This document shows positions 1 through 64,000 of a stretch of 64,000 nucleotides of DNA, piece by piece. How positions within the stretch are numbered: position 1 is the first letter of the stretch; every line of letters starts with the position of its first letter. This DNA is from Candidatus Brocadiaceae bacterium (GTDB taxonomy: Bacteria > Planctomycetota > Brocadiia > SM23-32), in contig JAAYEJ010000053.1 in assembly GCA_012728835.1 (NCBI GenBank), positions 1 through 64,000 of the forward strand, written 5' to 3'. A program made the position numbers and the translations under genes. A model generated the notes under the pieces. That model ran no database searches. It saw only the letters and a list, made by a program, of their open reading frames with translations, and was not told where the DNA came from.

Positions 1-469
1 AATCCACGCGGCTCCACGTCTCCGGCTCGATGACGTGGTTTCAATCCGCGCTCCCGTGCGGGAGCGAATCGGGAGCCCCCGCCGCATCCCGCTCGAAGCG
101 CTCGTTTCAATCCGCGCTCCCGTGCGGGAGCGAATGACGGCTCCGCGTTGCGCGCCGAGATTGCGTGGCTGTTTCAATCCGCGCTCCCGTGCGGGAGCGA
201 ATGGCCGTCCTCCAGGCCCTCCGCATGGTCCAGGAGTTTCAATCCGCGCTCCCGTGCGGGAGCGAATGGGCGTAGGCCTCCCAGCCGTTCATCTCAGCGG
301 TGTTTCAATCCGCGCTCCCGTGCGGGAGCGAATCCGCCGCTTCGGGCACGTAGGCCGGCAGTACCTGCACGTTTCAATCCGCGCTCCCGTGCGGGAGCGA
401 ATGTGAGCCGCGCGACCGAGGGCTATCTCTCCCACCTGTTTCAATCCGCGCTCCCGTGCGGGAGCGAAT
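1..469 (-). CRISPR. Type I-C CRISPR array, 7 full repeats, truncated at left edge
   Basis: Seven identical 32-bp repeats lie at 38-69, 104-135, 171-202, 236-267, 302-333, 371-402 and 438-469. The AAT at 1-3 is the end of an eighth repeat, because it leaves a normal 34-bp spacer (4-37). Spacers are 33-37 bp and all different. On the plus strand the repeat begins GTTTCAATCC and ends GGGAGCGAAT. Read on the minus strand it ends GGATTGAAAC, the usual 3' handle of type I-C repeats, and the interior CGCTCCC/GGGAGCG arms form a 7-bp hairpin. The array is therefore transcribed on the minus strand, co-oriented with the cas genes, with the newest spacers next to 470. Confidence 0.98.
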
Positions 470-653
470 GCCCCAGATGTAAATCGCGCAGCAGCAAAGA
501 CTTGTCAGAACGTCCACGCGAACCCCGTGCGTCCTACCTGTTCATGTGAACAGGAGCCGGTTTCCATCTGTCATAAGTCTTGTCTGTCAAAGAGCATGCA
601 CGTCGCGCGAACCCGCCGGGAACCGTGGCGGCACTTGGGGTTCGCGCTCCGGC
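470..653 (-). promoter_or_regulatory. CRISPR leader
   Basis: This 184-bp non-coding stretch separates cas2 from the first repeat at the end where new spacers should be added. It is more A+T-rich than its surroundings and contains an 18-bp inverted repeat at 537-554. It also has two loosely similar segments, each with a CTTGTC followed by a GCGAACCC core, at about 500-520 and 578-615. The role as leader and array promoter is inferred from position and orientation; I could not fix clear -35/-10 hexamers. Confidence 0.75.
537..554. repeat. Perfect inverted repeat in CRISPR leader
   Basis: CCTGTTCA and TGAACAGG are exact reverse complements separated by TG. The dyad sits 68 bp from the leader-proximal repeat. 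It is short and symmetric like a dimeric-protein binding site and has no T-run typical of a terminator. It could be a leader anchoring site for integration or a repressor operator; the function is inferred. Confidence 0.6.
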
Positions 654-944
654 TCAGACAACTATAGGACCCTCCGGGTCATACGGCTCCTTCGCTCCCT
701 GGTGTTCCACTCTGTTCTTCCAGTTTTTCCCGAGGAAGTAGAAGCGCAGGCTGTCCTGCTTGGGGTTGATTTCGTCCAGAAGCCGCCCCCGCAGTTGTGT
801 CCACTCGGCGGGCTCGATCAAACACTCGAACACGGAGTTCTGCACTCTCTGGCCGTAGTTCAGACAGGCCTTTGCCACGCGGCGCAAGCGGCGGCGGCCT
901 TCCCGTTCCTGCGTGTTCACGTCGTATGAGACGACGACCAGCAT
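654..944 (-). CDS. cas2: CRISPR-associated endoribonuclease Cas2 (type I-C)
   Basis: A 96-residue protein, the normal Cas2 size. It starts with the ferredoxin-fold first strand MLVVVSYDVN, which carries the conserved Asp (D8). The middle segment RVQNSVFECLIEP is typical of the type I-C subgroup. Cas2 forms the central dimer of the Cas1-Cas2 integrase that inserts spacers at the leader end. The gene is the last of the cas operon, begins 6 nt after cas1, and abuts the leader and array. Nothing looks broken. Confidence 0.96.
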   Translation of the reverse strand: MLVVVSYDVNTQEREGRRRLRRVAKACLNYGQRVQNSVFECLIEPAEWTQLRGRLLDEINPKQDSLRFYFLGKNWKNRVEHQGAKEPYDPEGPIVV

Positions 945-950
945 CAGGCG

Positions 951-1982
951 CTACCTCCAGAGGAAAGGCGGATAGGCATCCAGGTCGTCCCTCAGGTGCC
1001 GTGACAGGAGCAATGCCTGTGCGTGAGGGAGCAGTCCGGCGGCGATTCTCTCGTCCAGGAACGGATGCCGCAGTTCCTCCCGCTTGCGCTCCTGATAGGC
1101 GACGAGGACGACTTTGCGCGTGCGGTCGTCCATCACGACGGCTCCCGTCTCCGTGGCCTGGAATCCGCCGGGGGCGACCTGCCTGCGGTTGATCAGATTG
1201 AGCGCCAGCCGATCGGCCAGCACAGGGCGCAGTTCCTCCATGACATCGAGCGCGAGGCTGGGGCGGCCCGGACGGTCGCGGTGGAGGAAACCGACCTGCG
1301 GGTCCAGGCCGACGGCCTCGAGCGCCGAGGCGACATCGTGCGCCAGCAGTGTGTAGAGGAATGAGAGGAGCGCGTTCATGTTGTCGAGCGGCGGCCGGCG
1401 GGAACGCTGGCGAAAGAAGAAGTCTGCCTTCTGAGCCACGACAAGGTGGTCGAAGACGCCGAAGTAGAGACCGGCGGCATCTCCCTCGATGCCGCGCAGG
1501 GCCGCCAGCCTGAGCGGGCGGGCGAGGCTTGTGAGCGTGTGCGTGAGCGCGTCGGCCGCCGCCGCCAGGGCCGCGTCGTCGGCGGATTCTGCATGGTCTC
1601 TCGCCGCGCGGCGCAGGACGGCACGGCAGTTGGCGATCTTGCCGGCAAGAAACGACCGCGCCAGGTCGGCCGAGGCGTCCGGCCGGTCGGCGCGGCGGTA
1701 CTGCTCGCGGCGGAGCCTGACGTTGCCAGAGACCGGACTCTGGACGCGTCCCCAGAAGCGGCCGTTCTGACTGAGGAACGAGACGGCAACGTCCTGTTCG
1801 GCGCAGAGGGAGAGCATGGGCGGGCTGCAGGAGACCTGGCCGAAGCAGACGACGCCTCCGAGGGCGCGCGCTGAGACGTGCAGGGCGGCCTTGCCGTCGA
1901 CGCGGACGGCGACGGAATCGCCGTCGCGGGCGAGGTAGGCACCTTGCGTGGTGACGTAGAGGGTGTTGAGCAGGCGCTTCAC
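951..1982 (-). CDS. cas1: CRISPR integrase Cas1 (type I-C)
   Basis: A 343-residue Cas1, the metal-dependent integrase that joins new spacers to the leader-proximal repeat. The catalytic residues are visible: E166 in GIEGDAAGLYF, H234 in GFLHRDRPGR, and D246 with E249 in LALDVMEELRP. The start codon is GTG at 1982-1980, overlapping the cas4 stop as GTGA, which implies translational coupling. N-terminal beta-sandwich and C-terminal helical domains are both full length. The cas4-cas1-cas2 order is the standard I-C adaptation module. Confidence 0.97.
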   Translation of the reverse strand: MKRLLNTLYVTTQGAYLARDGDSVAVRVDGKAALHVSARALGGVVCFGQVSCSPPMLSLCAEQDVAVSFLSQNGRFWGRVQSPVSGNVRLRREQYRRADRPDASADLARSFLAGKIANCRAVLRRAARDHAESADDAALAAAADALTHTLTSLARPLRLAALRGIEGDAAGLYFGVFDHLVVAQKADFFFRQRSRRPPLDNMNALLSFLYTLLAHDVASALEAVGLDPQVGFLHRDRPGRPSLALDVMEELRPVLADRLALNLINRRQVAPGGFQATETGAVVMDDRTRKVVLVAYQERKREELRHPFLDERIAAGLLPHAQALLLSRHLRDDLDAYPPFLWR

Positions 1983-2653
1983 GATTCCGGGGTTTCCTCC
2001 TCGGTCAAGGCTGCGTTCAGGTACACGCGGGCGCTCCGCCCCCCTGTGACCTTCGGCATGCAGATGTGCATCAGAGAACAGTTGTCACACGCCTTGGTCT
2101 GATGAGGCGGAGGCGTGCGCCCGGATTCGGTCAGACAGTGCAGCCGCGCGGCAAGCTCCTCTGTCTGCCGGCGGATATCCCCGTCGAATGAGACATCCAG
2201 GCGTCTCCGCCTCGCTCCGTAGAACAGGGCGCCTTCCGGCACCGGGACTCCGAGCATCTCCTCCAAGCATAGGGCTTGCGCGCAAAGCTGGATTCGATCA
2301 CAGGCATTCCGCTTCGGCCGGCCCCGTTTGTGCTCGACCGGGAACGCACGCCAGACGCCCGCCACGCCCGGCAAGCCCGACCCGAGGTCATGACTGCAGG
2401 GACGGAACTCCACGACGTCGGCGCGACCGGCCAGCCCGAGACGGAGTGAGCGGAGACGGAGCGCCCGCACGATGAGCACTCCGTCCCGCATCTCTCTCTC
2501 AGCCCTGTCACTGCGGTTGTGCATGCGACTGCCTTCAGCAGTGAGGACATTCTCGTCCCAGAGGCCCTCCAGGTGGATGAGCGCCCACTGCCGCTCGCAG
2601 AACGCGAGGTGCTGGAGGGCGGAGATGGGCAGGAGATCGTCCTCGTCGTGCAT
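1979..2653 (-). CDS. cas4: CRISPR-associated exonuclease Cas4
   Basis: A RecB-family nuclease of 224 residues that trims prespacers and checks the PAM together with Cas1-Cas2. The 4Fe-4S ligands appear as C19 (AFCERQW) and C189, C192 and C198 (ACDNCSLMHICMP). The nuclease core includes D79 (GRADVVEF), E107 and K109 (VEHKRGRP) and Q122. I start at ATG 2653, 8 nt after the cas7 stop. The frame is open much further upstream, but that part overlaps cas7 and reads as low-complexity Arg/His/Gly shadow sequence. The stop overlaps the cas1 GTG. Confidence 0.95.
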   Translation of the reverse strand: MHDEDDLLPISALQHLAFCERQWALIHLEGLWDENVLTAEGSRMHNRSDRAEREMRDGVLIVRALRLRSLRLGLAGRADVVEFRPCSHDLGSGLPGVAGVWRAFPVEHKRGRPKRNACDRIQLCAQALCLEEMLGVPVPEGALFYGARRRRLDVSFDGDIRRQTEELAARLHCLTESGRTPPPHQTKACDNCSLMHICMPKVTGGRSARVYLNAALTEEETPES

Positions 2654-2661
2654 GACCGGCC

Positions 2662-3555
2662 TCAGAGCATCTTGTGCATGGTGATGCCGGTGGGCAGGTC
2701 GCCGCCGTCGATAGTCACGTCGTAGTCGCCGAACGCACGCGCCGGGCGCGTGGCGTCCCTCTTCTCCGCATGGACCCGCGCGAACAGCGAGTGCGCCGGC
2801 GCGTTGCCCAGGGCGCTTTCGTGCTCGAAGACGATGAGTTGTCGCGTGGCCATCTCGCCGCGCGCCGACGATCTGTCGTGCTCGAACATGTTCAGCAGGG
2901 CCTGCCAGAGCAGTTGGAGGTCCTCCTCTGAGAACCCGGTCTTCGCGGCAAAGTGGGGAGAGATGAAGCCGTGCACCTCGTAGAGCCCGTAGGGCACGAT
3001 GGCCTTCCGGCCCATGGTGCGCGCCTGGCCCTCCTGGCGTTCCGACTGGGCCTGCGCCTCGCGTTCCGTCGTCACCGCCATGCGCGTGATCGATTGCTCC
3101 AACTGCGCGATGGGATCGATGGACCGGGCAAACGCCAGTTGCACGGGCCCGCGCACCTGACCGCAGTTGGTGCTGGTTGTCATGACGGCGCCGAACATGC
3201 GAATGTCGAAGAACGTCTGGCACATCCACTGCCGTGCCAGCTCGATGCGCTCGGCGCCCTTGTCCGCGTCTTTGACGCCCGGCGCTTCATAGGCGCGCTC
3301 GTGCTGCTTGTTCAGGATGGCGCCTTCCTTCACGTAGATGTCATATCCCGGCTCCGGGTGTCCTTCCGAGCACCCCTTTGCCAGGCAGATGTAGTTGCGG
3401 ATCTTCCGCTTCAGGCAGACGTCCGTGACGATTCCATGGCCGGTCTCCGGATCGATCCGAGGAGCATTGCCGGCATCGGGGTCGCCGTTGGGATTGCCGT
3501 TCCTGACGTCGAAGAGCAGGACGAAATCGTAACGCTTGCTGATGGGTTCGGACAT
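2662..3555 (-). CDS. cas7: Cascade backbone protein Cas7c (Csd2 family)
   Basis: A 297-residue protein of the Csd2/Csh2 family, the repeated subunit that coats the crRNA in the type I-C effector. The diagnostic N-terminus is present ([19 protein letters not shown]), as are the segments DIRMFGAVM and [16 protein letters not shown], which are typical of this family. Length is as expected. It starts 32 nt after cas8c and ends 8 nt before cas4. Confidence 0.96.
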
Positions 3556-3587
3556 GACGTGTTTCTCCTCCGGTTATGAAGAACGGA

Positions 3588-5525
3588 TCAGACGGCCTCC
3601 GGCTGTGCGGGCGCCGCTTCTTTCTTGTTCCACAGGTAGGCGCGAGGGGCGCTCGGATGCTCGGCCTCCCAGGCTGCACGTTCCTCCGCGTTCATCCAGA
3701 GCCAGTGCCGCATCTGGTGGTAACCGATGACGAAGAGTCCCTGCTGTTCCTGGTCGAGGAAACCGGGCAGGGCATTCTGTTCGGGATGGATGGCCTTGTC
3801 CTTCAGCCCGAATGACTCGCTCAACTCATCGACAAGGCGGTCCAGTCGGAAGGCGAGGCCGGCCGTGGACTTCTCGTCACGCGCTTTCCGCGCGTGGTGC
3901 CGTGCGTTCTTGTAGAGCTGCACGAAGACCGTCTTCGGCGAGGCAGATGCCCCGCTGAAGTAGCGGTCGACGACGGATGCGTTGGCGTCGTCGATGGCCG
4001 CCTGCTGCAACCGTTCGAAGACAGCCATCAACTTGCCAAGCACGTAGCCGGGATCGGTACGGTTGGGGTCCATGGTCGCGCGGACCTCCTCAGTGAGAGT
4101 GGATATGCGGGAGCGGATGCGCCGGTTCAGCACGGCCTTGATGAGGGCGGCCCTGCCATCGTTCCAGTTGCGCACCTGCCATGCCTTCTGCTTGTTCTCC
4201 TGGTTCTCCTTCCCAAGTTCCGCGCGGAATCGAAGGACGGCCCGCTGAAAAATCGCCAGCGGGTAGGGGATGCCCGAGAGCGCCGCGTGCACGAACTGCG
4301 CCGCCAGGTGCGACGGCACGCCTTCGGACCGGCGTTCGGCCGGCTGGGCCACGGCGTCCATCAGCGTGGTCAGCGCAAGAGGGATGTCCTCCGGCGCATC
4401 GCGGCGGCGCGCCCGACGGACGATGTGCAGGTCGGAGAAATGTCGAGCCAGGTTCTCCGCGACGATGCCGACGGTGGTTTCCAGCCAGTCGCGGACGATG
4501 ATGCGGCCCTTTGGGGGAAGGGTAAGCGCTAAAGCATAAAAGGCCGAGGGATCTCTGATGGCCACGGGCCTTCCTCGCCAGACGGAACGGAACATCTCTC
4601 CAACGGTTTCGTCGCCCTCCAGCAAAGGAGCGATGGCATCGGAGAAGTCATCGCCGCTGTCCTGTGCGGCCCAATAGCAGACTACGGTATCTGCGCTCAG
4701 ACGCACGTGCCGCCGCGGCAGCGTCATGCCTGGCTGGTCGGGATCCGGATAGGCCGGATCGAGTAGCCGAGCGAGTGCCCTGCCACACATCTTCGCTGCT
4801 GTCGGTGATACTGGGGCGTTCTGGTTCTTTTCCCAGCCGTAGGACCAGGAGGACTGTCCATCGAACGAGACCAAAGCTAACTGCGGTTTACGCCCCGGGG
4901 AAGCCGGTGTCTTTGGAAACAAGTCGGGCGTGCCGAATCGTACTCCCGAAACCAGACATGTCGACGAATCGCCCGCAGCCGCTGCGGCGCACCGCTGATG
5001 CCAATACTCGCGCACGCGCCGCCGCTCGTGGACAAAAGCGTCGATGTCGGGCTCAAACACGAAGGCAAACTGATCGTCCGCTTGAAGGTCCTCTGGCAGC
5101 TCAACCCGGACTTGTCTAGTAGCAAGTTTCTCCAGGAAAGCTGCAACAGCCAGTGCGCCTTCATCCCCGGTGGACTTGGCGCATTCTTTGATTCGCTCGC
5201 GGAACGATCTTGCCTGTTCGGTATCACCTGGCTCCTTCTGTTCAGTGTTTGCCAGGCCGAAGACATACTTGGCGTTATCAACCAAGAAGTAGGGTGGAGC
5301 TTTCGTCCCAGACCGGTACGGCTGATCTGGGATTAGCCGCTTGGATGCCTTGGGCTTGCGGGATCCTTTGGCTGTGGCCGGAGTCTCACGAAGGTCTTCG
5401 GGAGCGCCGACGAGATTGCCATCTTGGGATATCCGAAGCAGCCATGAGACGGCGCCCGGTCCGATGTCCAGGAAGGTTGACAAATGCTCCCGTTCTGCAA
5501 GTCGATGAAGTGCCTGGAGGATCAT
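3588..5525 (-). CDS. cas8c: Type I-C large subunit Cas8c (Csd1)
   Basis: A 645-residue Csd1/Cas8c protein, the large Cascade subunit that recognises the PAM and, in type I-C, also gives rise to a Cas11-like small subunit from an internal start. Family-like features are the N-terminal MILQALHRLAE, the segments LPRRHVRLSADTVVCYWA and FYALALTLPPKGRIIVRDW, and the C-terminal region ending in LGYHQMRHWLW-like sequence (here FVIGYHQMRHWLW). Its ATG overlaps the cas5c stop as ATGA. I did not identify a specific internal start for Cas11c. Confidence 0.95.
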   Translation of the reverse strand: MILQALHRLAEREHLSTFLDIGPGAVSWLLRISQDGNLVGAPEDLRETPATAKGSRKPKASKRLIPDQPYRSGTKAPPYFLVDNAKYVFGLANTEQKEPGDTEQARSFRERIKECAKSTGDEGALAVAAFLEKLATRQVRVELPEDLQADDQFAFVFEPDIDAFVHERRRVREYWHQRCAAAAAGDSSTCLVSGVRFGTPDLFPKTPASPGRKPQLALVSFDGQSSWSYGWEKNQNAPVSPTAAKMCGRALARLLDPAYPDPDQPGMTLPRRHVRLSADTVVCYWAAQDSGDDFSDAIAPLLEGDETVGEMFRSVWRGRPVAIRDPSAFYALALTLPPKGRIIVRDWLETTVGIVAENLARHFSDLHIVRRARRRDAPEDIPLALTTLMDAVAQPAERRSEGVPSHLAAQFVHAALSGIPYPLAIFQRAVLRFRAELGKENQENKQKAWQVRNWNDGRAALIKAVLNRRIRSRISTLTEEVRATMDPNRTDPGYVLGKLMAVFERLQQAAIDDANASVVDRYFSGASASPKTVFVQLYKNARHHARKARDEKSTAGLAFRLDRLVDELSESFGLKDKAIHPEQNALPGFLDQEQQGLFVIGYHQMRHWLWMNAEERAAWEAEHPSAPRAYLWNKKEAAPAQPEAV

Positions 5526-6196
5526 GTCCCACCTCCTGCTTCGCCGCCGATGCCGGCCAGTGTCACCTCAGGGTCGGCGGGCACCTCGAGGACGCCGTTG
5601 CGGAGTTCCGCCCGGAAGAAAAGGGGGCGGTTTCCCGCGGCGCCGTAGTCGATGTCCCAGAGCATGATGCCCAGGTCGCCGGATTCGGCGATCGGCTCGC
5701 CGGCCGCGTCCGCAGGCATCACGCGAGCGACGAACTCGCGGCAGCCGAAGTACGGCTGGTGGAAGTGCTGTCCTTTGGCTACCCGGCGCTCAAACATGGC
5801 CACGAACTTGTTCATCGTGTCGTCCGGCCCGGCCTTATCCGTCATGGACACGTGCGCGTGGATCACGTAGTCGACGTCGCGCAGAGCCACCGTGTTGCGC
5901 TGCGCGCGGTCGTCCTCGGCGAAGTAGCTGCGTAGGTCCGCGCGAGACGGCGATCTGGCCATGGAGTTGACTTCGTTACGGCGGAAGCTGGTGAAGCGGA
6001 TCGGCTTGAGCACCTCAATTCGTTCGACGTGCCACCGGATCGCCGGCTTCCAGAGCACGGCCTCCAGAAGCCCCCGAGCGGCCGAAGGCGTCATGACGGG
6101 GTAAGAAACACGTTCGACTTTCAGTTCCGGCCTCGTGAAGCAGGCCAGGGGGCCTGCCGCGCGCAACCGCAACGTCGGGCTTCTCGACGCGGTCAT
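5522..6196 (-). CDS. cas5c: Cas5c (Cas5d) crRNA-processing endoribonuclease
   Basis: A 224-residue RAMP protein. In type I-C this protein replaces Cas6: it cuts pre-crRNA below the repeat hairpin and stays on the 5' handle. The family-typical block SYPVMTPSAARGLLEAVLWKP is at about residues 33-53, and QRNTVALRDVDYVIHAHV is in the middle. No cas6 is present in the locus, as expected for I-C. The gene lies 33 nt after cas3 and overlaps cas8c by 4 nt. Confidence 0.95.
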   Translation of the reverse strand: MTASRSPTLRLRAAGPLACFTRPELKVERVSYPVMTPSAARGLLEAVLWKPAIRWHVERIEVLKPIRFTSFRRNEVNSMARSPSRADLRSYFAEDDRAQRNTVALRDVDYVIHAHVSMTDKAGPDDTMNKFVAMFERRVAKGQHFHQPYFGCREFVARVMPADAAGEPIAESGDLGIMLWDIDYGAAGNRPLFFRAELRNGVLEVPADPEVTLAGIGGEAGGGT

Positions 6197-6229
6197 CTGT
6201 CCCTCCCTCAGAAAAAGGAGCTGAGCCTT

Positions 6230-8485
6230 TCACACAATCAGGTCTGTCCGGCCGACGGGGGTGTCGTCGCCCGGTGTCAGGCCGAAACGCTCGCTGTAAA
6301 GGTCTGCGTAGGCACTGGAAAGGAAGAACAACCCTTCAACCACTTCTTCCAGCGCGCCGGCGCTCTGCAGTTTGTCAAAGGCATTGGGGTAGATGCTGAC
6401 GACGTAACGCTGCAGCCGGCGCCGCGCCTCCCGCGACGGGCCGTCCCTCTGCACATCGGCGACGAGAGCCGGCGCCTCTCCATATGGAACGATCACGGGT
6501 CGTGAGAAACCGTCTTCAATCAGCCGGAAGTTGCGGTCGACGGTTGCGAAGTTCAGCTCCTGCCGGTGTGTCTGGATCTGCCGTGCGTCGAGCGTCTCCT
6601 TGGAGTAGAGCATCCGGAAGAACCGGTCGATGAGCGTGGGGCAGTCTGGCTGCAAACCGTTTCCGACCTCGTGGAGGAGCGTTTCGGCCGACTCCATGGC
6701 CTTCCTGAGCGTGCCCGCCGGCGGACGCGTCGGCGCTCGGAAGAGGAAGACGTCTCCCCGATCGTGCCGGCCCTCGCGGTTGCATCGCCCCGCAGCCTGC
6801 ACGATGCTGTCGAGACCCGCCATGGCCCGATAGACAACCGGGAAATCCACGTCGACACCCGCCTCGACGAGCTGAGTCGAGACGACGCGGCAGGGGCGGC
6901 CCGAGATCAACGCCCCCTTTACTCCCTCCAGTACGAGCGTCCTGTGCTCCGGACACATGAGCGCGGACAGGTGGTGCACGCTCTCTTCATCCTGCAGTTG
7001 GGCAAGCATCTCGGCCAGAAGGCGCGCGTCCGCACGGCGATGTACGATGCACAGAACCTGTTCGTGCCGTGCGAGTTCCGAGGCGAGCGATTCCCAGGCG
7101 ACAGGTGGAGCGTCCTGCTCCGGCCAGTGGTAGCGCACGCGGGCCAGCTTCGTGTCGAGCGCTTCTGACTCAGGAACGATGTCCCGCACGTTTCTGAGGC
7201 CGTTTTCGAACCGCTGCCTCTCCTTAAGCGACGGCGGCGTCGCCGTCGACAGCACAAGGGAACAGCCATAGTGGTTCGTCAGTTCCTCAAGAGCCTCGAC
7301 GATGCTGAGGAGGAAATGCGGGGGGACGGTCTGCACTTCATCCAGGATGATCACGCTGCGCGCGATGTTGTGCAGCTTGCGACAGCGCGACGGCCCGTTG
7401 GCGAAGAGCGATTCGAAGAACTGTACGCTCGTAGTCACGATCACGGGGGCGTCCCAGTTCTCCGTGGCCAGTTCGTGCCGCCCGGCCATCTCCTCCCCGA
7501 GCGCCTGCTTCACGCGCGCGACGTCGAGATTGCTGTGATGCTCCACGACGTTCGCGGCCCCGAGCGCCTTGCGGTATTCGTGCGCATTCTGCTCAATGAT
7601 GCTGGTGTAGGGGATGACGACGATGACGCGACGGAGACCGTGAAAGACGGCGTGGCGGAGGGCGAACGACATGGCGGAGAGCGTCTTGCCGCCACCTGTG
7701 GGAACGGTGAGGCTGAAGACACCGGGCGCGGCTGCGGCGGCCTTTCTGCAGGCGTCCAGCACGTGGGCGCGCGCCTGGTTCACCCCCGATGCCCGCACGG
7801 ATGCGTCGAGTCCTGCAACGATGTGATCGATGTACCCGTCGAGCCGCTTGCGCAGCAACTCGATGCTCTCAAAGGCGCTGCGGCGCGCGCCGATGTCCGG
7901 TCTGAAGTAGGATTCGGTGTCCAGCCAGTCGGCATCCACAAGGGCTGAGAAGAGGAAGCGCGTCCAGAACTCGATGCTCCGGGTCAAGCGCTTCGAACCG
8001 GCTGCTCCGGGCGATGCCTTCGTCAAGTGCGTCGGCAAGGCTGGAAGAGACGCATCGCGGACCGCCGGGGGCAGATCCTCCCAGATCTCCGCGAGCAGTC
8101 GCGCAGCCTTCTCCAGTCGCTCCGCCAGAGGACTGGGCAGCCCCGGCCCGCTCATGCGCGGGTTCGGCAGACCGCCGTGGTGTCCGGCAGCTGCGAAGGC
8201 GATGGGCCGTGACTTCCGTGCATCAGCCGCCATCGCCAGGGCTGCGGCCGGCCCGGAGTGCTCGACGGAGACAGCCTGGCCTCTGAGTCGATCCTGAAAT
8301 CGCTGCTGGTACTTCCCGATGTCATGCCAGAGCCCGGCGATGTATCCCCATTCGCCAGCACCGAAGGCATCGGCAAACCGTCGGGCAAGGCTGGCGACGG
8401 TCTCGAGGTGTGTGCGAAGGACGTGCCAATCGGTGCGAGTGGAGCCAGCTTCGGGCGCGTGTGCGTAGAACTCCGGGTGCGCCAT
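6230..8485 (-). CDS. cas3: CRISPR-associated HD nuclease-helicase Cas3
   Basis: A 751-residue fused Cas3 that degrades and unwinds target DNA recruited by Cascade. The N-terminal HD nuclease has H54-D55 (GLWHDIGKY), H102-H103 (GHHGG) and the VDADWLD segment near residue 185. The SF2 helicase has Walker A VPTGGGKT (K267), a DEVQ box at about 382-385, STATP at 413-417, and motif VI QAAGRCNREG near residue 560. GTG (8488) and ATG (8485) are adjacent; I prefer the ATG because the AGGAGG ribosome site then has a 7-nt spacing. First gene of the operon. Confidence 0.96.
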   Translation of the reverse strand: MAHPEFYAHAPEAGSTRTDWHVLRTHLETVASLARRFADAFGAGEWGYIAGLWHDIGKYQQRFQDRLRGQAVSVEHSGPAAALAMAADARKSRPIAFAAAGHHGGLPNPRMSGPGLPSPLAERLEKAARLLAEIWEDLPPAVRDASLPALPTHLTKASPGAAGSKRLTRSIEFWTRFLFSALVDADWLDTESYFRPDIGARRSAFESIELLRKRLDGYIDHIVAGLDASVRASGVNQARAHVLDACRKAAAAAPGVFSLTVPTGGGKTLSAMSFALRHAVFHGLRRVIVVIPYTSIIEQNAHEYRKALGAANVVEHHSNLDVARVKQALGEEMAGRHELATENWDAPVIVTTSVQFFESLFANGPSRCRKLHNIARSVIILDEVQTVPPHFLLSIVEALEELTNHYGCSLVLSTATPPSLKERQRFENGLRNVRDIVPESEALDTKLARVRYHWPEQDAPPVAWESLASELARHEQVLCIVHRRADARLLAEMLAQLQDEESVHHLSALMCPEHRTLVLEGVKGALISGRPCRVVSTQLVEAGVDVDFPVVYRAMAGLDSIVQAAGRCNREGRHDRGDVFLFRAPTRPPAGTLRKAMESAETLLHEVGNGLQPDCPTLIDRFFRMLYSKETLDARQIQTHRQELNFATVDRNFRLIEDGFSRPVIVPYGEAPALVADVQRDGPSREARRRLQRYVVSIYPNAFDKLQSAGALEEVVEGLFFLSSAYADLYSERFGLTPGDDTPVGRTDLIV

Positions 8486-8670
8486 CACCAGACCTCCTCG
8501 GCGAGCGAATCGGCCGCCCCGTATCCGGAATGCTCGTCGGTCTCGGGCCTCTCGTTCATCATCCTGCCCCTCCTCTCGCCTGGCGGCGTGTGGCTTCTGC
8601 GCGGCGCACGTTTTTTCGGGACGAGGCCCTCAGACGCGGTGCGGCATGCGGCAGCCCCTCGTTGTGTCGG

Positions 8671-8698
8671 ATTGTAGCATTCATGTGTAGGGCGTCAA
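8671..8698 (-). promoter_or_regulatory. Sigma70-like promoter of the cas operon
   Basis: On the minus strand TTGACG (8698-8693) is followed after 16 nt by TACAAT (8676-8671), each one mismatch from consensus. Transcription would start near 8664, giving a leader of about 180 nt before the cas3 ATG at 8485. It is the only strong hexamer pair upstream of cas3 and lies in a local A+T-richer dip. Confidence 0.7.
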
Positions 8699-9249
8699 CT
8701 CTCGCCGGTGCGTTCGGTTTTCCTGAGGGGCGTCGCCTGCCCGCACACTTTCAGTGGCCCGGCGGTAGATTGCACACGGCGTGCCATCGGCCGATCCCGG
8801 CGATAGCAGCCCGCTGAAGAAGTGTGGAACAGCCGCCCCGCCCCGTCGGGCAGGCCTTGGTTGTTGGTCCAGGTCTCGAACGGCCTGACTGCAGGAAAGA
8901 ACGCACAGGCGAGGGCGCCTGTGCCACACAAGAGGACTTCTTCGACGGGCTGACAGGGAAGCCGCAAGGGGTCGGCGATGAACGTCCTACGACGGCCATG
9001 CCTCGGCGACGGGCGGTGGGAAGCAGCGGGAAAGGCGTCAAATATGGACGGCAGCAATCAGAAGCAGACGACTCCCGGGAGATCGGCCGTCGCGCGTGGC
9101 CGGCAGCGCCCGGCGCGGCGGGCGGGGCTCGGAGGGGCGGGGCCTTGCAGACCGGGCGAGGTTCGGGGACAATTGGGGCGTTGGCCGCCTCCGCGTGGTG
9201 AGCGGCGATGTCGTCTCCCAGGGATTCCACGAAGCAAGGAGAACCTACC
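8699..9249. other. Intergenic region between cas promoter and DegT gene
   Basis: About 550 bp with no frame that looks like a protein. It holds a 9-bp perfect hairpin and a dispersed 18-mer at 8903-8935. The last bases carry the AAGGAGA ribosome site of the downstream gene. No convincing promoter for that gene was found. Confidence 0.5.
8903..8935. repeat. Hairpin plus dispersed 18-bp repeat (copy 1)
   Basis: GCACAGGCG (8903-8911) and CGCCTGTGC (8916-8924) are exact reverse complements around an AGGG loop. The right arm runs into CCTGTGCCACACAAGAGG (8918-8935), found again exactly at 61043-61060. The second copy lacks the left arm. Both copies are intergenic, which suggests a REP-type dispersed element. 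Confidence 0.55.
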
Positions 9250-10437
9250 ATGCCCGGGCCCGGCGCGTTCTGGATCGGTGAGGAGGAGAAGCGGGAGGTC
9301 AACGAAGTCCTCGACTCCGGTTACGTGTTCCGTTACGGCAACCTGAAGGACCCCCGCTTCAAGGCGAAGGTCTACTCGCTGGAACAGGAAGTCGCCAGGC
9401 ACTGCGGCGTGAAGTACGCCGTGGCGACCTCCAGCGGCACCAGCGCGCTGCTGATCTCGCTGCAGGCGCTCGGCATCGGCCCGGGCGACGAGGTCATCTG
9501 CCCGGCCTACACGTTCGTGGCGAGCTACACGTCCGTGATCGCCGCCGGCGGCCTGCCCGTGCTGGCCGAGATCGACGAGAGCCTGACCCTGGACCCCGAG
9601 GACGTGCAGCGCCGCATCACGCCGAAGACGAAGGCCATCATGCCCGTCCACATGCTGGGCAATCCGTCGAATATGGACGCCCTGATGGACGTTGCCGACA
9701 GGGCGGGCCTGCCCGTCCTGGAAGACGCCTGCCAGTCCGTCGGCGCGTCCTACAAGGGCAGGAAGACGGGCGCGATCGGCAAGATCGGCGCCTTCTCCCT
9801 GAACTTCTTCAAGACGGTGACGGCCGGCGACGGCGGCGTGGCCATCACGGACGACGAGGATCTCTACGAGCGCGCGTTCGGCTTCCACGACCAGGGCCAC
9901 ACGCCCAACCGCGCCGGCGTGGAAGTGGGGCACCGCCAGATCCTTGGGCTGGATTTCCGCATGAACGAACTGACCGGCGCCATGGCGCTTGCGCAGTACC
10001 GCAAGGTCGATCGGATTCTGAGCACGTTGCGTTCCCAGAAGGCCCGGCTGCGCGAGGCGATCGGCGAGGTGCCGGGCATGCATTACCGGACGGTGTACGA
10101 TCCGGACGGCGAGTGCGGCACGCTGCTGGTGGCCGTCTTCGATTCGGCCGAGCGGGCCGCGGACGTGGCCGCGAAGATCGGCAGCAAGACCGTCAACGGC
10201 AGCGGCTGGCACGTCTACTACAACATGGAACACGTGATGCACTACCTGGCCGAGCGGGGCCGGCCCCACGGCCGGGGCGCCTACCCGCGCACGGACGACA
10301 TCCTGTCCCGCAGCCTGGCCCTGAGCGTCGGCGTCGTCGACGCCGGGCTCGGCGCCGGGGCCGGGATCAACATCAACTCGACCGATGAGGAGATCCGGCA
10401 GTGTGCGGACGCGTTCCGCACGGCCTGCGGGGTCTGA
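9250..10437 (+). CDS. DegT/DnrJ/EryC1/StrS family PLP aminotransferase
   Basis: A 395-residue PLP enzyme of the sugar-aminotransferase family, which usually moves an amino group onto a keto-sugar. The PLP lysine is K188 in LNFFKTVTAGDGG, and the pyridine-binding Asp is D159 in LEDACQSVG. SSGTSALL at about 61-68 binds the phosphate. I start at ATG 9250, which has AAGGAGA 8-14 nt upstream. The open frame reaches back to 9208 without such a site. It is the first gene of the 9-24 kb cluster, with creatininase 12 nt downstream. The substrate is not predictable; catabolic-cluster members of this family are poorly characterised. Confidence 0.85.
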   Translation: MPGPGAFWIGEEEKREVNEVLDSGYVFRYGNLKDPRFKAKVYSLEQEVARHCGVKYAVATSSGTSALLISLQALGIGPGDEVICPAYTFVASYTSVIAAGGLPVLAEIDESLTLDPEDVQRRITPKTKAIMPVHMLGNPSNMDALMDVADRAGLPVLEDACQSVGASYKGRKTGAIGKIGAFSLNFFKTVTAGDGGVAITDDEDLYERAFGFHDQGHTPNRAGVEVGHRQILGLDFRMNELTGAMALAQYRKVDRILSTLRSQKARLREAIGEVPGMHYRTVYDPDGECGTLLVAVFDSAERAADVAAKIGSKTVNGSGWHVYYNMEHVMHYLAERGRPHGRGAYPRTDDILSRSLALSVGVVDAGLGAGAGININSTDEEIRQCADAFRTACGV

Positions 10438-10449
10438 CGAGGACAGACA

Positions 10450-11328
10450 ATGGCCGGCCATTGCACGGCGGACGATGGGTCGGGCCGTTCGGCCCGGCCC
10501 ATCGAGCAGGGCGACTGGAACATGGCCTACCTGTTCCCCCAGGAGGTCGTGGAGGCCCGCGAGCGCATCGGCCTGGTCATCCTGCCGGTGGCGCCCGTGG
10601 AATGGCACGGCCCGCACGTGGCGATGGGCTGCGACAACCTGCTGGCCCATGCGTTCGCGCGCGAGGTGGCGCGGGAGCTGCGCTGCCCGTACTACCCGCC
10701 CCTGTTCGTGGGCACCGAGCGCGAGCGGCCGGACGGGATGCTCAGGGCGATCGGGTTCGACGGCGACGAGTTCATCGAGGGCATGGACTTCCCGGGGAAT
10801 TCGATCGGCAGCGGCTACTACCGGGAGGAAGTCTTCGCCGCCGTCGTGCGCGACACGCTGGAGATCCTGTTCGACCGCATGGGCTTCCGCCGGGTGCTCA
10901 TCGTCAACGGGCACGGTGCGACCAATCAGAAGGGCGTGCTCGACCGGCTCTGCGCGGAGTACAACGCCGGCGTCCGGAACGGCAAGCGCGTCCTGTGGAC
11001 GTATCCCGGGTTCCCTGCGGCGCTGCTGGGGCAGAGCATCGGCCACGCGGACGCCGCCGAGTGCTCGATGCTGGCCGCCAGCTTCCCGGAATGCCTGGAC
11101 CTGTCGCAACTGCCGCAGGACGGCCGGCTCAGGAACACGGACTTCGCCATCGTTGACGGGGAGACCTTCGACGGCAAGGGGACGCGCGACCACACCGTGC
11201 GCCTGCGCCATGACCCCCGGAAGCACACGGACCCGGAACAGGGGAGGCGCTACTTCGCCGAGGCCGTGCGCGAGGTCGTCGACGAGGTGAGCCGGACCCT
11301 GCTGGGGCCCTCCAGACGCAGGGGTTAG
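10450..11328 (+). CDS. Creatininase-family amidohydrolase
   Basis: A 292-residue protein of the creatininase/creatinine amidohydrolase family, metal enzymes that open cyclic or linear amides. The metal-binding signature is clear: E51-W-H53-G-P-H, D62, the NGHGATN loop near residue 155, and the Glu of GHADAAECSM near 195. Creatinine is unlikely as substrate in this setting; the same fold includes mycofactocin-type and pyrrolopyrimidine-type amidases, and paralogues are common in sugar-catabolism clusters. The start is uncertain: ATG 10450 is used, with ATG 10522 as alternative. It is coupled to the AraC gene (2-nt gap). Confidence 0.82.
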   Translation: MAGHCTADDGSGRSARPIEQGDWNMAYLFPQEVVEARERIGLVILPVAPVEWHGPHVAMGCDNLLAHAFAREVARELRCPYYPPLFVGTERERPDGMLRAIGFDGDEFIEGMDFPGNSIGSGYYREEVFAAVVRDTLEILFDRMGFRRVLIVNGHGATNQKGVLDRLCAEYNAGVRNGKRVLWTYPGFPAALLGQSIGHADAAECSMLAASFPECLDLSQLPQDGRLRNTDFAIVDGETFDGKGTRDHTVRLRHDPRKHTDPEQGRRYFAEAVREVVDEVSRTLLGPSRRRG

Positions 11329-11330
11329 CC

Positions 11331-12011
11331 GTGCCGGCGCCCGGGGCCTATCGATGGGACCTCTGCGCCCGGCTGGCCAACCAGGTGCAGGTGGCCGACG
11401 AGCGGGCCGCGCTCCGGACGGTGGAGCAGGTCTGGCGGATGATCGCCCACGGGAGCGCCTCGCGGGGGTTCGGCGAGATGCGGCTGCGGATGGTCCAGGT
11501 CATGGCCATCGCCAACCGGGGGGCGTACGCCGGGGGTGCGGACCCGGAGCGCCTGCTCGAGAACGTCATCGAGGTGCTGGACGAGTTCGCCCGGGCGGCC
11601 GACGAGTCCGCGTTGCCGGCGGTGGCCAGGGCGGCCGTGAGCAGGCTTGTGGCGCTGGTGCGGATCGGCGTCAGCCCCCAGGAGCGGGTCGCCCGTGCGG
11701 CCGTCGACTACGTGCGCAGGCACTGCACCGAGAACCTGACGCGCCGCGACGTCGCCGCTTCAGTCGGGTGCAGCGCATCCCACCTGAGCCGCGCCCTGCG
11801 GCGGAGCACGGGGCGCACGTTCAAGCAGCTCCTGCTGGGAGAGCGCATTGCGCGGGCCAGTGCCCTGCTGAGGGACGGCGCGCGGCGGGTCACCGACGTG
11901 GCCTTCGAGGTCGGCTACGGCGACCCGAACTACTTCTCCTACGCCTTCAAGCGCGAGACGGGCGTCACACCCACCCAGTACCGCCGCTCCCACGCCCCGC
12001 GTGCACGCTGA
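11331..12011 (+). CDS. AraC-family transcriptional regulator (helical N-terminus)
   Basis: A 226-residue regulator. The C-terminal ~95 residues hold two helix-turn-helix motifs typical of AraC: LTRRDVAASVGCSASHLSRA, then VTDVAFEVGYGDPNYFSYAFKRETG. The N-terminal ~125 residues are helical and not a cupin, and resemble the linker regions found in YesN-type proteins. That leaves the inducer unknown. The start is GTG at 11331, 2 nt after the creatininase stop, with no clear ribosome site, so translation is probably coupled. It likely regulates this cluster. Confidence 0.85.
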   Translation: MPAPGAYRWDLCARLANQVQVADERAALRTVEQVWRMIAHGSASRGFGEMRLRMVQVMAIANRGAYAGGADPERLLENVIEVLDEFARAADESALPAVARAAVSRLVALVRIGVSPQERVARAAVDYVRRHCTENLTRRDVAASVGCSASHLSRALRRSTGRTFKQLLLGERIARASALLRDGARRVTDVAFEVGYGDPNYFSYAFKRETGVTPTQYRRSHAPRAR

Positions 12012-12134
12012 ACCGAGGGGCGGACGAGCACGTTTTCGAAGCCCGCATCACGCCGCCCTATGGACGCCCCATGCGGGTCGTGGTAGCCTGCAGGAATGCA
12101 CTCGGGTTCATGCGGCACTTTGCGGAGCCAGTCG

Positions 12135-13406
12135 ATGGATGCACAGGGCGGCGCGCTTTTCGAAGACGGCCTTCTCGGGCAGATCCGCGGCCGTTTCTGC
12201 CACGTGACGTCGGACCCGATCGTGGGGCCGCGCGTCTACCTCGAGAACGCAGGCGGAGCACTGACCCTCAGGCGCGTGGTGGAGGTCGTCGCCGAGCAGA
12301 CGGCGATCCCCGACAACGCCGGGCGGGCCAACGCCACGTCGCGCCGGATCGAGAAGACCATCGCGGAGGGGCGCGACGCTCTGCGTATTCTGATGGGCGC
12401 GTCCTCCGGAGTTGTCGACGTGGGAGAGAGCACCACGAGCAACGCCTGGACCGTTCTGCGCCCGATGATCGAGAACGTGGCCGGCACGAACGCCGTCGTC
12501 ACAAACCTCGACCATCCGGCAACATACGACACGGTGCGGACGTTGTGCGAACGCCGGGGCCTCCAATGGCGCGTCGCCGGGCTCACGCCGTCCCGGGGGA
12601 TCGTGGAGCCCGAGTCGGTGGCGGCCCAGGTCGACGACGGCACGGTGGTGCTCACGGTCATCCACAGTTCGAACATCACGGGCACGCAGAACGCCGTCGC
12701 CGACATCATCCGGGCCGCTCGGGAGAAGAAGCCCGACCTCTACGTGCTGGTGGATGGTGCCCAGCACGGCCCGCACGGCCTGGTGGACGTGGAGGCGTTG
12801 GGGTGCGACGGCTACCTGGTGAGTTCCTACAAGATGTTCTCGAAGATCGGCAGTTCGGCCTTCTACGTGTCCGAACGCGTGGTGGAACTGCCGCACGACA
12901 AGCTCCGGGGCAAGCCGGCGACCTGCTGGGAGCAGGGCACCCGGGAGCAGGCGGGCTACGCCGCATGGTCGGAGGTGCTCGGCTATCTCTGCTGGCTCGG
13001 CGGCCACTTCACGGAGGCAAAGGAGCGCCGGGCGCTCGTGGTGGCGGCCATGGGGGCCGTGGCGCAGCACGAGCGCGCGCTGACCCGCATGATGCTGCAC
13101 GGCACCGGGGCCGCGCCCGGCCTGCTTTCGATGCCGCACGTCACGGTTCACGGGGAGGTCGACGACCTGTCCGTCAAGGAATCCTGTCTCGGCTTCAGCG
13201 TGGACGGCATGACGTCCGGCGAGGCCGTCGAACGCCTGGCCGTCGCCGGCATTCGCGTGCACAACCGCGTCTCGGACGCCTACTCGCGCCACACGCTCGA
13301 AGCGCTGGGGCTCAGCGAGTGCGTGCGGGCATCGCTGGCGCACTACAACTCGCCGGCCGACGTCGAGGCGTTCCTGACGGCGACGGCCCGGATGGAAAGG
13401 CATTGA
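12135..13406 (+). CDS. Class-V aminotransferase / cysteine-desulfurase-like PLP enzyme
   Basis: A 423-residue fold-type I PLP enzyme related to SufS/CsdA and isopenicillin-N epimerase. PLP contacts are H129 (NLDHPATYD), D207 and H211 (VDGAQHGPHG) and the Schiff-base lysine K233 (SSYKMFSKIG). I see no conserved Cys loop of a dedicated desulfurase and no Fe-S genes nearby, so a racemase, lyase or aminotransferase role in this catabolic cluster is more likely. ATG 12135 follows GCGGAG. The upstream frame from 12096 lacks a site. The stop is 2 nt before the next gene. Confidence 0.8.
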   Translation: MDAQGGALFEDGLLGQIRGRFCHVTSDPIVGPRVYLENAGGALTLRRVVEVVAEQTAIPDNAGRANATSRRIEKTIAEGRDALRILMGASSGVVDVGESTTSNAWTVLRPMIENVAGTNAVVTNLDHPATYDTVRTLCERRGLQWRVAGLTPSRGIVEPESVAAQVDDGTVVLTVIHSSNITGTQNAVADIIRAAREKKPDLYVLVDGAQHGPHGLVDVEALGCDGYLVSSYKMFSKIGSSAFYVSERVVELPHDKLRGKPATCWEQGTREQAGYAAWSEVLGYLCWLGGHFTEAKERRALVVAAMGAVAQHERALTRMMLHGTGAAPGLLSMPHVTVHGEVDDLSVKESCLGFSVDGMTSGEAVERLAVAGIRVHNRVSDAYSRHTLEALGLSECVRASLAHYNSPADVEAFLTATARMERH

Positions 13407-13408
13407 GC

Positions 13409-14077
13409 ATGAAGCGCTTGATCGATCTGACGCTCCCGATTCACGAAGGCATGCTGACGACGCCCGTGCCCTGGCACCCGCCCGTTGAGATCAGCATCCT
13501 CGGACGGCACGAACTCGAGGGGCGCGCCACGCGCAAGGTCACCCTCGGCACGCACACGGGCACGCACATGGACGCGCCGTACCATTTTGTGAAGGATGGG
13601 GCGACCATCGACCAGATCCCGCCCGAGGTGCTGGTGAACACGGCCGTGGTGCTGAACGTGGAGGGCAAGGGCGACTTCGCGAAGACCACGGCCGACGACC
13701 TGCGGGCGACCGGCGTGTCCATCCCCTCGGGCTGCGGGGCGATCATCCACACGGGCTGGTACCGGCGCTGGATGCATCGCGACTACTACGAGAAGTGGCC
13801 CTGCCTGACCATGGATGCCTGCGAGTACCTGGCCGAGTGCGGCGTGCGCCTGGTCGGGCTGGACGTGCCCTCGCCGGACGACCCGCGGGACAGGATCGCC
13901 TTCGGCGAGATCTCCCCGCTGCACTACTTCTTCCTCAGCCGGGGCATCGTTCTGGTAGAATTCCTGGCGAACCTCGACCAGATTCAGGGAACCGAGGTGC
14001 TGCTGATCGCCGCCCCGTTGAAGGTCCTCGGGGCGGACGGTTTCCCCGCCCGCGTGCTGGCGGTGGAGGAGTCCTGA
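13409..14077 (+). CDS. Cyclase-family (kynurenine-formamidase-like) hydrolase
   Basis: A 222-residue metal-dependent hydrolase of the cyclase family (PF04199 type). The hallmark is H49-T-G-T-H53-M-D55-A-P-Y-H59-F, which binds the metal. Members hydrolyse N-formylkynurenine, isatin or other amides and lactones. Here it is coupled to the preceding PLP gene (2-nt gap), with no tryptophan-pathway genes around, so a role in opening an amide or lactone intermediate is inferred. The real gene starts at ATG 13409. The frame continues far upstream only as a shadow of the two preceding genes. Confidence 0.85.
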   Translation: MKRLIDLTLPIHEGMLTTPVPWHPPVEISILGRHELEGRATRKVTLGTHTGTHMDAPYHFVKDGATIDQIPPEVLVNTAVVLNVEGKGDFAKTTADDLRATGVSIPSGCGAIIHTGWYRRWMHRDYYEKWPCLTMDACEYLAECGVRLVGLDVPSPDDPRDRIAFGEISPLHYFFLSRGIVLVEFLANLDQIQGTEVLLIAAPLKVLGADGFPARVLAVEES

Positions 14078-14107
14078 CAGGAACTGAGTGCAGGGAGTGA
14101 ACGGGAG

Positions 14108-16789
14108 ATGCGGAGATACGTTCTGACGGTCGTCTGCCTGTCGGTTGCCGTAGGCGTCATCGGAGTCCACGCTCAGGAGAACGTCCCTCCCACCGTGGTG
14201 CTGGACACGCTCGGCGTCTGGCGGATGCACAGCCAACTGGCGGCGCCGGTGCTCGAGTCCGGAGAGACGGCGCCGTTCAGTTGCCGCTGGATGGGCTACG
14301 AGACGCCCGCGGCGCCCGCGGGCTGGCAGGCCCCCGACTTCGACGACCGGTTCTGGAACCGCGGGCCGCTCACGCTCGTGCCGAGGACCGGCGTGCTGGC
14401 CCGCGCCTGCCTGCGCGGGCGCTTCACCGTGACCGATCCGGCGGCCGTGCGTGAGCTTCGCCTCTCGGCCGACTACAGCGGCGGAATCGTCGTCTATCTG
14501 AACGGCAGGGAAGTGGGGCGGGCGCACCTGGCCCCCGGGCAGGCCGTGGCCGACGGCCCCGGCGGGCAGGAACGCTCGCTTGCCGACCTGCCGATCCCCG
14601 CGGACGCGCTTCGGCAGGGCGTGAACGTGCTGGCCCTGGAAGTGGTGCGCGGTCCGTATCCGACCGAAGGGGCGGAGGAGGGCGAGGACGTCTACAACGT
14701 CAACACGTGCGAGATCAAGCGCGTGCGGCTGACGGCCGCCGACGCCGCGGGCCTCGTGCCGAACGCCGTCCGCCCGGACGGGCTCCAGGCCTGGCCGGCC
14801 GACCCGCTGGCGCTGGACCTGACGCTGGACTTCGGAGACCCGGCGGACGCATCGCGGCCGGTGACGATCGTCGGCGCGCGGAACGGGCTCTTCTCCGGCA
14901 AGCTCGTCGTCGCATCCCGCACGCCGATCCGCGGCCTGAAAGCCGTGCCGGGCGACCTGACGGGGCCCGGCGGCCGCATCCCGGCCGACGCCGTCGGCGT
15001 CCGCTACGGAGTCGAGTGGGGACGGCAGTTGCCCCGACAGCAGACGCGCCTCAACTCCCTGCATCCCTATGTGCTGTACGACGCGGGACAGTTCGGTGCG
15101 CTGTCGCCGGAGCCCCCGGCGGAGGCCCCGGTGGCGCCCCTGAAGCGCGCGTGGTACCGCGACATGGAGCTGCCGGACGCCGTCAGCCCCGTCCCGGGCG
15201 CCAACGTGCCCGTCTGGGTGACCGTGCGGGTGCCGGCCGACATCCCCGCCGGCACGTACACGGGCGCCGTGGCCGTGGGGGCGGAGGGCGAGCCCGCCCT
15301 GACGGTGCCGCTGGAGGTGCGGGTGGCCGACTGGACGCTGCCGGACACCCAGGACTATCGCACCTGGGTGGACATGATCCAGTGCCCGGACACATTGGCC
15401 CTGGAACACGGCGTGCCGCTCTGGTCGGACGAGCACTTCGAGATGATCGCCAACTCGTTCCGCCTCATCGGCCAGACGGGCAGCCGCACCGTCTACGTCC
15501 CGCTCATCGCCCATACGAACCTGGGCAACGAGGAGTCCATGGTGCGCTGGGTCCGGCAGGGCGACGGCTACACCTACGACTTCTCGATCATGGAGCGCTA
15601 CCTGGACGTCGCCGAGCGGAACATGGGCGCGCCGAAGCTGATCATCTTCGTCGTGTGGGATGTCTACATGCTGCCGGCGAACGCGGCCGAGAACCCGCAC
15701 GGAGTGGCCTTCCGCGTGCGCTCGCATCTGGAGCACATGGAGAAGATCGGCGGCCGGTACGGGCAGGGGCCGATGGTCACGATGGTCTCGCCGGGGCCGG
15801 ACGGAACGACGGCCACCGAGCTTCTTTCGCTGCCGTCGCACCTGGACGCCGAGGCCAGCCGCCCGCTCTGGCAGCCGCTGTTCGACCAGCTTCGCAGCCG
15901 GCTGCGCGAGCGCGGCCAGGAGGACATCGCCACGCTGGGGCTTTTCCACGATACCTGGGCGACGAAGGCCGAGGTCGAACTCTTCCATGAGATGACCGGC
16001 GGCATGCCCTGGACCATCCAGTCCCACGGCGGGCCCGCCGAAGGCAAGCGGATGTATGACGTGACGCCCATCGCCTACCAGGCCGTCGTCTGGAGCGTGC
16101 GGTTTTCCGACGACGGGGCCGACGGCCACGGCAGGGGGAAGGGGATTCTCGAGAGCTTCCACGGCTGGAACCGACCGGTGCTGTGGTCGCAGTTCGACCG
16201 CTTCAGCCGCGAGGAGCACCCGACGACGCGCTGGCTCCGCTACCCGGAGGTGTGCATCACGGGCGCCCAGCGCGGGCCCGGCCGGCTCGGGGCGGAGTAC
16301 TGGAGGGTCCTGCGGGACAACCGCGACCGGCGCACCGGCCGCTCCTACGAGCGCTATCCGGAGAGCAGTTGGCGGAACCTCGTGATCCCGGAGGCGGTCA
16401 TGGCCCCCGGCCCGGGCGGCGCGGTCGCCACGAACCGTATGGAGGCCCTGCGCGCCGGCGTGCAGGAATGCGAGGCCCGGATCGTTCTGGAGCACGCGCT
16501 GACGGATGCGGAACGCAAGGCGCGGCTCGGGACGGATCTGGCCCGCCGGTGCGAGGAGCACCTGCAGGCGCGCCACATGATGATGTGGCTCAGCCTGAGC
16601 AACCTGCAGTTCTATCATACCCGGCCGGGAAGCGATAAGGGCTGGGAGACCACCTGCCTGGCCCGCAATTGGCGCAACCAGGCCAATGTCGGCGGGCACA
16701 ACTGGTTCCTCAGTTCCGGCCACCAGGAGCGCACGGCGGAGCTGTTCGCCCTGGCCGGCGAGGTCACCCGGGCGCTGGCCGGCCCGTAG
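14108..16789 (+). CDS. Secreted glycoside-hydrolase-like protein (DUF4091/GH123-like architecture)
   Basis: An 893-residue protein with a signal peptide (MRRYVLTVVCLSVAVGVIGVHAQ). After a beta-sandwich (about 40-200, with LNGREVG as in galactose-binding folds) comes an Ig-like stretch with ADIPAGTYTGAVAV near residue 380. This is followed by a TIM-barrel-like region (about 410-700) containing VDMIQCPDT, KLIIFVVWDVY and a WSQFDRFSREEHP block. The phrase PAGTYTG before a barrel is typical of DUF4091 and GH123-like proteins. Catalytic acids were not assigned. It lies in the same unit as the cyclase (30-nt gap) and would supply the sugar used by the cluster. Confidence 0.6.
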   Translation: MRRYVLTVVCLSVAVGVIGVHAQENVPPTVVLDTLGVWRMHSQLAAPVLESGETAPFSCRWMGYETPAAPAGWQAPDFDDRFWNRGPLTLVPRTGVLARACLRGRFTVTDPAAVRELRLSADYSGGIVVYLNGREVGRAHLAPGQAVADGPGGQERSLADLPIPADALRQGVNVLALEVVRGPYPTEGAEEGEDVYNVNTCEIKRVRLTAADAAGLVPNAVRPDGLQAWPADPLALDLTLDFGDPADASRPVTIVGARNGLFSGKLVVASRTPIRGLKAVPGDLTGPGGRIPADAVGVRYGVEWGRQLPRQQTRLNSLHPYVLYDAGQFGALSPEPPAEAPVAPLKRAWYRDMELPDAVSPVPGANVPVWVTVRVPADIPAGTYTGAVAVGAEGEPALTVPLEVRVADWTLPDTQDYRTWVDMIQCPDTLALEHGVPLWSDEHFEMIANSFRLIGQTGSRTVYVPLIAHTNLGNEESMVRWVRQGDGYTYDFSIMERYLDVAERNMGAPKLIIFVVWDVYMLPANAAENPHGVAFRVRSHLEHMEKIGGRYGQGPMVTMVSPGPDGTTATELLSLPSHLDAEASRPLWQPLFDQLRSRLRERGQEDIATLGLFHDTWATKAEVELFHEMTGGMPWTIQSHGGPAEGKRMYDVTPIAYQAVVWSVRFSDDGADGHGRGKGILESFHGWNRPVLWSQFDRFSREEHPTTRWLRYPEVCITGAQRGPGRLGAEYWRVLRDNRDRRTGRSYERYPESSWRNLVIPEAVMAPGPGGAVATNRMEALRAGVQECEARIVLEHALTDAERKARLGTDLARRCEEHLQARHMMMWLSLSNLQFYHTRPGSDKGWETTCLARNWRNQANVGGHNWFLSSGHQERTAELFALAGEVTRALAGP

Positions 16790-16810
16790 CCTTTGGCGAG
16801 GGAGAGAGGC

Positions 16811-17578
16811 GTGCGTATACGCGTCGTGAATCCATTTCGTGGGAACGAGGCCCGGGGACGGGAGAACCTGGAACGCATCCGGCGTCCGGACACGGAGTTC
16901 GACGTCGTCGATATCGGCGACTCCTACCCCCTGGCCAACAACCAGTTCCTCTACTTCCGTCAGCAGTGCACCGCCCCGACGCTGGAGCGCGTCATGCAGG
17001 CCGAGCGCGACGGCTGCGACGCGGTGTTCATCTCCTGCAACCTGGACATCGGGCTCTACGAGGCCCGCTCGCTCGTGGACATCCCCGTGACGGCCACGCT
17101 GGAGTCGGCGGCGCTCGTGGCGCACATGATGGCCGCCCGCTACTCGCTCATCACCGTGGACCACCAGAACGGCATGATCCAGCGGATGATGCTCCGCCAG
17201 TACGGCCTGGACGGGCGCCTGGCCTCGCACCGGCCGATCGGAATCGACGCGAACGACCTGTACCCGGACCGCACTCCGGAGGAAGACGTCTTCCGGGTGG
17301 CCGTCGACGTTGCCCGCCGCTGCGTGGAAGAAGACGGCGCGGAACTGATCATCGCCGGGTGCACGCACATCGGCTCGGTCCTCAGCTCCCGCATGGATCG
17401 AACGCTGGCCGCCATCGGCGTGCCCGTTCTGGACGGCATGGTCACCGGGTTCAAGATGGCCGAGATGATGGCCGACGCCTGCCGTCTGACCGGGCTGCCG
17501 GGCGCCAGCCGCGCGGGCTACTTCCGGCATCCGCCGGAGGGGGACTTCCAGGCGCTGCGCGCAGCCCGCCGTCCGTAG
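16811..17578 (+). CDS. Asp/Glu/hydantoin racemase family protein
   Basis: A 255-residue two-domain racemase-fold protein. The paired catalytic cysteines are C76 (VFISCNLDIG) and C184 (IIAGCTHIG), in the positions expected for cofactor-independent amino-acid or hydantoin racemases and maleate isomerases. I choose GTG 16811 because GGGAGAG lies just upstream. A TTG six codons earlier (16793) has no ribosome site. It follows the secreted GH-like gene by 21 nt. The substrate is unknown; hydantoin or a hydroxy-acid would fit the neighbouring amidase-type enzymes. Confidence 0.83.
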   Translation: MRIRVVNPFRGNEARGRENLERIRRPDTEFDVVDIGDSYPLANNQFLYFRQQCTAPTLERVMQAERDGCDAVFISCNLDIGLYEARSLVDIPVTATLESAALVAHMMAARYSLITVDHQNGMIQRMMLRQYGLDGRLASHRPIGIDANDLYPDRTPEEDVFRVAVDVARRCVEEDGAELIIAGCTHIGSVLSSRMDRTLAAIGVPVLDGMVTGFKMAEMMADACRLTGLPGASRAGYFRHPPEGDFQALRAARRP

Positions 17579-17590
17579 TCGGGCGTGCGG

Positions 17591-17619
17591 TTGACACCGC
17601 TTCGGGCGCATACCATACT
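17591..17619 (+). promoter_or_regulatory. Sigma70-like promoter of the cupin-AraC gene
   Basis: TTGACA (17591-17596) and CATACT (17614-17619) are 17 nt apart in the 82-bp gap after the racemase gene. Transcription would begin near 17626, about 35 nt before the ATG at 17661. The same hexamer pair occurs upstream of the aminomutase gene at 34945. Confidence 0.65.
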
Positions 17620-17660
17620 GCCCGGCGGGAAGGCACGACCCTGCCGCCAGGCGGCCGTTG

Positions 17661-18512
17661 ATGAGCGAAGATGATCCCCAGGTCTGGTCCGGCGTCGAGG
17701 CGCCACTGCCCGAGATCGCGTCCGTCGGGTTGATGGCGTTCGACCCGATCTACGCCGAGGAAGCGCACGTGAACCGTGCGGCCGAGATACTGCACGTGGT
17801 GGCGGGCTCGGTGAAGGTCCACATGCCCGGCGGCCCCGTGTCGGCCGGCCCAGGGGACACGCTTCTGGTGCCCTCCGCGTCCTCCCACCGGGACGAGTTC
17901 GACCTGGAAGAGGGGCTGGAGGTCTTCTACTGCGCCTTCCGGTGGGAGGCCGAGGAGGACTACTTCCGCGCCGTGCCGCCCCAGTCGCTCGAACGGCTTT
18001 CTCCGGCGTGTCGGAGCCAGATCGCCGGGCTGGCCGACCTGCTGCGGGCCGACCTGGCACAGGGCCGGGAGATGGACCAGCTCGTGGCCCGCTCGCGCAT
18101 CCTGACGCTGCTGATGCTGATCTACCGCGATCTGGTTCCCCCGGCGGGCGAGGGGCAGGAGGCGCCGACGGCCTATGGAGAGGTGCGCAGGCACGAGTTG
18201 ATGAGCCGCGCCCGCCAGTACATCCAGCAGCACTACGCGCGCTGCGTGTCGCTGGACGAGATCGCCGAGGCGCTGCACGTCAGCGGCTACTACCTCTCGC
18301 ACGTGTTCAGCGCCGAGAGCGACTTCACGCTCTTCTCCTACCTGACGAGCGTGCGCATGGAGCGGGCCAAGGCGCTGCTGCTGGCAGGCGTCCTGAAGGT
18401 CTCCGAGATCGCCCGGGCGGTCGGCTACCGGAGCCCGAACTACTTCTCGAAGGTCTTCCGTCGCCACTTCGGCTGCTCGCCGCGCGACTTCGTTGCGTCG
18501 CACCGCCCGTAG
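17661..18512 (+). CDS. AraC-family transcriptional regulator with cupin sensor
   Basis: A 283-residue regulator. Residues ~35-95 form a cupin (HVVAGSVKVHMPGGP, then PGDTLLVPSASSHRDEF), the usual sugar-sensing domain. The C-terminus has two helix-turn-helix motifs, VSLDEIAEALHVSGYYLSHV and VSEIARAVGYRSPNYFSKVF. The frame also opens at TTG 17658, but ATG 17661 is the more likely start. It has its own promoter and precedes the second DegT unit by 219 bp, so control of 18.7-24.0 kb is a reasonable inference. Confidence 0.9.
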   Translation: MSEDDPQVWSGVEAPLPEIASVGLMAFDPIYAEEAHVNRAAEILHVVAGSVKVHMPGGPVSAGPGDTLLVPSASSHRDEFDLEEGLEVFYCAFRWEAEEDYFRAVPPQSLERLSPACRSQIAGLADLLRADLAQGREMDQLVARSRILTLLMLIYRDLVPPAGEGQEAPTAYGEVRRHELMSRARQYIQQHYARCVSLDEIAEALHVSGYYLSHVFSAESDFTLFSYLTSVRMERAKALLLAGVLKVSEIARAVGYRSPNYFSKVFRRHFGCSPRDFVASHRP

Positions 18513-18539
18513 GGAGAGGGGGGCCGCCCGCCGGCCCGC

Positions 18540-18570
18540 GATCAGTCCGATCGGTCCGATCCGACTGATC
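18540..18570. terminator. Hairpin after AraC gene
   Basis: GATCAGTC (18540-18547) pairs with GACTGATC (18563-18570), and inside it GATCG pairs with CGATC, giving an extended 31-bp stem with a small bulge. It sits 27 nt after the AraC stop. It has no T-run, so it may be a terminator of an atypical kind or an operator for the downstream DegT unit. Confidence 0.45.
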
Positions 18571-18731
18571 TCCCCAACAGATCGGGCGCCCCGTCAGGCA
18601 TGGGGCCGCGGACTCAGCAAGATACTACCCGAGATGACAGAACCCACCTCTTGCCTCGGCCTGTGCCATGGGCCAGAATGACGTGCATCGAACCCGTCCC
18701 CAGTCCCCACGCCCCCGCGGAGAGAGCGGAA

Positions 18732-20018
18732 ATGAGCAGCGCAGACGAGAAGCTGGCCATCCTCGGCGGCCGCCCGGCCGTCGCCCCCGGCACGATCAAG
18801 CCCTGGCCCCCGATTGACGAGACCGACCGTCGGATGGTCATGGCCTCCCTCGAAGGCGGCAGCCACGCCTACGGCCCCAACTGCATTGCGTTCCAGAACG
18901 AGTTCGCCGCCTGGAACGGCAACCGGCATGCGATCTTCACGAACAGCGGCACCGCCGCGCTGCACATGGGCGTGGCCGCCTGCGGCGTCGGCGCCGGCGA
19001 CCACGTCCTGGTGACGGCCTACTCCTGGTCCTCCAGCGCCACGTGCGTCATCCACCACAACGCCATCCCGGTCTTCGTCGACATCGACTTCGACACGATC
19101 AACATGGACGTCGACAGGATCGAGGCGGCCATCACGCCGCGGACGAAGGCGATCATCGTCGTCCATCTGCACGGTTTGGCCGTGGACATGGAGAAGGTGA
19201 TGGCCATCGCGCGCAAGCACAACCTGAAGGTCATCGAGGATGCCTGCCAGGCGCACGGCGCGCTCTTCGACGGCCGCCGAACGGGCACCATGGGCGACTG
19301 CGCCGCCTTCAGCTTCAATCAGAACAAGTGCCTCTGCGCCGGCGAGGGCGGCATGTTCGTGACCGACGACGACGAGATCGCCCGCAAGGCCGCGCAGGTC
19401 TGGAGCTTCGGCGAGACGCGCACCCCCGTCGAGAGCCGCGATTACCATGCCTACGCGCTGGGCTGGATGTACCGCGGCGCCGACATGCCCGCCGCCTTCG
19501 GCCGCGCGCAACTGCAGAAGATGGACGGCTACTGGCGCATGCTCCGGGCGAACGGCGACGTGATGAACCGCGAACTGGCCGGCATCAAGGGGCTGATCCT
19601 GCCGACGGAGCCGCCGCGGCACACCCACAACTGGTACAACTACTGCTGCCGGATCGACTTCGACGCCATCGGCTGGACGGGCGACCGGGTGAAGATGCGC
19701 GACGCCGTCGTCAAAGCGGTCAACGCCGAGGGTGTGCCGGCGAGCGTCTGGCAGCGGTTCATCCTGCCGGCCATGACCGTTTTCCAGGCCCGGAACGCCT
19801 ACGGCGGCGGCTTCCCGTGGTCGATCAAGGGAGCGAACGAGGGCGTCGACTATGATCCGGCGCACTTCCCGGTCGCGCAGCGTCACTGCGACAGTTACTT
19901 CGCCCTGGTAATGGCCCTCCGGGCGCCCAACGGCCCCGACGTCGCGGCGAAGGTGGCCGGCGCGATCCGGAAGGTCTTCGAGAACATCGACCGGATCGAC
20001 CCCGACGCCCTTTCGTGA
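18732..20018 (+). CDS. DegT/DnrJ/EryC1/StrS family PLP aminotransferase (second copy)
   Basis: A 428-residue PLP enzyme only distantly similar to the one at 9250. The PLP lysine is K199 (NQNKCLCAGEGG), the pyridine Asp is D170 (VIEDACQAHGA), and the phosphate loop is TNSGTAALH at about 70-78. The family includes 3-keto-scyllo-inosamine and sugar aminotransferases. The open frame begins at 18600, but ATG 18732 has GAGAGCGG upstream and begins with the usual SADEKLAILGG stretch of this family. It heads a five-gene unit with ceramidase-like, two isomerase-like and UroD-like genes. Confidence 0.86.
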   Translation: MSSADEKLAILGGRPAVAPGTIKPWPPIDETDRRMVMASLEGGSHAYGPNCIAFQNEFAAWNGNRHAIFTNSGTAALHMGVAACGVGAGDHVLVTAYSWSSSATCVIHHNAIPVFVDIDFDTINMDVDRIEAAITPRTKAIIVVHLHGLAVDMEKVMAIARKHNLKVIEDACQAHGALFDGRRTGTMGDCAAFSFNQNKCLCAGEGGMFVTDDDEIARKAAQVWSFGETRTPVESRDYHAYALGWMYRGADMPAAFGRAQLQKMDGYWRMLRANGDVMNRELAGIKGLILPTEPPRHTHNWYNYCCRIDFDAIGWTGDRVKMRDAVVKAVNAEGVPASVWQRFILPAMTVFQARNAYGGGFPWSIKGANEGVDYDPAHFPVAQRHCDSYFALVMALRAPNGPDVAAKVAGAIRKVFENIDRIDPDALS

Positions 20019-20048
20019 GCGCCTCGACGGTGCAAGGAGACGGCGACC

Positions 20049-21320
20049 ATGAAGCCGCAACTTCGGGCGGGGTTCGCAGAGATCGAGATCACGCCGCCCC
20101 CGGGCACGCACAAGATCGGCTGGCTCAAGGACATCGTGCCCGACTCCGTGCACGACCCGCTGCACGCGCGCGTGGCGGTGTTCGAACGCAGAGAGGAACG
20201 GATCGGTTTCGTTGTGCTCGACACGTTGAGCGTGCGCTGGACAACCACGCAGGGCATCCGCCGTCGCATCGAGGCGGAGCACGGGTTCCCGGGCCGCGGC
20301 ATCATGGTGGCGGCCACGCACAACCACGGCGGCCCCGCCGTGGCCCACTGCGGCGTCGTGCCGCGCGATGACGGCTACGTGGAGGAAATGACGGGCCGGT
20401 GCGTGGCGGCCTTCGGCCGGGCACTCGATGCGCTGCGCCCGGCGACGCTCGGATTCGCGCGCACCTGCGAGTTCGACGTCGCCGCCAACCGGCGTGTCAT
20501 CATGCGTGACGGCACCGTGCGCACGCACGCGCATTTCACCGAGCCGGACGCCGTGTGCCTGGAAGGCCCGATCGACCCCGAGGTGTCGGTGCTGGCGGCG
20601 CGTGGGGAGGACGGCACGCTTCTGGGCGCCATGGTCAACTTCGCCTGCCATCCGACGCACCTGGGCGGCGGCACACAGTTCACCGGCGGGTATCCGGGCG
20701 TGCTTGCGCGGGAGATGCGGTCCCTGGGCTGCCCGCATACCGTCTTCCTGGCGGGCGCGCAGGGCAACATCTCCTGCGAGCAGCCGGCCGGCCGGCCGGT
20801 CTTCAGCATGGACGACGCCGGGCGGCGGCTGGCCGAGGACGCGTGGAAGGCGCTGGGCGCGATGGAGTTCTCGGACGACTGGCCGCTCGGGGCCGCCGCC
20901 ACCACCGTCACGCTGCCCTGTCGCGTGCCTTCCCAGGACGAGGTGCGGGGCACCGTGCGAGGCGCCCAGAGGTTCATCGATCCCGCGCTCTACGACGAGG
21001 GCATGCCGGAGGTTCTGGAGCGCATCCGCACGCGCGGCGCCCAGCCGGCGGAGGTCCAGGCGCTGTTCCTGGGCCGCCTGGCGATCGTGGGCATCCCGGC
21101 GGAGTACTTCGTGGAGCACGGCCTGCGCATCAAGACCTCGTGCCACCCGCGCCACGCGCTGGTGGCCGCGCAGGCGAATGGCATGGTCGGCTATGTGCCC
21201 ACGCGCGAGGCGTTCGTGCGCGGCGGCTACGAGACGACCTTCGCCGGCTCCAGCAGGCTGGCACCCGAGGCGGGCGACCTTCTGGCCGACGCCGCCATAC
21301 GGCTCATCCGCGAACACTGA
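20049..21320 (+). CDS. Neutral/alkaline ceramidase-like hydrolase
   Basis: A 423-residue protein of the neutral/alkaline non-lysosomal ceramidase N-terminal family (PF04734-like). The first residues AGFAEIEITPPPG, the zinc-site motif ATHNHGGP near 83-90, NFACHPTHLGG near 198-208 and AGAQGNISC near 236-244 are typical. No signal peptide is visible and the protein is shorter than true ceramidases. In heterotrophs of this kind the family recurs in sugar clusters, so de-N-acylation of an amino-sugar is a plausible but unproven role. It lies 30 nt after the DegT gene. Confidence 0.8.
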   Translation: MKPQLRAGFAEIEITPPPGTHKIGWLKDIVPDSVHDPLHARVAVFERREERIGFVVLDTLSVRWTTTQGIRRRIEAEHGFPGRGIMVAATHNHGGPAVAHCGVVPRDDGYVEEMTGRCVAAFGRALDALRPATLGFARTCEFDVAANRRVIMRDGTVRTHAHFTEPDAVCLEGPIDPEVSVLAARGEDGTLLGAMVNFACHPTHLGGGTQFTGGYPGVLAREMRSLGCPHTVFLAGAQGNISCEQPAGRPVFSMDDAGRRLAEDAWKALGAMEFSDDWPLGAAATTVTLPCRVPSQDEVRGTVRGAQRFIDPALYDEGMPEVLERIRTRGAQPAEVQALFLGRLAIVGIPAEYFVEHGLRIKTSCHPRHALVAAQANGMVGYVPTREAFVRGGYETTFAGSSRLAPEAGDLLADAAIRLIREH

Positions 21321-21334
21321 ACGGAGGCGTACCC

Positions 21335-22075
21335 GTGAAAGACACACCGGTCGGCATCCAGTTGTACTCCGTGCGCGGAGACTGCGAAAAGGACTTTGCG
21401 GGCACCCTGAAGGCCCTGGCGGACATGGGATACGACGGCGTCGAGTTCGCCTGGAACTACGGCAGCATGCCGCCCGACGAACTGGCAGACCTGCTCCGGA
21501 GCCTGGGCCTGCGCGCCTGCGGCCTGCACGCGCCGAAGGACCAGATCGCCGCGCCCGACAGCCAGGCGTACGCCTACGCCGCCGGCGTCGGATGCCCCTA
21601 CATCAGCGTGAGTCTGGCCGGCGACGTGGAGAAGGACTGGCCGGCCGCCATCGCGCTGGTGCAGGAGGCCGGGAGGGTGGCGGCGGGGAAGGGCATCCTG
21701 TTCAGCTACCACAATCATGCCCAGGAGTTCCACACGTTCGACGGCAAGTATGCGCTGGACGCGCTCTACGAGCAGACAGACCCCACGCAGGTGATGGCGG
21801 AACTGGACACGCACTGGATCGCCCGCGGCGGCGCCGATCCGGTCGCCTACATCCGCAAGTACGCCGGCCGCGTGCCCCAGCTTCACCTGAAGGACATCGG
21901 CCCGAACGACGAGTTCATCGAGATCGGCCGCGGCGTCCTGGACCTGGAGGCCGTGCTGAACGCGGCGGACGATGCGGGCTCGAAGTGGATCATCTATGAG
22001 CAGGACCGCTGCGAGCGCCCCGCGCTGGAGAGCGCCCGAATCAGCATCGACAACCTGCACAAAGTCCTCGGCTAA
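21335..22075 (+). CDS. Sugar phosphate isomerase/epimerase (TIM barrel)
   Basis: A 246-residue xylose-isomerase-like TIM barrel. It starts with the family-typical GIQLYSVRGDCEKDF, then YDGVEFAWNYG (metal Glu), FSYHNHAQEF (metal His), AELDTHWIARGG and PQLHLKDIG. These residues suit metal-dependent epimerisation of a keto-sugar or inosose. The start is GTG 21335, preceded by CGGAGG at good distance. It is part of the 18.7-24.0 kb unit, 14 nt after the ceramidase-like gene and 10 nt before a second barrel. Confidence 0.87.
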   Translation: MKDTPVGIQLYSVRGDCEKDFAGTLKALADMGYDGVEFAWNYGSMPPDELADLLRSLGLRACGLHAPKDQIAAPDSQAYAYAAGVGCPYISVSLAGDVEKDWPAAIALVQEAGRVAAGKGILFSYHNHAQEFHTFDGKYALDALYEQTDPTQVMAELDTHWIARGGADPVAYIRKYAGRVPQLHLKDIGPNDEFIEIGRGVLDLEAVLNAADDAGSKWIIYEQDRCERPALESARISIDNLHKVLG

Positions 22076-22085
22076 CGGAGCATCC

Positions 22086-22904
22086 ATGAGATACTCGATG
22101 ATGTCGTACACGATGACGCGCCAGAAGGAGCATTTCGACTTCGACGAGATGCTGCGGCTGACGGCCGAACTGGGCATGGCAGGGATCGATTTCTTCGGCA
22201 GCTGCGGCATGACGGTTGATGAGGTGCGCGCCCGCGTGGACGATGCCGGCATCCCCGTCGTCTGCTACATCTACAGCGCCAACCTGGCCGCGACCGATAA
22301 AGGCGAACTGACGAAGGCGCTCGACACAACGAAGCGGCAGGTGGACGAGGCCCTCGTCCTCGGCGCGCCGCTGATGATGGTGACGACGCCCGGCATCGAG
22401 GGCGTCGACCGGACCGAAGCCCGCAAGCGCTGGATCGGCGGGCTCCAGATGGCCAACGCGATCGCGCAAGACGCCGGCCTGGTGCTCTCCATCGAGAACT
22501 TCCCGGGTGCGGACAGCCCCTTCGTCGTCGGCGATGACGTGCTGGAGGCCATGCGGGAGGTGCCCGGCCTGAAGCTCACGTTCGACAACGGCAACGCCGG
22601 CACCGGCGAGGACCCGGGGGCGTCGTTCGCGCGCTGCGCCGAGCACGTCGTGCACGCGCACTTCAAGGACTGGCGCATCGTTGATGCGGCCAATCCGGGC
22701 GCCCGCCTCATGCTGGACGGGCATCACTACGTGGCCGCCCTCATCGGCGAGGGCGACATCGACCAGGCCGGGTCGCTCGCCGCCATGAAGAAGGCCGGCT
22801 ACGACGGCTGCATCAACATAGAGTATGAAGGCAACGACTACACTCCGGCCGAAGGCGTGCGCCGTGCCGTCGCATACCTCCGAAGTCTTGAGGAGACCCT
22901 CTGA
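22086..22904 (+). CDS. Sugar phosphate isomerase/epimerase (second TIM barrel)
   Basis: A 272-residue xylose-isomerase-like barrel. Metal-site stretches are MAGIDFFGSCG, LSIENFPGADSP (Glu), LTFDNGNAGTGEDP (Asp), HAHFKDWRI and a C-terminal CINIEYEGNDY (Glu). It is clearly diverged from its upstream neighbour, so it is more likely a second step in one pathway than a recent duplication. ATG 22086 has CGGAG a few bases upstream. Confidence 0.86.
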   Translation: MRYSMMSYTMTRQKEHFDFDEMLRLTAELGMAGIDFFGSCGMTVDEVRARVDDAGIPVVCYIYSANLAATDKGELTKALDTTKRQVDEALVLGAPLMMVTTPGIEGVDRTEARKRWIGGLQMANAIAQDAGLVLSIENFPGADSPFVVGDDVLEAMREVPGLKLTFDNGNAGTGEDPGASFARCAEHVVHAHFKDWRIVDAANPGARLMLDGHHYVAALIGEGDIDQAGSLAAMKKAGYDGCINIEYEGNDYTPAEGVRRAVAYLRSLEETL

Positions 22905-22918
22905 CATCGAGCGCCCGC

Positions 22919-24028
22919 GTGGAGGATCGCCGGAACGTGCGGGAACTGACGCGCCGGGAGCGGCTGACGCGGTGCTACCGCCATCAGGAGCAGGATCGTC
23001 CGTGCGTGTACATCCGTACTGCCTTCCCGCCGGACGATCCAAGTTACGATCGTCTGAAGGCTTACATGCGCGCGCACACTGAGCGGAAGGCTTTCTGGGA
23101 TACGGCGGCCTGCGAATCGCATCACCGGATCGACCGCCGCCGGGAGCCGCACTCGGACGACTGGGAACTGGAGGTCCTTACGCTCCACACGCCGGCCGGG
23201 CCCCTGCAGAGCACCCGCCTTGTCAGCCTGAAAGGGCAGCCCGGCCTGGACCGATCACATTTCATCAAGGGTCCCGAGGACGTCGAGACATACCTCTCGC
23301 TGCCGCTGCCCGACGTGGGAGGCGACGTCTCGGCCCACGCACGCTGCGAGGCGGCCATCGGCGACGCCGGGATTGCGGAGGCCGGACTCGGACACAATCC
23401 GGGCGGCGTAGCGGTCGAGCTTCTCGGCTCGGAGCTGTTTGCCCTCATGTCGGTGACACACCGCGACCTGCTCCACGCCCTGTGCGAGTGGCGCATGAAC
23501 GTCCTGCTCAACCGCCTGCGCTATCTTCTGGCGCACGGCGTGGGCCCGTTCTTCTCGATCTCGGGCGAGGAACTCATCATCCCGCCCGTGCATAGCCCGC
23601 GCGATTTCCGCGACTTCAACGTGCGCTACGACCGGCCGATCCTGGACATGATCCACGAAGCGGGCGGGCGCGTGCACGTGCACTGCCACGGCTCCATCAG
23701 AAAAGTCATCGGCGACATGGTGGACGTCGGGATCGACGTGCTGCATCCGTTCGAGCCTCCGCCGCAGGGAGACATCACGGCGGCGGAGGCGAAGGCCGCC
23801 GCTCGCGGCCGTATGTCACTGGAAGGCAATATCCAGATCGACCGCATGTACGGCTGCGGCCCTGACGAGATCCGCGAGGAGACGCTGGCGCTGATCCGGG
23901 ATGCCTTCGACGACCGCCGCGGCCTGACCGTCTGCCCGACCGCCTCCCCCTACATGCGCGACAAGGGCGAGGCCTGCTTCCCGGCCTTCCAAGCCATGAT
24001 CGACACGGTCACCGGTTGGGCGCCCTGA
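22919..24028 (+). CDS. UroD-family (uroporphyrinogen-decarboxylase-like) protein
   Basis: A 369-residue TIM barrel of the UroD/MtaA/CmuA superfamily. GGRVHVHCHGSIRKVIGDM and the following DVLHPFEPPPQGDI block are typical, as is SLEGNIQI. It lacks the tight heme-pathway signature and no heme genes are near, so it is probably a methyltransferase-like or unknown-function paralogue rather than HemE. The start at GTG 22919 is weakly supported. It is the last gene of its unit and converges with rhaA with only 8 bp between stops. Confidence 0.8.
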   Translation: MEDRRNVRELTRRERLTRCYRHQEQDRPCVYIRTAFPPDDPSYDRLKAYMRAHTERKAFWDTAACESHHRIDRRREPHSDDWELEVLTLHTPAGPLQSTRLVSLKGQPGLDRSHFIKGPEDVETYLSLPLPDVGGDVSAHARCEAAIGDAGIAEAGLGHNPGGVAVELLGSELFALMSVTHRDLLHALCEWRMNVLLNRLRYLLAHGVGPFFSISGEELIIPPVHSPRDFRDFNVRYDRPILDMIHEAGGRVHVHCHGSIRKVIGDMVDVGIDVLHPFEPPPQGDITAAEAKAAARGRMSLEGNIQIDRMYGCGPDEIREETLALIRDAFDDRRGLTVCPTASPYMRDKGEACFPAFQAMIDTVTGWAP

Positions 24029-24036
24029 GCCGTCGC

Positions 24037-25308
24037 CTACTGCCGTTGCGAGAGCACCTTGCGCTCGTAGCGGCGGATTTCTTCGAGCCAGGCCGGGCCG
24101 ACGGGGACGCCGCACTGCAGGCAGTGGTAGTCCCAGACGGCGCCGAACGGGAGCGATTTCAGTTCCTCCAGAAGCGCCAGGCGCCCCGTGGTGTCGCCCT
24201 CCAGCTCCATCCGGCGCAGGCGGTCCGTCGGCTCCAGCATCGCCAGGAGCAGCGCCTTCAGGAACGCACGCGTGCCGATGACCCAGGCGGCGACGCGGTT
24301 GATGCTGGCGTCGAAGTAGTCCAACCCCAGATGGACGCGCGGCAGGTAGTCGTTCCTGACCAGCTCGGCGGCCAGCAGCGTCACGTCGTCGCCGAACGTG
24401 ACCACGTGGTCGCTGTCCCACCGCACGCCGCGGCTGACGTGCAGCAGGATCTCATCCAGGAACGTCAGGACGGCCGAGACCTTGTCGGCCACCTGCTCGG
24501 TGGGGTGGTAGTGGCCCGTGTCGAGGCAGAGCAGCCTGGCGTTGGCCAGTGCGTAGGCGAGGTAGAACTCATGGGATCCGACCACGAAGCTCTCCGAGCC
24601 GATGCCGAACAGCTTGCCCTCCAGGCTGTCCAGGTTGTGCGCGCGGTCGAGCGGCTCCGCGTAGATCTCGTCCAGCGCGTCCTTGAGCCTGCGGCGCGGT
24701 GCCGCCCGGTCGATCGGCGTGTCCTTTGTGCCGTCAGGGATCCACAGGTTCGTGACGCAGGGGGTGCCCAGTGCCCGGCCGAAGTGCGCGCCGATACGGC
24801 GGCAGGCGATGGCGTGCTCGATCCAGAACCGCCGCACGCCCTCATCGCTGTGGCTGAGCGTGAGGCCGTCCTGGGCCAGCGGGTGCGAGAAGAAGGTCGG
24901 GTTGAAGTCCACGCCCATCCCTCGTTGGCGCGCCCAATCTGTCCAGCCGGCAAAGTGCTCGGGGCCGATCTCGTTGCGGTCGACCGACTGCCCGGCGAAC
25001 TCGCCGTAGATGGCGTGCAGGTTGAGCCGGTGCGTGCCCGGGATCAGCGACACGGCGACGTCCAGATCGGCCCGCAGTTCCTCCGGCGTGCGCGCGCGGC
25101 CGGGGTAGTTGCCGGTGGCCTGGATGCCGCCGCCCGAGAGTTCCGCGTCGGGCGCCTCGAAGCCGGCCACGTCGTCGCCTTGCCAGCAGTGCAGGCTGAC
25201 GGCGACGCCGCTCAGCCGGTCCAGTGCCGTCCGCGCATCGACCCCGAGTTCGGCATACCGCGAACTCGCCTCGCTGTAGACCCGTTCGACCTGCGCTCTG
25301 TTCGTCAT
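24037..25308 (-). CDS. rhaA: L-rhamnose isomerase
   Basis: A 423-residue L-rhamnose isomerase, which converts L-rhamnose to L-rhamnulose in the cytoplasm. Family blocks visible are [48 protein letters not shown] (metal binding), [12 protein letters not shown] and [17 protein letters not shown]. Length is standard. ATG 25308 follows AGGAG with a 5-nt gap. The frame stays open upstream through rhaB as a shadow. It is transcribed with rhaB (20-nt gap). No rhamnulose-1-phosphate aldolase is present in this window. Confidence 0.95.
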
Positions 25309-25328
25309 GGGTACTCCTCGTTCGACGT

Positions 25329-26804
25329 TCAGTCTGCCGGGAGCCGGCGTTCCTCTTCGTGACGCCAGACCTCGGGATCCCCGGGTTCGTACCGCTGCGT
25401 GGGGAACGACCTGCAAACGACCGCTCGGGCCTCCTCGATCGAATCGACGCGGCCCGTGGCCAGCGCCTGCATCAGGACGTTGCCGATGGCGGTCGCCTCG
25501 ACCGGGCCGGCCACGACCGGCCGTTCGGTCGCGTCGGCCGTGAAACGGTTCAGGAGGCCGTTGCGGGAACCGCCCCCGACGACGTGCAGGGCGTCCACGC
25601 CGTGGCCGACGACGGACTCCAGTTGCCGCACGTGCCGGCGGTAGGCGAGGGCCAGGCCCTCCAGGATGGCCCGGACCATGCCGCCCCTGTCCGCGAACGG
25701 CGTCCGTGCGTGCGCGGCCATGTGCTCGTTGATGCGCGCGGGCATGTTCCCCGGCGCCAGAAAGGCGTCGTCGCACGGGTCCAGCGCCGCTGCAAACGGT
25801 TCGGACGCCTCGGCCATGGCCGTCAGCGCCTCGTAGGCGAACGTCATTCCCTCGGACGCCCACTGCCGCCGGCACTCCTGGAGCGGCCAGAGCCCCATGA
25901 TGTTCTTCAGCAGTCGGAAGGTGCCCTCGACGCCTCCCTCGTTGGTGAAGGCCGCCTCGAAGGTCTCGTCGGTGATCATGGGGCGGTCCCGCTCGACGCC
26001 GAGCAGGGACCATGTGCCGCTGGACAGATACGCCCAGCGGTCGCCCTCGGCGGGAACGGCGGCCACCGCCGAGGCGGTGTCGTGCGCGCCGACCGCCACG
26101 ACGGGCAGGGGCCGCACGCCGATCCTGCGGGCCAGCTCGGGCCGAAGCTCGCCGATGCCCGTGCCGGGCAGCACGATGTCCGGCAGGATGTCGGCCGGCA
26201 GTTCGAGTGCCGACAGGACGGCCTCCGACCAGCACCCCGTGCGCATGTCCATCATCTGCGAGGTGCTGGCCAGGGTGTATTCGGCCAGCCGCTGACCGCA
26301 CAGGTGCCAGTTGACCAGGTCGGCGATGAAGAGCAGCCGCTTCGCGCGTTCGAGCACCGGGTCGCCCGCCAGGCGCATCGCCAGGAGCTGGAAGACCGAA
26401 TTGATCGGCAGGAACTGGATGCCGGTCCGGCCGTAGAACTCGCGCCTCGGCAGCCGCTCGAATGCGCGTTCCATCATGCCGTCGGTGCGGGAGTCGCGGT
26501 AATGATAGGGCGGCTCGATCAGGCGGTCGTCCTCGTCCAGCAGGCCGAAGTCCACCCCCCAGCTATCGACGCCGACAGCCTCGAGGCGGCCGCCGGCCCG
26601 GCCGGCCGCCCGGGCGATCCCCTGGTCGATCTCGGCGAACAGCCGCCCGATGTCCCAGCGGATGGAGTCGCCCTGAGGCACCGAACCGTTCGGGAATCGA
26701 TGCGCCTCGAGCAGTTCCAGGCGCCCGGCCTCCAGGGTGCCGAGCATCACGCGCCCGCTCTCGGCGCCCAGGTCGACGGCGATGTAGCAGTGTTTGATCG
26801 GCAT
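25329..26804 (-). CDS. rhaB: Rhamnulokinase
   Basis: A 491-residue FGGY-family sugar kinase. The ATPase core is seen in [16 protein letters not shown] (first phosphate loop), [41 protein letters not shown] and [18 protein letters not shown]. The AESGR form of the first motif and the presence of rhaA next door specify rhamnulokinase, which phosphorylates L-rhamnulose at position 1. ATG 26804 has GAGGTGG upstream and a strong promoter 34-61 nt away. Confidence 0.95.
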
Positions 26805-26837
26805 GGCGGTCCACCTCAGGTCCCGTGGATGCCCGCC

Positions 26838-26865
26838 AGTCTACCGTGCAGGCGGCCTCTGTCAA
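26838..26865 (-). promoter_or_regulatory. Promoter of the rhaBA operon
   Basis: On the minus strand TTGACA (26865-26860) is followed after 16 nt by TAGACT (26843-26838). Transcription should begin near 26831, giving a ~27-nt leader for rhaB. No CRP-like or AraC half-sites were recognised nearby. Confidence 0.7.
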
Positions 26866-27084
26866 CCGGCAGGCACGTCTGAGGCATCTGTACTGCGGGG
26901 CGCAGCGGCGGCGTCTCGCCGGCGGTGGCTGAGGCGTCCGCCTTCCGGGTAGTCCGTGGGGGGGGAAACGGCCGGCGTTTCGGAGCAAGGACGTTGCGCG
27001 CGGGCGTCGTTTCGGCGATCATCTTTCCCTGTACGGTTTTCGGTAGCTCCCGGTCCCCCCGTCGCCTGCAACATCTGGGAACGT

Positions 27085-28284
27085 ATGAAGAAGCCAATCG
27101 CCATCGTGGTCGTCCTGGTGCTGCTCAGCCTTCTGGGCTGGCGGGTTTACGTCAAGGCCCGGGCGCATGCGGCGGGTGCGGCGGGGCCCGGCGCAGGCAG
27201 GGGGCAGGCCGTGCCGATCGAGGTTGGCCCCGTGAGCACCGGGCTGATCCGGGACGTCGCGTTCTTCACCGGCTCGCTGAGGCCGCGGTCCGAGTTCACC
27301 GTGGCGCCGAAGGTATCCGGCCGACTGGAGCAACTGCTGGTGAACATCGGCGACCGGGTGAGTCGGGGACAGGTCGTGGCGGTGCTGGACGACGACGAGT
27401 ACGTCCTCGAGGTTGAGCAGTCGCGGGCCGAGCTGGAGGTCGCCGAGGCGAACCTGATCCAGACGGAGAGCGCGCTGGCGATCGGCCGGCGGGAGTATGA
27501 GCGCGTGCAGGCGCTGAGGGAGAAGGGCATCGCCTCCGAGTCCGACCTGGACGCTGCCGAGGCGAACTTCCAGGCCCGGACGGCCGCCGCGCGGGTGGCC
27601 GCCGCGCAGGTCGCCCAGAGGAGGGCGGCGCTCCAGTCCGCACAGGTCCGCCAGTCGTACACGCAGATTGCGGTGGACTGGGAGGACGGGGCCGACGAGC
27701 GGCTCGTGGGGGAGCGGTTCGTGGACGAGGGGGCGCTTCTGAGGGCCAACGACCCCATCGTCTCGATCCTGGATCTGAACACGCTGACGGCCGCCCTTCA
27801 CGTCATCGAGCGGGACTACACGAAGGTCCAGCCCGGCCAGGAGGTCATGGTGACCACGGACGCGTTCCCGGAGGAGACCTTCTCGGGCCGGGTCGTGCGC
27901 GTGGCCCCTCTGCTGCGCGAGACCTCACGACAGGCACGGGTCGAGGTCGAGCTGCCCAATCCGCAAGGGCTTCTGAAGCCGGGCATGTTCGTGCGCGCCT
28001 CGATCGAGTTCGGAAGGGTCGAGAACGCGACGACCGTGCCGTCCTCCGCCCTGGCGCGCCGGGACGGGCGCTTCGGCGTCTTCCAGACGGACGAGAGCGG
28101 CCGGACCGTCCGGTTCGTCCCCGTGGTGCAGGGCACCCTGGACGGGGACCGGCAGCAGATACTCGAGCCGGCACTGACGGGCACGGTCGTGATCCTGGGG
28201 CACCACCTGCTGGAGGACGGGTCGGCGGTCACGGTCGTGACCGACGCGGACGAGTCCGGGGCGGGGGAGAGGGCGGCTTCATGA
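27085..28284 (+). CDS. RND efflux periplasmic adaptor (membrane fusion protein)
   Basis: A 399-residue HlyD/AcrA-type adaptor with one N-terminal membrane segment (IAIVVVLVLLSLLGW), which links the inner-membrane pump to the TolC channel. Order of parts: lipoyl-like half (GRLEQLLVNIGDRVSRGQVVAVLD, ~75-98), alpha-hairpin coiled coil (~100-190), second lipoyl half, then beta-barrel (IERDYTKVQPGQEVMV) and membrane-proximal domains. ATG 27085 follows GGGA. The frame from 26956 is a non-coding extension. The stop overlaps the pump start by 4 nt (ATGA). Confidence 0.92.
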   Translation: MKKPIAIVVVLVLLSLLGWRVYVKARAHAAGAAGPGAGRGQAVPIEVGPVSTGLIRDVAFFTGSLRPRSEFTVAPKVSGRLEQLLVNIGDRVSRGQVVAVLDDDEYVLEVEQSRAELEVAEANLIQTESALAIGRREYERVQALREKGIASESDLDAAEANFQARTAAARVAAAQVAQRRAALQSAQVRQSYTQIAVDWEDGADERLVGERFVDEGALLRANDPIVSILDLNTLTAALHVIERDYTKVQPGQEVMVTTDAFPEETFSGRVVRVAPLLRETSRQARVEVELPNPQGLLKPGMFVRASIEFGRVENATTVPSSALARRDGRFGVFQTDESGRTVRFVPVVQGTLDGDRQQILEPALTGTVVILGHHLLEDGSAVTVVTDADESGAGERAAS

Positions 28285-31200
28285 ACGTTACGCGCCTCGC
28301 CGTGCACCGTCCGGTTCTGACGACCATGGTCGCCCTGGTCGTGGTGATCCTCGGCGGCGTCTCGCTGGCGCGCCTGCCCGTGGACCTGATGCCGGACATC
28401 ACCTTCCCGACGCTGTCGGTCGCGACATCCTACGAGGATGCCAGCCCGGAGGAGATGGAGGAACTGGTCACACGGCCGACCGAACAGGCCCTGAGCGCCG
28501 TGCCCGGGGTCGAAGAGGTCAACTCGACCTCCGGCATGGGCACCAGTCAGGTGCGCCTATCGTTCGCCTGGGGCACCGACCTGGACGCGGCGGCCAATGA
28601 CATACGCGACCGCCTGGACCGGGTGATCGGGCGCCTGCCGGAGGATGCCGAGCGCCCGATGCTGCGCAAGTTCGACCTGGCCAGCTTCCCCATCATGGTC
28701 CTGGGCGCGTCCAGCCGCCTGGACCCCGTGGAGATGCGTCGGATCATCGACGACCGGATCAAGTACCGCCTCGAACGGGTGCCCGGGGTGGCGGCGATCG
28801 ACGTCTGGGGCGGGCGCGAGCGGGAGATCCACGTCAACCTGGACCCCGACCGGCTCAAGGGACTGGAGCTGTCCCTGGACCAGATCATCAGCCGCGTCCG
28901 TGCCGGCAACGTCAACGTGCCGGCCGGCAACATCGAGCGCGGCATCTACGACGTGCTCATCCGCACGCCCGGCGAGTACCGCAGCCTGGACGAGATCCGC
29001 AACACGGTCGTGACCGTGCGCGAGGGCGTGCCCGTGCTTTTGCGCGAGGTGGCGACCGTCGACGACACCTGGCCCCGGATCACCCGGATCGCGCGGGTGA
29101 ACCGCCAGAACGGCGTGCAGATGTCGGTGAACAAGCAGTCCGGCACGAACACCGTCGACGTGGCCCGGCGGGTGCGCAGGGAGCTGGTGCTCCTCGCTCG
29201 CGATATCCCGCAGATCCGCCTGGTGCCCATCACGGACTCGGCCGATTACATCGAGCGTTCGATCACGAATGTCGGGACCACGGCCATGTACGGCGGCCTT
29301 CTGGCCGTGCTGGTGCTGCTGGTCTTTCTGCGCAGCGTGCGCAGCACGGGCGTCATCGCCACGGCCATTCCGTTGTCGATCATCGCTACGTTCGCCCTGA
29401 TGTACTTCTGCGGGTTCACGCTCAACATCATGACGCTGGGCGGGCTGGCGCTGGGAATCGGCATGTTGGTGGACAACTCGATCGTCGTGCTGGAGAACAT
29501 CTACCGCCTGCACGAGTCCGGAGTGCCGGCCGAGCGCGCGGCCGTCGACGGCGCCGATGAGGTCGCGTCCGCCGTCATCGCCAGCACGCTCACGACGGTG
29601 GCCGTGTTCCTGCCCCTGGTGTTCATGCGCGGGATGTCCGGCGTGATGTTCCGCCAGTTGGCCTACGTGGTGGCGTTCGCGCTGCTCTGCTCGCTGGGGG
29701 TGGCCCTGACGGTGGTGCCGATGCTGGCCGCCCGGCTCTTCCGCGCCCCCCGCAGGGAGCATGCCGCCCACAGTGGGCTCCTCGAGAGAGCGCGCCGGAT
29801 GGGGACGGGCTTCACCGAGGGGATGGAGAGCGGCTACCGGAAGCTCCTGCACGCCGCGCTGGGGCACCGCCTGATCGCCGTTGCCGTGCCTGTGGCCATG
29901 CTGGTCGGCGCCCTTGCCCTGATTCCGCTGGTCGGCAGCGAACTGATGCCCGCCTCGGACGAGGGGGAGGTGCGGATCGACGGCGAGATGGAGGTGGGCA
30001 CGCGCGTGGACGTTGTGGACCGGCAGTTCAGGCGCATCGAGGCCATCGTCGCCGAGCAGGTGCCCGAGTTGCGGCACATGGTGACGGGCGTGGGCGGCGG
30101 CGGCTTTCGGGCGGCCGGCTCCCACACGGGCAACCTGCGCCTCTCCCTGGTGCCCGCTGCGCAGCGGGATCGCTCCAGCGAGGAGGTGTCGGCCGCCCTT
30201 CGCGCGGCGCTGTCCGGCATCCCGGGCATGACCGTCCGCGTCCGGGCGGGGCAGGGCATGATGCGGATGCGGGGCGGAGGCTCCTCGGAGGCGGTGCAGG
30301 TGGACGTGCGCGGGTATGAGCTGGACATCGGCGACGCGCTGGCCGCACGGGTCGAGGAGGTGCTCGCGGAGGTCCCCGGGGTGACGGACGTCCGCCTGGG
30401 CCGCGAGTCCGGCACCCCGGAGGAACTGGTCCGCGTCGACCGCCGGAAGGCCGCAGACATGAACGTCACCGTCGACGCCGTCGGCAACATGCTCCAGACC
30501 GTCCTCTCCGGCACGCGGGCCACCAACTACCGCGAGGGGGGGGACGAGTTCCCCGTCATCGTCAAGCTGAAGGACGCCGAGCGGATGGACCTGCGCGACC
30601 TGCTGGACCTGACGATCACGAACGCCGACGGCCAGCCGGTGGTGCTGCGGAACGTCGTGACCGTCGAGCCCGAGACCGGGCCCGTCCGCATCACTCGCAA
30701 GGACCAGGAACGCGTGGTGACCGTGTCGGCCAACATCAGCGGGCGGGACATGGGCAGCGTTGTCCGGGACGCGGCCGAGAAGCTCCGCTCGGTGCCCGTC
30801 CCCAGGGGGTTCAGCATCGCGTTCGTCGGCGACTACGAGGATCAGCAGGAAGCCTTCCGTGAACTGCTGCTGAGCATCATACTCGCCCTCATTCTCGTCT
30901 ACATGGTGATGGCCGCCCAGTACGAATCCCTGCGCGACCCCTTCGTCATCATGTTCTCCGTGCCGGAGGCCGCCATCGGCGTCATCCTGCTGCTGCTCCT
31001 GACGAACACGACCTTCAACATCCAGTCCTACATCGGCTGCATCATGCTGGGCGGCATCGTGGTCAACAACGCCATCCTGCTGGTCGATCAGACGAACCTG
31101 CTGCGCCGCCGCGACGGCCTGCCCCTTCGAGAGGCCATCGAAGAGGCCGCACGCCGCCGGTTGCGTCCGATCCTGATGACCGCCCTGACGACCAGCCTCG

Positions 31201-31364
31201 CGATGCTCCCGCTGGCGCTGGCGCTCAGCGAGGGCAGTGAGGCCCAGGCGCCGATGGCCCGGGCGCTGATCGGCGGGCTCCTCAGTTCCACGCTGATCAC
31301 CCTGGTCTTTGTGCCCGTCGTCTACTCCGTTTTCGAACGCAAGACGCCCGCCAACGATGAGTGA
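28281..31364 (+). CDS. RND family efflux permease (AcrB/SwrC type)
   Basis: A 1027-residue proton-driven exporter with the duplicated 12-segment RND layout. It opens with RLAVHRPVLTTMVALVVVIL and the periplasmic PDITFPTLSV block. The proton-relay helix reads LGIGMLVDNSIVVLENI. It therefore carries one Asp followed by Asn, as in the SwrC-like branch, rather than the Asp-Asp of AcrB. SALTTVAVFLPL-type sequence (here STLTTVAVFLPLVFMRG) is in the expected loop. The exported substrate is unknown. It overlaps the adaptor by 4 nt and the TolC gene by 8 nt, so the three form one operon. Confidence 0.94.
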   Translation: MNVTRLAVHRPVLTTMVALVVVILGGVSLARLPVDLMPDITFPTLSVATSYEDASPEEMEELVTRPTEQALSAVPGVEEVNSTSGMGTSQVRLSFAWGTDLDAAANDIRDRLDRVIGRLPEDAERPMLRKFDLASFPIMVLGASSRLDPVEMRRIIDDRIKYRLERVPGVAAIDVWGGREREIHVNLDPDRLKGLELSLDQIISRVRAGNVNVPAGNIERGIYDVLIRTPGEYRSLDEIRNTVVTVREGVPVLLREVATVDDTWPRITRIARVNRQNGVQMSVNKQSGTNTVDVARRVRRELVLLARDIPQIRLVPITDSADYIERSITNVGTTAMYGGLLAVLVLLVFLRSVRSTGVIATAIPLSIIATFALMYFCGFTLNIMTLGGLALGIGMLVDNSIVVLENIYRLHESGVPAERAAVDGADEVASAVIASTLTTVAVFLPLVFMRGMSGVMFRQLAYVVAFALLCSLGVALTVVPMLAARLFRAPRREHAAHSGLLERARRMGTGFTEGMESGYRKLLHAALGHRLIAVAVPVAMLVGALALIPLVGSELMPASDEGEVRIDGEMEVGTRVDVVDRQFRRIEAIVAEQVPELRHMVTGVGGGGFRAAGSHTGNLRLSLVPAAQRDRSSEEVSAALRAALSGIPGMTVRVRAGQGMMRMRGGGSSEAVQVDVRGYELDIGDALAARVEEVLAEVPGVTDVRLGRESGTPEELVRVDRRKAADMNVTVDAVGNMLQTVLSGTRATNYREGGDEFPVIVKLKDAERMDLRDLLDLTITNADGQPVVLRNVVTVEPETGPVRITRKDQERVVTVSANISGRDMGSVVRDAAEKLRSVPVPRGFSIAFVGDYEDQQEAFRELLLSIILALILVYMVMAAQYESLRDPFVIMFSVPEAAIGVILLLLLTNTTFNIQSYIGCIMLGGIVVNNAILLVDQTNLLRRRDGLPLREAIEEAARRRLRPILMTALTTSLAMLPLALALSEGSEAQAPMARALIGGLLSSTLITLVFVPVVYSVFERKTPANDE

Positions 31365-33036
31365 CACGATGCGCAGCCTGCCCGCCGCCCCGGCAAAGCG
31401 TGCACGGCCCGTCCTTCTGGCCCTTCTCGTCCTGCTGCCGGCCGCCGGGGCCTGCGCGCTGCAGGGCGACCTGCACGCCGAGGCGAAGCCCGCGGACGTC
31501 AGGATCGCGCCGACGCGGACGCCCGCCGACGCCCCCGCACGCGAGGCCCGGGACTCCGCCGATCCGCGTCCGATGGACGACGGGCCTCTGTCCATCGACG
31601 TACAGGATGCCATCCTGCTCGCGCTCGAGAACAACCGGGAGCTGTCGGTCCAGCGGCTCCGCCCGTCGATTCGCGAGACGTTCGAGGACGAGGAGCGGGC
31701 GGGCTTCGACCCCGTCCTTTCGGCCGCCGCCGCGTGGTCGCGCCGGGAGACGGACGGGGCCGGGGGCGCGAACCGCTCCGACGTGACCGGTACCGTCGAG
31801 CTGGGGCTCGGCGTCGACCAGGTGTTCCCGACGGGCACGGCCGTGGGGGTCTCCGCCACGGCCGACCGCACGGCCGCCTCCGGTGCGGCCGACCGGGCCG
31901 CCGCACGCGTGGGTGTGACGGTGGCACAGCCCGTTCTGCGCGGGCAGGGCTCGGACGTCAACCTGGCCTCCCTGCGCCAGGCACGCCTGGACACGCGCAT
32001 CACCGAGTATGAACTGCGCGGCTACGCCGAGGCGCTTGTGGCGCAGGTGGAGGAGACCTACTGGGACTGCGCGCTGGCGTCCGAGCAGATCGCCATCTTC
32101 GAGGATTCCCTCAGACTGGCCGAGCAGCAGCTCACCGAGACCGAGGAGCGTATCGCCGTCGGGACGCTGGGCGAGGTCGAACGGGCGCCGGCCCAGGCGG
32201 AGGTCGCCCAGCGGCGCGAGGGCCTGATCGCCGCCCGCGCGTCCCTGGCGACGACCCGTCTGCGGCTGCTTCGGCTGCTGAACGTCCCCGGGGACGACCC
32301 CTACGCCCGTGAGCTGCAGATGCGCGCGGAGCCTCCGATGGAGCGCGTGGAACTGGACGAAGTGGCCGCGCACGTGCAGGTTGCGTTGCGGATGCGGCCG
32401 GAGCTGAACCAGAGCCGCCTGGCCGTGCGGCGCGACGAACTGGAGGTCGTCCGGACGCGCAACGGGCTCCTGCCGCGCCTGGACCTGTTCCTGACCCTCG
32501 GCAAGAGCGGCTACGCACGGTCGTTCGGGGGGGCGGCGGGCGATCTGGACGGACACGGCTACGACGTCACGGTGGGCGCGGCGTTCGAGCGACCGTTCTT
32601 CAACCGCGCGGCCGAGGCCCGCCACCGGCGGGCCACTCTGAACCGGCGTCAGGCCGAGGCTGCCCTGGCGAATCTGGAGCAGCTTGTGGAACTCGACGTG
32701 CGCTCTGCGTACATCGCGGTTGAGCGCGCGAGCGAGGAGGTCGCGGCCACGGCCGTCACGCGGGCGTTCCGAGAGGAAGCCCTGCGCGCCGAGACGGAGA
32801 AGTTCCGCGTGGGCGCCTCGACGACGTTCCTGGTTGCGCAGGCGCAGCGCGACCTGTTGGCAAGCCGGATCGCCGAGCTGCAGGCGGCCGTGAGCTACCG
32901 CAAAGCCCTGGTCGACCTCTACCGTCTCGAGGGCTCCCTGCTGACCCGTCGGGGCATTGCGGCCCCGGGCGACGGCCCCCCGGACGGCCCCGCAGCACTG
33001 CTCCGGGGAGGCGCCGCCGCGCCCCCCAATGGGTAG
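31357..33036 (+). CDS. TolC-family outer membrane efflux protein
   Basis: A 559-residue outer-membrane channel protein with an N-terminal export signal (PVLLALLVLLPAAGACA). The two TolC repeats are visible: helix-rich segments around LAQVEETYWDCALASEQIAI and LNRRQAEAALANLEQLVELDVRSAYIAVE, with GLLPRLDLFLTLG at a strand start. I start at ATG 31357, overlapping the pump stop. An earlier in-frame ATG at 31309 is inside the pump gene. Cys near residue 33 could be a lipoprotein cysteine, but the lipobox is poor. The gene ends in a GC-rich hairpin-prone 36-bp gap facing the next gene. Confidence 0.9.
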   Translation: MSDTMRSLPAAPAKRARPVLLALLVLLPAAGACALQGDLHAEAKPADVRIAPTRTPADAPAREARDSADPRPMDDGPLSIDVQDAILLALENNRELSVQRLRPSIRETFEDEERAGFDPVLSAAAAWSRRETDGAGGANRSDVTGTVELGLGVDQVFPTGTAVGVSATADRTAASGAADRAAARVGVTVAQPVLRGQGSDVNLASLRQARLDTRITEYELRGYAEALVAQVEETYWDCALASEQIAIFEDSLRLAEQQLTETEERIAVGTLGEVERAPAQAEVAQRREGLIAARASLATTRLRLLRLLNVPGDDPYARELQMRAEPPMERVELDEVAAHVQVALRMRPELNQSRLAVRRDELEVVRTRNGLLPRLDLFLTLGKSGYARSFGGAAGDLDGHGYDVTVGAAFERPFFNRAAEARHRRATLNRRQAEAALANLEQLVELDVRSAYIAVERASEEVAATAVTRAFREEALRAETEKFRVGASTTFLVAQAQRDLLASRIAELQAAVSYRKALVDLYRLEGSLLTRRGIAAPGDGPPDGPAALLRGGAAAPPNG

Positions 33037-33072
33037 CGCCGGTCGGCGCCGCCCGGCCGGCGGGCCGGACGG

Positions 33073-34005
33073 TCAGGCGCCGCAGTTGCAGTTCCCGGCG
33101 TCCGGGTCCAGACCGAGCGTCGCCCAGACGCCCTCGGTCTCCTCGCAAAGCCCGACGGGGCAGACGTCGGCCAGGGCCTCGACGGCCGGGCGGTAGAGGC
33201 CCAGCCGGACCTCCAGCGGGTAGCGGGCCAGTTGGTGGCGGTCGGCCGGCTTCTCCAGGCCGGCGAACAGGCCGTTGTCGACGAAACGCCAGAGGTTCGC
33301 CTCCGCGCGCAGGGTCCCCAGCGTCACCCGTTCCGGCGCCAGCCGCCGGACCTGTTCGATGACCGCCGCGTAATCGAAGCCCGCGATCATGGGGTCGATA
33401 CGGATCCGCACGCGCCAGCCCTGATCCATGAGGCGCCGGGCCGCCTCCAGCCGGTCCTCTGCGGAGGCCGCGCCCGTCTCATACTCCGCGGCCGCATCGG
33501 GGGCATTCACGGAGAAGGAAACGATCACGTTCGCGCAGGGCGTCGTCTCGAACAGCGGCCCGCAGTCGCCGATGCCCCCCTTGGTCACGAGCAGCAGGCA
33601 GTGCGGGCGGCCCTTCGCCTCCGCCGCGGTTCGGAAGACCTCGACCAGCTTGCTCATGAGCGGGCGGTCGGGCTCGAAGGCGAGGCTGTCGGACAGGTTG
33701 CCCGTGTTCAGCGTGTAGGACTCCAGACCGTCGGTCGCGATCCAGTCGCGCACTTCGTCCATGATGCGCGCGGTGTTCGTGAACGCCTGTGCGCCGTCCA
33801 GGTACCAGAACGACGACTTCAGGTAGCAGTAGCTGCACTGCGGTGCGAACGTGCAGCCGTTTGCGTGCGCGAGCACGTAGAAGTTGGGGCAGACGGTGCC
33901 CGCGGGCGTTGTACGGAACACCTCGACGAACTGCGTCTGGCGTTCGCGCAGGGTGCAGGACGGTGCGTTGTCTCGGCTCAAAACGGGTACCCTCCCCTCA
34001 GTCAA
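33073..34005 (-). CDS. Spore-photoproduct-lyase-like radical SAM protein
   Basis: A 310-residue radical SAM enzyme of the SplB/DNA-repair-photolyase-like group. The cluster cysteines are in the segment GCTFAPQCSYCYLKSSFW. Further SPL-like blocks are SYTLNTGNLSDSLAFEP, LLLVTKGG, VIVSFSVNAPDAAAEYE and RVRIRIDPMIAGFDY. The C-terminus ends NCNCGA, possibly an added metal site. The frame has no ATG or GTG early, so TTG 34005 is used. It overlaps the upstream stop by 8 nt, which supports coupling with the metallohydrolase. UV-lesion repair is possible, but many relatives are uncharacterised. Confidence 0.8.
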   Translation of the reverse strand: MTEGRVPVLSRDNAPSCTLRERQTQFVEVFRTTPAGTVCPNFYVLAHANGCTFAPQCSYCYLKSSFWYLDGAQAFTNTARIMDEVRDWIATDGLESYTLNTGNLSDSLAFEPDRPLMSKLVEVFRTAAEAKGRPHCLLLVTKGGIGDCGPLFETTPCANVIVSFSVNAPDAAAEYETGAASAEDRLEAARRLMDQGWRVRIRIDPMIAGFDYAAVIEQVRRLAPERVTLGTLRAEANLWRFVDNGLFAGLEKPADRHQLARYPLEVRLGLYRPAVEALADVCPVGLCEETEGVWATLGLDPDAGNCNCGA

Positions 34006-34684
34006 GGCACAGCATCTCTCCCGGCGCCAGGACCGCCAGGCCGTCCGGGACGTGGTCGCAGAGATCCGGCAGGAACGTCCCGGCCGCGTGCCTGCGCCGT
34101 TCGTCGGCGTCCAGGTGGATCAGCACGTAGCGCCGCGGGGCCAGCGTCTCGATGAACGCCACCCAGCCGCCGCCCCACCAGGGCCCGATCAGCAGGACGT
34201 CGAGCGCGCCGAGTGCGGCCGCGTCGATGCGGCTCGTGTCCTCGTTGTCGCCGTCATGGAAGAACCGGAACCCGGCCGTCTCGACCAGGTACGAGTTGTG
34301 GTCGCGTGTGTGGAACGTGCGCAAGGCGGTCACCCGTGCGGACGGCAACTGCCGGCAGACGCTTCGGGCGCATTCGCCCGCAGGGGCAAGCGGCGGCTCC
34401 ATCTCGCAGAGCCGGTCGGCCGGCACCCTGTCCCGAAGCCGCCGGATCACCGAGCGCGGCCCGACGACGGTCGCGCCCGTGCGCCCGGCCGCATCGGCCA
34501 CTCGCCGGGCGTCGAAGTGGTCCCGATGCGCATGGGTGACCAGGATGAGGTCGGCCCGGTCGTCGCCCGGCACGGCCTGGCCGCCTTCGTCCGCCAGGCC
34601 GTGAAAGGCGTCGACGTAGACGACGGCGCCCGCCGCGGCGATGCACAGGCCGGCGTTGGAGATCAGCGTCACTTGGGCAGCCAT
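33998..34684 (-). CDS. Metallo-beta-lactamase-fold hydrolase (UlaG-like)
   Basis: A 228-residue metal-dependent hydrolase. The metal motif is THAHRDHFD (HxHxDH) at about residue 52, followed by TFHTRDHNSYLVE, FHDGDNED and a late VLIHLDADE. The arrangement fits the UlaG/YcfP-like single-domain branch. ATG 34684 begins MAAQVTLISNAGLC, a normal first strand for this fold. The longer open frame (from 34849) has an Arg/Gly-rich non-protein-like N-terminus. It is translationally coupled to the radical SAM gene. Confidence 0.78.
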   Translation of the reverse strand: MAAQVTLISNAGLCIAAAGAVVYVDAFHGLADEGGQAVPGDDRADLILVTHAHRDHFDARRVADAAGRTGATVVGPRSVIRRLRDRVPADRLCEMEPPLAPAGECARSVCRQLPSARVTALRTFHTRDHNSYLVETAGFRFFHDGDNEDTSRIDAAALGALDVLLIGPWWGGGWVAFIETLAPRRYVLIHLDADERRRHAAGTFLPDLCDHVPDGLAVLAPGEMLCLD

Positions 34685-34944
34685 GCAGGCAATCCGCCGG
34701 AACAGGGTCTCGAGGTGCTCCCGATGCCGAACGTCCCGATGCGGCCGACCGGCTCGACGGCAGGTCCTCATGTGCCATTCTACGGCCCCGTCGCGGCAGC
34801 GTCCAGGACAGCCGAGCCCCCCGGTGGGTGGCGCCGCGCGGGCCCCCACGGCGGCGGGGGGGGCAGGGGGGCATGCGCGGCCGGCGGGCGCTTCCGGCGG
34901 GTCTTCCTCGCGACGCCGATTTTACGAAAAACACGATTCAGGTA

Positions 34945-34972
34945 TTGACAACGCCGTGGCATACGTCATACT
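34945..34972 (+). promoter_or_regulatory. Sigma70-like promoter of the aminomutase operon
   Basis: TTGACA (34945-34950) and CATACT (34967-34972) are separated by 16 nt in the only A+T-rich part of this gap. The start site would be near 34979, about 255 nt ahead of the ATG at 35234. Confidence 0.6.
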
Positions 34973-35147
34973 AATGGGGATGATCTTGCCCGCCTGGTGA
35001 CAGGTGTAGTGGCAATGGCTGCAGCGGCAGACGGGCCGCTGTGCGTCCGAGGAACGAGCGCAGAGTGCGCCAAGACATGGGGGGACGGCTATCGGGTACC
35101 GCGACAACTGAGTAGAACGACCGTCGTGGCCGGCTGTCTGTCTTGAC

Positions 35148-35165
35148 GGTGTGCGCGTGCACACC
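35148..35165 (+). promoter_or_regulatory. Hairpin in aminomutase leader
   Basis: GGTGTGC and GCACACC pair as a 7-bp stem around a GCGT loop, about 70 nt before the start codon. It may affect translation or mark a regulatory element; function unknown. Confidence 0.4.
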
Positions 35166-35233
35166 GGTCCTCGAGTATGCGGCGTCCTTCCCCATCCCGA
35201 AGGCGCCAACCAGAGCGGGTGAGAAGACCAACG

Positions 35234-36580
35234 ATGAAGCACACGGACGATTCGACCGGAGAGGATTCCGACGACAGACCTCCATCGGATGCGGGCGGCA
35301 TAGCCGTCTGCCCCCGACCCACCGTTTCGGACGCCCCGTCTTTTGCGGCATTGATGGAGCGACCGGAGTGGGAAGACTGGCACTGGCAGATGCGCAGGCG
35401 CGTCCGGTCGCTCGCGCAACTGCAGCGGCTGTTTCCCGACCTGCCGACCTCCCTGGGGACGGCCGAGGCGATCGGCCGATTTCCCATGGCGATCACGCCG
35501 TACTACGCCTCCCTGATCCGTTCGCTGGACCCCGGCGATCCGATCCTGCAGATGTGCGTTCCGCAGGGGCGGGAATGCTGCGACCCGCCGCACCTGTGCA
35601 GCGACCCGCTGAAGGAAGACGACGACATGCCGGTGCCCGGGCTGGTGCACCGGTATGAGGACCGGGCACTGCTGCTGGCCACGACGGTGTGCGGCTCCTA
35701 CTGCCGCCACTGCACGCGCAAGCGCATCGCCGGGCAGCGCGAGACGACCGTCACGGCCGCTCAGCTTCGGGGCATCCGCACGTACCTGGAGGCCCATCCG
35801 GAGGTGCGCGACGTGATCGTGTCCGGAGGCGATCCGTTCACGATGGAGACGACAGCCCTGGAGGCCGTCCTGCAGACGGTGCGGGGCGTGCCCTCGGTGG
35901 ACGTCGTGCGCATCGGCACGCGCTGCCCGGTCGTCATGCCCATGCGGGTGACGGACGATCTGGTGGCCATGCTGCGCCGCTACCATCCGCTCTACGTCAA
36001 CACCCATTTCAACCATCCGGCCGAGCTGACGCCCCGTTCGATCGAGGCCTGCGAGCGCCTGGCCGACGCCGGCATCCCCATGGGCAACCAGTCGGTGCTG
36101 CTGCGAGGCGTCAACGATTCACCGCAGATTCTGGAGGCGCTGTTCCGCGGCCTGCTGCGTATTCGCGTGCGCCCGTACTACCTGTACCAGTGCGATCTGG
36201 TGCGCGGGGTCGAGCACTTCCGCACGCCCCTGGCCCGGGGCATCGAGATCATGGAGTACCTCCGCGGGCGCCTCAGCGGCCTGGCGATCCCGAGCTTCAT
36301 CGTCGATGCGCCGGACGGCGGCGGCAAGATCCCCGTCCTGCCCAACTACGTCGTCTCGGTGAGCCCCACGCATACCGTGCTGAGGAACTACCAGGGGGTG
36401 CTGGTCGCCTACCCGGAGCCCTCGGACACCCCTTGGCCGGCCGGTGAGGCGGACGCCTCGACCGCACCGACCGGCGTCTGGCATCTGGCCAGCGGCAACG
36501 CCCGCCACGTCGAGCCGGCGGTCCCGCGTCGCCGGCGGCGCAAGCCCGGGCCGGCCCACGGAGACCGGGCGGTGGGGTAG
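35234..36580 (+). CDS. kamA: Lysine 2,3-aminomutase (KamA family radical SAM)
   Basis: A 448-residue radical SAM/PLP enzyme that should convert L-lysine to beta-lysine. The cluster motif is C153-GSY-C157-RH-C160, followed by SGGDP at 197-201. The two Asp residues that hold the lysine side-chain amine in clostridial enzyme (D293, D330) are matched by D321 (YQCDLVRG) and D358 (IVDAPDGGGK), and the PLP lysine is K365. Glutamate aminomutases change those Asp residues, so lysine is the expected substrate. N-terminal EWEDWHWQMRRRVRS is also typical. The zinc-binding C-terminal cysteines of the clostridial enzyme are missing. Weak ribosome site at ATG 35234. Confidence 0.9.
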   Translation: MKHTDDSTGEDSDDRPPSDAGGIAVCPRPTVSDAPSFAALMERPEWEDWHWQMRRRVRSLAQLQRLFPDLPTSLGTAEAIGRFPMAITPYYASLIRSLDPGDPILQMCVPQGRECCDPPHLCSDPLKEDDDMPVPGLVHRYEDRALLLATTVCGSYCRHCTRKRIAGQRETTVTAAQLRGIRTYLEAHPEVRDVIVSGGDPFTMETTALEAVLQTVRGVPSVDVVRIGTRCPVVMPMRVTDDLVAMLRRYHPLYVNTHFNHPAELTPRSIEACERLADAGIPMGNQSVLLRGVNDSPQILEALFRGLLRIRVRPYYLYQCDLVRGVEHFRTPLARGIEIMEYLRGRLSGLAIPSFIVDAPDGGGKIPVLPNYVVSVSPTHTVLRNYQGVLVAYPEPSDTPWPAGEADASTAPTGVWHLASGNARHVEPAVPRRRRRKPGPAHGDRAVG

Positions 36581-36677
36581 CGCCGGGCCGCGTTCAACAA
36601 CGGTTCCATTCGAAGCCTTCCCGTGCGCGCGGCCCTCGACGCCGTGCGCACGGGCCCCCAGGCGGTGAGGGTGCACT

Positions 36678-37691
36678 ATGGGTCTGAGTATCGGCCTGGT
36701 CTATGACCTCCGGAGCGATTACCTGGCCATGGGCTGGAGCGAGGAGGAGGTCGCCGAGTTCGACTCCGACGAGACGATCGACGCCCTGGCCGACGCGCTG
36801 ACGGCCCTGGGCCACGACGTGGAGCGGGTAGGGCACGCACGCGCGCTGGTCCGCCGGCTCTGCGACGGCCGCCGGTGGGACCTCGTGTTCAACATCGCCG
36901 AGGGCCGGCACGGCCGCTGCCGAGAGGCCGTCGTGCCGGCGCTGCTGGAACTCTACGAGGTGCCCTGCACGTTCTCCGACCCTCTCGTGTGCGCGATGAC
37001 ACTGGACAAGGCGGTCGCCAAGCGCGTCGTCGCCTCGGCCGGGCTGGCCACCCCCCGCTTCCACGTCGTGGCGGGCGAGGACGACCTGCCCGACGTCGAT
37101 CTGGCCTACCCCCTGTTCGCCAAGCCGTTGGCCGAGGGGACGGGGAAGGGCATCGACGGCTCCTCGCGGATCGAGACGCGGGAGCGTCTCGAGCAGGTCT
37201 GCCGGCGGCTGCTGGCGCGCTACCGCCAGCCGGTCATCGTGGAGGAGTACCTGCCCGGGCGGGAGTTCACGACCGGCATCCTGGGCACCGGACGCGACGC
37301 GCGCATCCTGGGCACCATGGAGGTGTGCATACGGCCGGACGCCCCGGAGAGCGACTACTCGCGGGAGATGAAGGAGCGCTGCAAGGAGTTCGTGGACTAC
37401 CGGCCGCTGGAGGCGTCCGCACTGCGCGATGAGCTGGAGGCCCTCGCGCTGGGGGCCTACCGGGTGCTCGAGGTCCGCGACGCCGGCCGCCTGGACTTCC
37501 GGCTCGATTCCCGGGGGCGGCCCGCCTTCCTGGAGGCCAATCCGCTGCCCGGCCTGCACCCGACCCATTCGGACCTGCCCATGATCGCCACGCAGGAAGG
37601 CATGTCCTTCGTCCGGTTGATCGGGGAGATCGTCGAGAGCGCGACCACGCGGGTCGGCTCCGGCGCGGGAGGTGACCATGCCCGACCGTAG
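36678..37691 (+). CDS. ATP-grasp ligase, D-Ala-D-Ala-ligase-like (first of pair)
   Basis: A 337-residue ATP-grasp carboxylate-amine ligase. Key segments are LFAKPLAEGTGKGI (ATP lysine), VEEYLPGREFTTGILG, RLDFRLDSRG (Mg Asp) and FLEANPLPGLHP (Mg Glu/Asn). The DVVFNIAEG-like N-terminal block (here DLVFNIAEGRHG) is of the Ddl type. True Ddl would normally sit with mur/fts genes; this one lies 97 bp after an aminomutase and overlaps a second ligase by 14 nt, so it probably ligates beta-lysine or a product of it. ATG 36678 follows GAGGG. Confidence 0.85.
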   Translation: MGLSIGLVYDLRSDYLAMGWSEEEVAEFDSDETIDALADALTALGHDVERVGHARALVRRLCDGRRWDLVFNIAEGRHGRCREAVVPALLELYEVPCTFSDPLVCAMTLDKAVAKRVVASAGLATPRFHVVAGEDDLPDVDLAYPLFAKPLAEGTGKGIDGSSRIETRERLEQVCRRLLARYRQPVIVEEYLPGREFTTGILGTGRDARILGTMEVCIRPDAPESDYSREMKERCKEFVDYRPLEASALRDELEALALGAYRVLEVRDAGRLDFRLDSRGRPAFLEANPLPGLHPTHSDLPMIATQEGMSFVRLIGEIVESATTRVGSGAGGDHARP

Positions 37692-39231
37692 CGAAGGCGT
37701 CCTGATCCTGTACAACGTGCCCCTGAACGCCGACGGAGTCGACGACGCCCCGTGCGCGGAGGCCGATGCGGGTGTGCTGGACCAGGTGCGGGCGGTCGGG
37801 CACGCGCTGGAGGCCCTGGGCGTCCCGTTCCGAAGCGCCGGCGTGCGCACCCTGGGGGACCTGCCGCGGGAACTGGCGACGGCCCCGGAGGCCGCGGTCT
37901 TCAACCTCGTCGAGGCTCTGCGGGGCGATGCGCGCGACTTCACGCTCGTGCCCGCGCTCTGCGCAGCCTTCGGCAAGGCGTGCACGGGCGGCGACACCTT
38001 CTGCCTGGTCCACACTTTGGACAAGTGGCAGGCGAAGGCGGCGCTGCGGGCGGCCGGGGTGCCGGTGCCGGACGGCGTGCTGGCCGTGGCGCCCATGGCG
38101 GACGCGACCGGCCTGCCCGGGGGGCCGCTCATCGTCAAGCCGTGCCGGGCGGAGGCCAGCGAGGGGATCGACGCGGACTCGGTGTTCGAGGGCCAGGGGG
38201 CGGGCCTGGACGCGGCCGTCGAGCGCGTCTGCGCGCAGTTCGGCTGCCCGGCGCTCGTGGAGCGCTTCCTGTCCGGACGCGAGGTCAACGTGTCGGTGCT
38301 GCAGCGGGGGGCTTCGACGGAGGTGCTGCCGCTTGCGGAGATCGAGTTCGTGGACTTTCCGCCGGAGGCGCCCCGGATCGTCGGCTATCGGGCCAAGTGG
38401 CTTGCGGACTCCGCCGAGTTCCGCAACACGCCCCGGCGCATCCCGGCGGACCTGCCGGAGGCGACCGCCGACGAGGTGCGGCGCCAGGCCCTGCGCGCCT
38501 GGGAGGCGCTGGGTTGCCGCGATTTCGCACGCGTGGACTTCCGCCTGGACCGGCAGTTGCGCCCCCACGTGCTGGAGGTGAACGCCAACCCGGACCTCTC
38601 GCCGGACGGCGGCTTCGCTGCGGCGTTGGCGGCGGCCTCGATCCCGTTTGAGGAGTTCGTCCGCGTCGTGCTCGAGAACGCCCGCCGTCGCGCGGCCCGC
38701 ACCGAGGGGCGCGTGCAGGCGGCGCCGGGCGCGCCGGGGGGAGTGCGCATCCGGTGCTCGCGGCCCGACGATCGCGCCGCGATTGCGGCCATCGCGGTCG
38801 AGACGCGGGTGTTCCGCCCCGAGGAGGTGGCCGTGGCCTGCGAGGTGCTCGATGACGCCCTCGCCCAGGGTCCCGAGGGGGACTACCGGTCCTTCACCGC
38901 GGAGGTGGGCGGCCGGCCCGCCGGCTGGGTCTGCTTCGGGCCCACCCCGTGCACGCAGGCCACGTACGACATCTACTGGATCATGGTCGCCCCATGGGCG
39001 CAGGGCACGGGCGCGGGCCGCGCGCTCATCGCGCACGCGGAGGACCTGATTGCACGCAGCGGCGGGCGGCTGGCCGTCGTCGAGGCTTCGGGGGGCCCGC
39101 CCGGTGACCGCGCACGCGGCTTCTACGTGCGCGTCGGCTACGAGGAGGCCGGGCGCGTGCCCGACTTCTACGCGCCGGGGGACGACAAGGTGATCTACCT
39201 CAAGCGCCTCGGTCCGCCGGCCTCTTCGTGA
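37678..39231 (+). CDS. ATP-grasp ligase fused to GNAT acetyltransferase
   Basis: A 517-residue two-enzyme fusion. Residues ~1-345 are a Ddl-like ATP-grasp ligase (AVFNLVEAL, IVKPCRAEASEGIDADS, VERFLSGREVNVSVL, ARVDFRLDRQ, LEVNANPDLSPDGGF). Residues ~360-517 are a GNAT domain with the acetyl-CoA loop VAPWAQGTGAGRALI and the end FYVRVGYEEAGRVPDFYAPGDDK. ATG 37678 has GGGAGGTGA just upstream. A GTG two codons earlier is less likely. The overlap with the first ligase implies coupled expression. The fusion suggests that ligation and N-acetylation act on the same molecule. Confidence 0.87.
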   Translation: MPDRSEGVLILYNVPLNADGVDDAPCAEADAGVLDQVRAVGHALEALGVPFRSAGVRTLGDLPRELATAPEAAVFNLVEALRGDARDFTLVPALCAAFGKACTGGDTFCLVHTLDKWQAKAALRAAGVPVPDGVLAVAPMADATGLPGGPLIVKPCRAEASEGIDADSVFEGQGAGLDAAVERVCAQFGCPALVERFLSGREVNVSVLQRGASTEVLPLAEIEFVDFPPEAPRIVGYRAKWLADSAEFRNTPRRIPADLPEATADEVRRQALRAWEALGCRDFARVDFRLDRQLRPHVLEVNANPDLSPDGGFAAALAAASIPFEEFVRVVLENARRRAARTEGRVQAAPGAPGGVRIRCSRPDDRAAIAAIAVETRVFRPEEVAVACEVLDDALAQGPEGDYRSFTAEVGGRPAGWVCFGPTPCTQATYDIYWIMVAPWAQGTGAGRALIAHAEDLIARSGGRLAVVEASGGPPGDRARGFYVRVGYEEAGRVPDFYAPGDDKVIYLKRLGPPASS

Positions 39232-39284
39232 CGCTGTGACCTCCGCAGGCGATTGCCCTTGGGGCCGATTGTGGGGCAGGATGC

Positions 39285-39378
<94 letters not shown>

Positions 39379-39402
39379 GCGGGGCCGTCGACCATGGGCG
39401 CC

Positions 39403-39431
39403 AGTGTAGTGCATATCCCCGCGACATGCAA
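39403..39431 (-). promoter_or_regulatory. Promoter of tRNA-Ser
   Basis: On the minus strand TTGCAT (39431-39426) is followed after 17 nt by TACACT (39408-39403), about 25 bp before the tRNA 5' end at 39378. It lies back to back with the promoter of the gene on the other strand. Confidence 0.65.
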
Positions 39432-39445
39432 CGCCCGACGGTCCG

Positions 39446-39474
39446 TTGCGAGTGCGCCGCGCATGCGCTATAAC
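39446..39474 (+). promoter_or_regulatory. Promoter of the membrane protein gene at 39516
   Basis: TTGCGA (39446-39451) and TATAAC (39469-39474) are 17 nt apart. Transcription starting near 39481 would leave almost no leader for ATG 39486, which supports ATG 39516 as the true start. Confidence 0.65.
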
Positions 39475-39515
39475 GGGCACGCCGCATGAGCACCGCACTC
39501 CCCGGGGAGCCGGCA

Positions 39516-41687
39516 ATGACGGCAGGGCAGGGCCTGCACTTCGACAGATTCGGCCGCAGCTATCACCTCCGGATCCGCTCCGCTGAGGATCTGGAGCGCG
39601 TGCTGTCCCTGGACGATGCGTTCTGGGTGGCCACGAGCGCTCCACTGTCGGGACTCGACTCGACGTCCGAGTTCCTCGCGTTCGTGGATGCGGACTCGAA
39701 CCGTCGCATCCGGGCCGAGGAGGTTCGCGCCGCGATCCGGTGGCTTTTGGAGCGACTCTCCGACCGCGACCACCTAACGGAGGAGACCGACCGGGTGGCC
39801 CTGGCGTGGATCGACGTCGACCGGCCGGAGGGACAGGCGCTGGCGGGCGCGGCGCGCTACATCCTGGCTCGGCTGGGCGAAACGGAGTCGGACGCGATCT
39901 GCGTGCAGAACGTGCACGCGTTCGAGCAGGAACTGCACACGCGCCCGATCAACGGAGACGGCGTCATCACGCCCCAGGCCGCCCGGGACGACGCCATGGC
40001 CCGTTTCATCTCCGACGCGGCCGAATGCACGGGCGGCACGCGGGACCTGACCGGCCGGGCCGGCATCACCGAGGAGCAGCTCGATGAGTTCCTCGAGCAG
40101 GCGCGCGCCTACCTCCGGTGGGTCGCGCAGGCGGACCTGCCGCAAGGCGTCTCGGCCACTCGGGTCATGCCGCTGGGCGAGCGGACGCCGGCGGCCTATG
40201 AGGCGTTCCGGGCCGTGGCGCAGAAGGTGGACGGGTTCTTCGCCCGCTGCCGAGTCGTACGGTTCGACCCCTCGGCCGCCCGGCGCATGGGCATCGGCGC
40301 AAGCGAGGTGGCCCCGGCGGACCTGAGCAGCCCCTCGGCGATCGACGCCGGCCTGGCCCGTGCGCCGCTGGCGGAGCCGAACGCCGAGGGCCTGCTGGCG
40401 CTCGACGACTCGGTCAACCCCATCTACCACGACGCGATCCGCACGTTTGCGCGCACGACCGTCTGGCCCATCCTGCGCGAGGCGGTGCCGGCCCTGACGG
40501 AGGACCTGTGGCGCCGGGTGACGGAGGTGCTCTCTCCTTACGCCGAATGGGTGGCTGCGAAGGAGGGCGGGGCGGTCGAACGGCTGGGTCGGCAGCGGCT
40601 GGCCGAGTGCCTGAGCGGGCGGTATGCAGCGCGGACCCGCGCCCTGCTGAGGGCCGACCGTGAGGTGGCCGTCCGGCTGGCGGAGGCGCGCGAACTGAAG
40701 AGGCTGCTGCTCTACCACAAGCATCTGCTGTCGTTGGCGAACAACTTCGTCAGTTTCCCGGACCTCTACACCCCCGGACGGCGTGCCGCCTTCGAGATGG
40801 GCTCGCTGGTCATGGACGGCCGCTGGTTCAACTTCGCCGTCAGGGTCGAAGACGTCCAGGAACACGCGAAGGTTGCACGTTCGGGGGGCATGTACGTGTT
40901 CTATGCCGAACTGACCCGAACGGACGTGCCCGAGGATATGATGGTGGTGGCGTTGCCGGCCACCGCGGGCACGCTCGGCAACCTGGGCCCTGGCAAGCGC
41001 GGGGTGTTCTACGACCGGCGGGGCCGGCACTACGACGCGCGCATCGTGCACATCATCGACAACCCCATCAGCTTCCACGAAGCGCTGGCATCGCCGTTCG
41101 TGCGCCTCGGGCGCTTTGTCAGCGGCAAGATCGAGGCCATCTCGGGTACGGCGGAGAGGGCGCTCGAAAACCGCCTGGACAAGGTCACCGAGAAGGTGCA
41201 GGTGGGCGTCGAGCAGGCCGTGGCCAGGCAGGCGCCCGTCGCCGCCGGGGCCGAGGCCGCGCGCACGTCGGCCCGCCGCCGCGACGTCCTGCTGGGCGCC
41301 AGCGTCTCGGTGGCCGCCCTGGGCTCCGCGTTCGCCTATGTCAGCTCCAGGCTGGTCGACCTGTTCGGGTTCATGAAGACGAACCCGATCCAGACGACCC
41401 TGGCGGTTCTGTCCGTGCCGCTCGTCGTGTTCGTGCCGACGGCGATCGTGGCCGCCATCAAGCTGAGCCGCCGCGACCTGAGCGCCCTGCTCGAAGGCTC
41501 CGGGTGGGCCATCAACGCGCGCATGCGCCTGGACCGGCACCAGCGCCTCCAGTTCACGCAACGGCCGCGGTTCCCGAAAGGGGCCACGGGCGGCCCGCGC
41601 TCCCGACGGCTGCGATGGGTGCTGATCCTGGTGCTGGCGCTGTCGCTTGCGGCCCTCCTCGTCTGGATGGGGCGCGACGCGGTATAA
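39516..41687 (+). CDS. Large membrane-anchored protein of unknown function with EF-hand-like loop
   Basis: A 723-residue protein not assigned to a family. An EF-hand-like calcium loop DADSNRRIRAEE is at about 55-66, and a second acidic NGDGVITPQ loop is near 145. The central part is helical. The C-terminal third has two to three membrane segments: VLLGASVSVAALGSAFAYV, TLAVLSVPLVVFVPTAIVAAI and WVLILVLALSLAALLVW at the very end. ATG 39516 has a GGGGAG site; ATG 39486 is too close to the start of transcription. Calcium binding is inferred from two loops only. Confidence 0.75.
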   Translation: MTAGQGLHFDRFGRSYHLRIRSAEDLERVLSLDDAFWVATSAPLSGLDSTSEFLAFVDADSNRRIRAEEVRAAIRWLLERLSDRDHLTEETDRVALAWIDVDRPEGQALAGAARYILARLGETESDAICVQNVHAFEQELHTRPINGDGVITPQAARDDAMARFISDAAECTGGTRDLTGRAGITEEQLDEFLEQARAYLRWVAQADLPQGVSATRVMPLGERTPAAYEAFRAVAQKVDGFFARCRVVRFDPSAARRMGIGASEVAPADLSSPSAIDAGLARAPLAEPNAEGLLALDDSVNPIYHDAIRTFARTTVWPILREAVPALTEDLWRRVTEVLSPYAEWVAAKEGGAVERLGRQRLAECLSGRYAARTRALLRADREVAVRLAEARELKRLLLYHKHLLSLANNFVSFPDLYTPGRRAAFEMGSLVMDGRWFNFAVRVEDVQEHAKVARSGGMYVFYAELTRTDVPEDMMVVALPATAGTLGNLGPGKRGVFYDRRGRHYDARIVHIIDNPISFHEALASPFVRLGRFVSGKIEAISGTAERALENRLDKVTEKVQVGVEQAVARQAPVAAGAEAARTSARRRDVLLGASVSVAALGSAFAYVSSRLVDLFGFMKTNPIQTTLAVLSVPLVVFVPTAIVAAIKLSRRDLSALLEGSGWAINARMRLDRHQRLQFTQRPRFPKGATGGPRSRRLRWVLILVLALSLAALLVWMGRDAV

Positions 41688-41688
41688 T
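41683..41688 (+). promoter_or_regulatory. Perfect TATAAT overlapping the preceding stop codon
   Basis: A consensus -10 TATAAT spans the TAA stop of the membrane protein gene. It lies 34 nt before the HIT-gene ATG. No matching -35 hexamer is visible at 16-18 nt, so its use as a promoter is uncertain. Confidence 0.4.
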
Positions 41689-41722
41689 GGACACTGATCG
41701 CCAGTGAACGGAGGTATCGGCC

Positions 41723-42133
41723 ATGTCGGACTGCCTGTTCTGCCGCATCGCGGAAGGGAAGATCCCGGCGGCCGTCCTGGCCGCCGACGAGCACGTGGTC
41801 AGCTTCCTGGACATCCGTCCGGTCAACCCCGGCCACGCGCTGGTCGTGCCCAGGCGCCATGCCGACGATCTGATGGGGCTGACGGAGGGCGAGATGCTGG
41901 CGGCGATGGCCATGGTGCGGCGGGTGGCGTCCGCCGTGGTGCAGGCGACCGGCAGTGCGGGCTTCCACGTCCTTCAGAACAACGGGGAGGCGGCCGGCCA
42001 GGTCGTCCGCCACGCGCATTTCCACGTGATTCCGCGGAGGCCCGGCGACGGCTTTGACCCGGGCTGGCGGCAGATCGAACCGGAGGCCGGGCAACTGGAG
42101 GCGCTGCAGGAGGCGATTCGTCGCCTGCTGTGA
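41723..42133 (+). CDS. HIT-family nucleotide hydrolase
   Basis: A 136-residue histidine-triad protein of the Hint branch (adenosine 5'-monophosphoramidase-like). The triad is VVRHAHFHVIPR (HxHxH) near residue 97. Earlier CLFCRIAEGKIPA holds the two cysteines common in the branch, and VPRRHADDL is also typical. Full length and intact. ACGGAGGT precedes ATG 41723. It has no obvious functional link to its neighbours. Confidence 0.93.
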   Translation: MSDCLFCRIAEGKIPAAVLAADEHVVSFLDIRPVNPGHALVVPRRHADDLMGLTEGEMLAAMAMVRRVASAVVQATGSAGFHVLQNNGEAAGQVVRHAHFHVIPRRPGDGFDPGWRQIEPEAGQLEALQEAIRRLL

Positions 42134-42173
42134 CGCCGCCCGGGGGCCGGATGCAGGCGGCCGGGGGGCAGGG

Positions 42174-45100
42174 ATGAGGATCTCGTTGGCAGCGCTGGTC
42201 GTTCTCCTGCTCTGGGGTGCGTGTGCACCTGCTGGGGCAGCGACCAGGCTGACCGAGATCCCGTCCGACGGCGGCGCGACCTACAGACTGGACAACGGGG
42301 CGGTGTCGGTGGCGGTCCTGCCGGCCGACGGGGCGGCCGTGGTCCTTCGCGGATCCCCGGCCGGAGGTTCGGGCCACCTGGTGCGCGACGTGTACCTTGG
42401 CCGGCCCTGCCGGTACCGTCTGGCCGACCTCGTGCGGTCCGACTCGCTGGCGGTCCTGCGCCTGCACTGGGAGAGCGTGGAGGGCCTCGAGGTCGTTAAG
42501 ACGATCTCCGTGCTCGACGGCGTCCGGCTGGTGCGCGTGGACTACGAGGTCACGAATGCCTCCGGTTCGGACGCGACCCTCGGCACGGGGTTCCGGTTCG
42601 GGGCCACGGCGCCGGACGGGCGGGTTGTCGTGCGCCATGCCGGGGGGCAGATGCGCGGGACGGCGGAAGAACTGCCCGACGCCTCGGGCGCCTCGTTCCG
42701 TTCTGTTGCCTGGTTCGCGCTGACCGCCCCCGGCGGCGACGGGCTCGCCGTCGTGGCGCGCGGGGGCGCCCTGAGCCAGCTCGACCTGCAGCGTCCCGGC
42801 CCGGACGAGATGGTTGCGAACGGCTGGCTCCGTGCGCTGCCGGAAGGGCGGGTTCTGCGGACCCGCCTGACGCTTGTGCCCGTCGAGCATATGGAGGGGC
42901 TGGTCAGTGCGAGCGAGTCGCACCTCTGCGCCGTCGGCATGGAGCACGTGGCGAATGCCTGCCGCATCTCGCTGCAGGTGCTGCCGCTGCTGGAGACCGT
43001 CAACGGCCGGGCACGTCTCGAACTGGCCGACCCCACGGGGGCGGTCCTGTCCATCGATGCCGGACGGCTGACACTGGCCGTCGGCCGGCCCACCCCCATG
43101 ACACTGCACTGGGGCAACCCGAAGCCGGGCGTCTACGACATGCGTCTGCTTCTCCCCGGCCTTCCCGCACCCCTGGTCCTGGGACGATGTCGCATCGCGG
43201 CGGACGGGCCGCGCCTGGAGCCGTCCCCCGGCCGGCCGGTGGGGCTGGGCCGCCTGGGGACGGTGCGGCCGCGTGCCGGGCAGGGCGGGGCGGCGGGGCC
43301 GGAGAGCCGCGCGGACATGTTCTACGGCGGGCCGTCCGAACGTCTGAGCGTCGTTCGGACGGACCTGGGGGTGGACGAGACGGAGACCCTGGTCGTCGGC
43401 GTCTCGCAGGGGTTGACAGGAGGGCCCCTGGAGGCCCGGCTCAGCCGGTTCGTGGCGAGGCAGATGGGCCGCGAGCTGTCCTCGAGCGCCTGGGAGTTCC
43501 TGCGGATCGTCGCCGCACGGGCCGCCGACAGCACGCACGTTCCGGGTTCGGTCACGGCGGCGGGAGCGGGGCCGGTGCAGACCGGCTCGCCCGTCGGGCT
43601 GAGGCTGCGCAGCCCGAACGTCCATGCGGCGACCTACGCGGGGCATCTGGAGGTTCGGCGCGGGCGCGAGAACGGTTCGCTGCCGATCGAGGCCACCATC
43701 TGGCCGGTCCGGCGTCTTCGGCCCGGCGCCGTACGCCTCTACCTGATGGCCCCGCGGGTCGATCCGTTTCAGACGGACTGGCGGGCCGACATCCCGACGG
43801 CCGCGCTGAGGCGGGCCGAGGTGGCCAATGTCGCGCTGGACGCCGACTCGGTGGCCCACGGCGACGCGGTCCGTGTTCTGCCGGAGACGGGGCCGGCGGT
43901 GCCGGTGCGCCGGTGGATGCGGGACCGGTCTGCCTCCGAGGCGGGGGGCGCACTCCCGGCGCTGGACTTCAGTGCGGCCACCGCCCGGCTCACTCGCCTG
44001 CTCGTGGCCGGGCTGCCGGACGTGACCGTGGCAGGGCGCCTGACGCCGGACGGCCTGCTGCCGCCCGAGGCGCCGCCGGGGGAGAGGGGCCGGATGCTGG
44101 AGTGGTACTGGGGGGCGTTTGCGGAGCACCTGCGTTCGCTCGGGTTCGACCGGCTCTGCTTCGTGTCGCCCGAGCCGTACGGCGTCGACGATGCCGGGGC
44201 CGGGTGGCTCGAGACGGCCCATGCCCTGCGCAGCGCCGGCTGGTCCGTGTGCGGGCCGTTCGAGCCCGGCAGCCTGACGCCGGCCATGGTCGACCGGCTG
44301 GCCGACCTGACCGACCTGGTGCTGCTGCGTGCGGATGCGCCCGGCGCCGTCGAGGCGGCCGCTGCCCTGGCCGGTCGCGTCCGGCTGGGTGCATGGGCGC
44401 CGGGCCTTCCGGCCGACATCTCCGCGCACGAAGGGCGGCTGCATGCGTATCGGTGGGCGACCGGCGACGCGGACACGATCGTGCTCGACCAGCCGAACCG
44501 GCCCGCCCTGCAGTCCACGGACGACCTGCGGGCCCTGGACACCCTGGCATGGGAAGGGTTCCGCGACGGCCTCGACGAGGTCTGCTACGCGGCTCTTCTG
44601 GGCGGCCCGCGGACGGCCCGCATGGAGGACGTTCCGGCCAAGCGCGAGGTCCTGGCCCAGATCTCCGCGTCGGCGCCCGAGGGCGGTCTGCGCGAGCCGA
44701 ACCTGCGCTGGCGCGACCTGACGCTCGTGGAGGCCGGCAAGCCCCGGGCCGCCATCGCGGTGGACTGGGACTCGCCCGTGCAGAACGCGCAGGCCGACCT
44801 GCTGAACGCCCTGGTCCGCCGGCGCTGCGGCGGCCGGTTGCCGGTGGTGGGCCTGGGGGAGATCGGGCCGACGCCGGAGGCGCCGGTCGTGCTGCTGTTC
44901 GGGGCCCCCGAGACCAACGGGCGGATCGCCGACCTGGCGGCGGATGCCGCACCGCGCCTCAGCGAGCGTCTGCGGAGGGACCGGTATGCCTGCGTCGAGT
45001 TCCGTCGTCAGGGGGTACGCTTCGTCGGGCTCCTGAACGCGGCGGACGCGGACCACGGCCTCCCCGTGCTGGCCTTCTGCGCGGGGTTTCGCCAGGAGAC

Positions 45101-45179
45101 GGGAGCAGAGGCCCGGGGCGCATCCCGGCTGCTGCGGGAACCGGGCACCGGAATGACGGAGGGTAGCCGATGGAACTGA
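42174..45179 (+). CDS. Large secreted protein, mutarotase-like N-terminus, function unknown
   Basis: A 1001-residue exported protein with a signal peptide (MRISLAALVVLLLWGACAPAGA). Residues ~25-240 form a beta-sandwich like galactose-mutarotase folds (LDNGAVSVAVLPADGAAVV, KTISVLDGVRLVRVDYEV). The middle is beta-rich. Residues ~630-830 look like a TIM barrel (MLEWYWGAFAEHLRSLGFDRLCFVSPEP, VCGPFEPGSLTP). This is the arrangement of several glycoside-hydrolase-like secreted proteins, but I cannot name a GH family or catalytic acids. ATG 42174 is the first start followed by a signal peptide. Its end overlaps the next gene by 10 nt. Confidence 0.7.
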   Translation: MRISLAALVVLLLWGACAPAGAATRLTEIPSDGGATYRLDNGAVSVAVLPADGAAVVLRGSPAGGSGHLVRDVYLGRPCRYRLADLVRSDSLAVLRLHWESVEGLEVVKTISVLDGVRLVRVDYEVTNASGSDATLGTGFRFGATAPDGRVVVRHAGGQMRGTAEELPDASGASFRSVAWFALTAPGGDGLAVVARGGALSQLDLQRPGPDEMVANGWLRALPEGRVLRTRLTLVPVEHMEGLVSASESHLCAVGMEHVANACRISLQVLPLLETVNGRARLELADPTGAVLSIDAGRLTLAVGRPTPMTLHWGNPKPGVYDMRLLLPGLPAPLVLGRCRIAADGPRLEPSPGRPVGLGRLGTVRPRAGQGGAAGPESRADMFYGGPSERLSVVRTDLGVDETETLVVGVSQGLTGGPLEARLSRFVARQMGRELSSSAWEFLRIVAARAADSTHVPGSVTAAGAGPVQTGSPVGLRLRSPNVHAATYAGHLEVRRGRENGSLPIEATIWPVRRLRPGAVRLYLMAPRVDPFQTDWRADIPTAALRRAEVANVALDADSVAHGDAVRVLPETGPAVPVRRWMRDRSASEAGGALPALDFSAATARLTRLLVAGLPDVTVAGRLTPDGLLPPEAPPGERGRMLEWYWGAFAEHLRSLGFDRLCFVSPEPYGVDDAGAGWLETAHALRSAGWSVCGPFEPGSLTPAMVDRLADLTDLVLLRADAPGAVEAAAALAGRVRLGAWAPGLPADISAHEGRLHAYRWATGDADTIVLDQPNRPALQSTDDLRALDTLAWEGFRDGLDEVCYAALLGGPRTARMEDVPAKREVLAQISASAPEGGLREPNLRWRDLTLVEAGKPRAAIAVDWDSPVQNAQADLLNALVRRRCGGRLPVVGLGEIGPTPEAPVVLLFGAPETNGRIADLAADAAPRLSERLRRDRYACVEFRRQGVRFVGLLNAADADHGLPVLAFCAGFRQETGAEARGASRLLREPGTGMTEGSRWN

Positions 45180-45613
45180 AGGAACTGCTGGTCGCCGCCA
45201 TCGCGAGGGAGGCGGCTGCCCACGACCTGTATGCGGCAGCGGCTGCGGCCGCGCGGGACCCGGGCGTGAAGGCACTGCTGACAGACCTGGCCCACGAGGA
45301 GGCGCGGCATCAGGAGATGCTGGAGGCGCTCGACGCGGACCATCTGATCTCGTTCCAGCCGGAGACGCCGCGGGACGCGGGGCTGGCCGACTCCATGGAG
45401 TCGAAGCCCTTCTCACCGCAGGCGGGCCTGCAGGCGACGATGGCGCACGCCATGCGCAAGGAGCTGGAAGCCCGCGACTTCTACGCGCAGATGGCCGCGA
45501 CCGTGGGCGAGCCCTCGGCGGCCGCGCTCTTCCGGAAGCTCGCGGCCATGGAGGCGGGGCACAAGGCCCGCCTGGAAGAGCAGTATGAAGCGACGTTCCT
45601 GCGTGAGAACTGA
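45170..45613 (+). CDS. Rubrerythrin/ferritin-like diiron protein
   Basis: A 147-residue four-helix protein of the ferritin-like superfamily. Diiron ligand motifs are EAAAHDLYA (helix 1), AHEEARHQEML (ExxH, helix 2), KELEARDFYAQM (helix 3) and MEAGHKARLEEQY (ExxH, helix 4). No rubredoxin tail is present, so it is a short rubrerythrin-type peroxide-handling or iron protein. It overlaps the preceding gene and lies 20 nt before a thioredoxin-reductase gene, which could supply electrons. Confidence 0.87.
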   Translation: MELKELLVAAIAREAAAHDLYAAAAAAARDPGVKALLTDLAHEEARHQEMLEALDADHLISFQPETPRDAGLADSMESKPFSPQAGLQATMAHAMRKELEARDFYAQMAATVGEPSAAALFRKLAAMEAGHKARLEEQYEATFLREN

Positions 45614-45633
45614 CAGAGAGAAGGACTGCCGGC

Positions 45634-46566
45634 ATGGCTGATCAGAGGAGAGACGTGGTCATCATCGGCGCCGGCCCGGCCGGACTGGGCGCCTCGGTCT
45701 ACACCGGACGCGCTCTGCTGCGGACGGCGATCCTGGAGAGCCGTCTCGTCGGCGGCCAGATCATCGAAGCCTACGACGTCGACAACTACCCCGGATTCCC
45801 CGAGGGGATCGCCGGGGCCGAGCTGATCGACCGCATGGTCGCCCAGGCGCAGAAGTTCGACGTCGAGGTCGTCAACTCGGGCGCCGAGGACGTCTCGGTC
45901 GAGGACGGCGGCCTGAAGCGCGTGCACGTGAGCGGCGGCGACTACGTGGCGCCCATCGTCATGGTCGCCTCGGGCGCCTACCACCGGCGGCTGGAGGTTC
46001 CAGGGGAGAGGAAGCTGTCGGGCCGCGGGGTCAGCTACTGCGCCACGTGCGACGGGCCGTTCTTCCGCGACCGGAAGGTGGTCGTGGTCGGCGGCGGCGA
46101 CGCGGCCCTGACCGAGGGGGTATTCCTGACGCGGTTCGCCTCGTCGGTCACGCTCATCCATCGCCGGCAGGGGTTCCGAGGGCGTCCCGCCCATCTGGCC
46201 GAGGCGCAGGAGAACCAGAAGATGGAGTTCGTCCTCGATACCGTCGTCACGGAGGTGCTGGGAGAGGAACGCGTCGAGGGCGTTCGCGTGCGGAACGTGC
46301 GGAGCGACCAGGAGTGGATGCTCGAGTGCGACGGCGTGTTCGTGTTCATCGGCCACGACCCGAACACCGGCTACCTGAAGGGCGTGCTGCCCGAGCAGGC
46401 GGGAGGCCTGATCGAGGTCGATGCGAACATGGAGACCGGGATCAGGGGGCTCTACGCCATCGGCGACGTGCGCAGGGGATCCTACCGGCAGGTGGGCACG
46501 GCGATCGGGGAGGGCATCACGGCCGCCATGCATGCCGAGCAGCGGATCAAGGACTTCTCCCACTGA
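45634..46566 (+). CDS. trxB: Thioredoxin-disulfide reductase family flavoprotein
   Basis: A 310-residue NAD(P)H flavoprotein. FAD binding is VVIIGAGPAGLGASVY (8-23), the redox pair is C136-ATC-C139 (GVSYCATCDGPFF), NAD(P) binding is VVVVGGGDAALTEG (~149-162), and the C-terminal FAD contact is GLYAIGDVR. Size and order match bacterial TrxB. Pairing with the rubrerythrin-like gene suggests peroxide or oxygen defence. Its stop is 50 nt from the convergent clpB end. Confidence 0.93.
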   Translation: MADQRRDVVIIGAGPAGLGASVYTGRALLRTAILESRLVGGQIIEAYDVDNYPGFPEGIAGAELIDRMVAQAQKFDVEVVNSGAEDVSVEDGGLKRVHVSGGDYVAPIVMVASGAYHRRLEVPGERKLSGRGVSYCATCDGPFFRDRKVVVVGGGDAALTEGVFLTRFASSVTLIHRRQGFRGRPAHLAEAQENQKMEFVLDTVVTEVLGEERVEGVRVRNVRSDQEWMLECDGVFVFIGHDPNTGYLKGVLPEQAGGLIEVDANMETGIRGLYAIGDVRRGSYRQVGTAIGEGITAAMHAEQRIKDFSH

Positions 46567-46615
46567 CGGGCACCGGCCGGGCGGAGCCCGGTCTTGCGTG
46601 CGGGACGTGCGACTC

Positions 46616-49240
46616 TCATGCCTCTGCCGGGGCCTGGGGAGACGGCCCGCGCGCGCCCTCGGCGCGCAGGACGATCTCCCCGCCATCGGCGTCCACGACG
46701 ACCGTGCCGCCCGCCGGGAAGCGGCCTTCCAGTAGCTTCTCGGCCAGCGGGTTCTCCACCTCGCGCTGGATCACGCGCTTGAGGGGGCGTGCGCCGTAGG
46801 TGGGGTCGAACCCGACGGCGGCCAGGAGGTGCCGGGCGGCGGGGGTGAGGTTCAGGGCGAGGTCCTGCGAGGCCAACCGGCGCTCCAGGTAGCCCATCTG
46901 GATGCCGACGATCTGCTCGATCATCTCCTGCGAGAGCGGCCCGAAGGTGATGATCTCGTCGATGCGGTTCAGGAACTCGGGACGGAAGTGGTCGCGCAGG
47001 GCGCGCAGGACGCGCTCTTGGGTGGCCCGCGGGTCCTGGGAGGCGACCGGATCGGCGAACCACTCGCTGCCGATGTTGGAGGTCATCACGATGATCGTGT
47101 TGGTGAAGTCGACGGTGCGGCCCTTGCCGTCGGTCATGCGGCCGTCGTCCAGCACCTGGAGCAGGGCGTTGAAGACCTCGCGGTGGGCCTTCTCGATCTC
47201 GTCGAACAGGACGACGCTGTAGGGCCGGCGGCGGACGCTCTCGGTCAGCCGGCCGCCTTCCTCGTAGCCCACGTAGCCGGGCGGGGCGCCGATCAGGCGG
47301 GCCACCGAGTGCTGCTCCATGAACTCGCTCATGTCGAAGCGGATCAGGGCGCTCTCGTCGTCGAAGAGGAACTCGGCCAGCGCCTTGCACAGCTCCGTCT
47401 TGCCCACGCCCGTCGGGCCGAGGAAGATGAACGAGCCCTGCGGGCGGTTCGGGTCCTGCAGGCCGGCGCGCGCCCGCCGCACGGTACTGGCGACGGCGCG
47501 GATGGCCTCGTCCTGACCCACGACGCGCCGGTGCAGTTCGGCCTCCATCTGCAGGAGCCGGTCGCGTTCGGACTCCAGCATCCGCCGCACGGGGATGCCC
47601 GTCCAGCCGGAGACGATCTCGGCGATGTCGTCGCTGTCGACTTCCTCCTTCAGCAGCCGGCGCTCCTGCTGGCGTTCGGCCAGGACGGCCTGCTTCTGTT
47701 CGAGTTCCTTCCGGAGCTGCGGCAGCGTGCCGTAGCGGATCTCGCTCACGGCCTGGAGGTCGCCGGCCCGCTCGGCGCGCTGCTCCTCCAGGTGGGCCTG
47801 TTCGATCCGGGCGTTGGCCTGGCGGATGGAGGCGATGATGTCCTTCTCGTTCTCCCACTGGGTGCGCAGGGCCCGCTCCTGTTCCTCCAGGCTGCGCAGT
47901 TGCTCGGTGACCCGCTTGACCTGGTCCATGGCCCCGCCGCGTTCCTTCTTGAGGCCTTCCAGCTCGACCTGCAAGCGGACGATGTTCCGCCGGACCTGGT
48001 CCAGTTCCACCGGCACGCTGTCGATCTCCATCCGCAGCCGCGAGGCAGCCTCGTCGACCAGGTCGATCGCCTTGTCCGGCAGGAAGCGGTCGCTGATGTA
48101 CCGGTTGCTCAGCCGTGCAGCCGCCAGGATGGCGTCGTCCGTGATGCGCACGCCGTGGTGAACCTGGTAGCGCTCCTTGAGGCCGCGCAGGATGGCCACC
48201 GTGTCCTCAACGGTCGGCTCCCCGACCATGACGGGCTGGAAGCGACGCTCGAGCGCGGCGTCCGTCTCGATGTGCTTGCGGTACTCGCTCAGGGTCGTGG
48301 CGCCCACGCAATGCAGTTCGCCGCGCGCCAGGGCGGGCTTGAGCAGGTTGGAGGCGTCCACGGCGCCCTCGGCCGCACCGGCGCCCACGACGGTGTGGAG
48401 TTCGTCGATGAACAGGATGACGTCGCCGGCGTGCTCGATCTCGCGCAGGACGGCCTTGAGGCGGTCTTCAAACTCGCCCCGGTACTTCGCCCCGGCGATC
48501 AGCGCCCCCATGTCGAGCGAGAGCACGCGCCGGTCCTTCAGGCTTGTGGGCACGTCGCCGTCCAGGATGCGCTTGGCCAGGCCCTCGACGATGGCCGTCT
48601 TGCCCACGCCGGGGTCTCCCACGAGGACGGGGTTGTTCTTCGTGCGCCGGCCGAGCACCTGGATGACCTTTCGGACCTCGCCGTCGCGGCCGATGACGGG
48701 GTCCAGCTTGCCCGCGCGGGCCATCTCCACCAGGTCCCGGGCATAGCGTTCGAGCGCCTGGTACTTGTCCTCCGGGTTCTCGTCGGAGACGCGCTGGCCA
48801 CCGCGGACCTCCCGGAGTGCAGCCAGCAGGGCATCGCGGTTGACGCCGTGCTGCTGGAGGATGCGGCCGCACGGGGAGTCCGGGCGGGCCAGGAACGCCA
48901 GCAGCAGGTGCTCGGTGCTGACGTAGTCGTCTTTGAACTGCGTGGCCTGCTTGCGGGCCTCCTCCAGGGCGTCGGCGAGGTCGGGGGCCATGTATATCTG
49001 TGCGGCCCCCGAGCCCTGCACGCGCGGGAGGCGGTCCAGCTCACTGTGCACGGCCGTGCGCAGTGCCTCCACGTCGGCCCCGACGCGCTGCAGGATCGGC
49101 CGAACGACGCCGTCGGCCTGCTGCAGCAAGGCCAGGAGGACGTGGAGGCCGGTCAGTTGCTGATGGCTCCGGTTGCGCGCCTCGGACTGGGCGGCCTCCA
49201 GGGCGTCTCTGGTTCTGACCGTGTGGCGTTCGGGCCGCAT
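46616..49240 (-). CDS. clpB: ATP-dependent chaperone ClpB
   Basis: An 874-residue Hsp100 disaggregase. In order: Clp N-domain repeats (~1-140), first AAA+ ATPase with [13 protein letters not shown], long middle coiled coil (~390-520, with [19 protein letters not shown]) that distinguishes ClpB from ClpA/C, then second ATPase with [14 protein letters not shown] and [15 protein letters not shown] 49240 has AAGGAG; the frame further upstream is inside dnaK. The gene starts 1 nt after the dnaK stop, so the two are coupled. No CIRCE or clear heat-shock promoter is seen between them. Confidence 0.96.
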
Positions 49241-49241
49241 T

Positions 49242-51149
<1,908 letters not shown>

Positions 51150-51557
51150 CAGTTACGGCCTCCTCAAGGTTCAGCGCGCACGTGGAAAACAAAGCTCTCC
51201 GCTGTTGGGCTCTGTCTGAGAATCCCTCTGGCTCCGGCCGGCTACCAAGCGCGGATGACTTTGGCGCCTGCCGCCTCGCCCTCCGGCTTCTCGCTCGGCC
51301 TCGGGCCGACGACGAATCTTCAGACAGAGCCTAACAGCAAACGGGATACCGCTGAAGCCGAATCGCGCCCAGATCGCCGGAAACACCCATCGGCGCCGGT
51401 CTCATGGGGGACCGCACGCGCGGGCGGCTTCCGACGCCCTTCGGCGGCTTGCCGAGACTGCCAGAATGGCAGGGAAAACGGCTCCGGCAGTCAGAGTCGG
51501 GCAGACGGCAGATGTGCAGGCTTGCCCTGCTCTGACCACGAGGCGACGCGCACGCCC
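51150..51557. other. Intergenic region upstream of dnaK
   Basis: 408 bp without a convincing gene. It holds the 138-bp inverted-repeat element. Outside it the bases 51350-51557 are plain GC-rich sequence. I looked for the CIRCE operator and for a heat-shock promoter and found neither. Confidence 0.5.
51201..51338. mobile_element. MITE-like element with ~24-bp terminal inverted repeats
   Basis: The left arm starts GCTGTTGGGCTCTGTCTGA (51201-51219). The right arm, read in reverse complement from 51338, starts GCTGTTAGGCTCTGTCTGA. The arms match over about 24 bp with only a few differences. The 138-bp unit is too short for a transposase and sits between dnaK and its neighbour. I saw no target-site duplication. 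Most likely a non-autonomous miniature element or the remnant of one. Confidence 0.6.
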
Positions 51558-52418
51558 TCAGGCCGCAGCCTTCTGCTTCCTGCGTCGCAGCATCATCCAG
51601 ACCAGCATGGCCACGGCCACCGGCATCAGCCAGTTGAAGCCCCCCGGCCGGGCCGGGGCGGCGTCCGCCGCGGTGAGCAGCCTCTCCTCGGGGGCGTCGG
51701 GGGCAAAGAACTCCGTTTGCAGCTCGCCCGTGTACCGGAAGCTCTCCACGATCAGCCCGACCTCGGGCTCGAGCCGCGCGAAGGCGTCGGCCGGCCCGAA
51801 GCAGGAGAGGACGAAGAGCAGGCAGTCGGCGCCGGCCGGCCGCACGAAGTGGTGCACGATGGAGTAGCGCATGGCGGGGCGGGCTCCGCTCGGCACGCAG
51901 CCGCCGCGCCCGGGGGCGGCCGGCACCGTGAAGTCCAGCCGATGGACGATGGCGCCGGGCTGTTCCGCATACGAGACCTGCCTGTCCTGCATCGCGCCGC
52001 CGGCCTGCGAGGCGATCGCCTCGATGCGGGCATCGACGTACTCCTCCAGCCCCGTCCTGTTCCTCAGGAGGAAGGCCCGTTCGGCCAGCTCCACACGCCC
52101 CAGGACGGGCGCGTCGCTGTGTGTGAACATGAACAGGAGGTTGTCCGGGACCTGCGGGGGGGGCGCGCAGCCGCCCGGCGTCTTGCGGGCCTCTGCGGAC
52201 AGCTCCTCGTTGTCGACGTGGCGCCAGAAGCGGGCGGGCAGGGCGAACTCCAGCCGGTAGAGGGGGTCGCGGACGACGGCGGCCGTGGGCGCGTCCGCCG
52301 CGCGGGCCGGGTCGTCCGGCGGGGCCTCGCCCTCGATCTCCGCGGCCCCCGTACACAGGACCGCCAGCAGGGCCAGGATCAGCACGTGTGCAGCCGTTGG
52401 ACGTCGGTCACTCGTCAC
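51558..52418 (-). CDS. Exported protein with C-terminal membrane anchor, unknown function
   Basis: A 286-residue protein not recognised. It has an N-terminal signal (AAHVLILALLAVLCTGAAE) and a single C-terminal membrane helix followed by Arg/Lys (WLMPVAVAMLVWMMLRRRKQK), so its middle ~200 residues should lie outside the cytoplasm. The core is alpha/beta with VVRDPLYRLEFALPARFWRHV near the start, like small DUF1795/PsbP-type stress proteins, but I am not sure of this. It starts at GTG 52418, overlapping the xseA stop by 11 nt, so both are co-translated. Confidence 0.75.
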   Translation of the reverse strand: MTSDRRPTAAHVLILALLAVLCTGAAEIEGEAPPDDPARAADAPTAAVVRDPLYRLEFALPARFWRHVDNEELSAEARKTPGGCAPPPQVPDNLLFMFTHSDAPVLGRVELAERAFLLRNRTGLEEYVDARIEAIASQAGGAMQDRQVSYAEQPGAIVHRLDFTVPAAPGRGGCVPSGARPAMRYSIVHHFVRPAGADCLLFVLSCFGPADAFARLEPEVGLIVESFRYTGELQTEFFAPDAPEERLLTAADAAPARPGGFNWLMPVAVAMLVWMMLRRRKQKAAA

Positions 52419-53667
52419 CGTCCGCTCCTTCCATATCCTGCGCGCCTCGGACTCGGCGGACCTCGGAGATGATCTCGCCTTGCTGGAGCCGCGTTCGTAT
52501 CGTCTCGGCCGGCGCCACCCCGTCCGACGAGCGCAGCACCCGACCGTCGGGCCCGAACGTCACGCTGTATCCCCGCCCGAGCACGCTCAGCGGGCTGAGC
52601 GCCTCCAGCCGTCCTCCCAGGGCGCGGGCCGACTCGCCCAGGCGGTCCCATCGGTGGGAGAAGGCCAGGCGCAGTCGTTCCAGGATGTCGTCGACCCTCT
52701 GCGCGCGCTCCCACAGGGGCGCCTCCGGCGAGCGGAACGCGTGGCGCGCGGCCAGGGCATCCAGCCTCTGACGGCCTCGCACCACTGTCGCCTCCAGCGC
52801 CAGGGCCAGCCGCTCGTGCCGCTGGTCGAGGGTCCGGCGCAGCTCGGCGGCGTCGGGCACGACGATCTCTGCCGCCTCGGTCGGCGTGGCGGCCCGCACG
52901 TCCGCCACGAAGTCCGAGATGGACACGTCGATTTCATGCCCGACGGCGCTGACCACCGGGATGGTGCTCCGGTAGATGGCGCGCGCCACGACCTCCTCAT
53001 TGAAGGCCCAGAGGTCTTCGAGGCTGCCGCCGCCGCGCCCGACGATCAGCACGTCCAGGTCGGGGCGTTTCCGGTTCAGGGTGTCGATTGCGCGGGCGAT
53101 CTCCTCGGCCGCGCCGGCGCCCTGGACGCGGGCGGGCATCAGGTAGACGTCGGCGATGGGGAAGCGCCTGGCGAGGACGTTGATGATGTCGCGGATGGCG
53201 GCGCCTGTGGGGCTGGTGACGATCCCGATGCGGTTGGGGCAGGCGGGGAGGGGTTTCTTGTGCTCCTGGCGGAACAGGCCCTCCTTCTCGAGTTTCTCCA
53301 GCAACTGGCGGAAGGCCGCCTGCAGGGCGCCCAGCCCGCGGGGTTCGGCCCAGGAGATGATCAACTGGTAGCTTCCGCGGGGCGGGTAGACGTCGATCCT
53401 GCCGCGGGCGACGATCTCCATGCCCTCGGCCAGGTCGAAGCGCAGCGCGGAGGCGACGCCGCGCCAGGCGACGGCCTGCAACACGGCGCCCTCGTCCTTC
53501 AGCGTGAGGTAGACGTGCCCGGACGCCGCGCGCGTCACGCGCGACAGCTCGCCGGTCACCCACACGTCGGCGAAGCGGTCCTCAAGCTGTTGTTGGATGG
53601 CGGCCGTGATCTGCGAGATGGTCAGCGGCTGCGGGGCGCCGTCTCTGCTGGGCAGTGGCATTTGCAT
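52408..53667 (-). CDS. xseA: Exodeoxyribonuclease VII large subunit
   Basis: A 419-residue XseA. The N-terminal OB-fold carries VWVTGELSRVTRAASGHVYLTLKD. The catalytic part has GIVTSPTGAAIRDIINVLARRFP, LIVGRGGGSLEDLWAFNEE, VVSAVGHEIDVSISDFVADVRAATPTEAAE, then a coiled C-terminus and LGRGYSVTF. With XseB it degrades single-stranded DNA. No xseB is seen in the window. I start at ATG 53667, 7 nt after the lptD stop. Confidence 0.95.
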   Translation of the reverse strand: MQMPLPSRDGAPQPLTISQITAAIQQQLEDRFADVWVTGELSRVTRAASGHVYLTLKDEGAVLQAVAWRGVASALRFDLAEGMEIVARGRIDVYPPRGSYQLIISWAEPRGLGALQAAFRQLLEKLEKEGLFRQEHKKPLPACPNRIGIVTSPTGAAIRDIINVLARRFPIADVYLMPARVQGAGAAEEIARAIDTLNRKRPDLDVLIVGRGGGSLEDLWAFNEEVVARAIYRSTIPVVSAVGHEIDVSISDFVADVRAATPTEAAEIVVPDAAELRRTLDQRHERLALALEATVVRGRQRLDALAARHAFRSPEAPLWERAQRVDDILERLRLAFSHRWDRLGESARALGGRLEALSPLSVLGRGYSVTFGPDGRVLRSSDGVAPAETIRTRLQQGEIISEVRRVRGAQDMEGADGDE

Positions 53668-53674
53668 GGCCCGA

Positions 53675-56407
53675 TCAGCGCCGCCCGGCGCGGCGGGGAT
53701 CGGTGTAGACACCCCATCCCGCCGGCCCGAAGCCGAAGATGAACGCCACCTCGTCGTTGGCCCTCTCGACGTGCAGGCCGAGGTCCAGCACCCACTTGTG
53801 CAGCACGCGGCGGAGTATCACGGTGGTGCCCAGGTTCGCCCGATCGCCCGTGCCCCGGGAGTCGAACTCGTACTGCTCGAACAGGAGCAGCCGGTAGCGG
53901 TCGCTCAACTCGCGGCTGAGCGTCAGGGTCACGGTGGAGCAGACGTCGCTGATCCGGTCGTAGTCGATGCTCAGCGCCCAGCGGGGCATGTACTCGGCGG
54001 CCAGACCCATGTTGTAGACCGAGGGGAGATCGCCCAGCGAGATGCGGTTGTCCCGCGAATGCAGTGACAGATGATCGGTGAGCTGCATCCGGAAGTCGGC
54101 GCTGATGTAGCCCTCGTCCAGGTCCGTGTTGACCGAGTCGCTGCTGCGTGCCACCAGGGCCACGTCCAGCTTCGCCCAGTCGATCGACTGCCACTGCTCG
54201 TCCACCAGCCGTTTGGTCTGGAGGCGCTGGCGCACGCCGACGGTGGCCTGCACCATGTTGTCGATCGTGTCGATCTCGTCCATCTGGATGAAGTCGGCGG
54301 AGCCGTCTCCGGAGACCGAGAGCGCTTCGACCCCGACGTGCGGGGTGACGACGTGTCGGAGGCGGTTGAGGTTGAACCGCTCGGAGGTCAGGTCGTAGGC
54401 GCGGGAGAACGTCGTGCTCGCGGTGATGCCCGCCCCGACTCCGGCCCGGCTGACGCGGCCCTGGAACCCTGTGCCGTCGTCGGCGCTTCGGCTCACGGTG
54501 GTGGCCAGGGCGCGCACGAAGGGATTGACGCGGACGATGCCGGCCATGAACGGCAGGGAGAGCCGGTGATCCGTGTGGAAGCGGGTGACGGCCGGCGGAT
54601 CGTTCGGGGCCGGGGCGATCAGGTCGCTGAACTCCAGGTCGTAGAGGCCGGCGGTCAGCGATCCGTCGTAGACCAGGCGGCCCAGCGAGAGCCCCAGGAC
54701 CTGCAGGTCCGCGCTGGGACGTTCCTCGATCTGCGTCAGGAAGTCGTTCACCTGCGCCTTGTAGAGCAGCGCCAGGTAGGTGGAGTCACGCAGGTAGCGG
54801 GCCAGCAGGTAGCTCTCCGGCGGCTTCCTGTTCTCGAAGTCATCCTCGAAGTACTCGTTCAGGAAGTTGGCGTCCGAGAGCCGGTAGTACTCCGCGTCGA
54901 CCCGCCAGAACGGGCTCAACTGCGACCGATGCTCCCAGTGGAAGCGCCCGCGGTTCCGCTGGGGCACGGGGACGTCGTTGTCGTCCCTGCTGGCGCGGTC
55001 GTGGACGAAGTAGGCGTCGATCCGGCCGTCATGCGTGGGGTAGCGGCCGGAGCCGAACCCGTACTCGATCTGCGTCCCGACCGCCGGCCCGCGGGCACCG
55101 TAGTAGTCGAGGTTCACGGTCCATTCCTCGAGCCAGTCGGGCGGCGCCGCCATCAGGTCCATGGGCAGCCACGTGGTCTGCATGAAGGCACCGAATTTGC
55201 TGGAGACGCCCAGGGCGTAGTCGGCCAGCAGGAACGCCCGATTCGAGAGGTTCGTGCCGAGGAAGGGCACCCACAGCAGCGTCCGGTCGTCCCTGCCCGC
55301 CTTCAGGCGCACGTCCCATGCGTTCAAGACGGTGTTGGGCCCGTGGCGCACCACCTGGGCGCGGCGCGATTCGAAGTGGTAGTGGGGCCGGGCGAACTCG
55401 CACTGCGACAGGGACGCCTTCGTGATCACCAGCGTCTGGCTGTCGACGATGAATGCCTCCTGGCCCCGGACCACGTAGACGTTCTCGACGGGCGCGTAGG
55501 GGTCCCTGACGCGCACGTGCGGAGTCGTCGCCAGGCCCCGGGCGGTCTCCGGGTTGATGTACAGCCGGTCGGCGTGCAGGAAGTCCAGCACGTCGGTCAC
55601 GCCGGCCTCGGCGCCCGCCCGCAAAGGCGACTGCTCCGCCGGTGCGGCGGCGCGCGCAATGCGCACGTTGCCCTCGGCGTAGAGTTCCCACATGCGCTGC
55701 GAGGAACTGTACCACGCGACGGCGGCGTCGGCCCGGATGTCCATGTTGGCGTAGGTGCCGCGCACGTCGCCCATGTAGACGCCGACCATCCTGCCTTCGG
55801 CGAACTCTACCTCCGAGTACTCGGCATTGAGGTTCTGGGCGATCAGATGCAGCCGCTCCTCCGCGGTGGGTGGCAGGTAGTCCGTCCACAGGAACTCGCC
55901 CTGCGCCTCGGCCGTCATGTCCTCCGCCCGCGTCAGCAGGGGGGAGGGCACGGGGGCCTCCCGACGGTTCAGCGGGCAGTCCCAGACGAATGCGAGCGTG
56001 CTGGAGAAGTGCATCGAGACGGCGCCGGCCTCCCGCACCGACCGGCGTTCGACCAGCCGCACCGGCACTCCGCGTCCCTGCAGGTTCTCCACGCCCTCTG
56101 CGTAGACGCGCACCCGCGCCGCACGCACGCCCGCACGCGCCGAGGCCTCCCGGTCGAACCACACCACCATCCGCGGCGCGCTCAGCCGCGACTCGCCCTG
56201 GCGGATCACGGCCCCCGCATCGGCGATGAACACACGGACCGGGCCGTCCTCCCACGTCGTAACCGTCTGGTTCGACTCAAGATACAGCGTCTCATGGCTG
56301 TGGTCGAACTCCAGCAGCCGGCCCTGGGCGCGGCACGGAAGCGCTCCACACGTCGAGAGCAGAAGCACCCCAAGCAGCACCGCCCGCACGCTGCGCCGAA
56401 GGTTCAT
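53675..56407 (-). CDS. lptD: LPS-assembly outer membrane protein LptD-like
   Basis: A 910-residue exported protein with a signal peptide (AVLLGVLLLSTCGALPCRAQ). The N-terminal third is a beta-taco/OstA-like domain (LEFDHSHETLYLESNQTVTTW; MWELYAEGNVRIARA; VYVVRGQEAFIVDSQTLVITKA). The remaining ~550 residues are alternating beta strands of a large barrel, ending GWGVYTDPRR. This matches the LptD family, which places LPS in the outer membrane with LptE. The sequence is quite divergent. The start at ATG 56407 gives a proper signal peptide. It is followed by xseA after 7 nt. Confidence 0.8.
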   Translation of the reverse strand: MNLRRSVRAVLLGVLLLSTCGALPCRAQGRLLEFDHSHETLYLESNQTVTTWEDGPVRVFIADAGAVIRQGESRLSAPRMVVWFDREASARAGVRAARVRVYAEGVENLQGRGVPVRLVERRSVREAGAVSMHFSSTLAFVWDCPLNRREAPVPSPLLTRAEDMTAEAQGEFLWTDYLPPTAEERLHLIAQNLNAEYSEVEFAEGRMVGVYMGDVRGTYANMDIRADAAVAWYSSSQRMWELYAEGNVRIARAAAPAEQSPLRAGAEAGVTDVLDFLHADRLYINPETARGLATTPHVRVRDPYAPVENVYVVRGQEAFIVDSQTLVITKASLSQCEFARPHYHFESRRAQVVRHGPNTVLNAWDVRLKAGRDDRTLLWVPFLGTNLSNRAFLLADYALGVSSKFGAFMQTTWLPMDLMAAPPDWLEEWTVNLDYYGARGPAVGTQIEYGFGSGRYPTHDGRIDAYFVHDRASRDDNDVPVPQRNRGRFHWEHRSQLSPFWRVDAEYYRLSDANFLNEYFEDDFENRKPPESYLLARYLRDSTYLALLYKAQVNDFLTQIEERPSADLQVLGLSLGRLVYDGSLTAGLYDLEFSDLIAPAPNDPPAVTRFHTDHRLSLPFMAGIVRVNPFVRALATTVSRSADDGTGFQGRVSRAGVGAGITASTTFSRAYDLTSERFNLNRLRHVVTPHVGVEALSVSGDGSADFIQMDEIDTIDNMVQATVGVRQRLQTKRLVDEQWQSIDWAKLDVALVARSSDSVNTDLDEGYISADFRMQLTDHLSLHSRDNRISLGDLPSVYNMGLAAEYMPRWALSIDYDRISDVCSTVTLTLSRELSDRYRLLLFEQYEFDSRGTGDRANLGTTVILRRVLHKWVLDLGLHVERANDEVAFIFGFGPAGWGVYTDPRRAGRR

Positions 56408-56553
56408 AACGGTGTTCCCAGCCTCAGGAATCGAAGGCGTACCGGCGCCTCCGCTACAAAAAGCAGCCTGCATCTTCTACCATAAACGGCACGTGCGTGT
56501 AAACCTGATCCGGGCCTTGCGGTCCGCGCTTCCGAACGAGGGGAGGGGGTGCA

Positions 56554-57381
56554 GTGACGACTCTGTCGGGCCTCGGCGGCATCGAACACGGCAACCTTGT
56601 CGAGATCGAGCGGCTCAATCAGCGGGGCGGGCGCACGCTGAGCATCGTGGACCTGGTCGATGCCGGCACCATGGACGCCGAGATGGCCGCCCTCTGCCGC
56701 ATCATGGTTCTGAACGGAACGAGCTGGCTGACGGGCGCCGTTCCGGGCGGGGCCGGCAAGACCACGATCATGGCCGCGCTGCTGGGGTTCCTCCCGCCGG
56801 GCGAGCCGATCGTCACCGTCGCCGACGCGTACGTGCTCTGCGACGCCGCCCGGGGCCGCATCCCGCGCCCCGCCACGCTGCTGGTGCACGAGCTGGGGGC
56901 CGGTCGCTGGTACGGCTATCTCTGGGGCACCGCCGCATGCGACTTCCTGCGGCTGGCCGGCGGCGGCCGGCGATGCGTCACCTGCATGCACGCCGACGAC
57001 CCCGGCCAGGCGCTGGCCATGCTGGCGCCGTTCGGGGTCGCCGCCGGGGACCTCGGCGGGATCGGGCTGCAGCTCTACATCCACGTCGCCCGCGCCCGCC
57101 GCGGGGCCATGCGCCGCGTGCGGACGCTGTATGTCCGGCTGGGCGGGCGCCTGGAGCCGATCTACCGGTGGCGGGAGGATGAGGATCGCTTCGAGCGGCT
57201 CCTGCCGCGCGCAGAAGTGGGCTCGCGGCTGGCCCGGGAGTGGGGCGCCCGGCCCGACGGCGTGGCCGCCGCCTGGGATGCCGGCGAGCAGGCGGTGAAC
57301 GCACTGCGGTGCCGAGGCGTCCGGGGCTTCGACGACGTGCGCAGGGCCTTTCTGGAGCCCGGCCCCATCGGCACGCGGTAG
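56554..57381 (+). CDS. Orphan secretion-type mini-ATPase (PilT/GspE-like)
   Basis: A 275-residue P-loop protein. It resembles only the C-terminal ATPase half of type II/IV secretion ATPases. The Walker A-like stretch is VPGGAGKTT at 63-71; the first Gly of the usual GxxxxGK is Val here. An Asp-box-like segment VHELGAGRWYGYLWG follows near residue 110, and CMHADDPGQAL resembles the His box. There are no pilin, GspD or GspF genes nearby. The start is GTG 56554 with GGGAGGGGG upstream. It may be an independent NTPase; the true partner is unknown. Confidence 0.6.
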   Translation: MTTLSGLGGIEHGNLVEIERLNQRGGRTLSIVDLVDAGTMDAEMAALCRIMVLNGTSWLTGAVPGGAGKTTIMAALLGFLPPGEPIVTVADAYVLCDAARGRIPRPATLLVHELGAGRWYGYLWGTAACDFLRLAGGGRRCVTCMHADDPGQALAMLAPFGVAAGDLGGIGLQLYIHVARARRGAMRRVRTLYVRLGGRLEPIYRWREDEDRFERLLPRAEVGSRLAREWGARPDGVAAAWDAGEQAVNALRCRGVRGFDDVRRAFLEPGPIGTR

Positions 57382-57475
57382 GGGGTGGCCCGGTGCACGG
57401 GCGCCTTCGCTTGCACGGGGGTGTCCGCAATGCGTACGATGCACAGAAGCTGGGACGCCTCTGAAATCTGGGAAG

Positions 57476-57502
57476 GAGCCCGGCAGCGGACCGGCCGGGC
57501 TC
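57476..57502. terminator. GC-rich hairpin after mini-ATPase gene
   Basis: GAGCCCGGC (57476-57484) pairs perfectly with GCCGGGCTC (57494-57502) around a 9-nt loop. It lies 95 nt after the mini-ATPase stop and about 70 nt before the exbB start. There is no T-run, so it is only a candidate terminator. Confidence 0.45.
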
Positions 57503-57573
57503 GAGGGTCGAAGGACGCGCACCGCGCAATTCCGTCCGCCCCAGCGTTCCCCTGAACTACGCAAGGAGGACCC

Positions 57574-58468
<895 letters not shown>

Positions 58469-58479
<11 letters not shown>

Positions 58480-58885
58480 GATCGACGAGGACGAACAGGT
58501 CGAGGTCCAGATGGCCCCGCTCATCGACTGCGTGTTCCTGCTCATTATCTTCTTTCTGGTTGCCACCACCATGAAGAAGATTGAGAAGGAACTGCCGCTG
58601 GAACTGCCCGAGGCCGCCGCCTCCGTCGGCCGCCAGGTGGAAGACAACATGACGGTCATCTCCATCGACCGCGATGGAAACCTGTACCTGGGCTCCGAGC
58701 CGGTCGGCCAGGGCTATCTGGGCCGCAAGCTCCAGGAACTGGCGCAGGCGAACCCACAGCACCGGATCCGCATCGACGGCGACCGCAACGCGCCCCTGGG
58801 CGCCGCCGTGCAGGTGCTGGACATGTGCAACTTCGAGAGGCTGAAGAATGTCGGGATCAAGACCAAAAGCCCCGTCCAGCCGTAG
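58469..58885 (+). CDS. exbD: ExbD/TolR-family proton channel subunit
   Basis: A 138-residue protein with one membrane helix near the N-terminus. It begins EVQMAPLIDCVFLLIIFFLVATTM, where D20 is the proton-binding Asp of the family. The periplasmic part has MTVISIDRDGNLYLGSEPV and VQVLDMCNF as usual. ATG 58469 is used (open frame starts earlier at 58445 inside exbB). The next gene begins 38 nt before its stop. Confidence 0.92.
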
Positions 58886-61034
58886 CCGCCCCGCCCTCGC
58901 CGATCTCGCGGCGGTCCGGCGGCGCCGGACCGGCAACGGCTGGTTCCTCCTCTCGGTGATCCTGCACGTCGCCGCCATCGTCGCGCTGGTCAGCCTGACG
59001 CCCGTGCGGGAACTCATGGAGGAGGTCCGCCGCGCCAACCGCCCCGAACAGAGCCTTTCGGCCGCCGAACTCGCCCGCCTTGCGGAGGCCATCGAACTGC
59101 GTGCGGCCGACGAGATCCGGTCCAATACCCGGGAACTCGGGCGGGTCTTCGATCTGCTGGGGCAGATGCAGGAGGACGTCCGCAGCCGGTTCGTCCGGTT
59201 CGAGCAGCAGCGCCGCGGCAACGCCGCCCGCGACGCGCTCGACGAGATGCGCAAGGCGGTCGAGCAGATGCAAGAGGCCCTCGCCCTCATCGAGAAGGAC
59301 GCCGGCGCGATGGCGACCGACCGCTCTCAGGCCCTGGCCGAGCGCGCCCAGGAACGGGCCGCCGGCAAGCTGGGCCTGGTGGACTTCGGCATCGAACCGG
59401 TCGTCGCCGGCCACCGCGCGGCCGCCGAGGTCCACCAGGAGGCCAAGGCCCGGCATGACGAGCATACGACGGCCGGCGCGCTGGTTACGCGCCTGGAGCA
59501 GACCCTGGCCACCGAGCAGGCGCGCATGGAAGAGCAGCAGGCGACCGTCGAGCGCCTGGCCGAGGCAGGCCGCACCGAGGCGCAGCTCGCGCCGTACGTC
59601 CGGCAGGTGGAAACGCGGCAGGCCCGCGTTGAGGAGACGACTTCCCAGTTGCAGGAGGCCCGCAGCGAGCAGGCGCGCCTGCGGACGGAGGCGGAATCGA
59701 GCCAGCGGCTCGCCATGAAGGCCCAGGAGGAGGTCGCCGGGCGGCTTCAGCGCCTGATCGACCAGGATGCGGCGGCGCCCTCCGGCGCAGCGGCGCCGGC
59801 CGGCGCAGCGGCGCCGGCCTTTGCCGTCGCCCTCCGCCCGGACCTGTCGACGACGGGAGCCGACGACGGGGCCGACGTCCCCGAGTTGTACGCCCGTGCC
59901 CGATCCCTGGAGGACGGCATCGCGGAGACGTTCAAGGAAGTCCGCGCCATGGACCTGGCGATGGTCCGCGACATATCGCTCGATGCCGCCCGGAACGACA
60001 TCGACCTGATCCGCCCCGTGCGGCCCGAACTCGATGCGGAACTCCTGCGCGAGGCGGCGCGCACCGACGAGCGCTTCGAGGAGCATAAGGAGGAGGTGCG
60101 CACCGCCCTCCGTGAGACCAGTTCGATGGTCAACCTCTCCCGCCGGATGCTGGAGATGGCAACCGAGTCGGTCGACAAGATGAAGTTCGGCACGGACGTG
60201 CAACTCGCCGCCGACGAAGAGGAGGAGCCGGACTTCCGCCTGATCATCCGCGAACTGGCCATGGAGGAGGTCACGGGCCGGTTCAGCGACCTGGCCGAAG
60301 CCATGCGCGCCCTCGAAGAGGAAGGGAACGAAGGCGAGGACGGGGGGCAGAGCCGCCGGCAGAGGCGCGCCGGAGGCGCCGATGGCGGCGGCGGACCGGA
60401 CGGGCGCAGCCGGCCGGACTACAAGGACCTGACGGCTGAGGAGCTGGCTGCCGGCCTCGCGCAGATGCCCCGGTTCGGCCCCGATGGGGCGGGGGAGGGC
60501 GGCCTGCTGCCCGATCTCCCAAGGGACGTGCCGGCCGTGGGCGCCCGCAAGCTCAGCCCCGGCGGCGACCCCACCCCCTGGATGTACCTGAATACGTGGT
60601 ACACCGTCGGGCCGTTCCCCAATCCCAACCGCGTGAACATCGACCGGGAGTTCCCCCCCGACAGCCTCATCGACCTGGACGCCGCCTACGTGGGCAAGGA
60701 CGGACGCACCATACGCTGGCAGTTCGTCCAGTCCGACGGGCCGATGGTCACCCCCCCGAATGCCGAACCCTACGGCATCTGGTACGCCTACACCGAGTTC
60801 CACTGCGACCGCCCGCGCGACGTGATCATCGCGCTGGGAAGCGACGACCGCGGGACGCTGAAGATCAACGGCGTCGACGTCTGGATCAGCTCCAAGCAGC
60901 TCAAGGCCTGGGACATCGACGAGGTCTGGCGGCGCGTTCACTTCAATGAGGGCGTCAACCGCGTCCTGTACCGTGTGGAGAACGGCTGGCAGAGCATCGG
61001 TTTCTCCCTGATCCTCCGTCTCGAGGAACCGTAG
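58848..61034 (+). CDS. Coiled-coil envelope protein in TonB position of exbBD operon
   Basis: A 728-residue unknown protein. After a short basic start comes one membrane helix (GWFLLSVILHVAAIVALVSL, ~31-50), then a very long helical coiled coil (~65-320, rich in Glu/Gln/Arg/Ala). Next is an Ala/Pro linker with two GAAAPA repeats, a second helical stretch, and a C-terminal ~150-residue beta domain with ALGSDDRGTLKINGVDVW, like PA14 or galactose-binding modules. No TonB C-terminal signature is visible. It overlaps exbD by 38 nt, so it is probably the force-receiving partner of the channel. Confidence 0.8.
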   Translation: MSGSRPKAPSSRSRPALADLAAVRRRRTGNGWFLLSVILHVAAIVALVSLTPVRELMEEVRRANRPEQSLSAAELARLAEAIELRAADEIRSNTRELGRVFDLLGQMQEDVRSRFVRFEQQRRGNAARDALDEMRKAVEQMQEALALIEKDAGAMATDRSQALAERAQERAAGKLGLVDFGIEPVVAGHRAAAEVHQEAKARHDEHTTAGALVTRLEQTLATEQARMEEQQATVERLAEAGRTEAQLAPYVRQVETRQARVEETTSQLQEARSEQARLRTEAESSQRLAMKAQEEVAGRLQRLIDQDAAAPSGAAAPAGAAAPAFAVALRPDLSTTGADDGADVPELYARARSLEDGIAETFKEVRAMDLAMVRDISLDAARNDIDLIRPVRPELDAELLREAARTDERFEEHKEEVRTALRETSSMVNLSRRMLEMATESVDKMKFGTDVQLAADEEEEPDFRLIIRELAMEEVTGRFSDLAEAMRALEEEGNEGEDGGQSRRQRRAGGADGGGGPDGRSRPDYKDLTAEELAAGLAQMPRFGPDGAGEGGLLPDLPRDVPAVGARKLSPGGDPTPWMYLNTWYTVGPFPNPNRVNIDREFPPDSLIDLDAAYVGKDGRTIRWQFVQSDGPMVTPPNAEPYGIWYAYTEFHCDRPRDVIIALGSDDRGTLKINGVDVWISSKQLKAWDIDEVWRRVHFNEGVNRVLYRVENGWQSIGFSLILRLEEP
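59784..59819 (+). repeat. Tandem 18-bp repeat within coiled-coil gene
   Basis: Two identical copies of GGCGCAGCGGCGCCGGCC (59784-59801, 59802-59819), preceded by a partial copy. They encode GAAAPA twice and make a flexible linker between the two helical parts. Confidence 0.85.
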
Positions 61035-61042
61035 CCGCCCCT

Positions 61043-61072
61043 CCTGTGCCACACAAGAGGCGCCTTCGGCGC
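61043..61072. terminator. Dispersed 18-mer (copy 2) plus hairpin between convergent genes
   Basis: CCTGTGCCACACAAGAGG (61043-61060) repeats the sequence at 8918-8935 exactly. It runs into GCGCC/GGCGC (61060-61072), a 5-bp stem with TTC loop. It sits in the 49-bp gap between converging stops, a natural place for a two-way terminator. Confidence 0.5.
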
Positions 61073-61083
61073 GCGGGACCCCG

Positions 61084-62325
61084 TCACGACGCCGCGGGCA
61101 CCTGCCGGTAGCGCAGGCGGACTCCGCCCCCGGAGGCGTGCGTCAGTTCCAGGAGCACCGTGCGGCCCTCGCGTGTGTGCACAAGGTAGGTGGTGGGGCT
61201 TCCCCGCCCGACCTCCAGGCGGACCGGGAACTCCGGCGCCGCCGCTGCCGGCACCCGCAGTTCCCCGCCCATGTCGGCCGAGTCCCAGGCGGAGGACGCC
61301 ACGCGAACGGCCGCCAGGTCCGCACCGAGCACGCGCTCGGCGTCGATCAGCCGGCTGAAGAACGCATCGGCCCCCGCGCTGCGCATCCACTTCACCATGG
61401 CCTGCGGATCGGCGACACCCGCCGGCATCGCGTGCCCTTGCCCGGTGTCCAGGTCGATGAACATATCCGAGCCGTCCGCCTGGGTGCCCAGTGTGCACTC
61501 GACAACGCCGGCCCCGGGGGTTGGCGCAGAAATGGACGAGTCGGCCGGTGCGACGGCCGCGACCGGACGCGCACGGCGCTCGTTCGGGCCGGCCCGCAGC
61601 GTCCACACGAGCATCCCGGCCACGCCCAGCAGCAACCCGACCCACGCGGCCGCCAACGCCAACGCCTTGCCGACCCCTGCGCCCGCGGCCGATGCTCCGA
61701 CCCCCGCCAGCGCCATCTTGCCCAGGGCGGCGGACAGCGATCGGGGAGCCGCCTCCGTGGCGTTGGCCGTCAGCCAGGGCACCAGCACTCCCGCCGGCAA
61801 CTCGGTTCCCCTCCTTGCGAACTGCCTCCGAAGCAGCGCGATCGCCCGTTTCAGCCGACCGGACACCGCCGGCTGGCTGATGCCCAGTTGCCGCGCAACG
61901 TCCCCCTGGGTGCGCCCCTCCAGGTAGCAGAGCACCACGGGCACCCTCAGTCGCTCCGGCAGTCGGGCGATCTGGACGTCCACCTCTTCGCGGATGTCTT
62001 CCCAAGAGGAGGCCGCATGCCGAGGCAGCCTGGCGGCCCTGGACTCGTGCCGGTGCCGGGCGATGCGTCGCCGGAGCAGGTCGATCGCGCGCTGCACCGC
62101 CACCGTGTGCAGCCAGCCGGCAATGGGCGCCGAAAGCCGACCCGCCGCCTGTGCCAGTCGGAAGAAGCACTCCTGCGCGGCGTCATCGGCATCCGTGCGG
62201 TTCTGCAGAACGCGGTAGCATGCGGCGAACACCATGTGCTGATGCGTCTCGACCAGCGAGCGGAACGCACCCGCGTCGCGAGTCCGCGCGTAGAGTTCCA
62301 GCAGCAAGGCTTCCTGCTCGGGCAT
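61084..62325 (-). CDS. ECF sigma factor with membrane-anchored C-terminal extension
   Basis: A 413-residue sigma70-family protein. Residues ~20-90 are region 2 (ETHQHMVFAACYRVL, DADDAAQECFFRLAQ) and ~115-165 are region 4 with the helix-turn-helix GRTQGDVARQLGISQPAVSGR. Usual ECF proteins stop near 180-200. Here a linker follows, then a membrane helix (ALALAAAWVGLLLGVAGMLVW, ~220-240) and ~150 residues of beta-rich sequence that would lie outside the cytoplasm. No anti-sigma gene is next to it, so the extension may be a built-in control domain. Start ATG 62325 has GGGAGGAGG. Confidence 0.88.
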   Translation of the reverse strand: MPEQEALLLELYARTRDAGAFRSLVETHQHMVFAACYRVLQNRTDADDAAQECFFRLAQAAGRLSAPIAGWLHTVAVQRAIDLLRRRIARHRHESRAARLPRHAASSWEDIREEVDVQIARLPERLRVPVVLCYLEGRTQGDVARQLGISQPAVSGRLKRAIALLRRQFARRGTELPAGVLVPWLTANATEAAPRSLSAALGKMALAGVGASAAGAGVGKALALAAAWVGLLLGVAGMLVWTLRAGPNERRARPVAAVAPADSSISAPTPGAGVVECTLGTQADGSDMFIDLDTGQGHAMPAGVADPQAMVKWMRSAGADAFFSRLIDAERVLGADLAAVRVASSAWDSADMGGELRVPAAAAPEFPVRLEVGRGSPTTYLVHTREGRTVLLELTHASGGGVRLRYRQVPAAS

Positions 62326-62461
62326 GGATCCTCCTCCCGCCGTCGGCCCTCGTTCCTACGAGGACTCCATCCTACTCTACGCACGCCCGCCCGCACATAT
62401 AAGGCACCCGGCGGCGTCCCGTCCGGCCAAGACGAATGCATAATAAGGGCCACAATAGGGC

Positions 62462-62490
62462 TTGGCGCATGCGCCCCGCTGTGCTACAAT
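62462..62490 (+). promoter_or_regulatory. Promoter of the interrupted secreted-protein gene
   Basis: TTGGCG (62462-62467) and TACAAT (62485-62490) are 17 nt apart. Transcription starts near 62497, giving a ~100-nt leader before ATG 62597. Confidence 0.6.
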
Positions 62491-62596
62491 CCTCCCATGT
62501 GGGGTGGGGGTCAGACCGTTAGCGTCGGATTGTGGGACAAGGCGGCGGAATCGAGATGCTGGCGAACAGAGGAGCCCGACGGTGAAGGGGATACGG

Positions 62597-63421
62597 ATGT
62601 CCGTCGATGAGGAGAAGGTGTGGCGTCTTCTGGCGGCTGTCCTGCTTGTCGGCATATGGGGGGGCGGCGTTGCGTTCGGAGAGTCTCCTGTGCTAGAGAG
62701 TGACCGTGTCTTTGCTGAACTGATGGGAGAGATCCGCGACATCCCTTCGGCAGAGCGCGACTACTCAGAGCTGGTCCGACGCTGTGAGGAGGTGTGCGTT
62801 CGGTTCCCGAACTCGAAGGCGGCCATGCTTTGCATCAAGGCGGGAGAGCTCTGGTTGGAGAAGGGGCTCGTTACCACAGAACAGGCCAATCGGCTGGTGG
62901 CTTACCGTGACCGCTTTGATCCCGGCAAGACGGAGATGGTCGCGCTCGTAGCGGATTACCGTAAGGCGACGGCAGAACTGGACGTGCAAGGAGCGAGGGC
63001 CGTCTGTGAGCGCATAGAGGCTGTGGCTGAGAAGTACCCCGGTACGCTCACGCGCTACAACGCCCTAGCTAATCTCCCTGGAATGTATGTCCGTTGCGGC
63101 GACTATGATCGTGCACGTGGGGCGAGCGCGCGCTACATGGCGGAGTACCCTCCGCAGAAGACGGACGTCTACAGCTCGTCGACGATGGAGCATGCAAACG
63201 TGTTCATTGATGCGAACCTGGTTGTGCGCACTGTGGGCGTAGACGAGGGCATTGGGCGGTTCCGGCAGATTGCGGACATGTACCGAGGGGAGGCGGGCTA
63301 TGAGGTCCCGGCGCTGTTCAGCGGCGGGCAGCTTGCGCTGGACAATGATCGGTTGGAGATGGCCCTCGAGCTGTTCTCACGACTTGCGAGTTCTGGTTCA
63401 TCTCCGAAAAAGTACGTCTGA
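62597..63421 (+). pseudogene. Secreted helical-repeat protein, cut off by ISL3 element
   Basis: The frame encodes an exported protein (VWRLLAAVLLVGIWGGGVAFG signal) with TPR-like paired helices (YSELVRRCEEVCVRFPNSKAAMLCIKAGE; DYDRARGASARYMAEYPP; ALDNDRLEMALELFSRLAS). It breaks near 63393, where the insertion sequence begins. The last few codons, to the stop at 63419-63421, are read from the element. ATG 62597 has AAGGGG upstream. Base composition is lower in G+C than its neighbours. The original C-terminus may lie on the far side of the element outside the window. Confidence 0.8.
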
Positions 63422-64000
63422 TTCCGGATCGAAAGCCTGTTTGACCTTCAGGACGAAGTAGCGGTCGTCGTGGTAACCGTAGGCGCGCCGCTTGATCACC
63501 TTGATCTTGTTGTTGACGCCTTCGAGCTTGCTGTTGTGGATCGGGAACTCGCAGTGGTTCAAGATCCCCTGACGGTAGCGTTCCAGCGTCCGGGCAAACC
63601 GGCTGGGCTCCGGATGCGGCACCATCCGTGCAAGAGCGCACCACTCGGCCAGTGCTCTGGCCGCCCAGGCCCGGGACCGGTAGCGCCAGATCCGCACAAG
63701 CATCTCCTTAAGGATGTAGACGGTGCTGAGCGTTTCGTTGGCTTGCAGGAGTTTGCGCAAGCGCTCGCGCTCGTCCGGATCGGTCACGTGCCGTTTCAGA
63801 AGCAGGTACTTCGTCCCCCGGATCAGGGCCCTCTGGGAAAGCGTCGCCTTGCTCATCTCGCTGTTGCGGACGCGGTCGATCACTTTCCCGTAGGCGGCTA
63901 CGACGTGAAAGAGGTCGAAGACGATCTTCGCGTTCGGCAGCGCGTCGCCCACGGCCTGGATGTAGGGCTCCCACATGTCCATCGCCACGGCCTCTATCCC
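63394..64000 (-). mobile_element. ISL3-family insertion sequence, partial (runs off right edge)
   Basis: The left boundary is placed near 63394 from the loss of host-gene similarity and the GGTTCATCTCCG-type end, which is followed almost at once by the transposase stop. The right end, its terminal repeat and any target duplication are outside the window. The element carries the transposase on the minus strand. Confidence 0.8.
63398..64000 (-). CDS. ISL3-family transposase, C-terminal part
   Basis: 201 codons, open to the right edge; the N-terminus with zinc finger is outside. All three catalytic residues of an ISL3 DDE transposase are visible: the Asp of EAVAMDMWEPY, the Asp of KIVFDLFHVV and the Glu of HNSKLEGVNNKIKV. 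The final RRAYGYHDDRYFVLKVKQAF is typical of the family. An internal Met (63988) is not the real start. The visible part has no frameshift, so the element could be active. Confidence 0.93.
   Translation of the reverse strand, partial: GIEAVAMDMWEPYIQAVGDALPNAKIVFDLFHVVAAYGKVIDRVRNSEMSKATLSQRALIRGTKYLLLKRHVTDPDERERLRKLLQANETLSTVYILKEMLVRIWRYRSRAWAARALAEWCALARMVPHPEPSRFARTLERYRQGILNHCEFPIHNSKLEGVNNKIKVIKRRAYGYHDDRYFVLKVKQAFDPESDVLFRR

Follow-up and report, generated by a model that had tools for sequence, protein, structure and literature searches.

A candidate beta-lysine pathway of an aminomutase, ATP-grasp ligases and an acetyltransferase in Planctomycetota

What might a lysine 2,3-aminomutase do beside two enzymes that resemble D-alanine-D-alanine ligases (Ddl), the second of them joined to an acetyltransferase? 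Three such genes, here KamA, LigA and LigB-GNAT, lie on the plus strand downstream of a single promoter-like site in the window (the whole 64,000-nucleotide stretch that was analysed), which belongs to a planctomycete genome of 3.07 Mb (Table 1). A literature search confined to open-licence papers, with subscription papers outside its scope, found no published description of KamA with ATP-grasp or Ddl-like ligases. The evidence given below makes it highly likely that these genes form one conserved beta-lysine pathway. Very probably, lysine is converted to beta-lysine, joined to other building blocks by the two ligases and provided with an acetyl group.

Table 1. Features of the cluster, in window positions.
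Feature	Position	Strand	Basis
Sigma70-like promoter match, TTGACA-16-CATACT	34945..34972	+	Consensus scan, 10/12; consensus match only
KamA, lysine 2,3-aminomutase; D321/D358, K365, CxxxCxxC	35234..36580	+	Profiles, alignment to 2A5H
LigA, Ddl-fold ATP-grasp ligase, donor-side motif altered	36678..37691	+	Profiles, alignment, predicted structure
LigB-GNAT, ATP-grasp ligase (about residues 1-345) fused to GNAT acetyltransferase (about 358-519)	37678..39231	+	Profiles, predicted structure

Enzymes encoded by the cluster

The KamA start codon lies about 255 nt 3' of the presumed transcription start at the sigma70-like site, itself a consensus match only, and an Rfam scan of this leader returned no element and no riboswitch. 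A sequence-only reading of the locus had proposed one promoter with a leader of this length, and one such site was indeed found. The same reading described two Ddl-like ATP-grasp genes overlapping by 14 nt, the second fused to a GNAT; profiles, structural models and coordinates agree with it, the overlap being 14 nt when LigB is taken from the ATG at 37678. Divergent from KamA, a minus-strand gene (33073-34005) encodes a radical SAM protein with weak similarity to spore photoproduct lyase and adjoins a gene for a beta-lactamase-fold hydrolase (33998-34849). On the other side of the cluster, two plus-strand frames of 733 aa (39486-41687) and 1023 aa (42108-45179) draw no Pfam hit; within the longer frame, positions 43446-43526 were called as a tRNA-Arg (cct), which may be false.

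The best solved relative of KamA is the lysine 2,3-aminomutase 2A5H (E 1.4e-127), with most of the length aligned. D321 and D358 align with the YQCD and VDAP aspartates of 2A5H and K365 with its PLP lysine, as previously assigned, and C153, C157 and C160 make up the CxxxCxxC radical SAM motif. The Asp pair, the PLP lysine and the cysteine motif are invariant in all 51 sequences of the first set and in 17 more from a second phylum. As the Asp pair does not vary in either phylum, beta-lysine would be the expected product. The C-terminal cysteines seen in the 2A5H sequence are absent from KamA. Against the AblA equivalog KamA scores 476.1 bits, below the cut-off of 525.4; AblA is the top-scoring equivalog of its family, and the cut-off of the KamA-family subfamily is exceeded. 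The host genome also carries a second KamA-family gene (G000:C45:108372-109580; L086:7761-9491). Its product has a long extension at the N-terminus and does not have the two lysine-binding aspartates; its nearest model is glutamate 2,3-aminomutase, at a score far under the cut-off.

Both LigA and LigB match the profile Dala_Dala_lig_C, and the predicted structures of the ligases (mean pLDDT 91) find Ddl structures as their best matches. Their Ddl scores are nonetheless low, at 154 bits for LigA and 102 for LigB against a curated cut-off of 243, and all Ddl cut-offs lie far above them. The canonical HGxxGEDG is absent from LigA, with EGRHGRCRE in its place, and alignment shows that R271 and G292 retain the Ddl acceptor-side Arg and Gly. 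On the donor side E27, D29 and E75, and likewise R82 and E83, are invariant in the alignments of both phyla; E. coli DdlB has a histidine at the position aligned with E75. Such an acidic site would suit a dibasic donor, and the alignment weakly suggests beta-lysine as the donor of LigA, though beta-lysine could instead be its acceptor. In LigB the residues for ATP and metal are conserved, but NP[DC]xxPD stands where Ddl has its acceptor region, which points to a different acceptor. The profile-detected GNAT domain at the LigB C-terminus has as nearest solved relative 2R7H (E 2e-29), a putative D-alanine N-acetyltransferase.

Distribution and hierarchy of the gene set

Conservation was assessed in 294 Planctomycetota genomes, with thresholds of E<1e-45 for LigA, E<1e-15 for GNAT and at least 300 bits for KamA. 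LigA was present in 56 genomes, representing 31 families, GNAT in 53 and KamA in 65; KamA, LigA and GNAT occurred together in 50. KamA is present in 54 of the 56 LigA genomes, a co-occurrence with a Fisher p of about 1e-45, uncorrected for shared ancestry. A KamA match is absent in two LigA genomes (G004 and G051) and LigA is absent in 11 KamA genomes, with incomplete assemblies accounting for part of these exceptions. The genes are also co-present where they are not linked. In a genome assembled as a single 6.76-Mb contig (G105), GNAT is found at 1.79 Mb, the ligases at 3.59 Mb and KamA at 5.34 Mb; the set is split over different contigs in family f36, and its genes are unlinked in G167 too. 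Co-presence of unlinked genes favours a single pathway.

Most loci fetched around LigB relatives hold KamA, LigA, LigB and GNAT together with variable spacing, in two main orders, either KamA first or LigA-LigB-GNAT-KamA. The recurrence of KamA, ligases and GNAT in one neighbourhood, proposed earlier as a check on the pathway, is thus observed, along with co-occurrence of the unlinked genes. An all-against-all comparison of neighbours found no further family kept in most loci; the other large neighbour groups in it were rejected as antisense or alternative frames. A plasmid search with LigA returned distant ATP-grasp relatives only. The LigB-GNAT fusion recurs in seven fetched loci beyond the window and a LigA-LigB fusion occurs in one, while apparent LigA-LigB-GNAT triple fusions in L044/L045 were rejected, LigA being in a different frame. 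Among single loci, one (L080:8313-10310) has a tandem fusion of two LigA-like domains, joined head to tail, beside KamA, and its genome gave no GNAT match; another has a RhuM-family gene, apparently inserted into the cluster, between LigB and GNAT (L132:4906-5916).

The second phylum is that of the genome of contig L037, titled Gammaproteobacteria, and from this title it is taken as Pseudomonadota. LigA was found in 20 of its 259 genomes; of the 19 loci fetched, 18 have KamA no more than about 2 kb from LigA. LigB and GNAT are both present in the same nine of these 19 genomes and both missing from the other ten, in which the strong matches are to LigA itself or to Ddl-like genes only. Joint presence or absence of the pair (nine versus ten) identifies KamA and LigA as the core, and LigB with GNAT as a linked extension missing in some bacteria. 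LigB is fused to GNAT or strictly co-occurs with it, which suggests that one molecule undergoes both the second ligation and acetylation. The neighbours of loci with only KamA and LigA (gyrB, CstA, LolA-like and efflux proteins) were judged ordinary synteny. The set or parts of it also appear on metagenome-assembled contigs titled Bacteroidetes, Rhizobium, Asaia and Victivallales, for which binning errors are possible.

Several loci carry accessory genes. In five, in or beside the cluster, a GNAT is joined to a histone-deacetylase-type domain; at L069:8886-10664 (also L074, L039, L036 and L093) this is a second GNAT, so that acetylase and deacetylase share one chain. A CxxCxxCC (PF03692) gene adjoins the cluster in six loci (L058, L074, L078, L095, L097 and L104), and a DUF3109 gene does so in eight (L053, L054, L062, L073, L077, L098, L099 and L100). 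At L104 the cysteine-cluster gene is next to a KamA that does not adjoin LigA. The window cluster has none of these accessory genes. The cysteine motif is distantly similar to that of the [4Fe-4S] lysine N-methyltransferase FliB (PMC8598068), and this analogy raises the possibility that the product is N-methylated. In the closest relatives of the window cluster, but not in the window, a TetR-family regulator is directly upstream of KamA; such regulators were noted at L049:13010-13678 and at L034/L045, L035/L044, L050, L051, L093 and L094.

Proposed pathway and alternative explanations

Family membership suggests the chemistry of each enzyme. KamA would isomerise L-lysine to beta-lysine; LigA, with ATP, would activate beta-lysine and attach it to an alpha-amino acid at the amine; LigB would form a second amide bond; and the fused or coupled GNAT would acetylate an amine of the same molecule. 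An acetylated beta-lysine peptide or amide made by these steps as drawn is moderately favoured. Donor and acceptor roles, placed by alignment only, are weakly suggested, as are the order of steps and the biological role. The core of the earlier interpretation, an acetylated beta-lysine peptide or conjugate pathway distinct from AblA/AblB, is well supported by the conserved neighbourhood and by co-occurrence of the unlinked genes; neither of the two outcomes named in advance as refuting it was observed, and a separate ddl lies in the mur cluster.

As a special case of this pathway, the acetylated beta-lysine peptide may accumulate when cells meet salt or ammonia stress, as a counterpart of N-epsilon-acetyl-beta-lysine or N-acetylglutaminylglutamine amide. 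Known solutes include beta-amino acids and acetylated dipeptides (PMC1224877, PMC11337218), the distribution of the set is patchy, and the neighbour comparison found no exporter kept with it. However, neither a linked osmotic gene (neighbour comparison) nor a riboswitch (Rfam on the leader) was found, and sample names in several carrier contig titles, as read, suggest lakes or wastewater. Work on the solutes of Rhodopirellula baltica, a planctomycete that is not an established carrier, also makes no mention of lysine or dipeptides (PMC3694870). By analogy with known solutes, an osmolyte is a conceivable but rather unlikely product.

Simple synthesis of N-acetyl-beta-lysine, as by AblA/AblB, with ligases accessory to something else, would draw on the KamA and GNAT that both exist in the set. 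It is very unlikely, as TIGR03827 (AblB) has no match in the host genome while control genomes were positive, the GNAT of the set belongs to another family, and in the reduced loci the partner of KamA is LigA, not GNAT.

The Ddl fold of both ligases and their nearest solved relatives, which are Ddl, could be read as D-Ala-D-Ala or similar ligation for peptidoglycan with KamA an unrelated neighbour, an outcome that the sequence-only reading had itself set against its proposal. The host has a separate, canonical ddl (L085:7721-8713) in the order murG-murC-murB-ddl-ftsQ, named by sequence and order; together with the lost LigA motif, the sub-threshold scores and the way in which LigA and LigB follow KamA across genomes, this leaves the peptidoglycan reading hardly credible. 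Equally improbable is a KamA supplying beta-lysine for modification of EF-P beside unrelated ligases: EpmB, an enzyme of that modification, is related to KamA, and EpmA occurs in four of the 11 KamA genomes without LigA, but the best genX (EpmA) match of the host scores 234.5 bits against a cut-off of 286.9, a level comparable to that in almost every planctomycete, in frames of about 500 aa, as lysyl-tRNA synthetase would give, and above-cut-off EpmA shows no association with LigA (10 of 56 LigA genomes versus 41 of 238 others, p = 1). A host that has a separate ddl within a mur cluster and lacks both AblB and an EpmA above threshold is a poor fit for all three of these roles.

For the beta-lysine peptide pathway, a wider proposal is offered tentatively, at a little short of even confidence. 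KamA, together with one or two ATP-grasp ligases dedicated to the task, would build beta-lysine peptides of an undescribed class independently of NRPS. Most lineages would acetylate them, linked cysteine-cluster or deacetylase genes might modify them further, and in Planctomycetota and the second phylum they would act as a conserved solute or as some other metabolite. The analysis predicts a compact small-molecule pathway, matched by no curated model, whose carriers span at least 31 families of planctomycetes as well as the second phylum. Genes likely annotated as D-Ala-D-Ala ligases would be reassigned, and the short beta-peptide ligase system is directly testable.

Comparison with known systems

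The set resembles AblA/AblB, which makes the osmolyte N-epsilon-acetyl-beta-lysine, in pairing a lysine 2,3-aminomutase with an acetyltransferase; it differs in having no AblB, a ligase-fused GNAT of another family and one or two ATP-grasp ligases. With Ddl it shares the ATP-grasp fold, the ATP/Mg residues and, in LigA, the acceptor-side Arg and Gly, whereas the donor-side motif of LigA and the acceptor region of LigB are replaced, all family cut-offs are missed and the genomic partner is KamA, in a host with a separate ddl. EpmA/EpmB, the system of EF-P beta-lysylation, likewise includes a beta-lysine-making KamA relative, but the host is without above-cut-off EpmA and EpmA and LigA are not associated. 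The likeness to 2R7H, itself of putative function, lies in the GNAT family, as the nearest solved structure to the fused domain. In N-acetylglutaminylglutamine amide synthesis (Ngg), a GNAT and an ATP-grasp domain share one chain and the product is an acetylated dipeptide solute. LigB-GNAT also combines acetyltransferase and ATP-grasp in one polypeptide; here, in contrast, the GNAT is C-terminal and a lysine aminomutase belongs to the set.
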